The translations under genes were made by a program, and so were the position numbers. A stretch of DNA of 64,000 bases from the NCBI RefSeq assembly GCF_004135975.1, contig NZ_CP026538.1, positions 2,852,001-2,916,000 on the forward strand. The letters run 5' to 3'. Positions 1 through 64,000 of this stretch are shown piece by piece (position 1 is the first letter of the stretch; each line of letters begins with the position of its first letter). The DNA is from Solidesulfovibrio carbinolicus. GTDB taxonomy: Bacteria > Desulfobacterota > Desulfovibrionia > Desulfovibrionales > Desulfovibrionaceae. Under the pieces are notes generated by a model, which saw only the letters and a program-made list of their open reading frames with translations, ran no database searches and was not told the DNA's origin.

Positions 1-1072
1 CGATTTCTTCGGCCCGGACGCGGTGCTGGTCCTTGGCGGCGACATCGAGAACCGACCCGTGGGCCAGCGCACAAACACCCTCACCTGGTCCGATGCCCGG
101 GCCATTGCCCGCTCCTTGCCCGGAGCCTACGCTGTGCTGCCCATGCGCTCGGTGCGGGCCGTGACCCTGCGCTACGGCAACAAGAACCATGAGGCCCCCA
201 CCGTGGTCGGAGCCACCGAGAATTACGCCGCCACCTGGAACTGGCCCCTGTCCGAAGGCCGCGACCTGTCCGAAGAGGACATCGCCCGAGGAGCCAAGGT
301 GGCGCTTATCGGCGACGCCCCGGCCAAGGCCCTTTTCGGCGACGCCTCGCCCATCGGCCGCACCGTCATGGTCAAGAACCTGCCCGTGCAGATCGTCGGG
401 CGGCTGTCCTACCGGGGCTTTACCGGCGGCGGCTCGGACGTGTCCGTGGACGACCGCCTCATCATGCCCATCTCCACCCTGACCCAGCGCTTCAACCTGG
501 ACCGCAACTACTTCCGGGGCCTGCGGGTGCGCTTCCATGACCCGGACCTCATCGGGGTCCACATGGAAAACCTGCGCGCCCTGCTGCGCCATGAACACAA
601 GCTCGGACCGACCATCCCCGACGACTTCACCATCATGTCGGCCAGCGAAATTCTCAAGTTTCTTACGGCGTTTACCGGCGGGCTGGTGGCCTTTCTCGGG
701 GTCACGGCCGGGGTGGCCATCCTGGTCGGCGGTTTCGTGCTGGCCAACCTCATGTTTCTGGGCGTCAGCGAACGGCGCGTGGAGATCGGGCTGCGCAAGG
801 CCGTGGGGGCCACCTCCGGGGCCATCCTCATCCAGTTTCTGTCCGAGGCCGTCTACCTGACCCTGGCCGGGGCCATCCTCGGCGTGGGACTCGGCGTGGG
901 CCTGGGCGAATCCCTGTCGCGCCTGGGAATGTTGGAGCTGCGCCTGTCGCCCAAGATCTTTGTCCTGTCCCTGGCCGCCGCCCTGGCCATCGCCCTGGCC
1001 TTCGGCCTGCGCCCGGCCCGCAAGGCGGCCGGTCTCGACCCCATCGAAGCCCTGCGCGGCGGCGGCGAATAG
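1..1072 (+). CDS. MacB/FtsX-type ABC transporter permease (5' end outside window)
   Basis: The reading frame is open from the first bases, so the true start lies upstream. The visible ~356 residues hold the end of a MacB-like periplasmic core domain (roughly residues 1-210, with VVGATENYA and the stretch around 'GRDLSEEDIARGAKVALIGD') and a C-terminal FtsX domain with three membrane segments near residues 215-245, 275-300 and 310-335. The FtsX signature ERRVEIGLRKAVGAT is present, and the protein ends in basic and acidic residues after the last helix. In MacB-like systems such permeases work with an ATPase in mechanotransmission or export of lipoproteins, peptides or drugs. The ATPase and any membrane fusion protein would be to the left of the window. 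The substrate cannot be told from the sequence. Confidence 0.85.
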   Translation, partial: DFFGPDAVLVLGGDIENRPVGQRTNTLTWSDARAIARSLPGAYAVLPMRSVRAVTLRYGNKNHEAPTVVGATENYAATWNWPLSEGRDLSEEDIARGAKVALIGDAPAKALFGDASPIGRTVMVKNLPVQIVGRLSYRGFTGGGSDVSVDDRLIMPISTLTQRFNLDRNYFRGLRVRFHDPDLIGVHMENLRALLRHEHKLGPTIPDDFTIMSASEILKFLTAFTGGLVAFLGVTAGVAILVGGFVLANLMFLGVSERRVEIGLRKAVGATSGAILIQFLSEAVYLTLAGAILGVGLGVGLGESLSRLGMLELRLSPKIFVLSLAAALAIALAFGLRPARKAAGLDPIEALRGGGE

Positions 1073-1120
1073 CCGGCCACCATCGGGATAGGGGGGAGCC
1101 TTGCGGCTCCCCTCCTCCCA

Positions 1121-1155
1121 CACCACCGTGCATACGGGTCCGTACACGGCGGTTC
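1121..1155 (-). ncRNA. Group II intron domain V
   Basis: Read on the minus strand this is a 35-nt hairpin. ACCGCCGTG pairs with CACGGTGGT (one G-T wobble), a two-base bulge (TG) follows the distal stem, and TACG pairs with CGTA around a GACC loop. Size, bulge and position about 15 nt after the maturase stop codon match domain V, the catalytic core of group II ribozymes. An adjacent hairpin at about 1091-1116 fits domain VI. Confidence 0.85.
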
Positions 1156-1169
1156 GGCAAGTTAAGCGT

Positions 1170-2441
1170 TCACCTGGCACCTAGGGTTGGCAGTCCGAGT
1201 GAGGCAAAATAGCTGTTGGGCAGAGCGATGCTCAGGGCCGGGCTTCGGCTGATATGCCAAGGTCCGAGAGGACTTCCGGCCGTTTGAGCGGCAAGGTCTT
1301 TACCTACGCCCCTTGACCTCAGTTCAGCAAACCGCTTCCGCCCCCGTTTCCACTGCCGCCACAACACGCATCGCAAGCGACGCCTGAGCCATGAGTCCAG
1401 GCCTTTGAGCACTGATTTCGCCTGGCAGAATCCAAAGTACCCGATCCAGCCGCGCAGGTAGACCGATAGACGTTCCACCGTCGTTTCGATACTCCGTCCC
1501 GTACCGGACAGTTCACGGATTCTGCCTTTGAACCGCTTGATCGCCTGCGGCGCTATCCGCCGTCGCGGCTCACTTCCGGCCGTAAAGCTGACTCCGAGAA
1601 ACTTCCGCCGGGCTGGCCTGTCCACCGCACTTTTCCCTGCGTTCACCTTGAGCTTGAGGCGCTTTTCCAGAAAACGGCTGATGCTGTGCATTGTCCGCTC
1701 TCCGGCCCGCCTACTGCGCACGTAGATATTGCAATCATCCGCGTAGCGCACAAAGCGGTGGCCGCGTCTCTCAAGTTCCCGGTCCAAGACGTCGAGCACG
1801 ATGTTCGACAACAGCGGCGAAAGGGGACCGCCTTGCGGCGTCCCTTCGTCCGTCGGGCCTACGAGCCCTCTCTCCATCACCCCCGCGTTCAGGAACGCAC
1901 GGATGAGCCGGAGCATGCGTTTGTCTTCCAGCCGCTTGGCCAAAAGCCCCATCAGGATGTCGTGGTTGACCCGGTCGAAGAACTTCTCCAGGTCGATGTC
2001 CACCACGAAGCGCAAGCCCCGAGCGATGTGCTCCTGGGCCTGGCGCACCGCCTGATGGGCCGAGCGCCGGGGCCGGAAGCCGTAGCTGTGCTCGGAGAAG
2101 GAGGGATCCAACAGGCGCTGCAAAACCTGCATCACCGCCTGTTGCACGAATCGGTCGAGTACGGTGGGAATGCCGAGCTTGCGTTTGCCGCCATCCGGCT
2201 TGGGAATCTCCACCCGGTTCACCGGGCTGGGCCGGTACGCGCCCGTGAGAAGCCGTTGCCTGATGTCCGGCCAGTGCTCCTTGAGGTAGTCCGTAAGCTG
2301 ATCCACGGTCATGCCGTCGATCCCCGCACTGCCCTTGTTGCCCTTGACTCGCTTGAGCGCCTCCCGGAGGTTTGCCCTCTCGCAGACCGCTTCCATCAAG
2401 TGCCTGGTTGACGCCGGGCTTTCGGTTTCCTGTGCCGCCAT
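1170..2441 (-). CDS. ltrA: Group II intron reverse transcriptase/maturase (class C)
   Basis: About 423 residues if translation starts at the ATG at 2441 (MAAQETES...), which has GGAGGG upstream. The frame is open back to 2543. Visible are the RT0/RT1 region (KRVKGNKGSAGIDG), the fingers (PSFSEHSYGFRPRRS), the TPQGGPLSPLLSNI block, the catalytic YADD box, and a maturase X domain ending in the ALPNSYFASLGL tail typical of class C proteins. There is no HNH endonuclease domain, also typical of class C. The product binds its intron RNA, assists splicing and copies the intron into new sites. No stop or frameshift interrupts it, so the element may be active. It lies in domain IV of the intron. Confidence 0.95.
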   Translation of the reverse strand: MAAQETESPASTRHLMEAVCERANLREALKRVKGNKGSAGIDGMTVDQLTDYLKEHWPDIRQRLLTGAYRPSPVNRVEIPKPDGGKRKLGIPTVLDRFVQQAVMQVLQRLLDPSFSEHSYGFRPRRSAHQAVRQAQEHIARGLRFVVDIDLEKFFDRVNHDILMGLLAKRLEDKRMLRLIRAFLNAGVMERGLVGPTDEGTPQGGPLSPLLSNIVLDVLDRELERRGHRFVRYADDCNIYVRSRRAGERTMHSISRFLEKRLKLKVNAGKSAVDRPARRKFLGVSFTAGSEPRRRIAPQAIKRFKGRIRELSGTGRSIETTVERLSVYLRGWIGYFGFCQAKSVLKGLDSWLRRRLRCVLWRQWKRGRKRFAELRSRGVGKDLAAQTAGSPLGPWHISRSPALSIALPNSYFASLGLPTLGAR

Positions 2442-2940
2442 GGACGTTTCGGTCCCTCCAACAGGCATCCTCGGGGCTTCACCCCTGCTTTCACCCGCCA
2501 AGGCCGGTCTACCGGTATTCCGCCGCAAAACGCCATGAGACATAGGGCCTACTTACCGCTCCTTGCCGTTTGGCCCTTCGGCTTGCGCCTACTATGGCCT
2601 CTGCTGACTTCCGCGCCACGATCAGGCGGCATTGCTGCCGCCTCAGTCTCGATTCCGGGACATGGCGCGGACCTCCCGAGGTAAGCACGTCCGCCTTCCC
2701 CGCACACCCGCCGGATATACAGCCATGGGCCTTGATGGATAGGGACTTCGCGATCTCATGCCCGCTCGTCCGCCCATGACTGCCTCGTATCCGGTTCTTG
2801 TTCATCGGGTCGCGGTTTTGCTCCAGGCTTCCTTCAGACCCCGCCTCACGACGACGCCCTTGCCCTTCGCTAATCCTTCGCCTCCATCAGGCTGGATAGA
2901 GGACTTGCACCTCCAAGCTGACGCGCATGCTCGGCACACA

Positions 2941-2975
2941 TGAAAAAGGCCGGACGCGTTCCCGCATCCGGCCTT
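2941..2975 (-). terminator. Rho-independent terminator of the MCP gene; target site of the intron
   Basis: On the minus strand a 13-bp stem (AAGGCCGGATGCG / CGCGTCCGGCCTT, one wobble) encloses a GGAA loop and is followed by TTTTTCAT. It lies 22 nt after the MCP stop codon. The group II intron is inserted directly after the T run. Confidence 0.9.
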
Positions 2976-2996
2976 GGCAATCGTTATCTGGAGTCT

Positions 2997-5030
2997 CTAG
3001 AACCGCTCGAATTCGTCGTCCCGGGCGTCGAGGTCGATGCCCACGCCGCTGGCGGGCTTGGCGGCCGCGCCGGACGGACGCGCCGCAGCAGCAGGACGCC
3101 GGGCCGCCGACGGCAGAGCCTTGACCGGACGATAGGCCGTGCGCCGGGCCGTGGCTCCGTCCACCCGGAAAAAGGCCATGGTGGACTGGAGCTGCTCGGC
3201 CTGGCTCGAAAGCTCTTCCGAGGTGGAGGCCATTTCCTCGGAGGCCGAGGCGTTTTGCTGCACCACCTGGTCAAGCTGCTGGATGGCCCGGTTGATCTGG
3301 TCGGCCCCGGAATTCTGCTCCTGGCTGGCGGCGGCTATTTCCTGCACGAGATCGGCCGTGCGCTGAATGTCGGGCACCATCTTGGTGAGCATGGAACCGG
3401 CCCGTTCGGCCACCTGGACGCTGGATGACGAAAGTTCGGAGATCTCGGCGGCGGCCGAACCGCTGCGCTCGGCCAGCTTGCGCACTTCGGCCGCGACCAC
3501 GGCGAAGCCCTTGCCGTGTTCGCCGGCCCGGGCCGCCTCGATGGCGGCGTTAAGGGCGAGCAAGTTGGTCTGGCGGGCGATTTCCTCGATGATGGAAATC
3601 TTCTCGGCGATGTTCTTCATGGCCGCCACGGCCGAGACCACGGCTTCGCCGCCTTCCCGGGCGTCCTGGGCGGCCTTGACGGCAATGGACTGGGTCTGTT
3701 GGGCGTTCTCGGCGTTCTGCTTGATGTTGGAACTCATCTCTTCCATGGACGAGGAGATTTCCTCCACGCTGGCCGCCTGTTCGGTGGCCCCCTGGGACAT
3801 GCTCTGGGCCGAGGCCGAGAGTTCCTCGGAGCCCGAGGCCACGTTCTCCGAGGCCGACTGCACCTCGGCCACGACCTCGCGCAGCTTGCCCACCATCTCG
3901 TTGAGGGACGCGGCTAAAATGCCCATCTCGTCCTTCTGGTCGATGTCCAGCAGCCGGGTGAAGTCGCCCTCGGCCATGGCCTTGGCGAATTCCACGCCCT
4001 TGACGACCGGTCCCGTGATGGCCTTGGTCAGGAAGACGGCGATGACCACGCCCAGGATCAGCGCCACGGCCAGCCCGCCGAGCATGACCGAGGAAGCGGT
4101 TTCCAAGCTCGAAACGGCGTCGACGGCGATCTTCGTGGTGGCGTCCATGGCGGCCTTGGCCGTTTCCTCGGCCGCGTCCTGCACGCCCGTTGCAGCTTCC
4201 CCCCGCTTGGCGACAAGCTCCTGCAACCCCTTGGCATTGTCGAGATAATCCGTAAGCGCTTGGCGATATCTCTGAGAAGCGTCCTTGATGGCGGCCAACT
4301 GGCGGATGTTGGCCTCGTCGCGGGTCTTGGCGCGGATGGCGTCGATGGCTTGGTCGAGCTGGCCAAAGGCCTTGATGGCTTCCTCGATGGGCCTGGGGTC
4401 GCGGAAAAGCTGCCCCCGGTAGTTGCCGATGCGAATGGCGGTGATGGCGCTTATGGCTTCGGCGGCGCCGTCGATTTTGTCGATGCGCTCCAAAAGTCCG
4501 GCGGCGGCGACGCCCGAAGCGACTTCCTCGCGAATCCGCTTCTGCTGGCTTTCCAGATAGGCTTCGCTGTTCTTGACGATTTCCGCCGCAGCCGCGTCAA
4601 GAGTCTTGCGCACGCCATGCGTGGCCTCAATGCGGGTGTTGGTCTCGCCGATGAGCTTTTCGTACTCCAGGGCCTTGGCCTGGGCCTTGGTCACGTTGTC
4701 GCGCAACTGCACGAGCTGTGGATATTTGTCGGCATGGGCCTTGGCTTCGCTCAAGGAACGCTTGAGGTCGGCAAAATACCGCATGCCGGTTTCAAACTCC
4801 TTCTTGTTCTCGGAGTAGCCGTAGCCGCGCATTTCGACCATAGTCAGCATGGCTGCCCGCTCGACGCTATTGGCTATGGCCAGTTCCGGGATATACTCCT
4901 GGACCAGCCGCGTGGATTGCCCTTCCACGCTACGCATGTTGAGCACGGCCATGCCCCCCAGGGCACAGGCGATGGCGATCAGGAGTCCAAAACCGATGCT
5001 GATCTTGACGCCAAGCTTCAAGTTCTTCAC
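2997..5030 (-). CDS. Methyl-accepting chemotaxis protein
   Basis: 677 residues. The start codon is GTG at 5030 with GGGGAGG seven bases upstream. Topology: TM1 at about residues 9-30, a long all-helical periplasmic sensor (about 31-310, long enough for a helical bimodular or double four-helix bundle), TM2 at about 315-337, a HAMP linker (340-395), then the signalling coiled coil with the conserved tip [20 protein letters not shown]. The C-terminal linker is Ala/Pro/Arg-rich and ends in EFERF. This fits the general x-[aromatic]-x-x-[aromatic] pattern of the CheR/CheB-binding pentapeptide, although it is not the enteric NWETF. The protein senses a ligand in the periplasm and controls CheA. The ligand is unknown. 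It is transcribed away from the YbbP-like permease. Confidence 0.95.
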
Positions 5031-5225
5031 TGCCGGCCTCCCCTTGACGTGGTGGTATCCCGCGCTTTTCAGTTTCTGATACGGATTCGGGACCTGGGCG
5101 CGGTCGTCCTCGGATTGTTTGTTTCTGGCCTATTTTGATGCCTCTTGCAACGCAAACCTCACACTTTTACGGACATGGACCATTACCTGCGTTTCCAGTA
5201 GGGAATGTCGCAGGGGAGTTGCGCC

Positions 5226-7775
5226 ATGAAAGGCTTCTTGCATGATCTGTTGTTGGCTGGGCGTCTGGCCCGCCGCGAACTCCGGGCCGGGCTGCGGGGC
5301 TTTGGCGTCTTCGTGGCCTGCCTGGCCCTGGGCGTGGCCGCCGTGGCCGGCTCCAAAAGCCTGTCCGCCGCCTATCTGGCCGGCGTGGCCGAGGACGCCG
5401 CGGCGCTTCTTGGCGGCGATGTCGAAGTCGCCTTGTCCCTACGCCCGGCCTCGCCCGAGGAAAGCCACGCCCTGGCCGGCCTCGGCACGGTCTCCCATGT
5501 GGTCACCATGCAAACCATGGCCCGGGGCCGGGATGACAACGCCGGCCGCGCCCTGGCCTCCCTCAAGGCCGTGGACGCGGCCTATCCTCTCTACGGTTCC
5601 CTCGACCTGTCGCCGCCCATGACCGCCGCCGAGGCCCTGGAGGCGCGAAACGGCCTGCCCGGCGCGGTCGTCGCCCCGGAACTTCTGGCCCGCCTGGGCG
5701 CGCGCCTGGGCGACGTCATCCTGGTCGCCGACGTGCCCATCGAAATTCGGGCGACCATCGTCCGCGAACCCGACGCTTCGACGGGCTTGGTGTCCCTGGG
5801 GCCGCGCCTGCTCGTGGCCCAAAAAGCCCTGGAACAAACGGGCCTTGTCGGACCGGGCATGTTCACCCGCCACGCCTACCGCATCAAGCTCCCGCCAGGG
5901 GCCGAGGCCAAGGCCGTCGCCGCGCATGTAAAGGACGCCTATCCCAAGGCCGGCTGGCGCGTGCGCGATCTGGCCTCGGCCCAGCCCGGGCTGACCCGCT
6001 TCATGGACCGGCTGGGGGCCGTGACCGGATTGGTCGGCCTGGCCTCGCTGCTTTTGGGCGGCATCGGCGTGTCCCAGGCCGTGGCCGGCTATCTGGGGGG
6101 ACGCGAAGGCTCCATCGCGGCGCTCAAGTGCCTGGGCGCGCCCCGGCGGGTGGTAGTTTGGACCTATCTGCTGGCCGTGGCCGCCCAGGGCTGCCTGGGC
6201 ATTGCCATCGGGCTGGCCGGCGGCGCGTCGCTGCCGGCCCTTGTCGCCCCCCTGGCGGCCGGCGCGCTGCCGGTGCGCCTGCCGCCCGGGCCCTACCCCG
6301 AAGCCCTGGCCCTGGCCGCCGCCTTTGGTGCGTTGGCCGTTTTGGCCTTTTCCCTGCCCCATCTCCTGCAGGCCGGCCGGGTCTCGCCCCTGCTCCTGTT
6401 TCGGGGCTACGCAACGGCCGGCAACGGCCGGCTGCCCTGGCGCGACGCCTTGCCGGGGGTGATTGCCCTGGCCGGGCTTTTCGCCCTGGCCGTCCTGGCC
6501 ACGCCCAACCGCCGGCTGGGCCTGGGCTTTGTCGTGGCGGCCCTGGGCGCGGCGGCCATCTTCCGGCTGCTGGCCATAGCCACGGTGCGGCTTATGCGGC
6601 TGGCGCCGCTGCATCGCCCGGGACTGTTCTCCCTGGCCCTTCGGGCCGTGGCCCGGCCCGGCAATCAGGTAGCCCGGGTGCTGGCCGCCCTGGGCCTGGG
6701 GCTGTCCACCCTGGCCGCCATGACCCAGGTGGAAGCCAATTTCCGCCAGGCCTTTGTGGAAGACATCCCGAAGACCGCGCCGGACTACTTTTTTGTGGAT
6801 GTCCAGCCGAAACAACTGCCGGCCTTTCTGGAAACGGCCAGGGGCGTTGCCGGCGTCACCCGGGTGGACGCCTCGCCCATGATCCGGGGTCGCGTGACGG
6901 CCGTAAACGGCGAGGCTCCGGACGAGTCGCGGGTCAGCGAGGATGTGCGCTGGGCCGTTTCGGGCGACCGGGGGCTGTCCTTTGCCGCAGCCATGCCCGA
7001 GGGCACGCGCCTGATCGAGGGGGCGTGGTGGCCGCCGGACTATGCGGGCGAGCCGCTGGTCTCTGTGGAGGAGGCCGTGGCCAAGGGCATCGGCGTCGGG
7101 GTTGGCGACACGGTGACGGTCAATGTGCTCGGCCGGGAAATAACGGCCAAGATTTCGAGCCTGCGGCGGGTCAACTGGCTGACCCTTGGCATCAACTACG
7201 TCTTTGTTTTCTCGCCAAACGCCCTGGACGGGCTGCCGGCCACCTGGCTGGCCACGGCCTACACCGACAAGGCCGCCGGCAAGGCTCCGGGCGAGGCGGT
7301 CTTCGCCGCCGTCACGGAGCGCTTCCCCAATGTCACGGTGGTGGGCATCGGCGACGCCCTGACCGAGGTCTTGGCCGTGGCCGACAAGGTGTCCTCGGCC
7401 GTGCGCGCCGCCGCCGCCGCAACCCTCGGGGCGGGGTTGCTCGTCCTTGTCCAGTCCCTGGCCGCAGGCCTGCGGCGACGGGCCTACGAGACCGTGATCT
7501 ATAAGGTCTGCGGCGCGACCCGGCGCGACATCATGACGGTGCTGTGTCTGGAAAACGCCCTGCTTGGCCTCTTGGCGGGCCTGGTGGCCCTGGCCGTGGG
7601 CACGGCCGTGTCGTTTGGGTTTACGACGTATTTCATGGAACTGCCGTTTTCGGTCTTTGCCGGCCCGGCCGCCTTGGTGGTGTCCGCCGCTGCCGCCCTG
7701 ACCCTGGTCTTCGGCTCGGCCGGGGCCTTTGCCATGCTCTCCAGGCGGGCCTTGCCGTATCTGCGAAACGAATAG
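5226..7775 (+). CDS. YbbP-like ABC transporter permease (FtsX family)
   Basis: 849 residues from the ATG at 5226, preceded by CAGGGGAG; an in-frame upstream ATG at 5205 has a poorer context. The layout is that of the YbbP family (COG3127): one N-terminal TM (about residues 15-38), a first periplasmic domain, a first FtsX helix bundle (about 265-385), a central pair of helices (about 405-470), a second periplasmic domain (about 505-705) and a second FtsX bundle (about 720-840) with the RRRAYETVIYKVCGATRRDI signature. YbbP proteins pair with the ATPase YbbA, often beside the esterase TesA, and are thought to move lipids or help membrane stress resistance. No ATPase gene lies next to this one. 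Confidence 0.88.
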   Translation: MKGFLHDLLLAGRLARRELRAGLRGFGVFVACLALGVAAVAGSKSLSAAYLAGVAEDAAALLGGDVEVALSLRPASPEESHALAGLGTVSHVVTMQTMARGRDDNAGRALASLKAVDAAYPLYGSLDLSPPMTAAEALEARNGLPGAVVAPELLARLGARLGDVILVADVPIEIRATIVREPDASTGLVSLGPRLLVAQKALEQTGLVGPGMFTRHAYRIKLPPGAEAKAVAAHVKDAYPKAGWRVRDLASAQPGLTRFMDRLGAVTGLVGLASLLLGGIGVSQAVAGYLGGREGSIAALKCLGAPRRVVVWTYLLAVAAQGCLGIAIGLAGGASLPALVAPLAAGALPVRLPPGPYPEALALAAAFGALAVLAFSLPHLLQAGRVSPLLLFRGYATAGNGRLPWRDALPGVIALAGLFALAVLATPNRRLGLGFVVAALGAAAIFRLLAIATVRLMRLAPLHRPGLFSLALRAVARPGNQVARVLAALGLGLSTLAAMTQVEANFRQAFVEDIPKTAPDYFFVDVQPKQLPAFLETARGVAGVTRVDASPMIRGRVTAVNGEAPDESRVSEDVRWAVSGDRGLSFAAAMPEGTRLIEGAWWPPDYAGEPLVSVEEAVAKGIGVGVGDTVTVNVLGREITAKISSLRRVNWLTLGINYVFVFSPNALDGLPATWLATAYTDKAAGKAPGEAVFAAVTERFPNVTVVGIGDALTEVLAVADKVSSAVRAAAAATLGAGLLVLVQSLAAGLRRRAYETVIYKVCGATRRDIMTVLCLENALLGLLAGLVALAVGTAVSFGFTTYFMELPFSVFAGPAALVVSAAAALTLVFGSAGAFAMLSRRALPYLRNE

Positions 7776-7781
7776 GCGGGA

Positions 7782-8183
7782 TCAGTCGGCCCCGGCCGGG
7801 CGCTGGGGCATGTGGGCGCGTCGCTCGGCTTCGATGCGGTCATAGACGGCCAACTGGCGCGGCGACAGGATCGGCCGCACCCGAGCATCGATACGGCTGA
7901 ACACGGCATCGATTTCCGGACGCATGCGGCCCAGGGCCAAATCGAAATCACGCCGGCCGTTCTCCCAGGCGTCGAGATAGACGCGGCGCTGCTCGGGACT
8001 GAGATCCAGACGCCGCATGGACTCGTCGGCGAACCGCTTACGCACGTCCTCAAAGCCGGCGCCGTCGCTGGCCCGCCTGTCCAGCAACGCCTGCCGGCTG
8101 GAAACAAGCCAGCCCAGTCCGATGCCGACGATAAAAACAGCGATGAGGCTCCCCGCCCCAAATTGGCGCGAACCTTCAGCCAT
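7782..8183 (-). CDS. Small membrane-anchored Spy/CpxP-like protein coupled to ECF sigma factor
   Basis: 133 residues from the ATG at 8183. That start overlaps the stop region of the sigma-factor gene (ATGGCTGA), so the two are translationally coupled. There is one N-terminal TM helix (about residues 10-28, LIAVFIVGIGLGWLV), then a helical periplasmic part with two LSPEQ/LSPRQ repeats (RLDLSPEQRRVY and RPILSPRQLAVYDRIEAERR). These resemble the LTxxQ motif of Spy/CpxP/ZraP-type chaperones and 'periplasmic heavy-metal sensor' proteins. Position and topology suggest it senses an envelope signal and controls the sigma factor as an anti-sigma partner, but it lacks a recognisable zinc anti-sigma domain. 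The function is inferred from context. Confidence 0.65.
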   Translation of the reverse strand: MAEGSRQFGAGSLIAVFIVGIGLGWLVSSRQALLDRRASDGAGFEDVRKRFADESMRRLDLSPEQRRVYLDAWENGRRDFDLALGRMRPEIDAVFSRIDARVRPILSPRQLAVYDRIEAERRAHMPQRPAGAD

Positions 8184-8787
8184 GGTCTTTCTCCAGAAAT
8201 GCCTTGAGTTTACGCCTGGCACGAAAAGCCCGAACCTTGACGTTGACCCGGGTCAGGCCGGTCAGTTCCGCCACTTCCTCGACGCTTTTGCCCTCAAGAC
8301 CTAAAAGCGCGACCAGGAGTCGGTCCTTGGGGCCAAGCACGGCCATGGCCGCCTCCAGACGCCTTCTGGCCTCGCGGGCCTCGCGCCGGGCCGCTTCGCC
8401 TTCGTCGGGCAAGGTGTCGTCCAGCCCGCCCACCAGCCCGTCCTCGATCTTGCGCCGGCGCAGCCAGTCGATGCAGGTGTTGGCGGCGATGCGGTGCAGC
8501 CAGCCGCGAAACATGCCCCAGTCCCGAAGACCGCCCAGATTCAGGTAGGCTTTGACGAAGACTTCCTGGGCCAGATCCTCGACCCCGGCCGGATCACGGC
8601 AAAACCGTGAGGCCAGATGGGCAACGCCCGGCCAATGCCGGGTGACCAGCGCGGCAAAGGCCCGCTGGTCGCCCTCGAAGGCCGCCCGGGCCAAGGCGGC
8701 GTCGTCAATGCCTTCCAGACGCGGCCGGGGACGGCCGGACACGCCGTCTTTCAACCGAACGCATTTCTCACCAACACGCGTCGTCAT
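8176..8787 (-). CDS. RNA polymerase ECF-type sigma-70 factor
   Basis: 203 residues from the ATG at 8787 (GGAGG eight bases upstream); an in-frame ATG at 8805 is less likely. Region 2 spans about residues 35-105, with RFCRDPAGVEDLAQEVFVKA (2.1/2.2) and FRGWLHRIAANTCIDWLRRR (2.3/2.4). Region 4 spans about 135-195 with the helix-turn-helix KSVEEVAELTGLTRVNVKVR. An acidic, variable linker separates them. It directs RNA polymerase to a small stress regulon, usually including its own gene. The downstream coupled membrane protein probably regulates it. Confidence 0.93.
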   Translation of the reverse strand: MTTRVGEKCVRLKDGVSGRPRPRLEGIDDAALARAAFEGDQRAFAALVTRHWPGVAHLASRFCRDPAGVEDLAQEVFVKAYLNLGGLRDWGMFRGWLHRIAANTCIDWLRRRKIEDGLVGGLDDTLPDEGEAARREAREARRRLEAAMAVLGPKDRLLVALLGLEGKSVEEVAELTGLTRVNVKVRAFRARRKLKAFLEKDHG

Positions 8788-8947
8788 GCAGCAAGCCTCC
8801 GCCAACGCCCCTCCCCAGGCGCGTTTGCCTGCTCAGGCGTCCAGCGGAGCCAATCGGTTACACGCCCGCCTCGACAAGCCGAGCCCGGCAGGCTATCTGC
8901 TCTGCCGGCGGCCGTACCCGGCCGCACGCCACTTCCCGGAGCGAGCC

Positions 8948-9472
8948 ATGCCTCTTGCCGCCGACACCAACATCTACCTCATCGGTCCCCGGGCCTCGGG
9001 CAAGACCACCCTTGGCCGCAAACTGGCCGAGAGCCTCGGCCGCCCGTTTGTCGATCTCGACGCCCGGTTCGTCGAAGCGCGCGGCGAAACCATCGCCGAG
9101 CTGGTGGCCCGGGAGGGCTGGGACGCCTTCCGCCGGGCCGAAGCGGACATCCTGGCTGAAACCGCCGCCCAAAAAGGACTGGTCGCGGCCACGGGCGGCG
9201 GCGTGGTGCTGTTGCCGGAAAACCGGGCCATCCTGGCCAAGGGGCTGGTGCTCTACCTGCAAGCCCATCCCGACCGTCTGGCCGAACGCCTCATGGCCGA
9301 TCTCAACCCGGACCAGCGCCCCAATCTGACGCAGCTTGGCCTCAAAGAGGAAATCGTGGCCACCTTGGCCGAACGCGAACCGCTGTATTTCTCCCTGGCC
9401 CACGCCTGCCTGCCCGAACGTCCCATCGACGAGTTGTTGGAATATACCCTGCGCGCGCTCAAAATGTTCTAG
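8948..9472 (+). CDS. aroK: Shikimate kinase
   Basis: 174 residues from the ATG at 8948 with GGAGCG just upstream. The frame is open much further back, but that part is antisense to the sigma factor and has no RBS. Motifs: Walker A GPRASGKTT (residues 13-21), DLDARF with the shikimate-binding Asp, FRRAE with the conserved Arg, ATGGGVVL, and the lid region NPDQRPNL. The enzyme phosphorylates shikimate at O-3 with ATP, the fifth step of the chorismate pathway, in the cytoplasm. Length and motifs are those of a normal single-domain AroK/AroL. The gene stands alone here, divergent from the ECF sigma factor. Confidence 0.93.
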   Translation: MPLAADTNIYLIGPRASGKTTLGRKLAESLGRPFVDLDARFVEARGETIAELVAREGWDAFRRAEADILAETAAQKGLVAATGGGVVLLPENRAILAKGLVLYLQAHPDRLAERLMADLNPDQRPNLTQLGLKEEIVATLAEREPLYFSLAHACLPERPIDELLEYTLRALKMF

Positions 9473-9534
9473 GGGACTCCGCCGCGCCTTTGGCCGAAGG
9501 CTTGTGCGACAGTCCCTGTCCCGTCGCCAAGCTT

Positions 9535-9591
9535 GCGAAAAGGGCTGCTTTGGGCGCAAGCCATGCTCGCGCCCAAAGCAGCCCTTTTCGC
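9535..9591. repeat. Long perfect hairpin between convergent genes
   Basis: Two 23-nt arms (9535-9557 and 9569-9591) are perfect reverse complements (GCGAAAAGGGCTGCTTTGGG... against its mirror) separated by an 11-nt loop. It lies 62 nt after the aroK stop, between aroK and lutC. It probably forms a bidirectional transcription terminator, though it is longer than usual and has no clean T run outside the stem. Confidence 0.7.
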
Positions 9592-9652
9592 TGGGGAGTT
9601 GGGGGCCGTAGTCGCCCGCCGACGTCTCTTTGCCCGGCCGCCCGGCCCCCGC

Positions 9653-9697
9653 AAGCAGAGGGCCGGGGGGAATGCTTCCCCCCGGCCGCCGGAGCAC
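9653..9697 (-). repeat. GC-rich palindromic intergenic element, copy A
   Basis: On the minus strand: CTCCGGCGGCCGGGGGG, a short AAGCATT centre, then CCCCCCGGCC. The same flank plus palindrome recurs at 37297, 53630, 53797 (minus) and 61576 with different centres. It starts about 33 nt after the lutC stop. Confidence 0.6.
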
Positions 9698-9730
9698 TGA
9701 TAACGTTCCTACAACCTCATACCCGCTCCT

Positions 9731-10390
9731 TTATAACCACTCCAGGCCGATGACGTGCACGGCCAGCGGCCCATGCACGCCGCGCACGTACACAAATTCG
9801 ATGTCGCCGGTGCTGGACACGCCCGACACGCAGTTGAGCGCGCTGGGCATGGGGCCCTGCCCCACCCGCTCCAGCATGGTCGGCAGGTCGGGCACAAGGC
9901 GCGATTTGGCCACAAAGGCCACATGCAGGCGCGGCACCAGCGACGTGCCGCGCTCACGTCCCGGGGCGGCGGCCATGACCAGGCTGCCGGTGGCGCACAG
10001 GGCGTAGGCCACGGCCGTGACGCCGAGATCCACGGCGGCCAAGCCCGGACAGACGCGCTCGGGCAGCTCTTCCGGGGCAATGACGGCCACCTTGGCCTCG
10101 GCCAGAACCGACGCGGCCGCGACGGCGTCGAGGTCGGGATGGTCCCAACGCACGGCGGTTTTCACGTCGTTGGCGGCCAAATAGGCGGCCAGCGCCTGCC
10201 GGGCTTCCTCGGGGGTGCGGGCCAGTTCGAAGGTGGGGCCAAGGCCGGTCAGCACGGCGGCGAAGCCCTGGAAATCGGCCACGCCTCCGCCCGGCTTGCG
10301 GGGAATGGTCGGGGCCGAAACGCGGGGGAAGCCGGCGGCCGTGGCCGCGCGCAGGCGGCCGAGGATGGCGTTTTTGGCGCGCGTTTTCAT
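9731..10390 (-). CDS. lutC: LutC-type LUD-domain protein of lactate oxidase
   Basis: 219 residues, LUD domain (LutC/YkgG family), with the conserved central ATGSLVMAAAPGRERGTSLVPRLHVAFV block near residues 135-165 and a C-terminal STGDIEFVYVRGVHGP segment. Its start overlaps the end of lutB by 4 nt (ATGA). In Bacillus, LutABC together oxidise L-lactate to pyruvate. In sulfate reducers similar genes accompany lactate or glycolate oxidation. This subunit has no Fe-S cysteines. It is last in a three-gene operon reading away from the citrate synthase homologue. The substrate assignment comes from family knowledge. Confidence 0.87.
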   Translation of the reverse strand: MKTRAKNAILGRLRAATAAGFPRVSAPTIPRKPGGGVADFQGFAAVLTGLGPTFELARTPEEARQALAAYLAANDVKTAVRWDHPDLDAVAAASVLAEAKVAVIAPEELPERVCPGLAAVDLGVTAVAYALCATGSLVMAAAPGRERGTSLVPRLHVAFVAKSRLVPDLPTMLERVGQGPMPSALNCVSGVSSTGDIEFVYVRGVHGPLAVHVIGLEWL

Positions 10391-11799
10391 GCACGTCCTC
10401 CCTGGAGACGCTTAAGCCGGCGGGCAAGGGCCTTGAATCGCCGGGAGAAAGGCCGGGCCAGACCCGGGAACTCCCGGCAGCGCAGGAAACGGCCCACCGG
10501 CGCGTCCGGGGCCACGGCCGCGACCTCGCGCAGCTTGGGGTCGAACAGACGCCCCACGGCGGCCGCGCCGCCGAAAAGCAGCGGATGGCGGGCCAGCAGG
10601 TTGAAGGCCGCCACCGGCAGGTCGGTTTCGGTCTCCGACACGCGGCGGCGCAGTTCCTGGAGCAGGGCCGGATGGTCGATGCCGGCCGGGCAGGCTTCCG
10701 AGCAGGCGGCGCAGTGGGTGCAGGCAAAGGGCTGGCGCGGATCGCCGGGGTTGTCCTTTAAAAGCGGCGAAATGACCGAACCCATGGGGCCGGGGTAGAC
10801 CGTGCCGTAGGCGTGGCCGCCAACGCTCTGGTAGACCGGGCAGACGTTTAAGCAGGCGCCGCAGCGGATGCAGCGCAGGATGGAGCGCAGCTTGGGATCG
10901 GCCAGGATGTCCGAGCGGCCGTTGTCCAGGATGACCAAATGCATTTCCCTGGGGCCGTCGCGTTCGCCCTCGCGCCGCGCGCCGGTGAAAAAGGACAGGT
11001 GCACCGGCAGGGTCTGGCCGGTGGCGGCCGGCGGCAGGATGTCCAGGACCACGGCGGCGTCGGCCAGGGTTTCCACCACTTTTTCCAGGGTCATCAGCGC
11101 GATGTGGATGGGCGGGCAGGAGCCGGAAAGCCGGATGTTGCCCTCGTTTTCCAGCACCGTCACCGTGCCGGTTTCGGCGATGGCGATGTTGCAGCCGGTG
11201 ATGCCGGCGTCGGCGGCCAGAAACTTCTGGCGCAGGCTGTCCCGGGCGATGCGGGTCATCTCCGGGATGTCGGTGCTGGTGCGGCCGAACTTGCGGGCGA
11301 AAAGGTCGGAGACCTGCTCCTTGGACACGTGCAGGGCCGGAGCCAGGATATGCGAGGGGCGCTGGCCGGCCAACTGGATGATGTACTCGCCAAGGTCGGT
11401 CTCCACGGCCTCGATGCCGGCCGCTTCCAGAACCTCGTTGAGTCCCATCTCCTCGCTCACCATGGACTTGCCCTTGACCACGAGCCTCACCCCGCGCTCG
11501 GCCAGGATGCCGGCCACAAGCTTGGCTGCCGTCTCGGCCGTCTCGGCGTAGTGGACCCGGCCGCCGGCGGCGGTAACGCTTGCTTCCAGCTTTTCCAGCA
11601 GCTCCGGCAGCTTGGCCAGGGTCTTGTCGCGCACGGCCACGGCCCGGGCTTGCCTCTCGGCAAAGTCGGGCATGGCGTTGACCGAGCGCTGGCGCAGCAC
11701 CCGGATGTGGCCGATGGCCTTGTGCAGGATGGCCCGGCTTTGGCGGTCACCCAGGGCCTTGGCCGAAGCTTTGGCGAAATCGTGGGCGGTCTTGGTCAT
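10387..11799 (-). CDS. lutB: LutB-type iron-sulfur LUD protein of lactate oxidase
   Basis: 470 residues. The N-terminal and central LUD domain (about 60-290) contains VVKGKSMVSEEMGLNEVLEAAGI and IAETGTVTVLENEGNIRLS. It is followed by two [4Fe-4S] motifs, CIRCGACLNVCPVY (about 305-318) and CTHCAACSEACPAG (about 355-368). A short hydrophobic or basic C-terminal tail may dock to the membrane or partner subunits. Its start and stop overlap lutA and lutC by 4 nt each, so the three are translationally coupled. It transfers electrons from lactate oxidation to the next carrier. Confidence 0.9.
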   Translation of the reverse strand: MTKTAHDFAKASAKALGDRQSRAILHKAIGHIRVLRQRSVNAMPDFAERQARAVAVRDKTLAKLPELLEKLEASVTAAGGRVHYAETAETAAKLVAGILAERGVRLVVKGKSMVSEEMGLNEVLEAAGIEAVETDLGEYIIQLAGQRPSHILAPALHVSKEQVSDLFARKFGRTSTDIPEMTRIARDSLRQKFLAADAGITGCNIAIAETGTVTVLENEGNIRLSGSCPPIHIALMTLEKVVETLADAAVVLDILPPAATGQTLPVHLSFFTGARREGERDGPREMHLVILDNGRSDILADPKLRSILRCIRCGACLNVCPVYQSVGGHAYGTVYPGPMGSVISPLLKDNPGDPRQPFACTHCAACSEACPAGIDHPALLQELRRRVSETETDLPVAAFNLLARHPLLFGGAAAVGRLFDPKLREVAAVAPDAPVGRFLRCREFPGLARPFSRRFKALARRLKRLQGGRA

Positions 11800-12518
11800 A
11801 TGCCCTCCCCGGCCAGGACCTCGGCCAGATGCAGGGCCTTTATCGGCAGGTCGCGCTTGGCCATGGCCGAAGCGATGTTGAGCAGACAGCTCGGCTCGGC
11901 GGTGATGACCGCCTCGGCTCCGCTGGCCACGATGTCGTCGATTTTTTCCGCGACAATGGCTTCGCTGGCTTCGGGGTAGTCGATGCTAAACGCCCCGCCA
12001 AAGCCGCAGCAACGCTCGGGCCGGGCCAAGGGGACCAGCGTCAGGCCGGCGACCTTGGCCAAAAGCGCCTCGGTGGCCGATCCGGCCCCAAGCACCCGGG
12101 TGGTCTGGCATGAGCCGTGCAGGGCGGCGGTCAGGTCCCAGCGCGCCCCCAGGTCGGTCAGCCCCAGGCGTTCGACCAGGAACTGCCCCAGTTCGAAGGT
12201 CTTGGCGGCGACTTGGGCGGCCTGCTCCCGAAAGGGATCGTCCTTAGCGAAAAGCGAGGGATAGCGGCGCACCATGGCCGTGCACGAACCCGAGGGACAC
12301 ACCACCACCGGCGCGTCCTGAAAAATTTCCACAAACCGCCGGGCCAGAGGCCGCACGAGATCGGCCCGGCCGCGCTTGTAGGCGAACTGGCCGCAGCAGG
12401 TCTGGCCCTTGGGCAGCACCGGCGTCAGACCGGCCCGGACCAAAACGGCCGTGGTCGCCTCGCCCACTTGGGGCAACACGTGTTCGACCAGACAGGGAAT
12501 GAAAAGAAACGCTTCCAC
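11796..12518 (-). CDS. lutA: LutA-type (Fe-S)-binding oxidoreductase, CCG domains
   Basis: 240 residues starting at the GTG at 12518, which has AAGGAGGG six to seven bases upstream. The frame is open back to 12683, but that extension overlaps the divergent promoter region and the citrate synthase start. Two cysteine-rich CCG domains are visible: GQTCCGQFAY with VVCPSGSC, and HGSCQTTRVL with PERCCGFGGAF. This is the HdrB/GlpC-like fold that binds an unusual Fe-S cluster. It is the first gene of lutA-lutB-lutC. A 142-bp spacer to the divergent citrate synthase gene must hold both promoters. Confidence 0.9.
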   Translation of the reverse strand: MEAFLFIPCLVEHVLPQVGEATTAVLVRAGLTPVLPKGQTCCGQFAYKRGRADLVRPLARRFVEIFQDAPVVVCPSGSCTAMVRRYPSLFAKDDPFREQAAQVAAKTFELGQFLVERLGLTDLGARWDLTAALHGSCQTTRVLGAGSATEALLAKVAGLTLVPLARPERCCGFGGAFSIDYPEASEAIVAEKIDDIVASGAEAVITAEPSCLLNIASAMAKRDLPIKALHLAEVLAGEGI

Positions 12519-12660
12519 GAAAAAGCCCTCCTTGCAACGGGGCGACACCTTACGCTTTAGACCCGCCGGGTCAAGGCCACAGGCGGCTTCCCGCCCCGCC
12601 CGCTTTACAGGAAGGGGGTCCGTTGCTATGGACAGCCGTTGCAACAGATAAGGAAGCGCC

Positions 12661-13956
12661 ATGAACGAAGCACCCACCGCCACCTTGACCTATGCCGGCA
12701 AGACTGTTGAAATCCCTGTCATCATTGGCGATCACGTCGAAAAGGCCCTGGACGTGCGCAAGCTGCGCAGCCAGACCGGCTGGATCACCTTTGATCCCGG
12801 CTACGCCAACACGGCGGCCTGCAAGTCGGCCATCACGCATATCGACGGCGAAAATGGCGTGGTGCTCTATCGCGGCTATGACCTCGAAGAGCTGGCCGAA
12901 AAGGCCACCTTCGTGGAAACGGCCATGCTCATCATGTTCGGCGAGCTGCCGACCCGGGCCGAGCGCGAAGAATTCCGCATCATGCTGCGCGACCAGGAAC
13001 TGTTGCACGAGGATCTGCTGAGCCACCTCGACGGGTTTCCGCCCAACGGCCATCCCATGTCCATCCTCTCGGCCATGATCAACGCCATGGGCAGCTACTA
13101 TCCCGAACTCTACGACATCGGCTCCCCCGAGGACTTCCGGCTGGCCGCCGCCAAGATCTTAAGCAAGGTGCGCACCATCGCCGCCTTTTCCTACCGCAAA
13201 TCCCAGGGGTTGCCGCTCAATTACCCCAACCCCAACCTGGATTACTGCCGCAACTTCCTGCACATGATGTTTTCGGTGCCGTTTTGGACCTATCAGGCCC
13301 CGGACCCTGTGGTGCGGGCGCTGAGCATCTATATGCTGTGCCACGCCGACCAGGCTCTGGACACCTCCTGCGCCACGGTGCGCATGGTGGGTTCGAGCCA
13401 GGCCAACCTGTTCGCCAGCGTGTCGTCGGGCATCTGCGCCCTGTGGGGCCGCCAGCACGGCGGAGCCAGCTCGGCGGCGCTGACCATGTTCGAGGACGTG
13501 GTGGCCGGGCGCACCACTGTGGAGCGTATTTTCGAGGCCTCGAAAACCAGCGCCGGCCGCCTCATGGGCTTTGGCCAGCGGCTTTTCCACGTGGAAGACC
13601 CGCGCGCCCGCATCATCAAGCGCACCTACCAAAATCTCGTGAAAAACGGCTACGCCAAGCGCGACGCCTTCCACGACATCGCTTTGGAGATCGAGGAACG
13701 CGCCCTGGCCGACGACTATTTCGCCTCGCGCCAGCTCTTCCCCAACACCAATTTCTACGCCAGCCTCCTGCTGCGGGCCATCAACATCCCGCCGCGCATG
13801 TTCCCGGTCATCACCGCCATCGGCAACATGCCCGGCTGGATCGCCCACTGGAACGAGGAGACCCACTCCCCGGATCAGCGCATCCACCGGCCGCGCCAGG
13901 TCTACATGGGCCGCAAGCGCCACGCCTACACGCCCATGGAGAAGCGCAAGTCCTGA
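12661..13956 (+). CDS. gltA: Citrate synthase homologue with two catalytic residues replaced
   Basis: 431 residues, full length for type I/II citrate synthase; RBS AAGGAAG at about 12650. The fold-defining blocks are present: FDPGYANTAACKSAITHIDGE, PMSILSAMINAMG, LWGRQHGGAS, DPRARIIK and the C-terminal RPRQVYMG. By alignment with the E. coli enzyme, His264 is kept (H266) and substrate arginines 314 and 387 appear kept (R315, R412). His305 in the GFGH motif is Gln (Q306, codon CAG at 13576), and Asp362 in NxDFY is Asn (N364, AAT at 13750). HADH is also HADQ. The family would normally condense oxaloacetate and acetyl-CoA. With these changes ordinary activity is doubtful. It could be a pseudo-enzyme, a lyase or regulator, or use another acyl-CoA. 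It is divergent from lutABC. Confidence 0.88.
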   Translation: MNEAPTATLTYAGKTVEIPVIIGDHVEKALDVRKLRSQTGWITFDPGYANTAACKSAITHIDGENGVVLYRGYDLEELAEKATFVETAMLIMFGELPTRAEREEFRIMLRDQELLHEDLLSHLDGFPPNGHPMSILSAMINAMGSYYPELYDIGSPEDFRLAAAKILSKVRTIAAFSYRKSQGLPLNYPNPNLDYCRNFLHMMFSVPFWTYQAPDPVVRALSIYMLCHADQALDTSCATVRMVGSSQANLFASVSSGICALWGRQHGGASSAALTMFEDVVAGRTTVERIFEASKTSAGRLMGFGQRLFHVEDPRARIIKRTYQNLVKNGYAKRDAFHDIALEIEERALADDYFASRQLFPNTNFYASLLLRAINIPPRMFPVITAIGNMPGWIAHWNEETHSPDQRIHRPRQVYMGRKRHAYTPMEKRKS

Positions 13957-14153
13957 TTCCCATGCGTAACACCTGCCCGGCGGCCAACCCGCGCCCAGGC
14001 GCGGCGGCCGCCGTCCCAAACCCGACCGGCGCTTCGGCGCGCCGCCGCAGGTTTGCTCCGTTCCAGGCCTCCGGCGCCGTCCCGGCCGGCCCTACCGACA
14101 CCCCGGCTTCGCCAACCCGCCGTCCGTTCCCCTGGACGCCCCGGAGAGCCCTC

Positions 14154-16811
14154 ATGCGTTCTTTTCGTCTGCTTGTCTTGTGCTGCCTGTCCCTGACGTT
14201 CCTGGCCGCCTTGCCGGGGGCTCTGCCCGCCCAGGACGCGGCCCCGGCCGCCGCCAAGGCCGAACCGGCCAAGACGCCGGACAAGCCCGCCGCCCCCGAG
14301 GCCAAGGCCGACGCGCCCAAAGCGCCGGACGCTCCCGCCGCCGAAGCCGGCAAGGAAGCGGCCAAGCCGGCCGATAAGCCGGCGGACAAGGCCGCCGACA
14401 AACCGGCCGAAAAAGCCCCGGACAAGCCCGCGCCCAAGGAAGCCGACAAGCCGGCACCCAAACCGGCCGACAAGCAACCGGCCGCCAAGGCCTCGGACAA
14501 GCCCGGCGACAAAAACGGCGAAAAAGCCGAAGCCGAGGCCGACGCGCCCAAGGACTGGCAGGTGCTGCTCTCCATCCACCAGGAATCGGTGGTGCAGCAG
14601 GCGGCCCGGTTCAAGTCCATGGAAGAACTGCTCCCCAAAAACGTGCGCAAGTTTCGCTCCGAGCTATCGGCCCTGGAAGGCAAGCTCGATGAATTGGGGC
14701 TTATCATCAGCCTGTCCGGCGGCAATCCCTGGGAGCTGCGGGCCGTGCTGGGCGATTTCGCCCGCCTGCGCCGGGCCGTGGAAACGCTCATCGCCCCCTC
14801 CCAGGAAAGCCGCGACGAACTCGACAAGATCGCCGCCCGGCTCGATTCCCTCAAAGAGGAGTTCGCCAAGCGCCTGGAAGACGATCCCGAGCAGCCCATC
14901 GCCGACGCCATCGGCTACTATCTGCGTTACGTCAAAAGCGTGCGCGCTTCCCTCACCGGCGTGCGTTCCACCCTGGAGAAGGAACTCGGCCCGGCCCGCG
15001 AGCTGCTGGCCGCCCTGGACAAGGCCGAAGAAGCCCTGCGCCTGAAAATCCCCAAGGCCTGGAAGACCTACTATTTCACGGCCTCCAACGAACTGTTCTC
15101 CCACAAGGCCTGGAACGACCTGGAAACCCGTTTTCAGCACTGGGCCAAGTCCAACGCCTCCATGCTGCGCTCCATGACGCGCGGTTCCGACGCCGCCCGA
15201 GCCCAGGCCGTGGGCATCCGGGCCGCGGTGGCCCTGGCCGTGCTGGCGGTGGTGTCCTTCATCGCCATCGCCCGGTTGCGCCGCCGCATTGCCGGGCTCT
15301 ACGCGCCCGGCAAACTGCGTCTGGTCTGCCTGCTGGCCGGCTCCGGGCTCATCCTGCACTGGGCGGCGGCCGGCGCGCCGCTGCTGCTCCAAGAGATCGG
15401 CAACATCCTGGCCGAGATCCTGCTCGCCGCCGGGTTGGCCGTATTCTCGCGCTATCTGGCCGAAGCCTCGGGCGCGGCCACGCCAGGGGCCGGCAATCCC
15501 CTGCGCGGCCTGTGGGCCATGTTCTCCCTGGGCCTGCTGCTCCAGATCGCCGACATCCCCGAGCCGGCCCTGACCACGCTGTGGATGGCCCTGCTGCTCG
15601 TGTTCCTGCTGGCCACGGGCCGGTTTTTGCGCCGCTATGCCGGGCCGCTGAGGCTCTTTTGCCGGGCCACGCCGCCCCTGACCATGGGCCTGGCCGTCAT
15701 GGCCGCCCTGGGCTGGCAGCACCTGTCGGTGCTGGTCATCGCCGGCTGGTTTTTGCTTTTGGCCGCCGTGCAGATCGGGGCCGGGCTGTCGCGCATCGTC
15801 ACCGCCTGGCAGGCCCGGGCCAGCCAGGAAGGGGCCTCGGCGCTCACGCGGGCCATGGTTTCGGGTCTCGGGTTCCCGCTCATCTTTCTGTCGCTGTTCC
15901 TGCTGGTCCTCTACTGGTTCTCCACGGAACTGGGCGGCCAGGAACTGTTCATGGAAGCCGTGGGGTTCACCGTAACCATCGGCACGGTCTCGGTCACCCT
16001 TGGCCGGCTGGCCCTTATTCTCACCGGCTTTTTCGTCACCCGTTCGACGCTTTTCGCCGTGCGCTCCTTTATCATGGACCTGCCGCGCCTGCGACCGGGC
16101 ATCGATCCGGGCGTACGCGACGTGCTGGAAACCACCTCGCTTTATGTGCTGTGGGGCCTGTACATCCTCATCTCGCTGTTCCTCCTTGGTTTCTCCTTCA
16201 CCAGTCTGGCGGTGGTTGCTGGCGGCCTATCCGTGGGCATCGGCTTTGGCCTGCAAAACATCGTCAACAACTTCGTGGCCGGCCTGATCCTGCTGTTTGG
16301 CCGCTCCATCCAGGCCGGCGACACCATCCAGATCGACGCCATCTGGGGCCAGGTACGCAAGGTCAACATCCGCAACACCGTGGTCCAGACCTTTGACAAC
16401 GCCACGCTTTTCGTGCCCAACTCCGACCTCATCAGCGGCAAGCTCGTCAACTGGACCCACCGCGACCCGACCGTGCGCCGGGAGATCACCATCGGCGTGG
16501 CCTACGGCTCCAACACCGAACAGGTGCGCCAGATACTGCTCGACGCCGTGGCCGGCCACGAGCATGTGCTCAAGACTCCCGCTCCGTCGGTGCAGTTCAC
16601 CAACTTTGGCGAGAGTTCCCTGGACTTCAAGTTGCTCTTCTGGGTGGACAACGTGGGCGTGGCCGTGGGCACCACCTCCGACATCCGTTTCGCCATCGAC
16701 CGACGTTTCCGTGAGGTCGGCATCGACATCCCCTTCCCCCAGCGCGAGGTGCGCATCGTGGCCGGGGCCAGCGACCCGGTTCAGGCCGCCGCCGGCGCGG
16801 CTGCGGATTGA
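14154..16811 (+). CDS. Large mechanosensitive channel, MscS family (KefA/MscK-like layout)
   Basis: 885 residues from the ATG at 14154 (GGAGAG upstream). A signal peptide (residues 1-27, ending LPAQ) is followed by a ~110-residue Lys/Pro/Ala/Asp-rich stretch with repeated KPADK/DKPA units, then a coiled-coil periplasmic region (about 140-345). Eight or more membrane helices follow, and then the MscS pore helix and beta domain (LSVGIGFGLQNIVNNFVAGL, then SIQAGDTIQID, and WTHRDPTVRREI). Such multidomain channels open on membrane tension and release solutes in osmotic downshock. The low-complexity tether may cross the peptidoglycan or touch the outer membrane. It is 197 nt downstream of the citrate synthase homologue, in a spacer where I see no other gene. 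Confidence 0.9.
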   Translation: MRSFRLLVLCCLSLTFLAALPGALPAQDAAPAAAKAEPAKTPDKPAAPEAKADAPKAPDAPAAEAGKEAAKPADKPADKAADKPAEKAPDKPAPKEADKPAPKPADKQPAAKASDKPGDKNGEKAEAEADAPKDWQVLLSIHQESVVQQAARFKSMEELLPKNVRKFRSELSALEGKLDELGLIISLSGGNPWELRAVLGDFARLRRAVETLIAPSQESRDELDKIAARLDSLKEEFAKRLEDDPEQPIADAIGYYLRYVKSVRASLTGVRSTLEKELGPARELLAALDKAEEALRLKIPKAWKTYYFTASNELFSHKAWNDLETRFQHWAKSNASMLRSMTRGSDAARAQAVGIRAAVALAVLAVVSFIAIARLRRRIAGLYAPGKLRLVCLLAGSGLILHWAAAGAPLLLQEIGNILAEILLAAGLAVFSRYLAEASGAATPGAGNPLRGLWAMFSLGLLLQIADIPEPALTTLWMALLLVFLLATGRFLRRYAGPLRLFCRATPPLTMGLAVMAALGWQHLSVLVIAGWFLLLAAVQIGAGLSRIVTAWQARASQEGASALTRAMVSGLGFPLIFLSLFLLVLYWFSTELGGQELFMEAVGFTVTIGTVSVTLGRLALILTGFFVTRSTLFAVRSFIMDLPRLRPGIDPGVRDVLETTSLYVLWGLYILISLFLLGFSFTSLAVVAGGLSVGIGFGLQNIVNNFVAGLILLFGRSIQAGDTIQIDAIWGQVRKVNIRNTVVQTFDNATLFVPNSDLISGKLVNWTHRDPTVRREITIGVAYGSNTEQVRQILLDAVAGHEHVLKTPAPSVQFTNFGESSLDFKLLFWVDNVGVAVGTTSDIRFAIDRRFREVGIDIPFPQREVRIVAGASDPVQAAAGAAAD

Positions 16812-16830
16812 TCCGAGCCTTGGGCCAAAA

Positions 16831-16864
16831 GGCGGCCCGGGGCGCGTGTTCGCTCCGGGCCGCC
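16831..16864 (+). terminator. GC hairpin after the MscS gene
   Basis: GGCGGCCCGG pairs with CCGGGCCGCC around a 14-nt loop, starting 20 nt after the stop codon. No T run follows, so it may be a weak terminator or an mRNA-stabilising hairpin. Confidence 0.4.
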
Positions 16865-16959
16865 CGGACCCGCCCTGGCCCGGACGCCGCCTTGGCCGGC
16901 GGGCATTTGCACGGGACAGCCGGATGGTTTTCTGATACGGCTCAAGAAAAGGACGCCGC

Positions 16960-17241
16960 ATGAACCGAAGAGTCCTGCCCCTGGCCTGCCTGCTCCTGGC
17001 CCTGACTGTCGCGCCCGGCTGCAAGAAGGCCAAGAGCACGGCCCCGGCCATGCCCCAATACGATGCCCTCGAACCCGGCCCCGGGGCCAATCCCCTGGAG
17101 ATCGAGCGCTACCAATTAGAGCAGGAAAAGCGGACCTTGTCCGAGAATTTGAGCGACAACCTCGACCGTATCCAACGCATCAACGCCCGCATCATCCAGA
17201 TCAACATCGAACTGCAGCGTCAGACCAATCCGCACTACTAA
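16960..17241 (+). CDS. Small putative lipoprotein with coiled coil
   Basis: 93 residues. An N-terminal signal (MNRRVLPLACLLLALTVAPGC) places a cysteine at position 21 after VAPG, an acceptable though imperfect lipobox. The mature part is Pro-rich, then an amphipathic helix (about residues 45-88, IERYQLEQEKRTLSENLSDN...) predicted to form a coiled coil. I do not recognise a family. It lies between the MscS channel and a bactofilin gene, with 31 nt to the latter, suggesting co-transcription and a role at the cell envelope. Confidence 0.65.
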   Translation: MNRRVLPLACLLLALTVAPGCKKAKSTAPAMPQYDALEPGPGANPLEIERYQLEQEKRTLSENLSDNLDRIQRINARIIQINIELQRQTNPHY

Positions 17242-17272
17242 CGCCGCCCGCGCCAGCCAAGGACCCAGACCC

Positions 17273-17710
17273 ATGTTCGGATTCTCGTCGAAGAAAAAGC
17301 CCCGCCTGGACGCCATCACCGCCTTTCTCGGGGCTGGAACCCAGTATCATGGCCAGTTCAACTTTCAGGGCGTCGTGCGCATCGACGGCGGCGTCATCGG
17401 CGACATCATCTCCGACGGCGTGCTGGTGCTCGGCGAGGAAGGGCAAGTCGAGGGCAGCATCAGCGTGGGCGAACTCATCGCCAGCGGCAGCGTGCGCGGC
17501 GACGTCACGGCCAGCCGGCGCGTCATCCTCAACAAGACGGCCAAGCTGACCGGCAACATCCAGACCCCGTCGGTGGTCATCGAGGACGGGGCCATGCTCA
17601 ACGGCCAGCTGCGCATGACCGAGGCCGAAGCCGTTGTCCTGTCCGAGGGCCTGGCCCCCTGCGCCCTGCCCGGACAGCCGGCCGACGACGTCACGGAAAC
17701 GACGTCATGA
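17273..17710 (+). CDS. Bactofilin-type cytoskeletal protein
   Basis: 145 residues. A basic N-terminal tail (MFGFSSKKKPRLDAI) is followed by the beta-helical bactofilin domain (about 20-115), with repeating hydrophobic and glycine steps: GQFNFQGVVRIDGGVIGDI, LVLGEEGQVEGSISVGELIASGSVRGDV, VILNKTAKLTGNIQTPSVVIEDGA. It has a short acidic tail. Bactofilins polymerise without nucleotide on the inner membrane and organise cell-wall enzymes or polar structures. It is downstream of the small lipoprotein gene. Confidence 0.9.
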   Translation: MFGFSSKKKPRLDAITAFLGAGTQYHGQFNFQGVVRIDGGVIGDIISDGVLVLGEEGQVEGSISVGELIASGSVRGDVTASRRVILNKTAKLTGNIQTPSVVIEDGAMLNGQLRMTEAEAVVLSEGLAPCALPGQPADDVTETTS

Positions 17711-17786
17711 AAGGGTTGCCAAAAAGGCCTCGTCCGATTAATGGCAAAACGCCTTCACCCGTCCCCGTTTAAGGAGTCCCGTCCCC

Positions 17787-18014
17787 ATGGGCCAATTTTT
17801 CCCCGATGCCGACCAGTTTCCCCTTGAAGACCAGATCAAGCACCTTGGCGACGATGAGTTGCTCGATTTCTGGGAAGAGACCCAGTACATTGAGCGCATG
17901 CTCGTGGAAGAGGAAAATCCCGAAGCCGACCATTCCCAAGAGTACGAACGGGTGATCCTCCAAGAGCTGATGCTGCGCACCTGCCGCCGCCGCGCCCTGG
18001 TTAGCGAACGCTAG
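17787..18014 (+). CDS. Small acidic hypothetical protein
   Basis: 75 residues, with the RBS AAGGAG upstream of the ATG at 17787. Strongly acidic and mostly helical (DQIKHLGDDELLDFWEETQYIERML), without cysteines or membrane segments. I do not recognise the family. It is 76 nt after the bactofilin gene and in the same direction. It is probably real because it has a good RBS, genome-like codon use and no longer frame overlapping it. Confidence 0.65.
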   Translation: MGQFFPDADQFPLEDQIKHLGDDELLDFWEETQYIERMLVEEENPEADHSQEYERVILQELMLRTCRRRALVSER

Positions 18015-18260
18015 CCCGGGGCGTCGCCGCCCTGGCGCGAACGCTGCGTCGGCGGCTTGTCCGTCTTCTTGTCCCGCACCTCTCCCCGAGTATCCTTTCT
18101 TCTGTCACGCGCATTTTGACGGCAAGGGGTTGGCCCGAAAGGGTTCGCTCGCATTCGTCACGCGCTGGCGACTACGCTGCGCCAGTCAAAAGGCAGGGGT
18201 GCAGCGTCTCGGACACTAGTCACCCTTTACACTGCCGGAGAGTGATGATCTCTCCACACT

Positions 18261-20516
18261 TCACGTTGTTTCTGTAGACAAAGAGGCCGCGATAACTACA
18301 AGGATGTGAACTATGCTATCGTGTTCTGCCGCAGCAACCGCCCTATCAATTCCTGAATGCGAATACATATTATCATATATATCAGAAGATTTTATTAATA
18401 TTTCCTTTGCAGCATTGTCGAATATCTCTTGCGTTGAGGTCGATTTACTTGAAAACTGCTTAGAAATTAATTCTTTGAGCCAACAAAGTCCTTGATCGTG
18501 TCCAATCATCAGAGAAAATGCTGCAAACCCACATAACCCATGCGCCATGGCAAGCCAATCTTTCCCTTTAACCCCTACTTTAAATGACCACGACAAAAGT
18601 ATCCTTCCAAGTGTTTCAGCTACATCCCCACAACCACGGCTAAGTGCGCTGTTTGCTGATTCAAACAATATTTCCGAAAACTTATAATTTTCAACAAAAA
18701 CCAGAGATTCCTCATCATCTGGAACCGAAGTAAAAGTCGAAATCAACAAAAGAGCATGCTTTTGTAGTTTATCTTTGCTATGCTCATGGCAAGCAGGTGC
18801 ATTCGACACTGCCAACAATACGTCAGTTATTCCGGTTATCCAGTAAATCACATCAAATACAAAGAATGACTTTTCTTTTATTGACGCAATCAGAAGTTCC
18901 TTTTCGATTCGATAAAGTCCATCTGCCCAATTCTCAATGTTTCGTATTATTTGTTGAGCATCAACATTGTCAGCCTGTGCTTTAGCGAGATTATTTGCCA
19001 GCGTAGTAAGTTTAGCACGAAAACTCTGCAAGCTTGTCGACGAATAGTACGGACCAAACGCTTCGCTAAGACTGTTTAACAATGGGGTGCGGGGGACTTT
19101 AAGAAATAACTTAACAAAATAAACAATATTTTTTCTGACACTCTCGGCGGCAAAATGAATATCACCATTCTTTGAATGCAACAATTGAAATGTTATGTCC
19201 GCCAACTGCGCCACTCCTTCTAACGTAACTGGATGATAATCTTCTTTTGAAAATCCTGCACATGCAATAATGGCAATTTTTTGGCTCAATAATACGATGT
19301 CGTTTGGACTTCCAACAGAGAGAACACATTGAGCAGACTGCCCCATAAGCCGCAATCCTTCCATTAAAACATCGGCCATATCGTGAGGAACAACTGCCTG
19401 CACAGCACTCGAAAGATATCCAGCGGCAAGTAGTGCATGAGTTTTTGAAGCACGAGGATTTGAGTAATCAATTGAAAGATACAAACGGACTAAATGCGCA
19501 AGCGCTTTTAATGTTTGCTCAATCTGCCGTTCATCACGCCGCAATATCCCATCTTGTACATGTTGCCGTATACTTTCAAGAATATCATTAATAAGGTCAT
19601 CAGTCGCTAGAGGGTTCTCAACAAGAGAGCTGTCAGCATAAAAGGTTTTCCCCTTCACGGCGATATAAACGGCATTGATATTGACCACAGTTATTAGCGC
19701 GACATTGGAAACATCATGATCCCCAGCTTCTGAATAACGTCGAGCAAACGACATGGCATGCCTGACTGATCTCTTTGTCCCCTCCACCCAGCGGCTATTG
19801 CGATGGAAATAGATTGTACGAGCCAAATCGTGTGCTGACTCTTCTACTTCTGATGCACTCTTGTCACCTCCATTGGCTTCGATGAGAGGTATCGCCCGCT
19901 GAGCCCTAACACCCCATGCACGAAGCTCTCTTTTGGTATCGTCAAGCAATACCATCAGCTGGTTTAACGGATTAATAAGAAACAAAGCCCTTCTGTATGC
20001 ACCAACAAACAATAGCAATACAACAACAGTTGAAAATAATACAAAACACAAAACATATAACGGACGAACTGTACTCACAAACAACGACAAAACCGCAATG
20101 GCGACTGCCACCATAAATGCTATTGCAAACATACTAAGCAATTTAAAATCTGAACTTAACCGCTGGAATAATCCATAAGGCATTCGCTCTACATTGATTT
20201 GCATTGCAAAGAGAACCAGAGACGCAACGATGGCTGTAGCACCTATCAACGCACTACCTACACTTAGAGCAAGATTTTGCAGGCCTTCAGCCACTTTTCC
20301 CGTTGCATGGTATATATCCACCAAGTTCTGAACATTTGGCGAAAAACACAGACTACCTACGAAAATAGCAAGCGCCAATGCCATCAAGACAAAACAAATA
20401 ATCCTGACAAGAGGTTGTTTAAGAAAATTTTCAACGAAATATATACGCTGCCACACCAGTGCAACTTTATAATTAAATGCTCGTTTAAACTTCAAAAATA
20501 AAGGAGTACTCATCAT
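18261..20516 (-). CDS. Unrecognised 751-residue membrane protein in AT-rich island
   Basis: Base composition is far more AT-rich than all neighbours, with A/T-ending codons throughout, so this gene was very likely acquired horizontally. Four N-terminal membrane helices lie at about residues 38-58, 83-108, 127-150 and 152-174. The rest (about 180-740) is a soluble, alpha-helical region without a motif I can name. The second helix and what follows (GATAIVASLVLFAMQINVERMPYGLFQRLSSD) faintly resembles DUF2254-type membrane proteins, but this is only a resemblance. There is no nuclease, ATPase or toxin motif. It stands alone between a 246-nt spacer and ugd. It could be a stand-alone defence or stress protein or cargo of a lost element. 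Confidence 0.8.
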   Translation of the reverse strand: MMSTPLFLKFKRAFNYKVALVWQRIYFVENFLKQPLVRIICFVLMALALAIFVGSLCFSPNVQNLVDIYHATGKVAEGLQNLALSVGSALIGATAIVASLVLFAMQINVERMPYGLFQRLSSDFKLLSMFAIAFMVAVAIAVLSLFVSTVRPLYVLCFVLFSTVVVLLLFVGAYRRALFLINPLNQLMVLLDDTKRELRAWGVRAQRAIPLIEANGGDKSASEVEESAHDLARTIYFHRNSRWVEGTKRSVRHAMSFARRYSEAGDHDVSNVALITVVNINAVYIAVKGKTFYADSSLVENPLATDDLINDILESIRQHVQDGILRRDERQIEQTLKALAHLVRLYLSIDYSNPRASKTHALLAAGYLSSAVQAVVPHDMADVLMEGLRLMGQSAQCVLSVGSPNDIVLLSQKIAIIACAGFSKEDYHPVTLEGVAQLADITFQLLHSKNGDIHFAAESVRKNIVYFVKLFLKVPRTPLLNSLSEAFGPYYSSTSLQSFRAKLTTLANNLAKAQADNVDAQQIIRNIENWADGLYRIEKELLIASIKEKSFFVFDVIYWITGITDVLLAVSNAPACHEHSKDKLQKHALLLISTFTSVPDDEESLVFVENYKFSEILFESANSALSRGCGDVAETLGRILLSWSFKVGVKGKDWLAMAHGLCGFAAFSLMIGHDQGLCWLKELISKQFSSKSTSTQEIFDNAAKEILIKSSDIYDNMYSHSGIDRAVAAAEHDSIVHILVVIAASLSTETT

Positions 20517-20649
20517 ACAACTCTCTAATTTTTAGTTAGTAAATATGCCTCAGAATAAATACTGTACACCCCAATATGTCAACACGAACTACGCAACAAG
20601 CCACCGCCACCATCCCGGGTCGCTAACAGCACACACCTATGCCACTGTC

Positions 20650-20680
20650 AAAAAAAAGAGGGCGGTCGCCCGCCCTCTTT
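20650..20680 (-). terminator. Rho-independent terminator of ugd
   Basis: On the minus strand GAGGGCGG pairs with CCGCCCTC around a four-base loop and is followed by a run of seven or eight T. It lies 26 nt after the ugd stop. The plus strand has a short T tract too, so it may also stop transcripts entering from the island. Confidence 0.88.
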
Positions 20681-20705
20681 AAACCGTCAGAAAACCGATC
20701 GCCAG

Positions 20706-22046
20706 CTACATTTTGGGAGCCGGGCGGCCGATGCAGAAGTAGGCCAGGCCGAGGTCGGCCAACAGCTGCGGGGAGTAGAGGTTGCGGCCGTCGAAGATGA
20801 GCGGCGCCTTGAGCGACTTCTTGATGCGGCCGAAATCCGGGTTGCGGAACTGGTTCCACTCGGTGACCACGGCCAGGCAGTCGGCCTTGTCCAGCACCGC
20901 GTACTGCTCGTCAACCACGGTCAGCAGCTCGTTGCCCTTGAAGTGCTCACGGGTGTTGGGGCCGGCGACGGGGTCAAAAGCCACCACGCGCATGCCGGCG
21001 TCGGTCAGGTCGCGGATCAGCTCAAAGGACGAGGCGTCGCGCACGTCGTCGGTGTTGGCCTTAAACGCCAGACCCCACAAAGCCAGGGTCTTGCCCTTCA
21101 CGCCGCCCTGGGGGGCGAAGTATTCCATGATCCGTTTGCTGAGCACATGCTTCTGACGCTTGTTGACCTCGTCAACAGCGGCCAGCAATTCCGGCTCGAA
21201 GCCGATTTTGCGGGCGGTGTCGATGAGCGCCTTGACGTCCTTGGGGAAGCAGGAGCCGCCGTAGCCCAGGCCCGGGTAGATGAACTGGTAGCCGATGCGG
21301 TGGTCGGAACCGATGCCCATGCGCACGTCGCGCACGTCGGCGCCCACTTTCTCGCAGATGTTGGCGACTTCGTTGATGAACGAAATCTTGGTGGCCAGCA
21401 TGCAGTTGGCGGCGTACTTGGTCATTTCGGCCGAACGAACGCCCATGACGATGACCTTCTCGCGGCTGCGGGCATAGGGGGCGTACAGGGCCTTGAGGAG
21501 TTCGCCAGTGCGGACGTTGTCCGTGCCGACGACCACGCGGTCGGGTTTGAAGAAATCGTTGATGGCGTCGCCTTCCTTGAGGAACTCGGGATTGGACACC
21601 ACGTCGAATTCGATCAATTCGCCGCGCTTTTTGAGCTCTTCGCCGATGAGCTTGCGCACCTCGTCGGCGGTGCCGACCGGGACAGTGGATTTGTCGACGA
21701 CGATCTTGTAGTCTTTCATGTTGGCGCCGATGTCCCGGGCCACCTGATAGACGAAGGACAGGTCGCAGGAGCCATCTTCGCGGGGCGGGGTGCCGACGGT
21801 GATGAACACGAACAGCGCGTTCTCCATGCCTTCGGCGACCTTGGTGGTGAAACGCAGGCGGCCTTCGGCCACGTTGCGCTTGACCAGCTCGTCAAGTCCC
21901 GGTTCGTAGATGTGGACCTTGCCCTGGCGAAGGTTCTCGACGATGGTGGGATTGACGTCCACGCAGCAGACGTCGTTGCCCATCTCGGCAAAACAGGCGG
22001 CGCTCACCAGACCAACGTACCCGGTGCCTACGATACAAAGATTCAT
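20706..22046 (-). CDS. ugd: UDP-glucose 6-dehydrogenase
   Basis: 446 residues. The Rossmann motif [17 protein letters not shown] is at residues 7-23. The central part contains [23 protein letters not shown] and the catalytic cysteine in [10 protein letters not shown] (about residue 260). The C-terminal UDP-binding domain contains [14 protein letters not shown]. It oxidises UDP-glucose to UDP-glucuronate in two NAD-dependent steps, supplying precursors for exopolysaccharide or LPS. It is a single gene with its own terminator. A 234-nt spacer separates it from the divergent pdxJ. Confidence 0.95.
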
Positions 22047-22280
22047 ACCTATATCTCGTTGTTAGGGTTGCCCCCGCCGGCTCGAAGGGCGGGCGGGGAA
22101 CGGGGCGGAAGAATATCTGCGCATGGCGGCAGGGCCCCGTCATCGAAGAAAGTTGTTCGCACTTACGGATTCGTCGGACCTTTGTCAACAATTCACGGCC
22201 CGCTCCACCCCGTTTCCGTCGGTTGCCACCCATTTGTAAAACGCTTACCCTTCCTTGACACTGTCTTTAAGGAGCGCGTC

Positions 22281-23006
22281 ATGCCCTTGCTTGCGGTCAA
22301 CGTCGATCATGTGGCCACCATCCGCCAGGCCCGGCTGGCCAAAAGCCCGGACCCCGTGGCCGCCGCCGCCCTGGCCGAACTCGGCGGCGCGCGCGCCATC
22401 ATCGTGCACCTGCGCGAGGATCGCCGCCACATCGGCGACCGCGACGTCCATGTGCTGCGCGAGACCATCAAAACCCGGCTGCACCTGGAAATGGCCGCCA
22501 CCGAAGAGATGCTCGGCATAGCGCTTAAGCGCAAGCCCGACATGGTCTGTCTGGTGCCGGAAAAACGCCAGGAGCTGACCACCGAGGGCGGCCTTGGCGT
22601 GGCCGGCCGCGAAGCTGAACTGACCGCCTACGTGGCCAAACTGGACGAGGCCGGCATTCCCACGAGCTTGTTTATTGATCCCGACCCGCGCCAGATCGAG
22701 GCGAGCAAAGCCGTGGGCGCGGCTTACGTCGAACTGCACACCGGGGCCTTTGCCGACGCCGCCACCCCGGCCGCCCGGCAAAAGGAACTCGACCGGCTGC
22801 TGGCCGCCATCCCCCTGGCCAAGAGCCAGGGGCTTGGCGTCAACCTCGGCCACGGCCTGGACTACGACAATATCCATGCCTTCAAGGACACGCCGGGGGT
22901 CAGCGAGTATTCCATCGGCCACAGCATCGTGGCCCGGGCCGTGCTGACCGGCATGGTGGAGGCCGTCTCCACCATGTGCGCCATCATCGACGGGTTTCCC
23001 GACTAG
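22281..23006 (+). CDS. pdxJ: Pyridoxine 5'-phosphate synthase
   Basis: 241 residues from the ATG at 22281 with AAGGAG seven bases upstream. The frame is open far upstream, antisense to ugd, but without RBS or conservation. Motifs: N-terminal [21 protein letters not shown] with catalytic His/Arg, and [14 protein letters not shown] with the second catalytic His. PdxJ joins 1-deoxyxylulose 5-phosphate and 3-amino-2-oxopropyl phosphate to give pyridoxine 5'-phosphate, the last ring-forming step of DXP-dependent vitamin B6 synthesis. Its TAG stop is at the edge of a MITE-like repeat. pdxJ-acpS is a common gene pair. Confidence 0.95.
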
Positions 23007-23109
23007 TGTCGCCTCCCTTAAAAAATACGATAGTATTTTTAAGAAAAACAAATGGTTTTAGCATGTTGACTACAAAACACCATATGCGCTTTTCGCGGAC
23101 GCGACACTA
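23004..23109 (+). mobile_element. MITE-like repeat, copy 1 (in pdxJ-acpS junction)
   Basis: 106 bp bounded by inverted ends TAGTGTCGC and GCGACACTA, with CTAG on both outer sides. An internal A/T palindrome (about 23017-23043) can form a hairpin. A second copy, about 90 % identical by eye and in opposite orientation, lies at 59361-59467. It has no coding capacity. Small size, inverted ends and two copies at unrelated loci mark it as a non-autonomous transposable element. It starts on the pdxJ stop codon and ends 7 nt before the acpS start. Confidence 0.8.
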
Positions 23110-23116
23110 GCCGCCC

Positions 23117-23488
23117 ATGATCCGGGGGCTTGGCATCGACGTGGTGGAACTCGATCGCATCGAGGCCGCCCTGGCCCGCTTCGGCGCGCGGTTTCTGGCC
23201 CGCATCCTGACGCCGGCCGAACGGGCCGCCCTGCCCCCGATACCGCTCACCCGCACGGCCGGGCTGTTCGCCGCCAAGGAAGCCGCCGCCAAGGCCCTGG
23301 GCACGGGCTTTGCCCAGGGCGTGGCCTTCCATACCCTGGAGATTCTCTCCGACGCCGCCGGCCGCCCGGCCTTGACGCTCCACGGCCCGGCCCTGACCAG
23401 GGCCGAGGTTCTCGGCGCGACGTCCTGGCACGTGAGCATCAGCCACAGCCGCGACACCGCCGCCGCCGTGGTGGTGCTCGAAGGTTGA
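23117..23488 (+). CDS. acpS: Holo-[acyl-carrier-protein] synthase
   Basis: 123 residues. GIDVVELDRIEAAL at the N-terminus carries the Mg-binding Asp, and FAAKEAAAKALGTGF carries the catalytic Glu/Lys; SISHSRDTAAAVVV closes the fold. It transfers phosphopantetheine from CoA to a serine of apo-ACP, enabling fatty acid synthesis. No clear Shine-Dalgarno sequence precedes the ATG. The 106-bp MITE copy fills the space between pdxJ and this start, so translation may depend on a changed leader. It converges with the aldo/keto reductase gene. Confidence 0.93.
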   Translation: MIRGLGIDVVELDRIEAALARFGARFLARILTPAERAALPPIPLTRTAGLFAAKEAAAKALGTGFAQGVAFHTLEILSDAAGRPALTLHGPALTRAEVLGATSWHVSISHSRDTAAAVVVLEG

Positions 23489-23548
23489 CCCGGCGGTCCG
23501 GCGGCCACCTGCTCGCATACCCCGACTCGCGGCAATCCCTCTCAACCG

Positions 23549-24772
23549 TCACGCCAAAATCGACGTCGCGTCCTGAACAATAGAGGCGATGGCCAGCCCG
23601 CGCGGACAGGCCGCCTGGGCCGGGGAGAAATCCATGGAGCCAAGCTTTGTGCGCACGCTCTCGGGCAGGCTGGCAAAAAGCTCCCGGGCGATGCCCCGTT
23701 CACCATAGTCGCGGTAATACATCATGGCCCGCATGACGTCGGCCACAGGCACGGCTCCACCCATGGCCGCGCCGCAGATGGACGAACACCCGGCGCAGTA
23801 GTCGCCGCAGGTGGCCTCGGCAAAGCGGCGCAGGGACTTGATATCCTCGCCGGCCAGGGCCGTGCGGTCCCGGGCGGCGGCCACGTTGGCCCCGAGGATG
23901 GTGAGATTGGGCATTTGCGAGCAGATGGAGGCGATGTCGGGATTGTTCCAGACCGCCTTCAACTTGGCCTGCTTGTCGGTGAAGCCCTTTTCCAGGAACC
24001 GGCCGGCCATGTCGAGTTCGGCCGGGCTGTCGGATTTGACCGGCCCGCCGCCCTGGGTCTTCATGGCTACGACCCCGATACCGGCCTTTTTACAGGCGGC
24101 AAGGGCCTGGCGCATCTTGGCCTCATGCATGAGGCGGAAGTTGTAGGAGATCATGCAGGCGTCGATCCAATCCAAGCCGGCCGCGCCCTGCAGACAGTCT
24201 TCCATGTTATTGTGGGTGCTAAAGCCGAAGTTCTTGATCTTGCCGGCCTTTTTGGCCTTGGCCGCCCAGTCCTTGAGCTGGCCGTCGAGCTCGGCCGGCG
24301 ACGAGATGGCGTGGATGTAGAAAAGCTCCACATGGTTGGTCTTGAGCCGGGCCAGGGCGGCGTCCAGGCGTTCGTCGAAGTTGCCGCCCTTGGGCGTGAG
24401 CTTGGTGGTCAGGACGATCTGGCCCCGCGCCTCGGGATTGCGGGCGAAAAATCGGCCAAACCCTTCCTCGGACAGGCCGTTGCCGTAGGCCTCGGCCGTG
24501 TCCCAGAAGTTGATGCCCCAGGCCAGGGCCTGCTTGAGGAGCAGTTGGTTGTTGACCGTGTCGAACATGCCGCCAAGGTTTAAAATCGAAACCTCCAGCC
24601 CGGTCTTGCCCAGCATCCGCCGGGGCATGGCCGCGCCGCCGGCCTCGGACTTTTCCTCGGCCGCCGCGGCCGCCGTCGGCAACGCGCCAAGACCGGCCAC
24701 GGCCAGTCCACCTACGCCCAGGGTCTTCATGAGCTCGCGCCGGGTCAAACCGGCCTGACGGTCTTTTGCCAT
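23549..24772 (-). CDS. Exported aldo/keto reductase with C-terminal cysteine cluster
   Basis: 407 residues from the ATG at 24772 (AAGGAGG five to six bases upstream, overlapping the end of the polyferredoxin gene). An N-terminal twin-arginine signal (LTRRELMKTLGVGGLAVAG) predicts Tat export or membrane anchoring. The aldo/keto reductase barrel follows, with the tetrad D91, Y96, K124, H154 (NFWDTAEAYG, LTTKLTP, FYIHAI). The C-terminus carries C-x3-C-x2-C-x3-C (residues 322-333, TCGDYCAGCSSIC), suited to an Fe-S cluster. Normal AKRs are cytoplasmic NADPH enzymes. Export plus cysteines and the ferredoxin neighbour suggest electrons come from Fe-S proteins instead. The substrate is unknown. Confidence 0.87.
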   Translation of the reverse strand: MAKDRQAGLTRRELMKTLGVGGLAVAGLGALPTAAAAAEEKSEAGGAAMPRRMLGKTGLEVSILNLGGMFDTVNNQLLLKQALAWGINFWDTAEAYGNGLSEEGFGRFFARNPEARGQIVLTTKLTPKGGNFDERLDAALARLKTNHVELFYIHAISSPAELDGQLKDWAAKAKKAGKIKNFGFSTHNNMEDCLQGAAGLDWIDACMISYNFRLMHEAKMRQALAACKKAGIGVVAMKTQGGGPVKSDSPAELDMAGRFLEKGFTDKQAKLKAVWNNPDIASICSQMPNLTILGANVAAARDRTALAGEDIKSLRRFAEATCGDYCAGCSSICGAAMGGAVPVADVMRAMMYYRDYGERGIARELFASLPESVRTKLGSMDFSPAQAACPRGLAIASIVQDATSILA

Positions 24773-24786
24773 GGGAAACCTCCTTG

Positions 24787-26526
24787 TCAGGCCAGCATGC
24801 GGCCAGGACCTGAGCGGGACTCGTTTTCGCTGGTGACGCGTATGGCCCGAAGGCCGGAAACCGGACACTCGTGTTCGCACATGCCGCAGCCCACGCACCG
24901 GGCCGGATCCACATGGGGCTGCATCAGATGGATAAGCACCTCGACCTCGCGCCCGGAGGCGGCTCCGGGCAGAGCGGCGGCCAAGGCCAGCTCGGCCCCG
25001 CCGCCGCCGACCAGCCGCACCGGGTTGGCCTCGGGCGCGCCAAGGAGCCGAACGTAATAGTCGCCGCTAGCCGCATTGCCGGACACGGCCAAGGGCCGGG
25101 CCAGGGCCAGGGTCGAGCCTCGCACGCCGGCCAGGGGCAGCCGGCCGCCGCGCACCGGCTCGAAGACCTCGCGCACGAAGATGGCCTTGGGACTGACCGG
25201 GCAGACTTCCTGGCAGACGATGCACGGCCGGCCCATGGCCCAGGGCAGGCAGCGGGTACGGTCAACAAAGGCCGTGCCCAGGCGGAGAGGGCCGGCGGCG
25301 GCATGGTCGCCCTGGCCGAGTTTTTCCTGAAGCGTGAGCGGCCGGATGGCCGCCGTGGGGCAGACCTGGCCGCAGGCGATGCAGTTTGGCTGGCAGCCCG
25401 AGCGGCCCAGGCGGTAGTTGAGGATCGGCGTCCACAGCCCGATGAGTCCGGCTGTCGTGACCGAGGGCTGGATGATGTTGGACGGACAGACCCGCAGGCA
25501 CTGGCCGCAGCGAATGCAGCGGGCCAGGAAGCGCTCTTCGTCCAGGGAACCGGGCGGCCGGATGAGCGAGGGCGAGCGCCCCAGGCCGGCGGCGTCCTCC
25601 ACCCGCCACAGCGGCGCGCTCATGGCTCCGGCCGCGCCAGCGGCCAGGAGCGTGACCGCGCCGCGCCGGGAAAAATCGGGCAGGGCCGTTTCCCCGGCGG
25701 CCGAAGCCCGGCCGGCAAAGCCGATGCGCCCCGAGGGACAGCGGTCCAGGCAGTTGCAACACAACAAGCACTCGCTGACGACAAGGGTCCCGGACGGCCG
25801 GCAGCCGCCCTCGCAGTGGGACTCGCACAAGCGGCAGTCGCCGCAGGTCTTGTCCGTGGCCTTGCCGATGCGCCAAGGGGCAACCCGGGCGGCCAGGCCG
25901 AAAAGCGCCCCCAGGGGGCAGATGAACCGGCAGAAAAACCGGGGGCGCACGGCGTTTAACGCCAGGATGGCCAAGAACATAAGTCCGATCCACCACACGC
26001 CTTCGTAGTGCCGGGGCGCGTCGTGGACGACGCCCACGCCCGGGTCGGCCAGGGGGAGCAAGGCCAGGTTAACGCTGCGAAACACCAGCGGCAACGGGTC
26101 GAGAAGTCCGGTTTGCAAGCCGCCCAAGGCGGCGCAGCCCAGGAAAAAGGCCAATAAGGCGTATTTGACGGCCTGGGCGCGGCCGGGATGGTTGTCCTCG
26201 GCCCGGTCCTTGGCTGCGCGCCCCAGCCGGGCCAGCCAGCCTGTCATCTGGTTGAGCGTCCCCAGGGGACAGGCAAAGCCGCAGAAAAAGCGGCCGATAA
26301 AAAACGTCAGGGCCAGCACGCCGAGGCCCCACAGCAAGGGGGCGTAGAGCGTATGCGTGGCCAGCATGGTCCCCAGGGCGGTCAGCGGGTCCAGGGACAG
26401 CAGCCAGTTGATGGGCCAGCCGCGCAGTTGCAGAAAGCCGCCCCCCACCGTGGCCACGAGGCAAAACCAGACAAACAGGAGCAGAAAAAAGCCTTGGCTG
26501 ACCCGGCGGGCGACGACGATGCGCAT
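24787..26526 (-). CDS. Membrane polyferredoxin, NapH-like plus NapG/MauM-like fusion
   Basis: 579 residues. The N-terminal half has membrane helices at about residues 10-30, 65-80, 122-140 and 178-193 and two NapH-type CxxxCP motifs (CGFACPLG at 82-89, CRFICPLG at 199-206). Cysteine-rich ferredoxin motifs follow at 228-263. Residues 285-305 (FSRRGAVTLLAAGAAG...) look like an internal twin-arginine signal. After it come NapG/MauM-type ferredoxin motifs (CIRCGQCLRVCP, CQPNCIACGQVCP, CLPWAMGRPCIVCQEVCP, CVGCGMCEHECP). It probably carries electrons between the quinone pool or cytoplasmic donors and periplasmic acceptors. The operon is 27589-28629, DUF362, this gene, then the aldo/keto reductase. 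Confidence 0.88.
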   Translation of the reverse strand: MRIVVARRVSQGFFLLLFVWFCLVATVGGGFLQLRGWPINWLLSLDPLTALGTMLATHTLYAPLLWGLGVLALTFFIGRFFCGFACPLGTLNQMTGWLARLGRAAKDRAEDNHPGRAQAVKYALLAFFLGCAALGGLQTGLLDPLPLVFRSVNLALLPLADPGVGVVHDAPRHYEGVWWIGLMFLAILALNAVRPRFFCRFICPLGALFGLAARVAPWRIGKATDKTCGDCRLCESHCEGGCRPSGTLVVSECLLCCNCLDRCPSGRIGFAGRASAAGETALPDFSRRGAVTLLAAGAAGAMSAPLWRVEDAAGLGRSPSLIRPPGSLDEERFLARCIRCGQCLRVCPSNIIQPSVTTAGLIGLWTPILNYRLGRSGCQPNCIACGQVCPTAAIRPLTLQEKLGQGDHAAAGPLRLGTAFVDRTRCLPWAMGRPCIVCQEVCPVSPKAIFVREVFEPVRGGRLPLAGVRGSTLALARPLAVSGNAASGDYYVRLLGAPEANPVRLVGGGGAELALAAALPGAASGREVEVLIHLMQPHVDPARCVGCGMCEHECPVSGLRAIRVTSENESRSGPGRMLA

Positions 26527-26530
26527 GGCC

Positions 26531-27592
26531 CTACCCTGCCGCCTTGTCGAGGGAGAGCGTCACCGGGGCCAGGGAGGCTACGTCCATGGTGCCCACCCCG
26601 GCTGCCTGGGCCAGGGCCAGATAGGGCAGATCGACCGGCGTTCGCCCGAGCAGGGCCACGCCCAGGGTGTCGGCGGCCACGGGGTCGGCGGAAAAGATCA
26701 TCGTGTTGGTAGCCTTGAGATCGGCCAGGGAGCCGCCGGTGGGGCCGTTGGCCATCATGGCGCTCACGCCGTCAAGCACGACCAGCGTCGGGCGCAGGAG
26801 CTGGCCCAGCTCGGCGATGACGCCGTTTATGTCCTGGTGGAAAATGTTTCGCCGCCCGCCAAGGAGTCCATAGAAGTTTTTGAGGCTCATGGAGGCCCCG
26901 GCCCGCTGGTGGTCCTTGACCGGCGAGAGCGCGATGACCTTGGTGACGCCGGCAAAAGCCCCGGCCAGGACCGGCCAGTCCGTCAGGAGCCGGCCGCCGG
27001 GCAGGGTCAGGGGTGAAAACAGGGCCGGCCGCGGCAGGAGGATGGTCGCGCCGCAGCTGCGCGCCGCGCCGGCCAGCCCCGAGACCTCGAAACAGCTTTC
27101 CGGGCTGTTGATGGGATTGTCGGTGACGACCACCCGGGCCGCCCCGGCCGCCCGGCAGGCCTCCACGGCGGCGGCGAGCAAATCCGGGTGGGTTGTGGCC
27201 CCGAGGATGGCCGGCGAGGCAAAAGCGGCGTTGACCTTGAGCAGCACCACGTCGCCCCGGGAGACGAAGGCCTCCATGCCGCCCAGGGCCTTGACGCCAA
27301 GGGCGAACATGGCCCGACGGTCCGCGCCGTGGACCGTAGCCAGCCGGGGCTGGCCGGCCGGCGGCGGCGCGGCGCGGAAATCGCCCAGCCCGGCCAGCAC
27401 CTTGCCCCCGGCGACGCCCGCCGGCCCCTTGGGGTCGTACAGGGCCGCGCCAAGGCCCCCGGCGGCCACGGCCAGGATCGACGCCCCGGCCAGCCGGCGC
27501 AGGAATTGCCGGCGATCAAGGTCCGCAGGCCGGCCCGACGAGTCAGGGCTGGAACCGTCGCCAGGGACGCCGGGCTTTTGGGACAGCGTCAT
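26531..27592 (-). CDS. DUF362-family protein with Tat signal
   Basis: 353 residues. The twin-arginine leader LDRRQFLRRLAGASILAVAAGG lies at about residues 25-46. The body is the DUF362 domain (about 70-340), including VLLKVNAAFASPAILGATTHPDLLAAAVEACRAAGA and VIALSPVKDHQRAGASMSLKNFYGL. DUF362 proteins are uncharacterised and often occur beside ferredoxins. This one has no ferredoxin motif of its own, leaving Fe-S chemistry to the polyferredoxin 4 nt downstream. Its start overlaps the stop of the preceding gene by 4 nt. Confidence 0.85.
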   Translation of the reverse strand: MTLSQKPGVPGDGSSPDSSGRPADLDRRQFLRRLAGASILAVAAGGLGAALYDPKGPAGVAGGKVLAGLGDFRAAPPPAGQPRLATVHGADRRAMFALGVKALGGMEAFVSRGDVVLLKVNAAFASPAILGATTHPDLLAAAVEACRAAGAARVVVTDNPINSPESCFEVSGLAGAARSCGATILLPRPALFSPLTLPGGRLLTDWPVLAGAFAGVTKVIALSPVKDHQRAGASMSLKNFYGLLGGRRNIFHQDINGVIAELGQLLRPTLVVLDGVSAMMANGPTGGSLADLKATNTMIFSADPVAADTLGVALLGRTPVDLPYLALAQAAGVGTMDVASLAPVTLSLDKAAG

Positions 27593-28629
27593 GGCGTCAC
27601 ATCCTTGAGGCTGGCCGCCAGCCTGGCAGTCAATTCCACGGCGGCCTCCATGTTGACGGCGTCGTGGACGCCGGCCAGGAGCCGGCCTCGTGTCCAGAGA
27701 ATCTCAAAGGAGCCGTCGGCCCCCAGCGCCACGACCCCGGCCGGCAGTTTGGCCCCGGCCGGCGGTGGCGCGGCGGCGTAGCCGTTTTGCTTGAGGAAAC
27801 CGGCAAAGGCCCGGGCGTCGGCTGCGGCCGCCTCGGCCGTATCGCGCTCGGCCAGAAAGGCCGTGGCCGAGCCGGACGGCAAGTCGTACTCGGCGGTATA
27901 GACATTGGAAAAGCCTTCCATACCCATGGCGTCCGAGGCGGCCAGCCGCACACTGCCGGGAACCAGACCCTCGGCCGGAAAGAGTGCCTTGACGTTTCGG
28001 GCGGCCCCCTGCCCAGGCTTGGCAGCGGCCTCGGCGGGCAGGGCTTCGGCCAGTTTCAGGGCCAGGGCGGCCAGGGCCGGACCAGTCGCCGCCTCGGCCC
28101 GGTCAGCCGTCATTTCCACGTAGCGATTGCCCTTGGTGAAATAGAGGGCGTTTTCCGTGGCGTAGGCGTCCGGGGAGACCGGACTGGGGCTGGCCCCGGG
28201 CCGGCGCTGGGAGCTTAAGACGGCAAAGGCGTCGGTGGGCGTGGCCTGGGTGTAGACGGCGACCTCCAGACGCGTCCCATCGGGCAGTCTGAAGGCGCGT
28301 ATGGACATTTCCTGAAAATTTGCGGCCAGATACAGCTCGGCCTTGCCGTCGATGCGATCAGACAGGGTTTCGGGGTCGTAGCTTTCCACCGGCCCGGCCG
28401 GTTGGGCGCCGGGCAGGCTCTCCAGCCAGGCGGCGTCGGCAAAGGTCCGGCCCGAAGCTTGGGAAGCGGCCACGCCCGTCGCAGGCGGCGGACTCAGCGC
28501 CACCAGCACGGCAGGGTTCAGGCGCGATTGGGCAAGCCCCAGCCAGACGACAATGGCGGCCAGGACTGTCAACACGCCCCAGGCCGTCCACCGCTCCCGA
28601 CGCGAAACACGCTTGCGTCTTGCCGTCAT
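27589..28629 (-). CDS. Membrane-anchored hypothetical protein, first gene of the redox operon
   Basis: 346 residues. A basic N-terminus is followed by one TM helix (about residues 16-32, WGVLTVLAAIVVWLGLA). The remainder is predicted to be outside the membrane. It shows two similar halves of mixed alpha/beta character, with PDGTRLEVAVYTQATPTDAFAVLSSQR in the first and LPSGSATAFLAERDT in the second. The layout resembles DUF6599-type proteins found near DUF362 genes, but I base this on memory of context, not on a diagnostic motif. No cysteines. It overlaps the DUF362 gene by 4 nt, so it is very likely co-translated. Confidence 0.72.
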   Translation of the reverse strand: MTARRKRVSRRERWTAWGVLTVLAAIVVWLGLAQSRLNPAVLVALSPPPATGVAASQASGRTFADAAWLESLPGAQPAGPVESYDPETLSDRIDGKAELYLAANFQEMSIRAFRLPDGTRLEVAVYTQATPTDAFAVLSSQRRPGASPSPVSPDAYATENALYFTKGNRYVEMTADRAEAATGPALAALALKLAEALPAEAAAKPGQGAARNVKALFPAEGLVPGSVRLAASDAMGMEGFSNVYTAEYDLPSGSATAFLAERDTAEAAAADARAFAGFLKQNGYAAAPPPAGAKLPAGVVALGADGSFEILWTRGRLLAGVHDAVNMEAAVELTARLAASLKDVTP

Positions 28630-29247
28630 GGCCGCACCCGCCCGATTGCCGCGCGGCCCGTTGCCAGGCCGTCACGCGTCCATCCCACACGGTCGTGAAA
28701 GGGATACCGAGGATGCCTGCCCACTACCAACCTTGTCCGGCGAAGGCAAGCCTCGCCGCCAAGGCCACGGCCAAGAGGCCCGGCCGTACCCTGGCCGGAA
28801 CAATTGCCCCTGAAACGGATGATGCGGATGGCCCGGCTGTTTAGGGCTTGCCGCCCGCTTGGCCGGGACAAAGGACGAGGCCAGAACGGCCTTGCCCGCC
28901 TCTTCCGCGATTTCCAGGCCGCTGTGCTCCAGCACCCCACCATGGGCTTTCGCGTCCAGACTTTTTTTCGAACAGATGCCGTAAATTTGAACAGATGATC
29001 CACTTGTTTCCAAATTTGTCAAACCCGACCTCATCAGCGGCAATCCCCCGCCAGCAGCAACAATTCGATCTATCAGGAGAAATAGTAGCCATAAAAACTT
29101 GAAGCCGACCATGGCCATTATCGACGCCTTTATGTGGATATCCTGTCGTTTTTTCGAAGCGCTATTGACGCACCCGCATAACAATTGTACTAATTGGTCA
29201 CCAAAAGTTCACACGCCAAACCCGGCCCAGGACCCTCGGAGCCTGCC
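28630..29247. other. 618-bp intergenic region between two divergent operons
   Basis: No convincing gene. It must hold the promoters of the redox operon (minus) and the glycerol operon (plus). The plus-side half is AT-richer. A 9-nt direct repeat GAACAGATG occurs at 28970-28978 and 28989-28997, 19 bp apart (two helical turns), next to a T run. This would suit a regulator binding site. The rest shows nothing I can interpret. Confidence 0.5.
29165..29194 (+). promoter_or_regulatory. Possible sigma-70 promoter and operator for the glp operon
   Basis: TTGACG (29165-29170) lies 17-18 nt before TACTAAT (29188-29194). The palindrome ACAATTGT (29181-29188) sits in the spacer and could be an operator for the SorC-type regulator. 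It is about 55 nt before the regulator start. Confidence 0.4.
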
Positions 29248-30195
29248 ATGACCACCCCAGACGACAGCGAACACCAGCTCATCTCCCGGGTCGCCTGGCT
29301 GTACTTCAAGGAAGAGCTCACCCAGGCCGAAATCGGCGAACGCCTCGGCATCACCCGCATCAAGGTCAACCGGCTGCTCCAGGCCGGACGCGAAGCCGGG
29401 CTCATCCGCGTCGTCATCAACACCGCCTTCAAGGACTGCGTCGCCCTCGAAGCCGGGCTGGCCAAGGAATACGGGCTGGCCCGGGCCATTGTCCTGCCCA
29501 CCCCCGAACGCGGCGGACGCTACTACTACGACGCCATCGGCCGCCCGGCCGGCGAATACGCCTCAATCCAGCTCCAGGACGGCCAGTCCATCGGCGTAGG
29601 CTGGGGGCACACCATCCGCTCGGCCATAAACGGCATGGCCGTGCGCAACTTCCGCGACATCTCCGTCACCTCCCTCTACGGCGGCGTGCCCCGAAGCCCG
29701 GTCAACCCGTTTGACTCCACGGCCATGTTCGCCCGAAAGCTCTCGGCCGCCGTGTGCAACCACCTGCCCGCCCCCATGTTCGTCTCCACCCCGGAAGTGC
29801 GCGACACCATCGCCGCCCAGCCCTTCTTCCGCACCTTTTATAAGGAAGCCCTGGCCGTGGACATGATCCTGACCGCCGTGGGCGACATGACCGCCCAGGC
29901 CACCAACATCGCCCTGGGGGCCATCAGCCTCGACCAGCGCCGCGATCTGGCCCGGGCCGGGGCCGTGGGCGAATTTTTCGGCCGCTTCCTCGACGCCGAG
30001 GGCAACGTCCTCGACCACGAGGTCAACCATTGCAGCATGTCGCCGGATTTCGGCGGCCTGCTCAACGTCCCGCACATCGTCCTCGTGTCCGGAGGCATGG
30101 CCAAGGTCCCGATCCTTCAAACCATCCTGCGCCGGGGCTACGTCCACGTCTGCGTCACCGACGCCCAGACGGCGCAAAGCCTTCTCGACGCGTAA
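29248..30195 (+). CDS. SorC-family transcriptional regulator of the glycerol operon
   Basis: 315 residues from the ATG at 29248 with GGAG upstream. The N-terminal helix-turn-helix is ELTQAEIGERLGITRIKVNRLLQ (about residues 22-44). The C-terminal sugar-binding domain (about 60-310) includes SIGVGWGHTIRSAINGM and SVTSLYGGVPRSP and ends with VSGGMAKVPILQTILRRGYVHVCVTDAQTAQSLL. SorC/DeoR-type proteins bind phosphorylated sugars and act as repressors or activators. It is 12 nt from glpD, so glycerol 3-phosphate or glycerol is the likely effector. That is an inference from context. Confidence 0.88.
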   Translation: MTTPDDSEHQLISRVAWLYFKEELTQAEIGERLGITRIKVNRLLQAGREAGLIRVVINTAFKDCVALEAGLAKEYGLARAIVLPTPERGGRYYYDAIGRPAGEYASIQLQDGQSIGVGWGHTIRSAINGMAVRNFRDISVTSLYGGVPRSPVNPFDSTAMFARKLSAAVCNHLPAPMFVSTPEVRDTIAAQPFFRTFYKEALAVDMILTAVGDMTAQATNIALGAISLDQRRDLARAGAVGEFFGRFLDAEGNVLDHEVNHCSMSPDFGGLLNVPHIVLVSGGMAKVPILQTILRRGYVHVCVTDAQTAQSLLDA

Positions 30196-30207
30196 CAAGG
30201 CGGTATC

Positions 30208-31866
30208 ATGAACAGACAAGACAACATCAATCGGCTGCGCCAAGGCGGCCCCTTCGATCTGGTCGTCATCGGCGGCGGGGCCACCGGCTGCGGCATCGCC
30301 CTGGACGCCGCCACGCGCGGCTTGTCCGTGGCCCTGCTGGAACGCGACGACTTCGCCCAGGGCACCAGCAGCAAAAGCACCAAGCTTGTCCACGGCGGCG
30401 TGCGCTACCTCGAAAAGGCCATCATGAAGGCCGACAAGGCCCAGTTCGACCTGGTGCGCGAGGGCCTTCGCGAACGCGGCCGCCTGCTCAAAAACGCCCC
30501 CCACCTGGCCCACTCCATCCGGCTCATGACCCCGGTCAAGACCTGGCGCGAGGCCGCCTACATCTACGCGGGACTCGTGCTCTACGACATGCTCTCCGGC
30601 TGCCTGTCGCTGGGGCGTAGCGCCGTGGTCAGCAAAAAAAAGGCCGCCAAGCTTTTTCCCCAGCTCAACCTCGACGGCTACGTGGCCGCCGTCATCTACA
30701 GCGACGGACAGTTCAACGACGCCCGCATGGCCGTGACGCTGGCCCGCACCGCCGCCGCCTACGGCGCGGTCTGCGCCAACCATGTCGAGGTCACCGGCTT
30801 GGTCAAGCAGGGCGGCCGCATCGCGGGCGTTACCGTGCGCGACCGCCTGGACGGCCAGGAATTCACCATCGCCGCCAAGGGTGTGGTCAACGCCGCCGGC
30901 CCCTTTGCCGACGCCATCCGGCGCATGGACGATCCCGACGTCGCCCCCATGCTCAAGACCAGCTCCGGCATCCACATCCTGCTGCCGGCCGAGGTCGCCC
31001 CCCGCGACCTGTCGCTTATGATCCCCAAGACCGAGGACGGCCGGGTGCTCTTCATGATCCCCTGGCAGGGGTTTGTGCTGTTTGGCACCACCGACGAACC
31101 CGCGCCCATCGAATTCGATCCGGCTCCCGAACGCCGCGACGTCGATTATCTGCTGCGCTACGCCAGCGCCTACCTGCTTCGCCCCGTCACCCGCGACGAC
31201 GTGCTGGCCGTGTGGAGCGGCCTGCGGCCCCTGGTTTTCAATCCCAACAAGAAAAACACCCAGGAACTGGCCCGTTCCCACGTCATCGACATCAGCGCCT
31301 CGGGACTCCTCACCATGACCGGCGGCAAATGGACGAGCTACCGCAGCATGGCCGAGGAAGCCGTGGACGCCGCTTGCCGGACGTTTTGCCTGGGCCAGTC
31401 CCGCCCCTGCGTCACCCAGGAACTGCGTCTGCTCGGCTCCCGGGCCTACCTGCCCGAGGGCTGGCGCGATCTGGCCCGCCGCGAGGGCGTGGCCGACGAG
31501 CTGGCCCGCTCCCTGTGGACCCTGTACGGCGACGAAGCCGCCGCCATCGTCAAACTGGGCCGCGACGAGGATCTGTTGACCCCGCTGCATCCCGAACACC
31601 CTTACGTCGGCGCGGAAGTGGCTTTCGCCGTGCGCCGCGAAATGGCCCAACACGTGGGCGACGTGCTCCTGCGCCGTCTGCCCCTTGGGCTGCTCAACAT
31701 GCGCCACGCGCAGGAGGCCGCTGGGGCCGTGGCCGCCATCATGGCCCGCGAACTCGGCTGGGACGAGGCGCGGCGCGACAGCGAAGTGGAAAACGCCTGC
31801 CGGCTGCTTGCCGCCTGGTACGCCGGGCGGGAGGACCAGGCCGCCGCGCAGGCCCAAAACGGCTAG
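30208..31866 (+). CDS. glpD: Glycerol-3-phosphate dehydrogenase (FAD, membrane-linked)
   Basis: 552 residues; RBS AAGGCGG. The N-terminal FAD-binding motif VVIGGGATGCGIALDAATRGLS is followed by SSKSTKLVHGGVRYLEKA, the GlpD signature. The substrate-binding barrel lies in the middle (VWSGLRPLV, then SGLLTMTGGKWTSYRSMAEEAVD), and the C-terminal helical domain covers residues about 400-540. It oxidises sn-glycerol 3-phosphate to dihydroxyacetone phosphate and passes electrons to the quinone pool at the inner membrane. Gene order is regulator, glpD, glpF, glpK. Confidence 0.94.
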   Translation: MNRQDNINRLRQGGPFDLVVIGGGATGCGIALDAATRGLSVALLERDDFAQGTSSKSTKLVHGGVRYLEKAIMKADKAQFDLVREGLRERGRLLKNAPHLAHSIRLMTPVKTWREAAYIYAGLVLYDMLSGCLSLGRSAVVSKKKAAKLFPQLNLDGYVAAVIYSDGQFNDARMAVTLARTAAAYGAVCANHVEVTGLVKQGGRIAGVTVRDRLDGQEFTIAAKGVVNAAGPFADAIRRMDDPDVAPMLKTSSGIHILLPAEVAPRDLSLMIPKTEDGRVLFMIPWQGFVLFGTTDEPAPIEFDPAPERRDVDYLLRYASAYLLRPVTRDDVLAVWSGLRPLVFNPNKKNTQELARSHVIDISASGLLTMTGGKWTSYRSMAEEAVDAACRTFCLGQSRPCVTQELRLLGSRAYLPEGWRDLARREGVADELARSLWTLYGDEAAAIVKLGRDEDLLTPLHPEHPYVGAEVAFAVRREMAQHVGDVLLRRLPLGLLNMRHAQEAAGAVAAIMARELGWDEARRDSEVENACRLLAAWYAGREDQAAAQAQNG

Positions 31867-31944
31867 GGAAGGTCTGGGTTCAACCGCCGCTTCCCCACCC
31901 GCCAGGAGGGATGCGGCAAACGGTGCAAATGGAGGAGGGGTTAC

Positions 31945-32703
31945 ATGAGCAACGAGTCGTCACTGGGCAGGGAAATGCTGTCCGAATTCATGGGGACCAT
32001 GGTTCTCATCCTGTTCGGCGCAGGCTGCGTGGCCATGAAAGTCTTTTTCGGGGACGCGCTGACCGTCACTTGGAACACCATTACCCTTGGCTGGAGCATG
32101 GGCGTCCTTTTTGGCGTCCTGGCCAGCTTGCGGTCCGGAGCCCACATCAACCCGGCCGTGAGCCTGGCCCTGGCCGTCACCGGCCGCTTCCCCTGGAAGA
32201 AAGTGCTGCCCTACTCCCTGGCCCAGACCGCCGGCGGCTTTGCCGGAGCGGCCCTGGTCTTCACCGACTTCCACGCCAAATGGCTCCTGTTTGATCCGCA
32301 GTTGGTCAAGACCGCCGGCATCTTCTGCACCTTCCCGGCCGTGCCGGGCTTCTGGCCTGGCTTTATCGACCAGATCATCGGCACCGCCATCCTGCTCTTC
32401 GGCGTCCTGGCCATCGGCGACTTCGCCGCCAAAAACAAAAACGGCTGGCTCGGCCCCATCGCCGTGGCCATGCTCGTCATGGGCATCGGCATGAGCCTTG
32501 GCGCCATGAACGGATACGCCATCAACCCCGCCCGCGACTTCGGCCCCCGCTTCTTTGCCCTGGTGGCCGGCTTCACCCAGCCCAACCTCATGGACGTGAG
32601 CATCGTGCTGGTGCCCATCATCGGCCCGCTCATCGGCGGCCCCCTGGGCGCGCTGATCTACGACAAGACCACCGGTTCGCTCAACAAGGATCTCGAAGCC
32701 TAG
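31945..32703 (+). CDS. glpF: Glycerol uptake facilitator (aquaglyceroporin)
   Basis: 252 residues, six membrane helices and two half-helices with both NPA boxes ([16 protein letters not shown] and [14 protein letters not shown]). The Asp after the second NPA box (NPARD) is the usual aquaglyceroporin sign. RBS GGAGG with a 6-9 nt spacing. It lets glycerol cross the inner membrane passively, and the kinase encoded 13 nt downstream traps it. Confidence 0.95.
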
Positions 32704-32716
32704 GAGGCGTACACCC

Positions 32717-34210
<1,494 letters not shown>

Positions 34211-34236
34211 TCCAGGACGTTCCCGCACCCGACGCC

Positions 34237-34271
34237 AAGGGGCGCGACCCACCCGGTCGCGCCCCTTTTTT
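34237..34271 (+). terminator. Rho-independent terminator of the glp operon
   Basis: A 13-bp perfect stem (AAGGGGCGCGACC with its complement) encloses a 5-nt loop and is followed by TTTTT. It starts 26 nt after the glpK stop. Confidence 0.93.
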
Positions 34272-34355
34272 ATGGCTTGCGAAACGCCGCCGATTCTGCT
34301 CCCATCGGCTCGACAAGGATCACCATTTCCCGCTCCGCCGCAGCCAGAGGCTCCC

Positions 34356-35777
34356 ATGACGACCAATCGCCACGCTACCGAAGATGTGTCCCGGCTTGAT
34401 CATCCCTCGCGGCTTTTCGTCGAGGTGACCTCCCGGTGCAACCTGCGCTGCGCCATGTGCGTCAAGCATTCCGGCCACGGCGTCCAAGCCGAGGGCGACA
34501 TGTCGCCGGAAACGTTTCGCGCCCTGGAACCGGCGCTGCCCAACCTCGACGCCCTCATCCTCAACGGCATCGGCGAACCCCTGCTCCACCCCCGCCTGGA
34601 GGCGTTCATAAGGACCGCCAAAAACGCCATGCCGGCCGATGGTTGGGTGGGGTTTCAAACCAACGGCCATCTCCTCGACCAGACTCGGGCCGCGTCGCTT
34701 GCCGCTGCCGGTTTGGACAGAATCTTTCTGTCCGTGGACGCCGCCTCCCAGGAACTTTTTCAAGCCGTCCGGGCCGGCGGCAGCCTGGGCCACGTGGAAC
34801 GCGCCCTGGCCGCCTTGACCGAAGCCAGGCAGGCCCACCCCGGCCGCACGCTGGAAGTCGGGGCGGAGTTCGTGGTCATGCGGGACAATCTGGCCGAGCT
34901 GCCGGGACTTGTCTCCTGGCTGGCCCAAAGGGGCGCAAGCACCCTGGTCGTGTCCCACGTGCTGCCGTTTAGCGCCGCCATGGCGAACCAGCCGGTCTTT
35001 GGCGTCAACACGCGGCAGGCCAGGCAATACTACGAAGCGTGGTCGGACACGGCCAAGGACAAAGGCCTGTCCCTGGACCAGTATTTCGAGATCGCCTGGA
35101 AGTATCACAAGACCCCGCAAGAACAGCGGCTTGTGGATTTCGTCCAAGAGATGGTGTTTACAGCCGTAAAACACGACATCCCCTTTCAGGTGACCAACAG
35201 CATCGTCGGCGAGGATCTGCGCCAGACGGAAGACGTCTTCGGGCAAGCCCAAGCCGTGGCCGAGCGGCTTGGCCTCAGACTTGTCCTGCCGCCGGTCCGG
35301 CCGGTCAGCGGACAGGCCTGCCTGGGCGTCAAACACGGCGGAATGTTCGTCGCCTGGGACGGCACGGTCTCCCCGTGCCATTTTCTGTGGCGCAGCTTTT
35401 CCTGCTATTTCTATGGCCGGGAGAAACAGGTCGGCCGCAAGGTCTTCGGGGATCTGACCAGGGAACCGCTCTCGGCCATCTGGAACAATCCGGCCTATAC
35501 GGCCTTCCGCGACGACGTGCTGCGCCGGCGCTACCCCCATTGCCCGAGCTGCAACGTCTATCCCTGCGAGGACATCAACAGCCTCGATTTCGAAAACGAT
35601 TGCTACGGCGAGACCGTCCCTTGCGGCGACTGCCTGTGGAGCATGGGGCTTTTACAGTGCATGGGGCAGGAAGACCTTCATGGCGAATTCCAGGAAGACG
35701 CCTTGGGCACGGGTGCTACCCCTCCCTGCGACCGTTTCCGGCCCGGCGTGCAGGACGGCAATCTGCTCCAATCCTGA
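34356..35777 (+). CDS. Radical SAM protein with SPASM-like C-terminal cysteine domain
   Basis: 473 residues from the ATG at 34356 (AGAGG upstream). The cluster-binding motif CNLRCAMC (C-x3-C-x2-C) starts near residue 28; GIGEPLLHP and FLSVDAAS are typical barrel segments. The C-terminal third is rich in cysteines (SPCHFLWRS, CPSCNVYPC, CYGETVPCGDCLWSMGLLQC), as in SPASM/twitch domains that bind extra Fe-S clusters. Such proteins mature peptides or metalloenzymes. Related proteins in Desulfovibrio and Geobacter have been called putative metalloenzyme maturases, and I cannot confirm that subtype. It converges with the iron-type alcohol dehydrogenase gene. No peptide substrate gene is obvious. 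Confidence 0.85.
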   Translation: MTTNRHATEDVSRLDHPSRLFVEVTSRCNLRCAMCVKHSGHGVQAEGDMSPETFRALEPALPNLDALILNGIGEPLLHPRLEAFIRTAKNAMPADGWVGFQTNGHLLDQTRAASLAAAGLDRIFLSVDAASQELFQAVRAGGSLGHVERALAALTEARQAHPGRTLEVGAEFVVMRDNLAELPGLVSWLAQRGASTLVVSHVLPFSAAMANQPVFGVNTRQARQYYEAWSDTAKDKGLSLDQYFEIAWKYHKTPQEQRLVDFVQEMVFTAVKHDIPFQVTNSIVGEDLRQTEDVFGQAQAVAERLGLRLVLPPVRPVSGQACLGVKHGGMFVAWDGTVSPCHFLWRSFSCYFYGREKQVGRKVFGDLTREPLSAIWNNPAYTAFRDDVLRRRYPHCPSCNVYPCEDINSLDFENDCYGETVPCGDCLWSMGLLQCMGQEDLHGEFQEDALGTGATPPCDRFRPGVQDGNLLQS

Positions 35778-35911
35778 CCTTATGCGGCAGACCAAGCCCT
35801 TGGCCTGTCGCTGATCGTCCCCGGTGCCGAGCCGTCGCTAGTCCAAAACCCGACGGCTTAGGCCCGGCTGGACTGGCACAGCCGTTTTCTCCGCGATAAC
35901 ACTATCATTCA

Positions 35912-35932
35912 AAACGGCTGAGGGCCGTTTCT
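35912..35932 (-). terminator. Short hairpin after the alcohol dehydrogenase gene
   Basis: On the minus strand AAACGGCC pairs with GGCTGTTT-like GCCGTTT around CTCA and ends in TTTT, 12 nt after the stop codon. It is also readable in the plus direction for the radical SAM gene. Confidence 0.5.
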
Positions 35933-35943
35933 CTCCCGTGGGT

Positions 35944-37101
35944 TCAGCCCAGGGCGCGCTCCACGATGGCCGTCAGTTCGGCCGTGGTGAGCACGATGGG
36001 ATTGCCCTGCATGCTGCTGGCCCGGGCCGCCTTTTCCACCACCATGGGAATGTCGCCGTGGGTCAAGCCCAGGGCGGTCAGCGTCGGCGCGCCCAAGCGG
36101 CGGCACAAGGCTTCCAGCCAGACCGCCCCGTCCTCGGGAGAGGCTTCCGCCCGGCCGGTCAGAATGGCCGCCGCCTCGGCATAGGCGGCCAGCCGCCCCG
36201 AACCCGGTTCGCGCTGCCGCAGCGCGGCGATGTTGCCCGCCACCACCGCCGGCAGCAAGCTGGCGCAGACCTGCCCATGGGGCGCGTCGAAAAGCCCGCC
36301 GATGGGCGCGGCAAACCCGTGCACCGCCCCAAGCTTGGCATTGGCCAGGGCCAGGCCGCCGTACAGGCTGGCCAGGGCCATGCCCTCCCGGGCGGCCATG
36401 CCCGCCCCGTCGTCGTAGGCGGCGGCCAGATGCTTCGCGGCCAGGCGCAAGCCGTCGCGGCACAAGGCGTCGGTCATGGGATTGGCCTTGATGGAAACAA
36501 AGGACTCCAGCAATTGCGTCAAGGCATCGAGACCCGTGGCGGCGGTCACGGCCGGCGGCATGGAGACCGTCAGCTCGGGATCGACCAGGGCCACGGTGGG
36601 CAGCATCATGGTCGAGCGCAGGCTCACCTTGACCCGCTCGGCCGGGGCCGTCAGCACGGCGTTGGCCGTGGCCTCGGCCCCGGTGCCGGCCGTGGTCGGC
36701 ACGGCCACATGGGGCAAGGGCCGTTCGGTGATGGGCCGCCCGGCCCCCACCACTTCCAGATAGTCGTAAGGGTCGCCGGGATTGGTCGCCAGGGCGGCCA
36801 CGGCCTTGCCGGCGTCGATGGCCCCGCCGCCGCCGACGCTGACGACAACGTCGCAGCCGGCCTCACGGCACAGGGCGACGCCGGCCTTGGCCATGTCCAC
36901 CGACGGTTCGCCGGCCACGGAAAAGAGCGTCACCCCAAGGCCGGCGGCCGCAAACGCCTGGGCCAGCGCCGTATGGCGGCCGGGACTGGCCCCCACGACC
37001 AGCAGCAGGCGTTTGCCCAAGGGCGTGACAAGGGACGGCAGGCGCGCGGCCTGGCCGGGACCGAAAACAATCTTGGCCGGTGCGGCGAATTCGAAGTTCA
37101 T
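35944..37101 (-). CDS. Iron-type (group III) alcohol dehydrogenase
   Basis: 385 residues. The NAD(P)-binding part has VVSVGGGGAIDAGKAVA and VPTTAGTGAEAT. The metal site is D192, Q196, H261, H275 (GLDALTQLLES, AVHGFAAPIGGLFDAPHG). In most family members the second ligand is His (DALTH); Gln here is a known variant branch, so the metal may differ. The enzyme interconverts an alcohol and an aldehyde or ketone with NAD(P). Ethanol, propanediol and lactaldehyde are all possible. No RBS stronger than GGAG was seen. It is a single gene between the radical SAM gene and the nuo operon. Confidence 0.9.
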   Translation of the reverse strand: MNFEFAAPAKIVFGPGQAARLPSLVTPLGKRLLLVVGASPGRHTALAQAFAAAGLGVTLFSVAGEPSVDMAKAGVALCREAGCDVVVSVGGGGAIDAGKAVAALATNPGDPYDYLEVVGAGRPITERPLPHVAVPTTAGTGAEATANAVLTAPAERVKVSLRSTMMLPTVALVDPELTVSMPPAVTAATGLDALTQLLESFVSIKANPMTDALCRDGLRLAAKHLAAAYDDGAGMAAREGMALASLYGGLALANAKLGAVHGFAAPIGGLFDAPHGQVCASLLPAVVAGNIAALRQREPGSGRLAAYAEAAAILTGRAEASPEDGAVWLEALCRRLGAPTLTALGLTHGDIPMVVEKAARASSMQGNPIVLTTAELTAIVERALG

Positions 37102-37148
37102 GGCTCCATTATGGCCTCAGCCCTCCCCCCAGGCAACCCCCTGCCCGC

Positions 37149-37186
37149 AAAAAAAGAACCCCCCGGCCGGGTTGAGCGGGGGGTTC
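37149..37186 (-). terminator. Rho-independent terminator downstream of nuoI
   Basis: On the minus strand GAACCCCCCG pairs with CGGGGGGTTC around an 11-nt loop and is followed by seven T. It is 258 nt after the nuoI stop and the first good terminator met on that strand. Confidence 0.8.
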
Positions 37187-37296
37187 CAAGGGAGCCCGGG
37201 AGGGTAACCGGGCAATACTTCGGCGCGGCTCGCGGCAGGGTGCTCCCCGCGCCGAAGACGGCAGCATGATGCGAAGCAGAAGCAGAAGCAGAAGAG

Positions 37297-37346
37297 GAAG
37301 ATGCCTCCGGCGGCCGGGGGGAATCATTCCCCCCGGACCCCCTGAA
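37297..37346 (+). repeat. GC-rich palindromic intergenic element, copy B
   Basis: GATGCCTCCGGCGGCCGGGG, then a G run, ATCATT-type centre and CCCCCCGGACCCCC. Same family as copies A, C, D and E. Confidence 0.6.
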
Positions 37347-37443
37347 TGGTTATAGAGGGTGCGGCGTTACCGCTGCGGCCAGCAGAAGGGAACGTTCGGT
37401 TGCCTGTCCGAATATTCGCCTCTGGCCCAGCGTGGTTTAGCTG

Positions 37444-37947
37444 CTATTCCTCCTCGGCCTGGCGCTTGAGCCGGGCCATGAGGTCGATGCGAAACTCCTT
37501 GCGATCAAGGGCCACCATGTACGGGTTGTCGGAAAACCGCAGCGAATCCACCGGGCAGGTCTTGGCGCATTGGCCGCAAAGACTGCACAACGAGAAATCC
37601 ACGATCACCGCGCCGGGCGTTTTGCTGCCCTTTTGCGGAGCCGGCCCCATGACCACCGGCGCGTCTTCCTGGCCTTCCTTGGCCGGCACCGGACACAGGA
37701 TGGTCAGGCAATCCGACGGACAGGCCTTGACGCAGGCCCCGCAGGCCACGCAGCGCGGCACGGACGGATCGTCTTCCTTGCCCACCAGCTCGACATGGCC
37801 CCGGAAAGTGGAGAGGTTGTCGACCTCTTCCTTGGGGTAGATCACCGTCACCTGGGGCTGGCAGAAGGCCTTGCCCGTGATGCCAAGGCCCACAAACAGG
37901 CTCTTGAGGCCGGTACGGGCTTCCTCGAACAGTTCACTCACCGACAT
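37444..37947 (-). CDS. nuoI: NuoI-type 8Fe ferredoxin subunit
   Basis: 167 residues. It carries two [4Fe-4S] motifs, CVACGACVKACPSDCL and CSLCGQCAKTCPVDSL, equivalent to clusters N6a and N6b that lead electrons towards NuoB. A hydrophobic N-terminal helix (TGLKSLFVGLGITGKAFCQP) and EVDNLSTFRGHVEL follow the NuoI pattern. It is the last gene of the operon. Since nuoE, F and G are absent, this subunit is probably the electron entry point, perhaps for ferredoxin. Confidence 0.94.
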   Translation of the reverse strand: MSVSELFEEARTGLKSLFVGLGITGKAFCQPQVTVIYPKEEVDNLSTFRGHVELVGKEDDPSVPRCVACGACVKACPSDCLTILCPVPAKEGQEDAPVVMGPAPQKGSKTPGAVIVDFSLCSLCGQCAKTCPVDSLRFSDNPYMVALDRKEFRIDLMARLKRQAEEE

Positions 37948-37948
37948 G

Positions 37949-38935
37949 TCAGCCTCCGATGCCCTTGATGATGACCACCAGCGCCAGATCGATGATCGCC
38001 AGCGGCGTGAGCCACTTCCAGCTCAGATTGAGCAGCTGGTCGAAACGCACGCGGGGATAGGTCCAGCGCATCCAGATCATGAGCAGCAAAATGGCGTAGA
38101 CCTTGACCAGAAACCACAGGATGCCGGACATAAAGGGTCCCTGCCAGCCGCCGAGGAACAGCGCGGCGGCCACACCGGAAACCACGATCATGTTGGCGTA
38201 TTCCGCCAGGAAAAACAGGCCAAAGCCCATGCCGGAATATTCCGTGTGGAAGCCGGCCGTCAGCTCGGATTCGGCCTCGGGCAAATCGAAGGGGGCGCGG
38301 TTGGTCTCGGCCACGGCGCAGACCAGGAAGATGAAAAAGGCCAACGGGTTCTGCACGCCGTACCACTGCCAGGGCCAGCCGCCCTGCTTGCCCGTGATCT
38401 CGTAGAGATCCAGCGACCCGGCGGTGATGGCGACAGACATGACGGCCAGCAGCAGCGGCACTTCGTAGGCCACGGACTGGGCCACGGCCCGGGCCGCGCC
38501 AAGAAGGCCCCATTTGTTGTTGGAACCCCACCCGGCCAGGATCAGCGACAGCACGCCCAGGCCCGAGAAGGCCAGAATCAGCACCAGGCCGATGTTCAGG
38601 CGCATGGGCGCGAGGTCGGGGTCAAAGGGCAGCGGCAAAAAGCACACCGTCACCGGGGCGAAAGCCAGAAGCGGCGCGGCCCAGTAGAGGTACTTGTCCG
38701 CGCCGGCCGGCATGGCCAGCTGCTTGCCCACCAGTTTGACCGCGTCCACGATGGGCTGGAGCAGGCCATAGGGGCCGACATGCAGGGGGCCGGGCCGCAA
38801 CTGCACATGGCCGGCCACCTTGCGCTCCACCCAGACGAGGACGAGGCCGTTTAAGCCCACGAAGGCGAACACGCACAACAGCCCGACGACGAGACGCGTC
38901 AGGGGATGGTCGAAGCTCAAAAGGTCGGGGCTCAT
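37949..38935 (-). CDS. nuoH: NuoH-type membrane subunit
   Basis: 328 residues, eight membrane helices. Conserved stretches are ERKVAGHVQLRPGPLHVGPYGLLQPIVDAVKL near the N-terminus, the acidic loop NRAPFDLPEAESELTAGFHTEYSGMGFG and RWTYPRVRFDQLL near the end. NuoH forms the quinone tunnel with NuoB and NuoD and starts the proton path. The start overlaps the nuoD stop (ATGA). Confidence 0.95.
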   Translation of the reverse strand: MSPDLLSFDHPLTRLVVGLLCVFAFVGLNGLVLVWVERKVAGHVQLRPGPLHVGPYGLLQPIVDAVKLVGKQLAMPAGADKYLYWAAPLLAFAPVTVCFLPLPFDPDLAPMRLNIGLVLILAFSGLGVLSLILAGWGSNNKWGLLGAARAVAQSVAYEVPLLLAVMSVAITAGSLDLYEITGKQGGWPWQWYGVQNPLAFFIFLVCAVAETNRAPFDLPEAESELTAGFHTEYSGMGFGLFFLAEYANMIVVSGVAAALFLGGWQGPFMSGILWFLVKVYAILLLMIWMRWTYPRVRFDQLLNLSWKWLTPLAIIDLALVVIIKGIGG

Positions 38936-40089
38936 CGGTCAATCTCCGGGATGACGAGGTCCAGGCTGCCCAGGATGGACACGGCATCGGCCAGAAGGGT
39001 TCCCCTGGCCAGCTCGCAGAAGACGCTCAGATTGGAGAAGCCCGGGGCGCGCAGCTTCACGCGGTACGGCTTGGGGCCGCCGTCGGAGCGCACATGGACG
39101 AGAATCTTGCCGCGCGCGCCTTCCACGGCGTAGCAGGCCTCGCCCTTGGGGGGCTTCAAGGTCTTGGGGGCCTTGGCCGAACAGGGGCCGTCGGGCAAGT
39201 TGGAAACGGCTTGGTCGATGATGTCGCAGCTCGTTTCCAGTTCGTCCATGCGCACCATGTACCGGGCCATGGCGTCACCCTCTTTGTAGGCCGGGATGCG
39301 GAAGTCGAACTTGCCGTAGACGCTGTAGGGTTCGGCCCGGCGGGTGTCCACGGGCGCGCCCGAACCCCGGATGACCGGTCCCGTGGCCCCGTAGCGGCGG
39401 GCCAGATCCACGTCCATCTCGCCGATGCCTTCGCAGCGGCCGCGCAGGATCACGTTGTCCGTGACCAGATCGCGGTACATGGGCAGCCGCGAGCGCAGAT
39501 GCTTGGTAAAGGCCAGGCAGCGCGGCGCGAAGTCGTCCGGCACGTCGTTATAGACGCCGCCGAAGGTGAAGTAGGAATAGGTCAGGCGCGAGCCGGTGAC
39601 GGCTTGCAAGATGTCCAGGAGGATTTCCCGGTCGTCGAAGGCGTACATGATGGGGGTGAATGCCCCCAGGTCGAGGAGATAGGCCCCCCACCAGAGCAGG
39701 TGGGAGCTGATGCGGTTGAGTTCGGTGACGGCCACGCGGATATGCTCGCCGCGCTCGGGCACCTCGATGCCGGCCAGACGTTCCACGGCCCCGGCATAGG
39801 CCCAGTTCCAGGCCATGGCGTGGAGGTAGTCCACCCGGCCCATGTTGGGCATGAACTGGAAGTAGGTCTTTTGTTCGGCCATCCACTCGTGCATCCGGTG
39901 GATGTAGCCGAGCACGGGTTCGGCCCGCACGATGTACTCGCCGTCGAGTTCGAGCAGGATGCGCAGCACGCCGTGGGTGGACGGGTGCTGGGGTCCCATG
40001 CTCAAAATGAGCTTGTCTTCGGTGGGACCCGGCTCGAAGCGCACCGACGAGGGGTCGCGCGGCAGTTGGGCGGTGTCAAAAGCTTGCAT
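38932..40089 (-). CDS. nuoD: NuoD-type 49-kDa quinone-site subunit
   Basis: 385 residues, RBS GGAGG before the ATG at 40089. Landmarks: LSMGPQHPSTHGVLRILLELDGE, GYIHRMHEWMAEQKTYFQ, GRVDYLHAMAWNWAYA with the quinone-site Tyr position, and the C-terminal EIDR ending. It forms the quinone-reducing site with NuoB in the peripheral arm. nuoC and nuoD are separate genes here. Confidence 0.95.
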   Translation of the reverse strand: MQAFDTAQLPRDPSSVRFEPGPTEDKLILSMGPQHPSTHGVLRILLELDGEYIVRAEPVLGYIHRMHEWMAEQKTYFQFMPNMGRVDYLHAMAWNWAYAGAVERLAGIEVPERGEHIRVAVTELNRISSHLLWWGAYLLDLGAFTPIMYAFDDREILLDILQAVTGSRLTYSYFTFGGVYNDVPDDFAPRCLAFTKHLRSRLPMYRDLVTDNVILRGRCEGIGEMDVDLARRYGATGPVIRGSGAPVDTRRAEPYSVYGKFDFRIPAYKEGDAMARYMVRMDELETSCDIIDQAVSNLPDGPCSAKAPKTLKPPKGEACYAVEGARGKILVHVRSDGGPKPYRVKLRAPGFSNLSVFCELARGTLLADAVSILGSLDLVIPEIDR

Positions 40090-40103
40090 GCATCCTCCGC
40101 GCC

Positions 40104-40652
40104 TTAGGCGTCTTCGGTCTTGGCCGTTTTAACGGCCTTGACGGCGGCGGGTTTGGGCTTTTCCGCCTCGGGTTCGGCCAGGCCGCAGTCCACGAGGTAG
40201 CCAAGGGGCATGAGGTCGGCCAGGGACTTGCGGGCCTTGTCGGCTTTAATGAGCGGATGTCCCTCGAAGTCCTCGGGCAACAGCAGATAGTGCAGGTTGG
40301 GGTGGCCCTCGAAGCGGATGCCGTAGAAATCGAAGCATTCGCGCTCGTGCCAGTCCGCGCCCGGGTAGACCGTGCTGATGGTCGGCAGGCTCGGGGCGTC
40401 GTGGGGGATCATGGCCCGCACCACGAGGCGGTTGGCCCCGTCCAGCAGGCTTAGGTGGTAGGTGATCTCAAAGCCGTCCTGGAGATCGGAAGCCATGACG
40501 TCTTCGAGCAGATAGCCTTCGGCGTCGAGGACTTCCATGGCTGCTACCACCTTGGCGGCCTCCACGGTGACGGACAAGCTCATGCCGGTTTTGGCATGGT
40601 CCATGGGCGCGGAACACACCGGCCCCATCTTGGCGACAAAGGCCGGGATCAT
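40104..40652 (-). CDS. nuoC: NuoC-type 30-kDa subunit
   Basis: 182 residues from the ATG at 40652, which overlaps the nuoB stop as ATGA and has GGGAGG six bases upstream; an in-frame ATG at 40679 is less likely. The signature [35 protein letters not shown] is conserved (about residues 110-145). The C-terminus is a Lys/Ala/Pro tail. It is a structural part of the peripheral arm beside NuoD. Confidence 0.93.
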
Positions 40653-41179
40653 GACTGGCCTCCCTGGGGAACCTGCCACCAGCGCCGTCCGGTCATCTTC
40701 TCCTGGATGGCGAAAAGGCCTTCCAGCAGCGCTTCGGGACGGGGCGGACAGCCGGGCACGTAGACGTCGACCGGGATGAGCGTGTCCACGCCCTGGACGA
40801 TGTTGTACTGGTTTTCGATGTTGAACGGGCCGCCGGAGATGGCGCAGTTGCCCAGGGCCATGACGTAGCGCGGGGCCGGCATCTGCTCGTAGAGCCGCAC
40901 CACGGCCGGGGCCATCTTCTTGTTGACCGTGCCGGCCACGATCATGAGGTCGGACTGGCGCGGCGAGGGCCGGAACACTTCGGCGCCGTAGCGGGCGATG
41001 TCGAAGCGCGCCATGCCCACGGCCATCATTTCAATGGCGCAGCAGGCCAGGCCAAAGGTCATGGGCCAGATGGACATGGCCCGGCACACGTCCACCAGCT
41101 TCTGGACCGCCGGCTGGGCGATCAGGGCCGGGTCGACCGTATTTACGGCCGGGGCGAGACTTGGATTTTGCGGGGCCAT
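40649..41179 (-). CDS. nuoB: NuoB-type subunit carrying cluster N2
   Basis: 176 residues. The four N2 ligands are visible: the CC pair in [13 protein letters not shown] in [11 protein letters not shown] and C in [15 protein letters not shown]2 passes electrons to quinone. The gene overlaps the nuoA end by 37 nt and nuoC by 4 nt. Confidence 0.96.
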
Positions 41180-41535
41180 GTGAACACTCCCTTGCGCATG
41201 AAGTAGACGACGGCGGCGGCCAGCACAGCCAGAAACACCAACAGTTTAAACGTCGTGGCCAGTCCCTGGGGCGAGGCGTAGGCCGCCGCCACCGGGAAGA
41301 GGTAGAGGATGTCCACCTCGAAGGCCAAGAAGATCAGGGCGTAGAAGTAGTAGTTGATGCCGAATTTGATCCAGGAGTTGCCGTGGGTGGGCACGCCGCA
41401 CTCGTAGGATTCGCCCATGGCCCCGCCATGCGCCTTGGGGGCGATGAGCAGGGAGCCGACCAGCGGGCCTGCGGCAAAGAGGATGCCGCCCAGGAAAAAG
41501 AGCAGTATCGCCGCTTGCAGCCAAGTGAAAACCAT
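41143..41535 (-). CDS. nuoA: NuoA-type membrane subunit
   Basis: 130 residues, three membrane helices. The conserved loop [39 protein letters not shown] spans residues about 43-80. The C-terminus runs 37 nt into nuoB, longer than usual. It is a small membrane subunit at the junction of the two arms. Confidence 0.94.
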
Positions 41536-41594
41536 GCGTCCTCTCCTCCTTTCGAAGTTGCGGTAACCGTGTCTCTAGGCGTTGGGACGCACGG

Positions 41595-42998
41595 TTACGG
41601 ATGCAGCTGCCCGGCCGCCTGGGCGGCCAAGTCGTACATGGGCGCGGGCAGGATGCCGAGCAGCAGCACCAGCACGGCCAAGGCCCCGCCAAAGATCAGG
41701 TAGCCGCGCGGCCAGACAATGGCCGGCGCGTCGGATTCACCGGTGTAGGCATGGCGCACCATGCTCAGGTAGTAGTAGATGGAGATGGCCGTATTGAGCA
41801 CGGCCACGATGACCAGCCAGTGGTAGCCCTGGTCCCAGGCGGCCGAGAGCAAAAACAGCTTGCCGGCGAAACCGGCGGTGGGCGGCAGCCCCACCAGGGA
41901 GAAGGCGGCCACGGCCAGGATCATGGCCAGGGCCGGGGCGCGCTTGTACAGGCCGTCGAGGTCGTCGAGACTGGGGTTCTCGTCGTTTTTGGCGATGGCG
42001 CACACGACGTAGAAGGCGGCCAGGTTCATGAGGATGTAGGCCAGGCTGTAGAAGGCGGCGGCCGACATGCCGGCGGCCGAGCCGGCGGCAAGGCCGAGCA
42101 TCACGTAGCCGGCGTGGGCCACCGAGGAGAAACCGAGCAAGCGCTTCAGGTCGCGCTGGACCAGGGCGGCCAGGTTGCCGGCGGTCATGGACACCGCGCC
42201 GAGGATGGCCAGGATGGTGGTGACCTCAAGATGCGGGGCCACGAAGGCGGCCAGCCGCATCAGCACCACCACGGCCCCGAGCTTGGGGATGGTGGCCACG
42301 TAGGCGGCGGTTTCGTTTTTCGCGCCCTGATAGACGTCCGGGCACCAGAAGTGGAACGGGAACAGGGCCAGCTTGTAGAAGAAGCCGGCCAGGAAGAGTG
42401 TTAAGCCAATAACGGCCATGGGCGCGTCGGCAAAGCTCCAGGACGTGGCGGCCAGACCCGACAGATAGGTCGTGTGCTTGGCCGCGATGATGTAGGACAG
42501 GCCGAAAAGCGCCAGGGCGGTCACGGCCGCGCCAAACAGGATGTACTTGATGCCGGCCTCGGCCGCCCGACGATCCTGGCCGCGAAGCGGGATCAGGGCA
42601 TAGAGGCTGTAAGAGGACAGCTCCAGGGCCAGATAGAGGGTGATGAGCTCCACGCACGAGGCGAGCAGCATCAGCCCCCAGGCCGACAAGGCCAGGAGCA
42701 TGAAGTAGTCCGGGGTCAGGTCCTTGCCTTCCTTGTTGCCGGCGGCGATGCCCGTCACCACGGCGAACCCGAAGGCGATGAGCAATTTAAAAAACTGCGA
42801 CAGGCCATCGAGCTTGTAGGCGGCGTAGAGGAACTCGCCGCGCTCGCCCAGGGCGAAAAGCGCAGCCAGGACGCCAAGGCCGGCGGCGGCGGGCAGCCAG
42901 GAGGCCACCGACTGCTTCTTGTCGCTGATGCTGGCGACAAAAAGGGCGCACACCAGACCCAAAAGCCACAGTTCGGGCAGAAGCGAGAAGATGCTCAT
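41595..42998 (-). CDS. nuoN: NuoN-type antiporter-like subunit
   Basis: 467 residues, about 14 membrane helices. Typical blocks are CVELITLYLALELSSYSLYALIP (key Glu in helix 5), LFLAGFFYKLALFPFHFWCPDVYQGAKNETAAYVATIPKLGA (Lys helices) and RDLKRLLGFSSVAHAGYVMLG. It starts on the ATGA overlapping nuoM. It is one of four antiporter-like subunits in this operon and is expected to translocate protons. Confidence 0.94.
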   Translation of the reverse strand: MSIFSLLPELWLLGLVCALFVASISDKKQSVASWLPAAAGLGVLAALFALGERGEFLYAAYKLDGLSQFFKLLIAFGFAVVTGIAAGNKEGKDLTPDYFMLLALSAWGLMLLASCVELITLYLALELSSYSLYALIPLRGQDRRAAEAGIKYILFGAAVTALALFGLSYIIAAKHTTYLSGLAATSWSFADAPMAVIGLTLFLAGFFYKLALFPFHFWCPDVYQGAKNETAAYVATIPKLGAVVVLMRLAAFVAPHLEVTTILAILGAVSMTAGNLAALVQRDLKRLLGFSSVAHAGYVMLGLAAGSAAGMSAAAFYSLAYILMNLAAFYVVCAIAKNDENPSLDDLDGLYKRAPALAMILAVAAFSLVGLPPTAGFAGKLFLLSAAWDQGYHWLVIVAVLNTAISIYYYLSMVRHAYTGESDAPAIVWPRGYLIFGGALAVLVLLLGILPAPMYDLAAQAAGQLHP

Positions 42999-44569
42999 GG
43001 ATGCTCCTTGGAGACGGCGTCGGCGGCCTCGGCCACGGCCAGGGGCGCAGCCAGGTTAAACCGCTCGGCCATGGACATGTCCTTGGTCAGTCCCATGGCC
43101 GTGTTCTTGGCCTCCATGACGGACAGCACCCGCGTGATGGAGGGCTCGATGGTTTTGATGCACAGGGCCGGGGCCAGACCGATGTAGAAGACCAGGATGC
43201 CCAAGGGAGCCAGGGCCGCCCATTCGCGCAGCCCCAGGTCGCCCCAGGACGGCTTGTAAGCGGCCGGTTCGCCCCAGGTCACCCGCTGGAGCAGGCGCAG
43301 CATGTAGGCGGCGGCCAGCATGGCCCCGGGCACGGCGGCAAAGCCGATCCAGGGATTGCCCTGGAAGGCCCCGATGAGGACCAGCACCTCGCCCACGAAG
43401 CTGTTGGTGCCGGGGAAGGCCAGGGAGGACAGGGAGAAGACGCCAAACAGGAACATGAAGGCCGGCATGAACTTGCCCAGCCCCTGGTTGTCGGCGATCT
43501 CCCGGCTGTGGCTGCGCTCGTAGAGCAGGCCGATCATCATGAACAGGCCGCCGGTGGTGATGCCGTGGTTGAGCATCTGCAGGATGGCGCCGGACACGCC
43601 CTTGACGCTGAACAGGAAGATGCCGAGCGTCACAAAGCCCATGTGGCCCACCGACGAGTAGGCGATGAGCTTTTTGATGTCCGTCTGCCCCAGCGCAATG
43701 CAGCCGCCGTAGATGATGCCGGCGATGGACACGGCGATGAGCAGCGGCGCGAAGGTCTCGGACGCGGCCGGGGTCAGCGGCAAGCAGAAGCGCAGGAAGC
43801 CGTAGGTGCCCATCTTCAAGAGGATGGCGGCCAGGAGCACGCTGCCGGCGGCCGGGGCCTCGACGTGGGCGGCCGGCAGCCAGGTGTGGAACGGAAACAT
43901 GGGCACCTTGATGGCAAAGGCCAGGGCCATGGCCAGGAAAGCCCAGAACTGGAACTTGAAGGCGTAGCTCTTTTCCATCAGTTCGGGGATGGAGAAGGTG
44001 CCGCCCACCTGCCTAAAGGCCACGATGGCGGCCAGGAGCAAGGTGGAGCCGGCCAGGGTGTAGAGGAAGAACTTGATGGAGGCGTAGCGCCGGCGGGGGC
44101 CGCCCCAGACGGCGATGAGCAGGTACATGGGGACCAGCATGGCCTCCCAGAAGACGTAGAACAGGACAAAGTCCAGCGCTGCGAACACCCCGATGCACGA
44201 GGCGGTCATGAGCAGCAGGCAGACGTGGAACTCGGTTACGCGCTTGGCGATGTAGGTCCAGGACCCGAGCACGCACAAGGGCAGCATGAGCGCCGTCAAG
44301 AGGATCATATAGAGACTTAAGCCGTCCACGCCCAGGTGGTAGGTCATGCCCAGGGCCGGCAGCCAATCGGCCTTTTCCACGAACTGGAAGGCCGCTCCGT
44401 CAGGGACATAACCTAACAGCGGCAAGGACAGCAGACATTCGAGGATGCCGACCGCCAGGGTCGTCACCCGCACCGTCCAGTCGCGGCGCATAAAAAGCAG
44501 CGCCACGGCGGCGATAAGCGGCACGACAATAAGCGCCGTCACCACCGGGAATCCGTTTTGGGTCATCAT
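42995..44569 (-). CDS. nuoM: NuoM-type antiporter-like subunit
   Basis: 524 residues, about 14 membrane helices. FVLFYVFWEAMLVPMYLLIAVWGG carries the key Glu, and FAIKVPMFPFHTWLPAAHVEAPAAGSVLLAAILLKMGTYGFLR with DIKKLIAYSSVGHMGFVTLG is NuoM-like. A C-terminal cytoplasmic tail of about 35 residues follows the last helix. It pumps ions in the distal membrane arm. Confidence 0.95.
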   Translation of the reverse strand: MMTQNGFPVVTALIVVPLIAAVALLFMRRDWTVRVTTLAVGILECLLSLPLLGYVPDGAAFQFVEKADWLPALGMTYHLGVDGLSLYMILLTALMLPLCVLGSWTYIAKRVTEFHVCLLLMTASCIGVFAALDFVLFYVFWEAMLVPMYLLIAVWGGPRRRYASIKFFLYTLAGSTLLLAAIVAFRQVGGTFSIPELMEKSYAFKFQFWAFLAMALAFAIKVPMFPFHTWLPAAHVEAPAAGSVLLAAILLKMGTYGFLRFCLPLTPAASETFAPLLIAVSIAGIIYGGCIALGQTDIKKLIAYSSVGHMGFVTLGIFLFSVKGVSGAILQMLNHGITTGGLFMMIGLLYERSHSREIADNQGLGKFMPAFMFLFGVFSLSSLAFPGTNSFVGEVLVLIGAFQGNPWIGFAAVPGAMLAAAYMLRLLQRVTWGEPAAYKPSWGDLGLREWAALAPLGILVFYIGLAPALCIKTIEPSITRVLSVMEAKNTAMGLTKDMSMAERFNLAAPLAVAEAADAVSKEHP

Positions 44570-44593
44570 GAGTATCGCTCCCTTCCCTGCCCG

Positions 44594-46411
44594 TTACCGC
44601 AGCCACACGGCCACGAACACGACCAGGCCGATGGCCACGGCGGCGGCCAGATAATCCTGCAACCGTCCGGTCTGGCTGCGGGCGACCGTCGCCCCGCCGA
44701 CCTCGCGCACGCCCTTGGCCGAACCGTCCAGGACGCCGTCTATGACCTTGACGTCAAACACGCTGGTGAGAAAACCGGCTTCGATAAGCGCCTTGAGTCC
44801 GATCTTCTCGTAGACGTCGGTCCAGATGTTGTCGATGGCGGCGGCCGGCACGCTGACGAGCTTCACAAACCACCGGCCAATGAGGCGGTAGAGGATGTCG
44901 AAGTCGAGGTTGCGGCTGGCATGGGGCGGAATGATGGCCCGCATCAGATAAAAACCCAGGCCGGTGAAGCCGAGGATCAGACAGGCCTGGAGCACGTGCC
45001 AGGCGGTGTAGGGCTGGTAATCGGTGGGGTACGGCAAGATCCCGTAGAGCAGTTCCGGAAACAGGCCCGTGCCCAGGCACAACAGCGACGAGACGGCCAT
45101 GCCCAGGTACATGTTCCAGGGGATGGGCTTTAATTCCACGGTGCTTTTCGGCTTGGACCAGAAGGCGAAGTACGGGAGCTTGATGCCAACGGAAAGGAAC
45201 GTGCCCACGGCGGCCAGCTCCATGCCCAGGGCCAGCCAGGTGCGATGGGCCTCGGCCGCGCCGGTGATGGTCATGGTCTTGGAGACGAAGCCGTTAAAAA
45301 GCGGCATGCCCGAGATGGAGACCGCGCCGACCATGTAGCAGATCATGACGAGCGGCAGCCGGGAAGCCAGTCCGCCAAGCTCGGTGAGCTTGGCCGTGCC
45401 GGCCGAGTACAGCAGGCAGCCCGCGCCCATAAACAGCAGGCCCTTGTAGAGGATGTGGGCATAGGCGTGGGCGCAGGCCCCGTCGATGGTCATGGCCGTG
45501 CCGATGCCGATGCCGCACACCATGTACCCGACCTGGGAGACGATGTGGTAGGACAGGATGCGCCGGGCGTTGTTCTCGATGGTCGCGTAGAAGACGCCGT
45601 AGAGGCACATGACCACGCCGGCCACGGCCAGGATGTCGAAGCCGGCGTAGGCCCGGGCCAGGACGTAGACGGCGGTCTTGGTGGTAAAGGCGCTCATGAA
45701 GACCGCGCCGGTGACCGTGGCTTCGGGGTAGGCGTCGGGCAGCCAGGCGTGCAGCGGCACGCAGGCGGCGTTGACCAGGAAACCGATGAGGATGATGTAG
45801 TCGTAGTAGCGCGCGGCCTCAGGGGAGACGGCGGTGAAGGCGAAGGTGCCCAGTTCCGCGTAGCGCAGCAGCAGGCCGGCCAGGAGGAACAGGCCGCCGA
45901 AGATGTGGAACAGGAAGTAGCGGAAACCGGCGGCCGTGGCGGCCTGGGTGCCGCGCAGCCAGATGAGGAAGACCGAGCCGATGCTCATGACTTCCCAGAA
46001 GATAAAGAGCGTCACGTAGTCGCCGGCAAACACGCAGCCAAACCCGCCGGCGATGTAGAGGCAGGCGGCCATGTGCTGGCCCCGGTCGGCCACGTGCAGG
46101 GCGTAGATGAAGCCGATCAGCGACTGGATGGCGAAGACGTTGGCGAAAACCAGGGCCAACGTGTCCACCCGGCCCAAGGACAGGGTCTGGCCGAGGTAGT
46201 GCAGGGTGGCCAGTTCGCGCGCGCCGTCGCCGCCAAAGGTCAGGGCCATGACCGAGAAGATGGCCAGCACCGGCGGCGCCAGGAGCAGCCAGCGCCAGGT
46301 CATGTAACGTTCGTTGGACAAAAAGGCCATGACCAGGGCCAGGGCCAAAAAGCCGATGGAGGGATGGAGGAAATGGATCCCCGCGAGCTGATCAAGGCCG
46401 GCCATTGTCAT
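44594..46411 (-). CDS. nuoL: NuoL-type antiporter-like subunit with lateral helix
   Basis: 605 residues. The antiporter core includes DYVTLFIFWEVMSIGSVFLIWLRG, NAACVPLHAWLPDAYPEATVTGAVFMSAFTTKTAVYVLAR and NNARRILSYHIVSQVGYMVCGIG. The C-terminal extension (about residues 500-605) ends with VKVIDGVLDGSAKG and QTGRLQDYLAAAVAIGL, as in the NuoL lateral helix and last TM. It overlaps the small upstream ORF by 20 nt. It sits after, not instead of, an additional MrpD-like subunit. Confidence 0.88.
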   Translation of the reverse strand: MTMAGLDQLAGIHFLHPSIGFLALALVMAFLSNERYMTWRWLLLAPPVLAIFSVMALTFGGDGARELATLHYLGQTLSLGRVDTLALVFANVFAIQSLIGFIYALHVADRGQHMAACLYIAGGFGCVFAGDYVTLFIFWEVMSIGSVFLIWLRGTQAATAAGFRYFLFHIFGGLFLLAGLLLRYAELGTFAFTAVSPEAARYYDYIILIGFLVNAACVPLHAWLPDAYPEATVTGAVFMSAFTTKTAVYVLARAYAGFDILAVAGVVMCLYGVFYATIENNARRILSYHIVSQVGYMVCGIGIGTAMTIDGACAHAYAHILYKGLLFMGAGCLLYSAGTAKLTELGGLASRLPLVMICYMVGAVSISGMPLFNGFVSKTMTITGAAEAHRTWLALGMELAAVGTFLSVGIKLPYFAFWSKPKSTVELKPIPWNMYLGMAVSSLLCLGTGLFPELLYGILPYPTDYQPYTAWHVLQACLILGFTGLGFYLMRAIIPPHASRNLDFDILYRLIGRWFVKLVSVPAAAIDNIWTDVYEKIGLKALIEAGFLTSVFDVKVIDGVLDGSAKGVREVGGATVARSQTGRLQDYLAAAVAIGLVVFVAVWLR

Positions 46412-46658
46412 CCTCCGGACGCGCCAACACGGGGTAGACGATCTTTTTGAGCACGTAGACCATGGCTATGGCCGCGCCCAGGGAAAACACGGCCCAGAAG
46501 CCGGGCAGGCCTTCGCCGGTAAAATGCGGATGATGGGGCGTTATAAAGAGATTCAAGGCCACAAGCACCCCGAGCACTGTAAACAAGGCCTTTTTCCAGG
46601 CGTCCGCCCTGGCCCTGGCCGCTTCGAGCCAGCTCCCCAGCAGTTGCGGTTCCCGCAT
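46392..46658 (-). CDS. Small two-helix membrane protein inside the nuo operon
   Basis: 88 residues with the RBS GGGAGG before the ATG. An amphipathic N-terminus is followed by two membrane helices (about residues 23-40, ALFTVLGVLVALNLFI, and 55-74, FWAVFSLGAAIAMVYVLKKI). A short TPHHPHF loop rich in His lies between them. I do not recognise a named family. Its position between the MrpD-like gene and nuoL, and its 20-nt overlap with nuoL, make it a likely accessory subunit. A 223-nt spacer, unusual for this operon, separates it from the MrpD-like gene. Confidence 0.75.
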   Translation of the reverse strand: MREPQLLGSWLEAARARADAWKKALFTVLGVLVALNLFITPHHPHFTGEGLPGFWAVFSLGAAIAMVYVLKKIVYPVLARPEDDNGRP

Positions 46659-46881
46659 GACGTCCTCCCTTGCTTTCCAAACGGCGCGTTCCCCGCGCCG
46701 GCAACTTTCGTTTTACGCGACCCCGGCTTTTCTGCCTGAGGTCTCCAACCGCCCAACTTCTCCCGGACGGCCGGTCATGGCCACGACTCCCCTGCTCTCG
46801 CGCCGCGCGTCCGCCCGTTTCGGGCTTCCTGCCTCGGCGCCTGGCCTGCGCGATACGGGCGTATTGCGCGGCGGGGCTTGC

Positions 46882-48375
46882 CTAGAATCCTCCGAACACG
46901 TCGGTGAACGAGCCGAAGGTTCCCGGGAAAAGCCCGAGCAGCACGGAGATCAGCGCCGTCAGGCAAAGGGGGACCACCATGACCATGGGGGCCTCCTTGA
47001 AGTGGGAATGATCCACGCCCTCGGCCGGGGGCCGGAAAAAGGCCCGGTAGACCACCGGCACGAAGTAACCGGCGTTTAAGAGCGTGGAGGCGAGCAGCGC
47101 CAGCAGCAGGATGTATTGGTGGATGCTGACGGCCCCGTTGGCCAGATACCATTTGGTGACGAAGCCGCACACCGGCGGCACGCCGATCATGGACAAAGCG
47201 GCCACGGCAAAGGCCCCGAAGGTGAACGGCATCTTACGGCCGATGCCGTCCATGAGCGGGATCTTTTTGAGGTGGGTGGCCACGTAGATCGCGCCGGCGG
47301 CGAAAAAGAGCGTGATTTTGGCAAAGGCGTGGTGGGCGATGTGGAGCAGCCCGCCCTTGACGGCCAGGGGCGAGAGCATGGCCACGCCGATGATGATGTA
47401 GGAGAGCTGGCTGACGGTGGAATAAGCCAGCCGGGCTTTGAGGTCGTCTTTGGTGAGCGCGATGATGGAAGCCACGACGATGGTGAAGGCGGCCAGGTAG
47501 GCGGTGATGAGTCCCAAACCCAGGGTGGACAGCAGATCCACGCCGAAGCAGGACAACATGATGCGCGACACCGAGAACACGCCCGCCTTGACCACGGCCA
47601 CGGCGTGCAGCAGGGCCGAGACCGGGGTGGGCGCGACCATGGCCGAGGGCAGCCAGTTGTGGATGGGCATGAGCGCCGCCTTGCCCAGGCCGTAGAGGAA
47701 CAGGAAGTAGGTGATGGTCACGAGCTTGGGATCGGCCCCCGGCGGGAACATGCCGCGCGAGATGTCGCCGAGGTTGAAGTCCAGGGTGCCGCACAGAACG
47801 TAGGTGAGGATCATGGCCGGCAGCAGGAACAGCTTGGAAGTGCCCATGAGGTACACCAAGTACTTGCGCGCGCCCTTATACCCCTCTTCGTCCTGATGGT
47901 GGGCGACCAGGGGATAGGTGAAGACGGTGATGACCTCATAGAAGAGGTAGAGCGTGACCACGGTGCCGGAAAAGGCCACGCCGACCGCGCCGAAGATGGC
48001 CACGGCGAAACAGAAGTAGTAGCGCGTCTGGGCGTGCTCATTAAGCGATCGCATGTAGCCGATGTTGTAGCTGGTGGCGAAAAACCACAAAAACGTGGCC
48101 ACGATGGCAAAGATGAGCGAGAGGCCGTCCACGGCGAAAGTGATGGATACGCCGGGGAAGAAGGTGACGAGGTGGTAGGTCCAAATGACGCCGTCCAGGA
48201 CGCCCGGCACCATGGACAGGACCGAGAAGAAAGCCAGGGCGGCGGCGGCAAAGGAGACGCCTTCCCGAAGGTTGATGTTTTTGCGCAGTCGCCACAGGGC
48301 GAGTGGAGCCAGGAAGGTGATGACCAGGGGCACAAGCACCCGGGCGCTCTCAACGGTATGCACGCTGGCGGCCAT
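46882..48375 (-). CDS. Additional MrpD/NuoM-like antiporter subunit
   Basis: 497 residues, about 14 membrane helices. SGTVVTLYLFYEVITVFTYPLVAHHQ has the key Glu, and LGKAALMPIHNWLPSAMVAPTPVSALLHAVAVVKAGVFSVSR is the double-Lys block closest to MrpD/HyfB-type proteins. It is followed by DDLKARLAYSTVSQLSYIIIG. It lacks the NuoL C-terminal extension. Located directly after nuoK (3 nt), it adds a fourth antiporter-like subunit to a complex that normally has three. It may carry protons or sodium. Confidence 0.88.
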   Translation of the reverse strand: MAASVHTVESARVLVPLVITFLAPLALWRLRKNINLREGVSFAAAALAFFSVLSMVPGVLDGVIWTYHLVTFFPGVSITFAVDGLSLIFAIVATFLWFFATSYNIGYMRSLNEHAQTRYYFCFAVAIFGAVGVAFSGTVVTLYLFYEVITVFTYPLVAHHQDEEGYKGARKYLVYLMGTSKLFLLPAMILTYVLCGTLDFNLGDISRGMFPPGADPKLVTITYFLFLYGLGKAALMPIHNWLPSAMVAPTPVSALLHAVAVVKAGVFSVSRIMLSCFGVDLLSTLGLGLITAYLAAFTIVVASIIALTKDDLKARLAYSTVSQLSYIIIGVAMLSPLAVKGGLLHIAHHAFAKITLFFAAGAIYVATHLKKIPLMDGIGRKMPFTFGAFAVAALSMIGVPPVCGFVTKWYLANGAVSIHQYILLLALLASTLLNAGYFVPVVYRAFFRPPAEGVDHSHFKEAPMVMVVPLCLTALISVLLGLFPGTFGSFTDVFGGF

Positions 48376-48378
48376 GGA

Positions 48379-48687
48379 CTACCCCTTGAGTTCGCTGGGG
48401 GCGTCCGCCGAGGCGTCCCCGAACCGTTTGGAAACAACCAGGACAATGGCCAGGACCAGCGTCGCCTCGGCGGCGGCCAGTCCCATGACCAGAAGCGCTC
48501 CGAGCTGGCCGAGCACGGCGTCGGCCGAGGTCAGCTGGGCGGCGGCCACGATGGACAGGCCCGCGCCGTTGAGCATCAGCTCCACGCCGATGAGCATGCC
48601 GACCAGCGTCCGCCGGGCGACCAGGGCGTAGAGGCCAAGGCCGAGCAGGAGCAGGGCCACGGTCTGGTAGAAGACAAGCGGATTCAT
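48379..48687 (-). CDS. nuoK: NuoK-type membrane subunit
   Basis: 102 residues, three membrane helices with the two conserved Glu residues (LIGVELMLNG and AAAEATLVLAIV). The start overlaps nuoJ as ATGA. It is part of the proton path between NuoH and the antiporter-like subunits. Confidence 0.95.
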   Translation of the reverse strand: MNPLVFYQTVALLLLGLGLYALVARRTLVGMLIGVELMLNGAGLSIVAAAQLTSADAVLGQLGALLVMGLAAAEATLVLAIVLVVSKRFGDASADAPSELKG

Positions 48688-49202
48688 TTGGCGGCTCCTC
48701 GCTTTTCAAAGGCCAGCAGCACCGCGCCGGCCATGGCGGCCAGGAGCACCACGGAAATGAGCTCGAAGGCCATGGTGTAGGGACCGAGCAGTCCGGCGCC
48801 GAGTTCGGCCGGGCTGACGTTTTTGGGCGTGGGGAATCCGGCCACACCGTAGACGGCCAGGCACGGCACGAGGATGCCGGCCGGGAGCAGCGCCCCGAAC
48901 ACGCCGCGCAGGCTGCCGCGCAGCCCCGGCCCCTGGCCTTCGCCGCCGTCGGCCGAGGCGCGGGTAAGCATGATGGCGAAGAAGATGAGCACGGTGACGG
49001 CCCCGACGTAGATGAGGATCTGCATGAGGGCGACAAAATCGGCCAGGAGCAGCAGATAGAGTCCGGCGACACCGAAAAGGGATACGACCAGGCCGAGCAT
49101 GGCCCGAACGAGACTTGCCGCGGACACGGCGAGAACGCCGCCGGCAAGGGCGATCAGGCTATAGAAGGCAAAGGCGGTCTGTCCAAGGTACATTTCATTC
49201 AT
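48684..49202 (-). CDS. nuoJ: NuoJ-type membrane subunit
   Basis: 172 residues, five membrane helices, with the conserved VALMQILIYVGAVTVLIFFAIML segment (helix 3, pi-bulge region). First gene of the operon. The start at 49202 has only a weak RBS, and an in-frame ATG lies at 49193. Upstream is a long AT-rich region. Confidence 0.93.
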   Translation of the reverse strand: MNEMYLGQTAFAFYSLIALAGGVLAVSAASLVRAMLGLVVSLFGVAGLYLLLLADFVALMQILIYVGAVTVLIFFAIMLTRASADGGEGQGPGLRGSLRGVFGALLPAGILVPCLAVYGVAGFPTPKNVSPAELGAGLLGPYTMAFELISVVLLAAMAGAVLLAFEKRGAAK

Positions 49203-50515
49203 AAGCGCCCCGCTGTTCTCCTCGTAAGGCTTCTTGACTTCTTCAAACTGACCATACCGAGCACCCCCCAGTCAACGTTGCGAACTTTAACTTATGTTAC
49301 GGCACAATATTCATATATAAAATATAACTTAAAAAATCAAACACGGCTTTTAACACGCTAACACGATGCTATGTTATTTTTACAGACCAATTTGTTTTGT
49401 TTAATTTGTACAAAATTTGAACATTATCCGACTTTAATAAAAATTTATTCAGTAAAATATGCGTTCAAACGCTACAAAAAATAACGTGGCATGTGATTTT
49501 TCTCTCACACTGCATTGCTATTTACAAATTTTACAAGCTTATTACAACAGCATTGTAATACACTACCAGCAAAAGCGTAAATTTAATAACAAGTAAACCC
49601 AAAAAATGCTGTCTGACTTTGTATCACACGCCATTCTAAGAACAGCCAACCGTGCATGACGTGCGAAGCTTTCAAAGAACGGTAACACGCGAGGCGGGTT
49701 GCTTATATCGTCGAACTTCGGCCGTCGTCAAGAGACAATAATTTGTCATAATCGTAGCAGATACTTCCGGCACACGCCAGTACGAGCCCGGGAAAAAGTT
49801 CCCTTCTCGTGACCTGACCACACCAAAACAAAGAGTTAATTATCTAAATTAATTGTACTAATAAAAAAATCTTCCTGCCACGACCAGGGTGCGGCCACGA
49901 GCGGATTCAGGAATTGCTTCACGATGCGATGCAAAATGGCGAAGTCAAAAAGTTCGGGCTATGATAATTCCTTCACAATCAAACGTAGCGGCACGTGAGA
50001 AAATACCCGACGCCCTGCCCGCCTCCAGAACATCCCCTGGTCGCCCCAAAAAAATCCTCAACCAACCACCGCGCCCAGCAAATCGCGTCATGACGCCGCC
50101 CCATCACCGTCTGGAGAACGTCGCCAAGGCGCAAATCGGCGGCTCCACCAAAAAAACGTCTGACGACAAGCGCGAAAGGCCCCAACACCTCATTGCCAGA
50201 AGGCCTGTCCTAACGGTATAGGGGCGCTTCGGCGGAATACCGGCCCGGCCGTGCGCCCGGCCCAACCACCGGGACCATCGCCCCGGTCCGGGGCAAGGCC
50301 CCGGCGCTTCGGAGCACCCGCCAGGCGCGTGGCGTTTTTGCTGTTGCCCTTCCCCTGGGCGGGAAGTAGGCGGCAGTGCGTCCGTCGGCGAGGATTGAAA
50401 TACAAAGCGTCTTGCCGCGACGGGGTATAACGCCCGGGACGAGACGCCATGGACCAAGCCCCTTCCCAAGGAAGGACAGGCACTATCGCCTCCACCCGCA
50501 ACCTTCGGAGCCCCT
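49203..50515. other. 1.3-kb gene-free region upstream of the nuo operon
   Basis: From about 49270 to 49880 the sequence is very AT-rich (many A/T runs, for example 49310-49345 and 49400-49460), in sharp contrast to the rest of the window. From 49890 to 50515 it returns to high GC. I see no gene in either part. Short frames at 49979-50221 on both strands have no RBS or recognisable domain. The AT-rich part could be a large control region for nuoJ, the remains of an inserted element, or both. Confidence 0.6.
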
Positions 50516-51607
50516 TTGTCGTTTCCTTCCTTAACCATCGGTGACCTTACCATCCCCAGGGCCATCATCCAGGGCGGGATGGGCGTAGGCATCTCCCTTT
50601 CCGGTTTGGCTTCGGCCGTGGCCGCGGCCGGGGGCTTCGGCGTCATCTCGGCGGCCGGCATCGGCATGAACGAGCCGGATTTCGGCTCCAACTACATCGA
50701 AGCCAACAACCGGGTGCTGGCCAGGGAAATCCGGGCCGCCAAGGAAGCCGCCCCAGGCGGCGCCATCGGCGTCAACATCATGATGGCCATGGCCAACTTC
50801 GCGGAGCTGGTCAAAACCGCCATCTGCGAAAACGTGGACGCCATCTTTTCCGGGGCCGGCCTGCCGCTGGACCTGCCGGGACACCTGCCCGAAGGCGCGC
50901 GCACCAAGCTCGTGCCCATCGTGTCCTCGGCCCGGGCCGCCGTGATATTATGCAAGAAATGGCTGTCGCGCTTCGGCCGCACCCCCGACGCCTTCGTGGT
51001 CGAGGGCCCCATGGCCGGCGGTCATCTGGGATTCAAGGCCGAGCAGATCGACGACCCGGATTTCGTACTGGAAAAACTCGTCAGCGAGGTGGTGGCCGGG
51101 GTCGCCCCCTACACCGCCCCCAACGGCGCGCCCATTCCGGTCATCGCCGCCGGCGGCGTGTACACCGGGGCCGACATCCGCCGCTTCATCGAGCTTGGCG
51201 CGGCCGGCGTCCAGATGGGCACCCGGTTCGTCGCCACCCACGAATGCGACGCCGACGACCGCTTCAAGCAAAGCTACGTCGAGGCCACGGAAAAAGACGT
51301 GGTCATCATCAAAAGCCCCGTAGGGATGCCCGGCCGGGCCATCCACAACGAGTTTCTCGACCTTGCCGCCGAGGGCTCCAAGACGCCGGCCCGCTGCCCC
51401 TACCGCTGCATCCATACCTGCGACTACACCCAGGCCCCCTACTGCATCACCCTGGCCCTGGCCAACGCCAAGAAGGGCCGGCTGCGACACGGCTTCGCCT
51501 TTGCCGGCCAGAACGCCTGGCGGGTGGACCGCATCATGTCGGTGGCGGATCTCTTCAAGGAATTGGTCGAAGGCTACGAAGCGGCCGAGGCCGCCTCGCC
51601 AGCCTGA
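50516..51607 (+). CDS. Nitronate monooxygenase-type FMN protein
   Basis: 363 residues from a TTG at 50516 with GGAG five bases upstream. The FMN-binding barrel motif IQGGMGVGISLSGLASAVAAAGGFGVISAAG opens the protein. The catalytic-type His is in EGPMAGGHLGF, and PVIAAGGVYTGADIRRFIELGAAGVQMGTRFVATHE is the phosphate-binding part. Near the C-terminus a cluster of four cysteines (CPYRCIHTCDYTQAPYC) could bind a metal or Fe-S cluster, which canonical nitronate monooxygenases lack. Family members oxidise alkyl nitronates or act as FabK-like enoyl-ACP reductases. The exact substrate is open. It converges with btaB. Confidence 0.87.
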   Translation: MSFPSLTIGDLTIPRAIIQGGMGVGISLSGLASAVAAAGGFGVISAAGIGMNEPDFGSNYIEANNRVLAREIRAAKEAAPGGAIGVNIMMAMANFAELVKTAICENVDAIFSGAGLPLDLPGHLPEGARTKLVPIVSSARAAVILCKKWLSRFGRTPDAFVVEGPMAGGHLGFKAEQIDDPDFVLEKLVSEVVAGVAPYTAPNGAPIPVIAAGGVYTGADIRRFIELGAAGVQMGTRFVATHECDADDRFKQSYVEATEKDVVIIKSPVGMPGRAIHNEFLDLAAEGSKTPARCPYRCIHTCDYTQAPYCITLALANAKKGRLRHGFAFAGQNAWRVDRIMSVADLFKELVEGYEAAEAASPA

Positions 51608-51699
51608 GGCCGAGCGCTCTGCTCAAGCGCGTCAGAGCAACAAACGCGCGCTGGCGGCATGGCCTATACGCAAACAGAACTTGATGCTGTTTGACCGAG

Positions 51700-51740
51700 A
51701 AAGGCGCGGCGGACCGAACAACCGGTCGCCGCGCCTTTTT
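51700..51740. terminator. Bidirectional terminator between the flavoprotein gene and btaB
   Basis: AAAGGCGCGGCGGACC pairs with GGTCGCCGCGCCTTT (one bulged base) around a short loop, and TTTTT follows on the plus strand. A shorter T tract flanks it on the minus strand. Confidence 0.85.
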
Positions 51741-52368
51741 ACTTGCGCCCCAGAAACAGAAAGTACCGCCACAGGCCGCCGTAGGCCGGCCGCGCCTCAT
51801 GACGGCAGGGCCGGAAACGGGACTGCAGTTCGGGGGCAAGGTGGCCGTCAAGCCGGACGTGGTTGACGCCCATCCAGGCACGAAACCAGGAGGCCGGCGT
51901 GTCGTCGAAGTCGACCACGGCAATGCGTCCGCCGGGAGCCAGATGCTCCCGGGCCGCTTCCAGGGCCGCGCCCCAGCCGGGATTGAACATGGTCAGGGCG
52001 TAGGAAAAGACGATGAGGTCCAGGGAACCCGGCACGAACGTGTCGGGGCCGTAAGCCGCGCAATGCAGCTGTACCGGGCAGGCCGTGCGGGACACGGCCC
52101 GGCGGGCACGCTCCACCATGGGCCGGCACAGGTCCACGCCGGTGAACGACGCCCCGGGCAGCGCCCGGGACAGAGCCAGAATATTGCGCCCGGTGCCGCA
52201 GCCGATCTCGGCCACCCGCGCCGGCCGCTCCAGGCCGTCCCGGGCCACGGCTTCGGCGGCCAAGCACACCAACCTGTCGCGGCCGAAAAGAAAACTCCAG
52301 CGCGTGGCGTCGTAGATGCGGGCGTGAAACCGGTAATACCCGGGCAGGGGCGAAACTTCCGCCGCCAT
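51739..52368 (-). CDS. btaB: BtaB-type SAM-dependent N-methyltransferase (betaine lipid)
   Basis: 209 residues from the ATG at 52368, which overlaps the btaA stop as TGATG. Class I methyltransferase: RVAEIGCGTGRNILALSR (motif I, about residues 50-67), FTGVDLCRPMVERARR, LDLIVFSYALTMFNPGW and HLAPGGRIAVVDFDDTP. The adjacent coupled BtaA makes diacylglyceryl-homoserine. BtaB then adds three methyl groups to yield the betaine lipid DGTS. The assignment rests mainly on the pairing with btaA. Confidence 0.85.
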   Translation of the reverse strand: MAAEVSPLPGYYRFHARIYDATRWSFLFGRDRLVCLAAEAVARDGLERPARVAEIGCGTGRNILALSRALPGASFTGVDLCRPMVERARRAVSRTACPVQLHCAAYGPDTFVPGSLDLIVFSYALTMFNPGWGAALEAAREHLAPGGRIAVVDFDDTPASWFRAWMGVNHVRLDGHLAPELQSRFRPCRHEARPAYGGLWRYFLFLGRK

Positions 52369-53531
52369 CAGGCCACCACCGCCAGATGCTGGCTGCCATA
52401 GGTGCCGACCCGGTCGGCGCCGTGCAGCGCCTCGGTCACTTCCGGGAAAAAGGTCAGCCGCCGCCGGGCCGCCTCGGGCACAAACGCGACGTCCAGCCCG
52501 GCCGAACGCATGAGCACCCTGGCCCCGGGCGCGGCGGCGGCGAAAATGCGCTCCCACTCCTCGGCCAGGGCGGCCGGATCGTGGTTGGCCAGCCAGTCCT
52601 GATGGTCCAGCAGCACGAAATGGCTGTAGGGGCCAGGATGACGGGCCAGAAAGCCGCTAAGCGAGTCCGTATGGGTCGTCAGCCGCCCCAGACGCTCCCG
52701 GATTGCCTCGAAATGCTGTTCCTTCAAATATTCCGGGCAACATTCCGGGGCGTAGCGGCCGGTGAGGTACACCCGCCAGAAATAGTTCTCGGCCATGGCG
52801 GTTTCGGTGAACACCCGGCGCACCTTCTCGCGCACGAAGCCTTCCAGCCCGCCCGGATGGGAATCGCGGATGAGCGCGATTTGCGGGCGCGGCACGCCTA
52901 AAAGCGCCATGAGCGCCGGCCGGGCCACCAACCAACGGCTGAGGCGATCCCAAAAGATCGGCTCCACGGCAGCAAATGCCCGGCGCTGCTCGGCCAGATC
53001 CCCGGCGGCCAGCAAGCGCGGCAACTCGCGCCGCAGCCCGGGTTTGAGCAGCCCCAAAAGCCGCGTGAACAAAAAGGCCGCCGCCCCGGACGCGCCGTGA
53101 TGGTAAAAGGAGCGCGACAACCGGCCGCCCTTGAAATACGCGATGTTCTTGTCCCAATAGGCTGCCGCGTAGGCTGGAAGATGCCCCCGCAGCCGGGCGT
53201 AGGTCGCGGCACAGGACGGCCCGCCGCCTTCGCCGAAAAAGGTGAAGAGTTCCTTGAAGGATGCCCTGCAGAAAAGCGCCCGCTTGAGCTCCAGCAAGGC
53301 GTTCTGGCGGAAGTTGAGGTCCACGCAGGCGACCTCGGCCGGCTCGTCCAGCAAATAGTCCAAGGCGTTGTCGCCGGCCGAGGTGATGACCACCACCCGC
53401 GAGTCGGTCCCAAGCGTCAACAGACGCCGGTCCAGGCGCGGGTCTTCCCAGCAGGTGTTGTAGACAAGGCGGTTGCCATGCACAAAACGGAAAAAAGCGT
53501 CGCCCAGACGCCGTGACACAGTACGATTCAT
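52368..53531 (-). CDS. btaA: BtaA-type diacylglycerol 3-amino-3-carboxypropyl transferase
   Basis: 387 residues. The BtaA family signature LVYNTCWEDPRLDRRLL is at about residues 22-38, then VVVITSAGDNALDYLLDEPAEVACVDLNFRQNALLELKRALF as an SAM-binding fold. YSHFVLLDHQDWL and VLMRSAGLDVAFV are in the C-terminal part. It transfers the aminocarboxypropyl group of SAM to diacylglycerol, the first step of betaine lipid synthesis at the inner membrane. DGTS replaces phospholipids under phosphate limitation in bacteria such as Rhodobacter. It is first of a two-gene operon. Confidence 0.9.
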   Translation of the reverse strand: MNRTVSRRLGDAFFRFVHGNRLVYNTCWEDPRLDRRLLTLGTDSRVVVITSAGDNALDYLLDEPAEVACVDLNFRQNALLELKRALFCRASFKELFTFFGEGGGPSCAATYARLRGHLPAYAAAYWDKNIAYFKGGRLSRSFYHHGASGAAAFLFTRLLGLLKPGLRRELPRLLAAGDLAEQRRAFAAVEPIFWDRLSRWLVARPALMALLGVPRPQIALIRDSHPGGLEGFVREKVRRVFTETAMAENYFWRVYLTGRYAPECCPEYLKEQHFEAIRERLGRLTTHTDSLSGFLARHPGPYSHFVLLDHQDWLANHDPAALAEEWERIFAAAAPGARVLMRSAGLDVAFVPEAARRRLTFFPEVTEALHGADRVGTYGSQHLAVVA

Positions 53532-53629
53532 GCCCGCCGTCTACCGCCGCCGCCCCGCCCCGACAAACGACGTTTCCGTGACGCGTTGTCGCATTATTGC
53601 CATGTGAAAAAAGAGGGAGGGAAGAAGAA

Positions 53630-53672
53630 AATGCCCGGCGGCCGTGGGCCTGAGGCCCCCGGACCCCCCATC
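53630..53672 (+). repeat. GC-rich palindromic intergenic element, copy C
   Basis: ATGCCCGGCGGCCGTGGGCC, TGA centre, then GGCCCCCGGACCCCCC. It shares flank and right arm with copy B. Confidence 0.55.
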
Positions 53673-53737
53673 TGGGAAAAAGGGGGCGGCTTCGCCGGAG
53701 AGTTATTCACGATCTTGCTAGCTCTTCCTGGAAGCTT

Positions 53738-53798
53738 CCAGTTTGGGGGCGCGTTTGCCGCCAGGTTCCTCCTGGCGGCAAACGCGCCCCCAAGCTGG
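53738..53798. repeat. 28-bp-stem hairpin
   Basis: Arms 53738-53765 and 53771-53798 are complementary except for one G-T wobble (CCAGTTTGGGGGCGCGTTTG... and its mirror), with a 5-nt loop. It resembles the hairpin at 9535-9591 in size and in its position next to a GC-rich palindromic element. Confidence 0.7.
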
Positions 53799-53850
53799 GA
53801 GGGTCCGGGAGGGGGTACCCCCCTCCCGGCCGCCGCAAGGCATCTTCCCC
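53797..53850 (-). repeat. GC-rich palindromic intergenic element, copy D
   Basis: On the minus strand: GATGCCTTGCGGCGGCCGGG, a G run, TACC centre and CCCTCCCGGACCCTCCC. It starts about 9 nt after the MFS stop codon, in the same direction as that gene. Confidence 0.6.
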
Positions 53851-53858
53851 TCTTTTTC

Positions 53859-55310
53859 TTATTTTCCCTTCATCTTACGCCTGTCTTCAATCTTCCAGGC
53901 CCATACGGCCATGGCGATGGCCACGCAGAGCAGCCCGGCCAGGGCATGGAACACCCCGGCGATACCAGCGGCCAGGGCGGCCGGCGGAGCGCTGGCGAAG
54001 TCGGCATGATCAGCGATGGAGCCGGTGGCGTGGACGATGCCGGAGAAAATCGTGGCCACCAGCGGCAGGCCGGTGGATTGGCCGAACACCCGGGCGTAGT
54101 TGGCCAGCCCCGAGCCGACGCCCAGGCGATGCGGCGGCATCTGCCCCATGATGGTCGTGTTGTTGGGGGCCTGGAAGATGCCTATGCCAAGCCCCACCGG
54201 CATGGTGCGCAGCAGATAGCCCCACCACGGCGTAAGTTCGGTGAGCGTCCCCAGGGCCAGACAGCCGCCGGTCAGGACCACCAGCCCCAGCAGGCTCATG
54301 CCCCGCGCGCCGTAGCGGTCGGCCAGGCTGCCGGACACCGGAGCGGTCACGGCCATGGAAGCCGGCAGGATCATGAGTAAAAGCCCAACTTGCGTGACGC
54401 TGTAACCTTGGCCGGCTTGCAGGAAAAACGGCATGATAAAGCCGCTGGCTCCGGTGACGAAGACCAGGGTGGCCATGGCCAGGGGCAGGGAAATGAGCGG
54501 GTTGGCGAAAAGGCTCAGGTCGAGCATGGGGGCCGGGCTTTGACGCTCCACCTTGATGAAGACGGCCAGCCCCAGGGCGCTGGCGGCCAGGAGGATCAAG
54601 GCCGCGGCGTCGGTGGGGCCGTGGCGCTGCATGAAGGTCATGCCCAGGCAGTAGCAGGCCAGGGTCAGGCAGGCGATGGCCGCGCCGGGCAGGTCGAAGC
54701 GTTCGCCCCGTCGCTGGGGCGGCAGGGCCGGCATGAAGCGGACGACGGCGAAAAGGGCCAGCAGCCCCAAGGGGATGTTGAGCAGAAAAAGCTCGCGCCA
54801 GCCCAGCAGGCCAATAAGCACGCCGCCCAGGGGCGGGCCGAGCATAAGGCCCATGGCCACGGTGGCGCCGATAAAGCCCAGCGCCCGGCCACGGCCGGAT
54901 GGCGGAGCGATCTGGGTGACGATGGCCATGCCCAGCGCCTGGCTCATGGCCGCGCCGATGCCCTGCATGGCCCGAAAGCCGATGAGCCAGGACACCGACG
55001 GGGCCAGGCCGCAGCATAGCGAGGCCGCGATGAAAAGCACGAGCCCGGCGGCAAATATCCGCTTCTTGTCGTACATGTCGCCCAGGCGGGACACCAGGAG
55101 CAGCAGGCTGGCGATGACCAGCACGTAGCTTAAGATGACCCACTGGATGGTGGCGAAGTCCGTGGCCAGACTTTCGGTCAGGGTGGGCAGGGCCACGTTG
55201 ACGATGCTCATGTCCAGCGTCGCCATGAACACCATGAGATTGACCCCGATCATGGCCAGGGCCGGGCGCGGGGTCGGGACATGGCCGGCTTGGGCGGTAT
55301 GGTCTTGCAT
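53859..55310 (-). CDS. MFS transporter, DHA2 (14-helix) drug-exporter type
   Basis: 483 residues with about 14 membrane helices. The N-terminal LDMSIVNVALPTLTESL is the DHA2 signature (motif D1-like), RLGDMYDKKR is motif A, and GATVAMGLMLGPPLGGVLIG is motif C of antiporters. It probably exports a toxic or metabolic compound with proton influx across the inner membrane. The gene precedes no membrane fusion protein gene. It lies 66 nt after the methyltransferase-kinase fusion on the same strand, so the two may be co-transcribed. Confidence 0.9.
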   Translation of the reverse strand: MQDHTAQAGHVPTPRPALAMIGVNLMVFMATLDMSIVNVALPTLTESLATDFATIQWVILSYVLVIASLLLLVSRLGDMYDKKRIFAAGLVLFIAASLCCGLAPSVSWLIGFRAMQGIGAAMSQALGMAIVTQIAPPSGRGRALGFIGATVAMGLMLGPPLGGVLIGLLGWRELFLLNIPLGLLALFAVVRFMPALPPQRRGERFDLPGAAIACLTLACYCLGMTFMQRHGPTDAAALILLAASALGLAVFIKVERQSPAPMLDLSLFANPLISLPLAMATLVFVTGASGFIMPFFLQAGQGYSVTQVGLLLMILPASMAVTAPVSGSLADRYGARGMSLLGLVVLTGGCLALGTLTELTPWWGYLLRTMPVGLGIGIFQAPNNTTIMGQMPPHRLGVGSGLANYARVFGQSTGLPLVATIFSGIVHATGSIADHADFASAPPAALAAGIAGVFHALAGLLCVAIAMAVWAWKIEDRRKMKGK

Positions 55311-55376
55311 GAAAACGGACTTCCTTGGCTGGTCGATGCCGCCGTGTACCCCAACGGGCGGCGGCGGGGAAGCGGA

Positions 55377-57059
55377 TTATCCGGCGGTGGGCAGGCGATG
55401 GTCGAGGGCGCCGCTCGTGACGGCGGCAAAGAGCCAGTGGGTGAAGCGGGCCAGGCTGTCCGGGTCGCTGCCCCGGGAGAGGGGATGGCGGGCGAGCAGT
55501 CGGTCCATGGCCGGCGGCAGTACGGCCGGCCCCGCCTCGCCCGGTTGCCGGGCATGGGCGGCGAGCTTTTGCCCGACGAGATTGACGCCCCGGTCCAGGA
55601 GCAGTTGGAGCGGCATGGGGCAGGTGAGCTGCCATTCGAGGTCAATAAAGCGCACGTCGCCGGTGGCCGGATGGCGCAGGACGTTGCCGGGATGGGCGTC
55701 GAGCAGGCTGCCGGGCAGCCACGGTCCGGCCATGGCGGCAGGGTAAAGCTCCCGGCCCAGATGGTCGCGGCAAAAGGCGGCAAAGGCCTCGGCCGCCCCG
55801 GGCATGGCCGGCCTGGCCCGGGAGGCGGCCAGCTCCATCCACTCGGCGACCAGCCGGCCGGCCCCGACCGGGTCGCCGTCTTCCACGGCGTCAAGGGCCA
55901 GTTCCAGATAGCTGGCGTAGCCCAGGCGATACGGCTCGGACGGCTTGACGCTCTGGCGGCCGGCGGCAAAGACGGCCGGCGGCAGGCCGTGGAGGTTTCG
56001 CCGGGTGACGGTGACGCCGCCCGCGCCGTCGTCAACGAACCGCGTCATGGTCTGGAAATGCGGCGGGCAGGAGTCGGCGTTGACGGCCACGGCCAGGGTG
56101 GACGCGTTGGCGGCCAGCAGGGGCGCGTCGGGGCTGGGTGCGGCCAGGACGAGAAAGGAATTCATGAAATGGCCGGCCACGCCCCCGGCCAGGGCCGAGC
56201 GCATAAAGGCCCGTTCGGCGAAAGCCGGTGCGGCCCGGCCGCCGGGATCGGCCGTGGGCAGCTCCAGCAGGGGCAGGGCGGCAAAGCCGGGCAGGCCAAG
56301 CGCCCGCTCGGACAGGACGCTGTCGGGCATCTTGTAGTCCGGGGACGGGTAGTGCCAGCGTGTGGCGGCAAACCCGGCCCGGGCCAGCATGGCGGCCAGG
56401 GTTGGCCGGTCGAAGGTGCGCACGCCCGGGTTGCCGGGGTAGCCGTTTAAGCCGTCGTAGGGCCGGCCGGTGTGGTCCTCGGGCAGGCCGGCCAGATACT
56501 TGTGGCCCATGCGGTTTTCAATGGCCAGCACCAGGCAGCCGCCCGGGGCGAGATAGCGCCGGGCCTCGGTCAGAAGCTTGTGGTAGGGTTCCGGGCCGTC
56601 CACGAAGGCCCCGGCGTATTCCAGGACGCCGATGAGCGTGACCACATCGAAACAGCCGTTATAGGGCAAGCCCACGGCGTTGGCCGTGACCACTTCCAGA
56701 TTGGCGGCGTCCGGCAGGCGCGCCTTGATGACGGCGGCCCGCTGCGGCGCGCCCTCCACGGCGGTGACGGCGTGGGGGAGGCTGACCAGATGGGCGGTCA
56801 GCGCGCCGCAGCCGGCGCCGAGTTCCAGGATGCGGCCGGTGGGGCCGAAATCCAGCCAGGAGAGCAGGGTCTTGCGGCGTGGCGAGAGATGGTAGCGCAC
56901 GGCCCAGGGCGCGTCCTTGGGGTAGAGCTCGTATTCGTTGACCTGGTGGTCGCGAAAAAAACGCAGCAGCCAGGCTTCCGAACCGTCGCTGTAGGCCACG
57001 GGCCGCCCGTCATCCGAAGCCCTTGGCTGGTCCTGGGGGTCATTTTCGTCGTGGGCCAC
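55377..57059 (-). CDS. Fusion of SAM methyltransferase and aminoglycoside/choline-kinase-like domain
   Basis: 560 residues. N-terminal class I methyltransferase (about 45-260): ILELGAGCGALTAHL (motif I), VTAVEGAPQRAAVIKARL, DVVTLIGVLEYAGAFVDG and RYLAPGGCLVLAIENRMGHKYL. The C-terminal half (about 290-550) contains LLDAHPGNVLRHP followed by VRFIDLEWQ, which resembles the HxDxxxxN and IDxE boxes of APH/choline kinases; the first catalytic His is not obvious. The pairing suggests methylation and phosphorylation of one small molecule or surface sugar. Substrate unknown. It is followed by the MFS gene and preceded by an aminotransferase, all on the minus strand. Confidence 0.75.
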   Translation of the reverse strand: MAHDENDPQDQPRASDDGRPVAYSDGSEAWLLRFFRDHQVNEYELYPKDAPWAVRYHLSPRRKTLLSWLDFGPTGRILELGAGCGALTAHLVSLPHAVTAVEGAPQRAAVIKARLPDAANLEVVTANAVGLPYNGCFDVVTLIGVLEYAGAFVDGPEPYHKLLTEARRYLAPGGCLVLAIENRMGHKYLAGLPEDHTGRPYDGLNGYPGNPGVRTFDRPTLAAMLARAGFAATRWHYPSPDYKMPDSVLSERALGLPGFAALPLLELPTADPGGRAAPAFAERAFMRSALAGGVAGHFMNSFLVLAAPSPDAPLLAANASTLAVAVNADSCPPHFQTMTRFVDDGAGGVTVTRRNLHGLPPAVFAAGRQSVKPSEPYRLGYASYLELALDAVEDGDPVGAGRLVAEWMELAASRARPAMPGAAEAFAAFCRDHLGRELYPAAMAGPWLPGSLLDAHPGNVLRHPATGDVRFIDLEWQLTCPMPLQLLLDRGVNLVGQKLAAHARQPGEAGPAVLPPAMDRLLARHPLSRGSDPDSLARFTHWLFAAVTSGALDHRLPTAG

Positions 57060-57078
57060 GGGTCCGTCCTTGTTTCGG

Positions 57079-58248
57079 CTATTGCCGGGCGAACCATTCG
57101 GCCAGGCGGTCGCAGGCGGTGTCGATCTCGGCCGGCTCGGCGCCGTAGGACAGGCGCAAGCTCCCCTCGCCGCCCGGGCCGAAGCTGTCGCCGGGAATGG
57201 TGATGACCCTGGCTTCGCGGATCAGCCGCGTGGCCACGTCCATGGGCGCGCCCGGGACCGGATAGCGGGCCATGATGTAAAAGGCTCCGGCCGGCGCGTT
57301 GTAAGTAAGGCCTTCCATGGCGTCCAGGCGGGCCATGATGCGCGCCCGGCGCTCCCGCAGGGCGTCGATGAAGCCGGCGTAGACCGCCTGGGGGCCGGTC
57401 AGCGAGGCCAGGGCGGCGATCTGGGAAGGGGTGGGGGCGCAGATGGCCGTGCAGTCGTGGACCTTGAGCATCTGCCCCATGATCGGTTCCGGGGCAAAGG
57501 CAAAGCCCACGCGCCAGCCGGTCAGGGCGAAGCGCTTGGAAAAGCTGCCCACGGCCACGAGGTTGTCGCGCAGCTCCGGCAGGCTGGCCAGGGAAAAGGC
57601 CGGCTCGTCGTAGGCCAGGGCGTCGTAGGTGTCATCGCAGATGATGGTCAGTCCGTGGGTCAAGGCGACCTCGGCCACGGCCAGCAGATCGTCTTTGGCA
57701 AAAACCGCGCCCGTGGGGTTGTGGGGCGAATTGATGATAATCGCCCGGGTGCGCTCGGTGACGGCGGCGGCCACGGCCTCGGCGTCCAGGCTCCAGTCCT
57801 GGCGGCGCAGGGGCACAAGGACGGGCTGGGCTTCGGCCAGGAGCACCTGTTCCACGTGGGAGGGATAGAACGGCTCGGGCACGATGACTTCGTCGCCGCG
57901 CTCGCACAGGCACAAAACGGCGCACAACAGCGCCTCCATGCCGCCCACGGTGATGGCGATCTCCCGGTCCGGGTCGGCGATGAGGCGTTTTTCGGCGGCC
58001 AGCAGATCGGCCACGGCCCGGCGCAGCTCGGGCATGCCGGGCTGGAGCGAGTACTTGCCGGCCGAGGGCTGGTCGGCCAAGGCCCGGCAGACGGCCTCGG
58101 CCACATGGGGCGGAGTGGCGAACGACGGCACGCCCTGGCCCAGGGAGGCGCAGCCGCCGACTTCACTGGCCAGCATGGGCATGAGCTTGGTGGCGGAAAT
58201 CTTGATGTTCTTGGCGCGCTGGCTGAAACGGTGGGAAAGACTTGTCAC
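57079..58248 (-). CDS. PLP-dependent aminotransferase, class I (AspC/PatA family)
   Basis: 389 residues, fold type I. LGQGVPSFATPPHVAEAV at the N-terminus, YSLQPGMPELRRAVADLL, NSPHNPTGAVF, CDDTYDALAY and the PLP lysine in SFSKRFALTGWRVGFAF; the substrate Arg is in SLRLSYG. It transfers amino groups between an amino acid and a 2-oxo acid in the cytoplasm. Aspartate, aromatic or branched substrates cannot be separated by eye. It lies 19 nt upstream of the methyltransferase-kinase gene, suggesting an operon. Confidence 0.92.
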   Translation of the reverse strand: MTSLSHRFSQRAKNIKISATKLMPMLASEVGGCASLGQGVPSFATPPHVAEAVCRALADQPSAGKYSLQPGMPELRRAVADLLAAEKRLIADPDREIAITVGGMEALLCAVLCLCERGDEVIVPEPFYPSHVEQVLLAEAQPVLVPLRRQDWSLDAEAVAAAVTERTRAIIINSPHNPTGAVFAKDDLLAVAEVALTHGLTIICDDTYDALAYDEPAFSLASLPELRDNLVAVGSFSKRFALTGWRVGFAFAPEPIMGQMLKVHDCTAICAPTPSQIAALASLTGPQAVYAGFIDALRERRARIMARLDAMEGLTYNAPAGAFYIMARYPVPGAPMDVATRLIREARVITIPGDSFGPGGEGSLRLSYGAEPAEIDTACDRLAEWFARQ

Positions 58249-58412
58249 GACGGCTCCCTACGACAAGCCCGGGCCTGTCGGTGGCCCGGGGAAAAACGGC
58301 GCATGGCCGGGGCGGCGACAACGATGGATGTTGTCGTTGCCAAGAAAAACAGGCAACCCGGCATGGCCGCCCGGCAGCGAAAAACAATCCGCGCTGGGCG
58401 ACCGGGGCCGCC

Positions 58413-58793
58413 TTACTGCGGCACGGCGATCTTGGGATGGGACGGAGCCGAGGCCGGAGCCAGGGGCGGCGCGGCCAGGGCCTTTTCGAATTCGGCCACG
58501 GAATAACCGGAAACGGCCCGGCCGTTGATCATGACCAGGGGCACGCCGCGGCCGCCGTACCGCTTGAAGCGCATGTTGGCGGTGGCGTCCTTGTCGATGT
58601 CGTAAACCGTGTAGGCAATGCCCTTGCCGTCGAAATAGGCCTTGGCCTTGGTGCAGTAGGGGCACCAGCTCGTGACGTAGAGTTCAACGGTTGGCCCGGC
58701 GGCGCGGGCCGGCACGGCGGCCACAAGGACGGCCAGGACGAGGCAGGCGGCGGCAAATCGGCCGAGGGCCGGGAAAACAATGCGGGGCATGGC
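58413..58793 (-). CDS. Periplasmic glutaredoxin-like thiol protein
   Basis: 126 residues from the ATG at 58793 (GGAAG nine bases upstream). A signal peptide (about residues 1-32, ending PARA) is followed by a glutaredoxin domain with the active site SWCPYCTKAKAYF and the cis-Pro loop GRGVPLVMINGR. The C-terminus is Pro/Ala-rich. Most glutaredoxins are cytoplasmic. Export suggests disulfide or mixed-disulfide chemistry in the periplasm, where glutathione is not expected in this group. Confidence 0.85.
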   Translation of the reverse strand, partial: AMPRIVFPALGRFAAACLVLAVLVAAVPARAAGPTVELYVTSWCPYCTKAKAYFDGKGIAYTVYDIDKDATANMRFKRYGGRGVPLVMINGRAVSGYSVAEFEKALAAPPLAPASAPSHPKIAVPQ

Positions 58794-58913
58794 GTGCTTC
58801 CGGTTGGGTGTTGGCAATCACTGGTGGTAGCCGGGGGGAGCGGGCCGCGTCAAGCCGGGCGTCGCGGCAGCGGCGGTTGCCGGGTCGGCGCGGGAGGTGC
58901 TAGGGAGGCGCCC

Positions 58914-59363
58914 ATGCCGGGATACAAGACGCATATCGTGGGCGCGGCGGCGGTGACAGGCGGGGCGCTGGCCGCCACGTCGTGGCTGGGGGTCTATCGG
59001 CCGGGGTTCGAGACCATGGTCTGCCTGGGACTTTTTTCCGTGCTGGGCGGGCTATTCCCGGACGTGGACACCGATTCCAAGGGACGGCGCATTTTTTACG
59101 GCGCGGCCCTGGTGGTGGACGCCTTTCTCATCTTCCGGGAGCAGTACCGCTATGCGGCGGTGCTGGGGTTTTGCGCCCTGCTGCCGGCCATCGGCTCCCA
59201 CCGGGGCTGGACCCATTCGTGGTGGGCGGCCCTGCTCATCCCGAGTTCGGTCTTGCTCGCGCCCATGCTGCTTTTAGGCCTGCCGTGGAAGCCCTTCCTG
59301 CCGTATTACGCGGCCACGGTGCTGGGCTATTTCTCCCATCTGCTGCTGGACCGCAAATTCTAG
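58914..59363 (+). CDS. YdjM-like inner-membrane protein (DUF457, putative metal-dependent hydrolase)
   Basis: 149 residues from the ATG at 58914 with AGGGAGG six bases upstream. Four membrane helices. Conserved polar motifs are PGYKTHIVGAA at the start, GGLFPDVDTDSKGRR and IGSHRGWTHSWW in the middle, and SHLLLDRKF at the end. His and Asp in these motifs could bind a metal, as in YdjM and related phospholipase-like proteins. The function is not established. The TAG stop lies on the edge of MITE copy 2. Confidence 0.85.
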   Translation: MPGYKTHIVGAAAVTGGALAATSWLGVYRPGFETMVCLGLFSVLGGLFPDVDTDSKGRRIFYGAALVVDAFLIFREQYRYAAVLGFCALLPAIGSHRGWTHSWWAALLIPSSVLLAPMLLLGLPWKPFLPYYAATVLGYFSHLLLDRKF

Positions 59364-59467
59364 TGTCGCGTCCGCGAAAAGCGCATATGGTGTTTTTTAG
59401 TCAACGACCTAAAACCATTTATTTTTCTTAAAAAATACTATCGTATTTTTTAAGGAACGCGACACGA
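59361..59467 (-). mobile_element. MITE-like repeat, copy 2
   Basis: 107 bp in opposite orientation to copy 1 at 23004-23109, with about nine differences by eye. Ends are TAGTGTCGC and GCGACACGA. The internal A/T palindrome (about 59428-59454) is kept. Like copy 1 it begins exactly on the TAG stop codon of the upstream gene. Confidence 0.8.
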
Positions 59468-59589
59468 GCTTCGCGCCACACCGAGCACGATTGCATTTTC
59501 AACATACATCAGTGGGGTTGGCTTATTGTCCACCAGACGCCCAAGGCGTTATCGTGGCGCGGCACGAGCGCCGTGCCCCGCGCCTCCCT

Positions 59590-60432
59590 CTATGGCGTCA
59601 GATGCAGGCCATCGACAAGGCCCTGGTACTGCGGCGTGGCGCGAAAACTTTCAATGGCGGCATCAAGGCGGGCCATTTCCCCGGGGCTAACACCCAGGCC
59701 GCACATGATGTGGCGTCGTCCGCCCAGGGGTGAATCGGCCAGCCGCACGATCCGGATATGCTTACGCAAGGCGGGTTTGGCGGCCAATATCCAGGCCAGT
59801 TCCTCGGGTTCGACCAGCATGGCGTCCAGCCGGTCCTTGGCCAGCAGTTCGACCATATGGGCCGTGTCGGCAAAACGCTTGGTCGCCGGATACGCGGCCA
59901 GGAGATGATCGTATTCCGCGCCGTAGGAAAAGCCTTCTCGCAGGCCCCAGCGCCAGCCCGCGGCGAGCAGATCTGCCAAAAAGGGGCTGCAGGTCTCGGG
60001 CACGGGCAACGTGGCGCGCACGGCCACGGTCGTGGGCTGGTTGCGGTAAAGGGGCTTGCTGAAGCGGGCAAAGGCCTCGCGCTCCGCGGTCTTGTACCAA
60101 CCCACGGCGCAGGCCCGGCTTGGGCCTTCCCGCAGCATGGCCACGACGCGGCCCGGCGGCATCTCCCGCACCGACACGGGAATGCCGGCCTGGGCAAAGA
60201 CGGTCAGGGCCGTGGTGAGCAGGAACCCGCCCGCAGGCTGTCCATGCTGCAGCTGGTAATAGGGAGGGCGATCAAAAACGAGCAGCGACAACGGCTTCTG
60301 GGCCTGTCCCGCCGCTGGCGTCAGGGCTGGAGCCAGCATGGCCAGCGCCGCCAAAACGGCACGTAACAGACTTCGCGCCTTGGTTTTGTTCGGGAACAAC
60401 CGCGTTACAGTCTTTGGCGGCAGGGTTTCCAT
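59590..60432 (-). CDS. Periplasmic solute-binding protein, family 3-like
   Basis: 280 residues from the ATG at 60432 (AGG upstream; in-frame ATGs at 60498 and 60531 are possible). A basic start and hydrophobic segment (ARSLLRAVLAALAMLAPALTPAAG) form a signal peptide. The SBP-3 fold is shown by LSLLVFDRPPYYQL, GGFLLTTALTVFAQAGIPV and RRHIMCGLGVSPGEMARLDAAI. No transporter genes are adjacent, so it may be a stand-alone sensor-type binding protein, as often found in Desulfovibrio. It is divergent from cheV across 152 nt, hinting at a link to chemotaxis. Confidence 0.8.
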   Translation of the reverse strand: METLPPKTVTRLFPNKTKARSLLRAVLAALAMLAPALTPAAGQAQKPLSLLVFDRPPYYQLQHGQPAGGFLLTTALTVFAQAGIPVSVREMPPGRVVAMLREGPSRACAVGWYKTAEREAFARFSKPLYRNQPTTVAVRATLPVPETCSPFLADLLAAGWRWGLREGFSYGAEYDHLLAAYPATKRFADTAHMVELLAKDRLDAMLVEPEELAWILAAKPALRKHIRIVRLADSPLGGRRHIMCGLGVSPGEMARLDAAIESFRATPQYQGLVDGLHLTP

Positions 60433-60584
60433 ATACCTTTTTTTGCGGAAAAGGCGGCCAATGTCAAAGGGCGATTCTCCGTCAATACGTGCTTGCATTT
60501 TGCCCGACCTAGTGCATAGATAAACAGTCAAGCCACTATCCCGCCTATACGACGGCCCGCCGCGCTTAGGGGAGCGACGCCAGC

Positions 60585-61565
60585 ATGAGCAATACCAACA
60601 TCCTCCTGGAATCCGGCACCAACGAACTCGAAATCGTTGAATTTTATCTGGAGGAACCCACCCCTTCCGGCAAGACCTACACCGGTTATTACGGGGTCAA
60701 CGTGGCCAAGGTGCTGGAGATCATCCGCCTCCCCAAAGTCACGGAGATGCCGCAAACGCCCCATCCCTGCGTGCTGGGCACCTTCAATCTGCGCGACAAG
60801 GTCGTGCCGCTGGTGGACCTCAGCCTGTGGCTCGGCAAGGACCGCTCCCACAACGCCTCGGACAAGGTGGTGGTCACGGAGTTTAACCGGGTGGTCAGCG
60901 CCTTTCGTGTCTCCGGCGTCACCCGCATCCATCGCCTCAGCTGGGAACAGATCGAACCCCCAAGCATCCAGGTGCAGACCTATTCCGGCAACTCGGTCAC
61001 CGGCGTGGTCCAGCTCGACACGCGCGTGGTTTTCATCCTCGACATGGAAAAGATCGTGGCCGATCTCAACCCGGAGCTGGCCCTCAAGGAACTCGACGAG
61101 GTCGTCTTCGTCGAGCGGCAGAAGGAACTGCCGGACAAGGACATGATCTTCAAGGCGCTTATCGCCGACGATTCCACCACCATCCGCCGCATGATCGGCA
61201 CGTCGCTGGAAAAAGCCGGTTTCGAGGTCACCCGCACCATCAACGGCCGCATCGCCTGGGACCAGCTCGTTGACTGGAAGGATGCCGCCGCCAAGGAAGA
61301 CCGGCCCATCACCGATTTTTGCCATATCCTCGTGTCCGACATCGAAATGCCGGCCATGGACGGCCATAGCCTCACCCGCAAGGTCAAGGAGGACCCTGTC
61401 CTCAAACGCCTGCCGGTGATCCTTTTTTCCTCGCTCATCACCGACAGCCTGCGCCACAAAGGCGAAGCCGTCGGGGCCGACGATCAGGTGTCCAAGCCCG
61501 AAATGCTCCAGCTCGCCGAAAAAGCCCGCGCCCTGGCCTGGGAACGCCTGGCCCACGGCGAATAG
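60585..61565 (+). CDS. cheV: Chemotaxis protein CheV (CheW-receiver hybrid)
   Basis: 326 residues. CheW-like domain (about 15-170) with VNVAKVLEIIRLPKVTEMP, VLGTFNLRDKVVPLVDLSLWLG and VQLDTRVVFILDMEKI. Response regulator domain (about 190-320) with the acidic pocket ALIADDSTTIRRM, the phospho-acceptor Asp in ILVSDIEMPAMDG, and KPEML. It couples receptors to CheA and adapts when phosphorylated. RBS-like GGGGAG lies near 60570. Confidence 0.95.
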   Translation: MSNTNILLESGTNELEIVEFYLEEPTPSGKTYTGYYGVNVAKVLEIIRLPKVTEMPQTPHPCVLGTFNLRDKVVPLVDLSLWLGKDRSHNASDKVVVTEFNRVVSAFRVSGVTRIHRLSWEQIEPPSIQVQTYSGNSVTGVVQLDTRVVFILDMEKIVADLNPELALKELDEVVFVERQKELPDKDMIFKALIADDSTTIRRMIGTSLEKAGFEVTRTINGRIAWDQLVDWKDAAAKEDRPITDFCHILVSDIEMPAMDGHSLTRKVKEDPVLKRLPVILFSSLITDSLRHKGEAVGADDQVSKPEMLQLAEKARALAWERLAHGE

Positions 61566-61575
61566 CAGAATTCAC

Positions 61576-61619
61576 GATGCTCCGGGAGCCGGGGCCTTAG
61601 GCCCCCGGCCCCCGAAAGG
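61576..61619 (+). repeat. GC-rich palindromic intergenic element, copy E
   Basis: GATGCTCCGGGAGCCGGGG, CCTTAGG centre, CCCCCGGCCCCC. It begins 11 nt after the cheV stop and before the end of the convergent antiporter gene, where it probably also ends transcription. Confidence 0.55.
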
Positions 61620-61632
61620 GATGCGGCAGAAG

Positions 61633-63363
61633 TCAGGCCGGGGCTGTTTCGGGCGTCTGGCCGGCTGGCTCGAACAATTCCCGCCGCACCCGGTCGCGTT
61701 CGCGGTCGATCTGCTCGGCGCTGGCGCCCAGTTCACGCAGGAGATACGTGGACATGGCCAGCGCCACCTCGCCCTCGCCGGAAAAAACCGCCTTCGCCCC
61801 TTCCTGGCGCAGCGCCTGGGCTTCGCGCAGGTAGCCGGTCCGACTGACGATGCGTATCTCCGGCCGCAGTTCCAGGGCGGCCTCCACGATCTCCCGCGCC
61901 GGCAGGTCCGAAGCCGTGATGAAAAGGCTGGCCGCCGTCTCGACGCCGGCATGGAGCAATATCTCCCGGCTGGCAGCGTCGCCGTGCACCACCCGCTTGC
62001 CGGACGCGGCCAGGGCGCGCACGGTGTCGATGTTCATCTCCACTACCACCGGCTCTATGCCGTTATCGGCCAGAATGCGGCACAGCGTGCTGCCCACCGG
62101 CCCATAGCCGACCACGATGGCGGACAAACTGCCGCCGGCCGCCTCGGCCGCGTCCTCGGCCGTGAGCCGTACTGTCCGGCCCCGTCCCCGGGTCAGGCGC
62201 GCGGCCAGGGGGGCTACGCCCTGATACAGCCAGGGGTTGAGGATGATGGACACCACCGAGGCGGCCACTAAAGCCGTGCCCGCCTCCTTGGGCAGGATGC
62301 CCAGGCTGGTGGCCAGCGTGGCCAGGATAAACGAAAATTCGCCGATCTGGGCCAGGGCCGCCGAGACCGACAAGGCCACCACCAGGGGCCGGCCCAAGGC
62401 CAGCACCACGATGAGGGCGGCTAGCGGCTTGCCCACAAGCACGATGCCCAAGGTCGCCAAAGCCAGTGGCCACTGGGTCACCAACGCGGCCGGGTCGAGC
62501 AACATGCCCACGGACACGAAAAAGAGCACCGCAAAGGCGTCGCGCATGGGCATGGCGTCCGAGGCCGCCCTGGCCCCGAATTCCGACTGCCCCACGATCA
62601 TGCCGGCCAAAAAGGCCCCCAGGGCCATGGACGCCCCGAAAAAGACCGCCGCGCCGACAGCCAGTCCCAGGGCCGAGGCCAAGACAGCCAGGGTGAACAG
62701 CTCGCGCGCCCCCGTGCGGGCGATGTGTCCGAAAAAGCGCGGCAGCAGGTAGCGGCCGGCCACGGCCGCCACGGCGACCAGGGCGAAAAGCTTGCCGCCG
62801 GCCACGGCCAGGGTCCGGCCCAGGCCGGCATCGCCCGCTCCCGGGCCGTAAAGCGTGGGCAAAAGCACCAACACCACGATGGTGAACAGATCCTCGACAA
62901 TGAGCCAGCCCACGGCAATGTGCCCGGTGGGGGTGTGCAGGGCCTTGTTGTCGGCCAAGACGCGGGTCAGCACCACCGTGCTGGCCACGGAGATGGCCGT
63001 GCCGAAGACCGCCCCGGCCGTCCAGGACCAGCCCAGGGCGTGGGTGACCACCGTCCCCAGGACCGCCGAGGCCGCGATCTGGGCCACGGCCCCGGGCACG
63101 GCCACGCCGCGCACGGCCACGAGGTCTTTCAAATGGAAATGCAGTCCCACCCCGAACATGAGCAGGATGACGCCGAGTTCGGCGAACTGGTTGGCGATGG
63201 AGCCGTCGGCCACAAATCCCGGGGAAAACGGACCGATGCAATAGCCGGCCACGAGGTAGCCGACGATGGGCGACAGCGACAGGCGCTTGGCCAAAAGCCC
63301 CAGGGCCAGGGCGGCCACCAGACCGGCGGCCAGGGTCACGATCAGGTCAATGTCGTGCGGCAT
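61633..63363 (-). CDS. CPA2 monovalent cation/proton antiporter with RCK domain (KefB/YbaL type)
   Basis: 576 residues from the ATG at 63363 (AAGGAGG seven bases upstream). Twelve to thirteen membrane helices, opening with LSLSPIVGYLVAGYCIGPFSPGF and ELGVILLMFGVGLHF. The ion-binding region is SMALGAFLAGMIVGQSEF. A C-terminal RCK/TrkA-N domain has AIVVGYGPVGSTLCRILADNG (about residues 425-445) and VVHGDAASREILLHAGV. It probably exchanges K+ or Na+ for protons and is gated by nucleotides or thiol adducts. It is convergent with cheV. Confidence 0.92.
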   Translation of the reverse strand: MPHDIDLIVTLAAGLVAALALGLLAKRLSLSPIVGYLVAGYCIGPFSPGFVADGSIANQFAELGVILLMFGVGLHFHLKDLVAVRGVAVPGAVAQIAASAVLGTVVTHALGWSWTAGAVFGTAISVASTVVLTRVLADNKALHTPTGHIAVGWLIVEDLFTIVVLVLLPTLYGPGAGDAGLGRTLAVAGGKLFALVAVAAVAGRYLLPRFFGHIARTGARELFTLAVLASALGLAVGAAVFFGASMALGAFLAGMIVGQSEFGARAASDAMPMRDAFAVLFFVSVGMLLDPAALVTQWPLALATLGIVLVGKPLAALIVVLALGRPLVVALSVSAALAQIGEFSFILATLATSLGILPKEAGTALVAASVVSIILNPWLYQGVAPLAARLTRGRGRTVRLTAEDAAEAAGGSLSAIVVGYGPVGSTLCRILADNGIEPVVVEMNIDTVRALAASGKRVVHGDAASREILLHAGVETAASLFITASDLPAREIVEAALELRPEIRIVSRTGYLREAQALRQEGAKAVFSGEGEVALAMSTYLLRELGASAEQIDRERDRVRRELFEPAGQTPETAPA

Positions 63364-63474
63364 CAAGCCTCCTTGCCGCAACAATCCTCTCCGGGACCGG
63401 CTCCGCCGGCATCCCGCGCATCATGCTGCATGTTTATGGCGGGCCGGGGCTGGCCCAGCCCGCCCGGTTGTCGA

Positions 63475-63672
63475 TCAGAGTTGCAGAAATTCCTTGCTGC
63501 CGCACAGCGGACAGCAGGTTCCGCCCGGATGTTTCGTGCCGCAGGAAGCGCAGGCCACTTCCACATCCCCGCCTTCGGGATGCTTTTCGCCGCACAGCCG
63601 GCAATGGGTGAAATCCGGATCGTTTTCGGCCTGACACTTGGGGCAGGTCCACGGGGTGCGTGGGTCGGACAT
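63475..63672 (-). CDS. Small double zinc-ribbon protein
   Basis: 65 residues from the ATG at 63672 with AGGAGG upstream. It carries two four-cysteine sites: CPKCQAENDPDFTHCRLCG (about residues 10-28) and CASCGTKHPGGTCCPLCG (41-58). The arrangement suits two zinc ribbons or rubredoxin-like knuckles. No other domain. It could bind nucleic acid or a protein partner. It lies 111 nt upstream of the antiporter gene on the same strand. Confidence 0.75.
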   Translation of the reverse strand: MSDPRTPWTCPKCQAENDPDFTHCRLCGEKHPEGGDVEVACASCGTKHPGGTCCPLCGSKEFLQL

Positions 63673-63819
63673 GGCTGGCCTCCTGCGTGTTGCGCGGCGC
63701 TGCAAGCCCCGCGTTAGAGCCACCCTACCTGAAATTGTCGCCAAAAGCCAAGCCGCCGCCATTTTTGCCGCGCACCGGCGCATTGACACCCCAGCCCGGC
63801 CTCCGGTAGGCCCTAACCC

Positions 63820-64000
63820 ATGCACGACGCGCCGCCCTCTTCCGAGGCTGAACTCGCCGCCGGCCAGGCCAAGCGCCTGCAAGAGGCGGTGGAGAGCCTT
63901 TTTGCCTGCTGCCAGACCCGCATCGCCCTGCAAAGCGAGCGATTCGATCTGCCACCGGCCGCCATGCGGGCGCTCATTGCCCTGGGCGAAACCCGCTATC
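63820..64000 (+). CDS. Start of a probable MarR-family regulator (truncated by window end)
   Basis: 60 residues visible, open to the edge. The N-terminal helix LAAGQAKRLQEAVESLFACCQTRIA and FDLPPAAMRALIALGETRY resemble the dimerisation helix and first winged-helix segment of MarR proteins. The remaining domain lies outside. Divergent from the zinc-ribbon gene. The family call is tentative. Confidence 0.5.
   Translation, partial: MHDAPPSSEAELAAGQAKRLQEAVESLFACCQTRIALQSERFDLPPAAMRALIALGETRY

Follow-up and report, generated by a model that had tools for sequence, protein, structure and literature searches.

Citrate synthase (CS) folds that serve an end other than catalysis, or that fail to replace the enzyme, are already known from Caulobacter crescentus. 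PMC7083601 describes CitA, an active CS with a catalysis-independent role in the cell cycle, and CitC, a CS-like paralogue that is 32% identical to CitA and that failed to rescue an E. coli gltA deletion. As described there, the His at position 306 of E. coli GltA (mature position 305) is critical for oxaloacetate; when its CitA counterpart was changed to Ala or Trp, the protein no longer complemented E. coli gltA but kept its cell-cycle function. CS active sites contain residues from both subunits (PMC4524684), and in animal CS the base that deprotonates acetyl-CoA is Asp375 (PMC5830745).

Here we examine a CS paralogue encoded in a 64,000-nucleotide stretch of Solidesulfovibrio carbinolicus DNA (the window). 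It is an old Si-type CS paralogue that has been kept beside a canonical CS in two genera under purifying selection. Like CitA (PMC7083601), it may have a role for the CS fold that does not need catalysis, and it likewise shares its genome with a second functional CS. It is unlike CitA in that the loss of activity predicted for the Solidesulfovibrio protein is built into its sequence and conserved. It resembles CitC as another CS-like paralogue, and we claim no kinship between the two.

Results

A citrate synthase homologue with a replaced active site

The gene and its informative codons lie as follows.

12661-13956, + strand: CS paralogue, 431 amino acids from ATG to stop, in which the oxaloacetate His, the catalytic Asp and one oxaloacetate Arg are replaced (Q306, N364 and N389)
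13342-13368, + strand: altered motif HADQALDTS, codons 228-236 (E. coli HADHEQNAS)
13456-13458, + strand: codon of H266, the catalytic His that is retained (E. coli H264), from the alignment, with the position counted from the CDS start
13576-13578, + strand: codon of Q306, at the E. coli H305 site, from the alignment
13750-13752, + strand: codon of N364, at the E. coli D362 (general base) site, from the alignment
13825-13827, + strand: codon of N389, at the E. coli R387 site, from the alignment

The sole Pfam match of the protein is PF00285 (Citrate_synt), at 350.6 bits against a gathering cut-off of 27 and over profile positions 1-357 of 357; it has no match to the HMGL-like fold PF00682, which we take to be the family of Re-citrate synthase. 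Its nearest solved structures by sequence are CSs (7e8n, 4tvm, 2h12 and others), and it is 38% identical to E. coli GltA and 54% identical to the canonical copy of its own genome. With type II Si-citrate synthases (NF004126, TIGR01798; 7e8n, 2h12, GltA 1nxe) it shares full-length homology, the fold and the equivalents of H264, R314 and R407; unlike them, it has Gln, Asn and Asn for H305, D362 and R387 and Asp for N232, and it falls below the NCBIfam equivalog cut-offs (471.1 versus 505 for NF004126, 411.4 versus 485.15 for TIGR01798). It is also under the cut-offs of the 2-methylcitrate synthase NCBIfam models listed. An earlier suggestion that the protein could be a citryl-CoA lyase finds no hint in the sequence: the two have a C-terminal CS-like region in common, with weak matches, but citryl-CoA lyases are short, whereas the paralogue has full CS length and scores at most 70 bits against five lyase models (NF004864, NF004866 to NF004869) with cut-offs of 193 to 409, the best score of 70 bits facing a cut-off of 212.

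A structure model of the paralogue reached a mean pLDDT of 88.5 and a pTM of 0.90, and all 50 PDB matches listed for it by Foldseek were CSs (among them 7e8n at 43% identity, 2h12 and 6zu0). The rmsd to the best PDB chains was 9-14 Å despite TM-scores of about 0.7-0.9; thus parts of the model are placed differently, and it can be relied on for the fold and not for fine geometry. When the canonical paralogue was modelled as a control from the same 62 sequences, the scores were equal and the lists of helices and strands almost identical. Variant-specific disorder of the loop at 239-245 was considered and dropped, as the control has the same low-confidence loop at 238-246.

Residues were mapped by alignment with E. 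coli GltA in mature numbering, which is gap-free around the active site. The paralogue keeps H226 (as H228), H264 (H266), R314 (R315) and R407 (R410), and it replaces H305 (by Q306), D362 (N364), R387 (N389), H229 (Q231) and N232 (D234). We take R314, R387 and R407 of E. coli to be the oxaloacetate arginines, and R410 to be the Arg donated across the subunit interface. Within the motif HADQALDTS, Q231, A232, L233, D234 and T235 stand where canonical CSs have conserved residues. The CoA-side motif drifts in the Solidesulfovibrio copies, from KNYDPR to HVEDPR and with N270 changed to Ser. The preliminary description had credited the protein with a full CS fold, a retained H266 and replacements at Q306 and N364, all of which the PF00285 match and the GltA alignment bear out. 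Its statement that the substrate arginines are kept is right for R315 and R410 and wrong for the R387 site, which is N389 in all 16 full-length copies; this replacement and D234 had been overlooked.

The possibility that another His or Asp had moved into the active site, which that description had also raised, was checked in the GltA alignment and in the CS alignment described below, and neither places another His or Asp in the vacated columns. A shifted residue hidden by misalignment was rejected as well, because there is no gap near the active site and the columns concerned read His, Asp and Arg in 70 of 70 canonical rows.

The replacements are fixed in one clade

The variant and a second CS occur together in 17 of 17 genomes searched, 14 of 14 from Solidesulfovibrio and 3 of 3 from a second, related genus. 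One of these genomes, G006, has both of its CS genes incomplete at contig ends, and its variant is split over them into two halves. Named sources of proteins 85-99% identical to the paralogue include S. magneticus, S. aerotolerans, S. alcoholivorans and two genomes filed as Desulfovibrio sp. An order-wide profile search of 348 genomes, with at most five candidates scored per genome, returned variants only from the 14 Solidesulfovibrio genomes and the three of the second genus, at 845-943 bits versus 670 for the next match (the split G006 copy scores by piece). Among the matches listed for 395 genomes drawn from the phylum, with at most four candidates scored per genome, there was no further variant, and the best match outside the family had 523 bits. 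Plasmid records gave 245 matches to the paralogue, all below 60% identity.

Our CS alignment holds 88 distinct sequences from 133 loci: 16 full-length variants, the two halves of the split gene and 70 others. Q306, N364, N389 and D234 are present in all 16 full-length variants, and the other 70 CSs uniformly have His, Asp, Arg and Asn; the G006 halves agree with the variants wherever they cover these positions. Compared with Si-citrate synthase (EC 2.3.3.1), the acetyl-CoA-site His is thus in place (H266, invariant in the 16 copies, as are R315 and R410), while each of H305, D362 and R387 is replaced throughout. Six changes (H305Q, D362N, R387N, N232D, Q231L and A/C233T in E. coli mature numbering) set the variant active site apart from every canonical one aligned, and the replaced residues are fixed even though variants of the two genera are only about 65% identical overall. 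The E. coli H229 site behaves otherwise, with Gln in the 13 full-length Solidesulfovibrio variants and His in the three of the second genus; the earlier reading of HADH as HADQ therefore holds for this protein and its genus and does not extend to the other.

Among the sequences read from outside the two genera, none showed the same joint replacement of base, oxaloacetate His and one Arg. In 20 weaker CS matches from other genomes of the phylum, hand-picked among the matches listed (16 second or third in their genome, four best), His306 and Arg389 are present in 20 and His266 and Asp364 in 19. We therefore rejected the idea that disarmed CSs are common among other CS homologues, since 19 of the 20 keep all four residues. 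The exception, L140 (G402:C1:1514000-1516000), is a CS homologue without His266 and Asp364 (CADHELSCS, GPRNQSTY, NLGFW) from another genome of the phylum, with a second CS about 6 kb off. It is another candidate disarmed CS, and its loss differs in manner from that of the Solidesulfovibrio variant clade.

Probable vertical inheritance, and purifying selection

In a tree of 86 sequences (IQ-TREE, LG+C20+F+G4), the 16 variants group together as a single clade (100/100) with a long stem of 0.48, divided into the two genera. Together with their presence in 16/16 full-length copies, this establishes Q306 and N364 as conserved at the level of a clade, a point that the preliminary description had proposed to check. 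Canonical CSs from these two genera likewise adjoin each other in the tree (100/99), and the genomes are arranged in largely the same order among the variants as among the canonical copies. The simplest account is therefore that the paralogue dates from the separation of the two genera or from an earlier time and has been inherited vertically since; the shared set of replacements would, again most simply, represent a single rewriting that preceded this separation. The variant clade branches off next to a group of 46 canonical rows from the order and one uncultured relative, and not from inside it, at a weakly supported fork (84/45). Seven long end branches were flagged in the tree, none of them in the variant clade, and one of them, L110, may be falsely joined to the large group to which the variant clade belongs.

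Substitution rates were compared by the Nei-Gojobori method for 119 of 120 genome pairs, one being under the dS limit, with dS less reliable for distant pairs. Over the same pairs the median dN/dS was 0.159 for variants versus 0.187 for canonical copies, and the median ratio of variant to canonical dN was 1.17. In the eight closest pairs dN/dS was 0.03-0.14 for variants versus 0.01-0.12 for canonical copies, with the variant higher in six. Purifying selection on the variant is thus strong and comparable to that on the canonical gene; given six of the eight closest pairs and the dN ratio, it is perhaps slightly looser. All 16 full-length variants begin with ATG and have no internal stop, the TAG seen in two copies being the terminal codon.

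A screen of the 431 columns for clean switches between variants and canonical sequences, at set thresholds, returned seven: F123L, Q233L, N234D, C235T, H306Q, D364N and R389N. Six of these fall in catalytic motifs, with hypergeometric p values of 5e-5, 4e-4 and 0.0019 at motif radii of 1, 2 and 3 around nine catalytic positions and against a background of 140 near-invariant canonical columns. Across the 16 variants no variation occurs at eight of the nine catalytic positions, compared with 225 of 431 columns overall. Testing conservation in this way is in part circular, because the switch sites were chosen for being fixed. The N364 codon is AAT in 10 variants and AAC in six; it is therefore the amino acid that has been kept. 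Identity of the variant to the canonical paralogue is at the canonical level in segments 151-210 and 241-270 and not in segments 211-240, 301-330 and 361-390, which fits a kept assembly and is proof of nothing. Altogether, the pocket looks like the product of one coherent rewriting followed by constraint, and not of decay.

An intact citrate synthase on the same chromosome

The preliminary description had reasoned that a Re-citrate synthase might have freed this gene for another job. This argument fails, because the same chromosome carries an intact canonical Si-type CS (G000:C1:3118248-3119525), about 250 kb from the paralogue and with every catalytic residue present, and no Re-citrate synthase is needed to explain the loss. 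The canonical protein is over the NCBIfam cut-offs that the paralogue misses (NF004126, 554.5 versus 505; TIGR01798, 497.1 versus 485.15), and the genome has exactly these two PF00285 matches and no third.

The genome has five HMGL-like matches, of which four exceed the family cut-off. By sequence, three of the five proteins resemble LeuA, CimA and pyruvate carboxylase (our labels). Another is a 398-amino-acid LeuA/NifV-like protein (G000:C1:2307556-2308749; L045, L134) that is under the cut-off of every NCBIfam model listed and could be a Re-citrate, homocitrate or other synthase. Across 59 family genomes, matches to it at 55-76% identity occur only in Solidesulfovibrio and the second genus, and others reach at most 46%. 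An ElbB-like gene (our label) adjoins it, and no nif gene was recognised beside it. Separately, 92 of 149 family genomes have no match to the CS paralogue at an E value of 0.001; thus many relatives may rely on another citrate synthase.

Genomic context

The genes around the paralogue are the following.

9731-10390, - strand: LutC-like LUD-domain protein (our label)
10387-11799, - strand: LutB-like iron-sulfur LUD-domain protein; TIGR00273 at 431.4 bits, just below the cut-off of 444.8
11796-12521, - strand: LutA-like cysteine-rich CCG protein (our label), divergent from the CS paralogue; the open reading frame runs to 12683 and the start is approximate
14154-16811, + strand: MscS-like mechanosensitive channel, following the variant on its strand in all 13 regions compared
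16960-17241, + strand: small 93-amino-acid protein with no Pfam match, in 10 of 10 Solidesulfovibrio and 0 of 3 second-genus regions
17273-17710, + strand: bactofilin, likewise behind the variant on its strand in all 13 regions compared, in both genera

The divergence from lutABC, taken earlier as a hint of joint control with lactate use, is real and mostly conserved: the LutA gene adjoins the variant in 13 of 14 Solidesulfovibrio loci and one of three in the second genus, and of 13 longer regions, 10 contain all three lut genes. Other genes occupy the lut position in S. aerotolerans and two genomes of the second genus. The arrangement is therefore a weak functional hint, being absent from one Solidesulfovibrio and from two of the three second-genus genomes.

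The channel and bactofilin genes, found in all 13 regions, are more constant neighbours than LutA. Matches to the channel accompany all 16 full-length variant loci versus none of 70 canonical loci, flanking sequence being mostly about 1.5 kb for the canonical loci and shorter for 11 of them. In Solidesulfovibrio, the channel, the 93-amino-acid protein and the bactofilin (14154-17710) form a conserved same-strand run behind the CS paralogue. Scans of the region gave no sigma-70-like site and ten terminator-like sites versus 4.9 expected by shuffling; none of the latter lies between the paralogue and the channel gene.

Farther downstream, a 751-amino-acid open reading frame (18261-20516, - strand) lies between the bactofilin and UDP-glucose dehydrogenase genes and has no Pfam or PADLOC match. 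Its G+C content is about 41-43% in windows inside it versus 62-70% in most flanks, and in the near-identical locus L097 the space between the two bordering genes is too small for it. The frame seems to have been inserted recently.

Discussion

In regard to function, the enolising base, the oxaloacetate-binding His and one oxaloacetate Arg are all gone, and for this reason the CS paralogue very probably makes no citrate at a useful rate. The likeliest reading of a clade in which Q306 and N364 are conserved is a role other than citrate synthesis, as the preliminary description had envisaged. The protein also has the features by which a pseudoenzyme may be recognised from sequence, namely homology to an enzyme, lost catalytic residues, a conserved clade and purifying selection. 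No published description of it was found in the literature searched, judged by titles and the openings of abstracts.

Our leading proposal, which we hold with moderate confidence, is that the paralogue acts as a ligand-binding regulatory pseudoenzyme. It probably still dimerises, and it would bind an acyl-CoA, a small carboxylate or both between its two domains through H266, R315, R410 and the group Q306, N364, N389 and D234. The bound state would then be passed on to a partner, the simplest of which would be the canonical CS by way of mixed oligomers; we propose these because CS active sites use both subunits and the cross-subunit Arg, R410, is kept. The drift of the CoA-side motif in Solidesulfovibrio (HVEDPR, N270 to Ser) weakens the case for acyl-CoA binding in that genus. 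The perhaps slightly looser constraint on the variant and the distance of about 250 kb to the canonical gene also count against the proposal. Furthermore, the fixed replaced residues and the new Asp in the catalytic motif, D234, suit new chemistry equally well.

Such chemistry defines the main rival, in which the paralogue would be a neofunctionalised enzyme that uses H266, D234 and Q306/N364/N389 in another reaction of a CoA ester or a small carboxylate. We regard this as a possibility of clearly lesser weight. Its substrate would carry fewer carboxylates than oxaloacetate because the R387 equivalent is lost. Fixation of the replaced residues across genera at about 65% identity, as if the pocket were in use, argues for such an enzyme, as do the invariance of H266, R315 and R410, the gain of an acidic residue at 234 with the loss of one at 364, and the LutA gene adjoining 13 of 14 Solidesulfovibrio loci. 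However, with no acid or base at the D362 site the known route of acetyl-CoA enolisation would be unavailable, and the neighbours (lutABC, the channel, the small protein, bactofilin and ugd) point to no pathway in both genera. As a more far-reaching and less likely reading, the rebuilt pocket may catalyse a reaction of, or sense by binding, a partner other than oxaloacetate, for example a mono-carboxylate or CoA ester of lactate metabolism, which would make it a new branch of the CS superfamily in sulfate reducers.

Alternatively, the pocket may be vestigial and the protein structural, for example a scaffold in an assembly of membrane or cytoskeleton that also includes the channel and bactofilin, whose genes follow the variant on the same strand in all 13 regions of both genera. 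The titles of PDB entries 8an1 and 8bei indicate that Synechococcus elongatus citrate synthase forms large assemblies, which gives this idea a precedent. We nonetheless think it unlikely: gene adjacency by itself proves no interaction, and a vestigial pocket should drift, yet eight of nine catalytic positions are invariant against 225 of 431 columns. Still less probable is a working citrate or 2-methylcitrate synthase that tolerates its altered residues. The full-length fold and the 54% identity to the canonical copy are what such an enzyme would have, but the protein misses the citrate synthase cut-offs (471 versus 505, 411 versus 485) and those for 2-methylcitrate synthase, and a single change at the H305 site of Caulobacter CitA ends complementation (PMC7083601), whereas here the His, the base and an Arg have all changed. 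Loss of catalytic residues would also be expected of a decaying pseudogene, an explanation we find hardly credible, as we do a sequencing artefact, when open reading frames are intact in 16 of 17 genomes (the 17th being split over contig ends), dN/dS is about 0.16 and identical replacements recur in separate assemblies.

CS is among the best-studied of enzymes, and its catalytic His, Asp and Arg are unchanged in all 70 canonical sequences aligned. A second copy whose replacements are fixed over two genera offers a clean natural test of the fate of this pocket once the base and the oxaloacetate ligands are gone, with a sensor, a subunit that tunes the true enzyme and a new enzyme as the alternatives to be told apart. 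Metabolic models of Solidesulfovibrio could also easily count this protein as a working citrate synthase.
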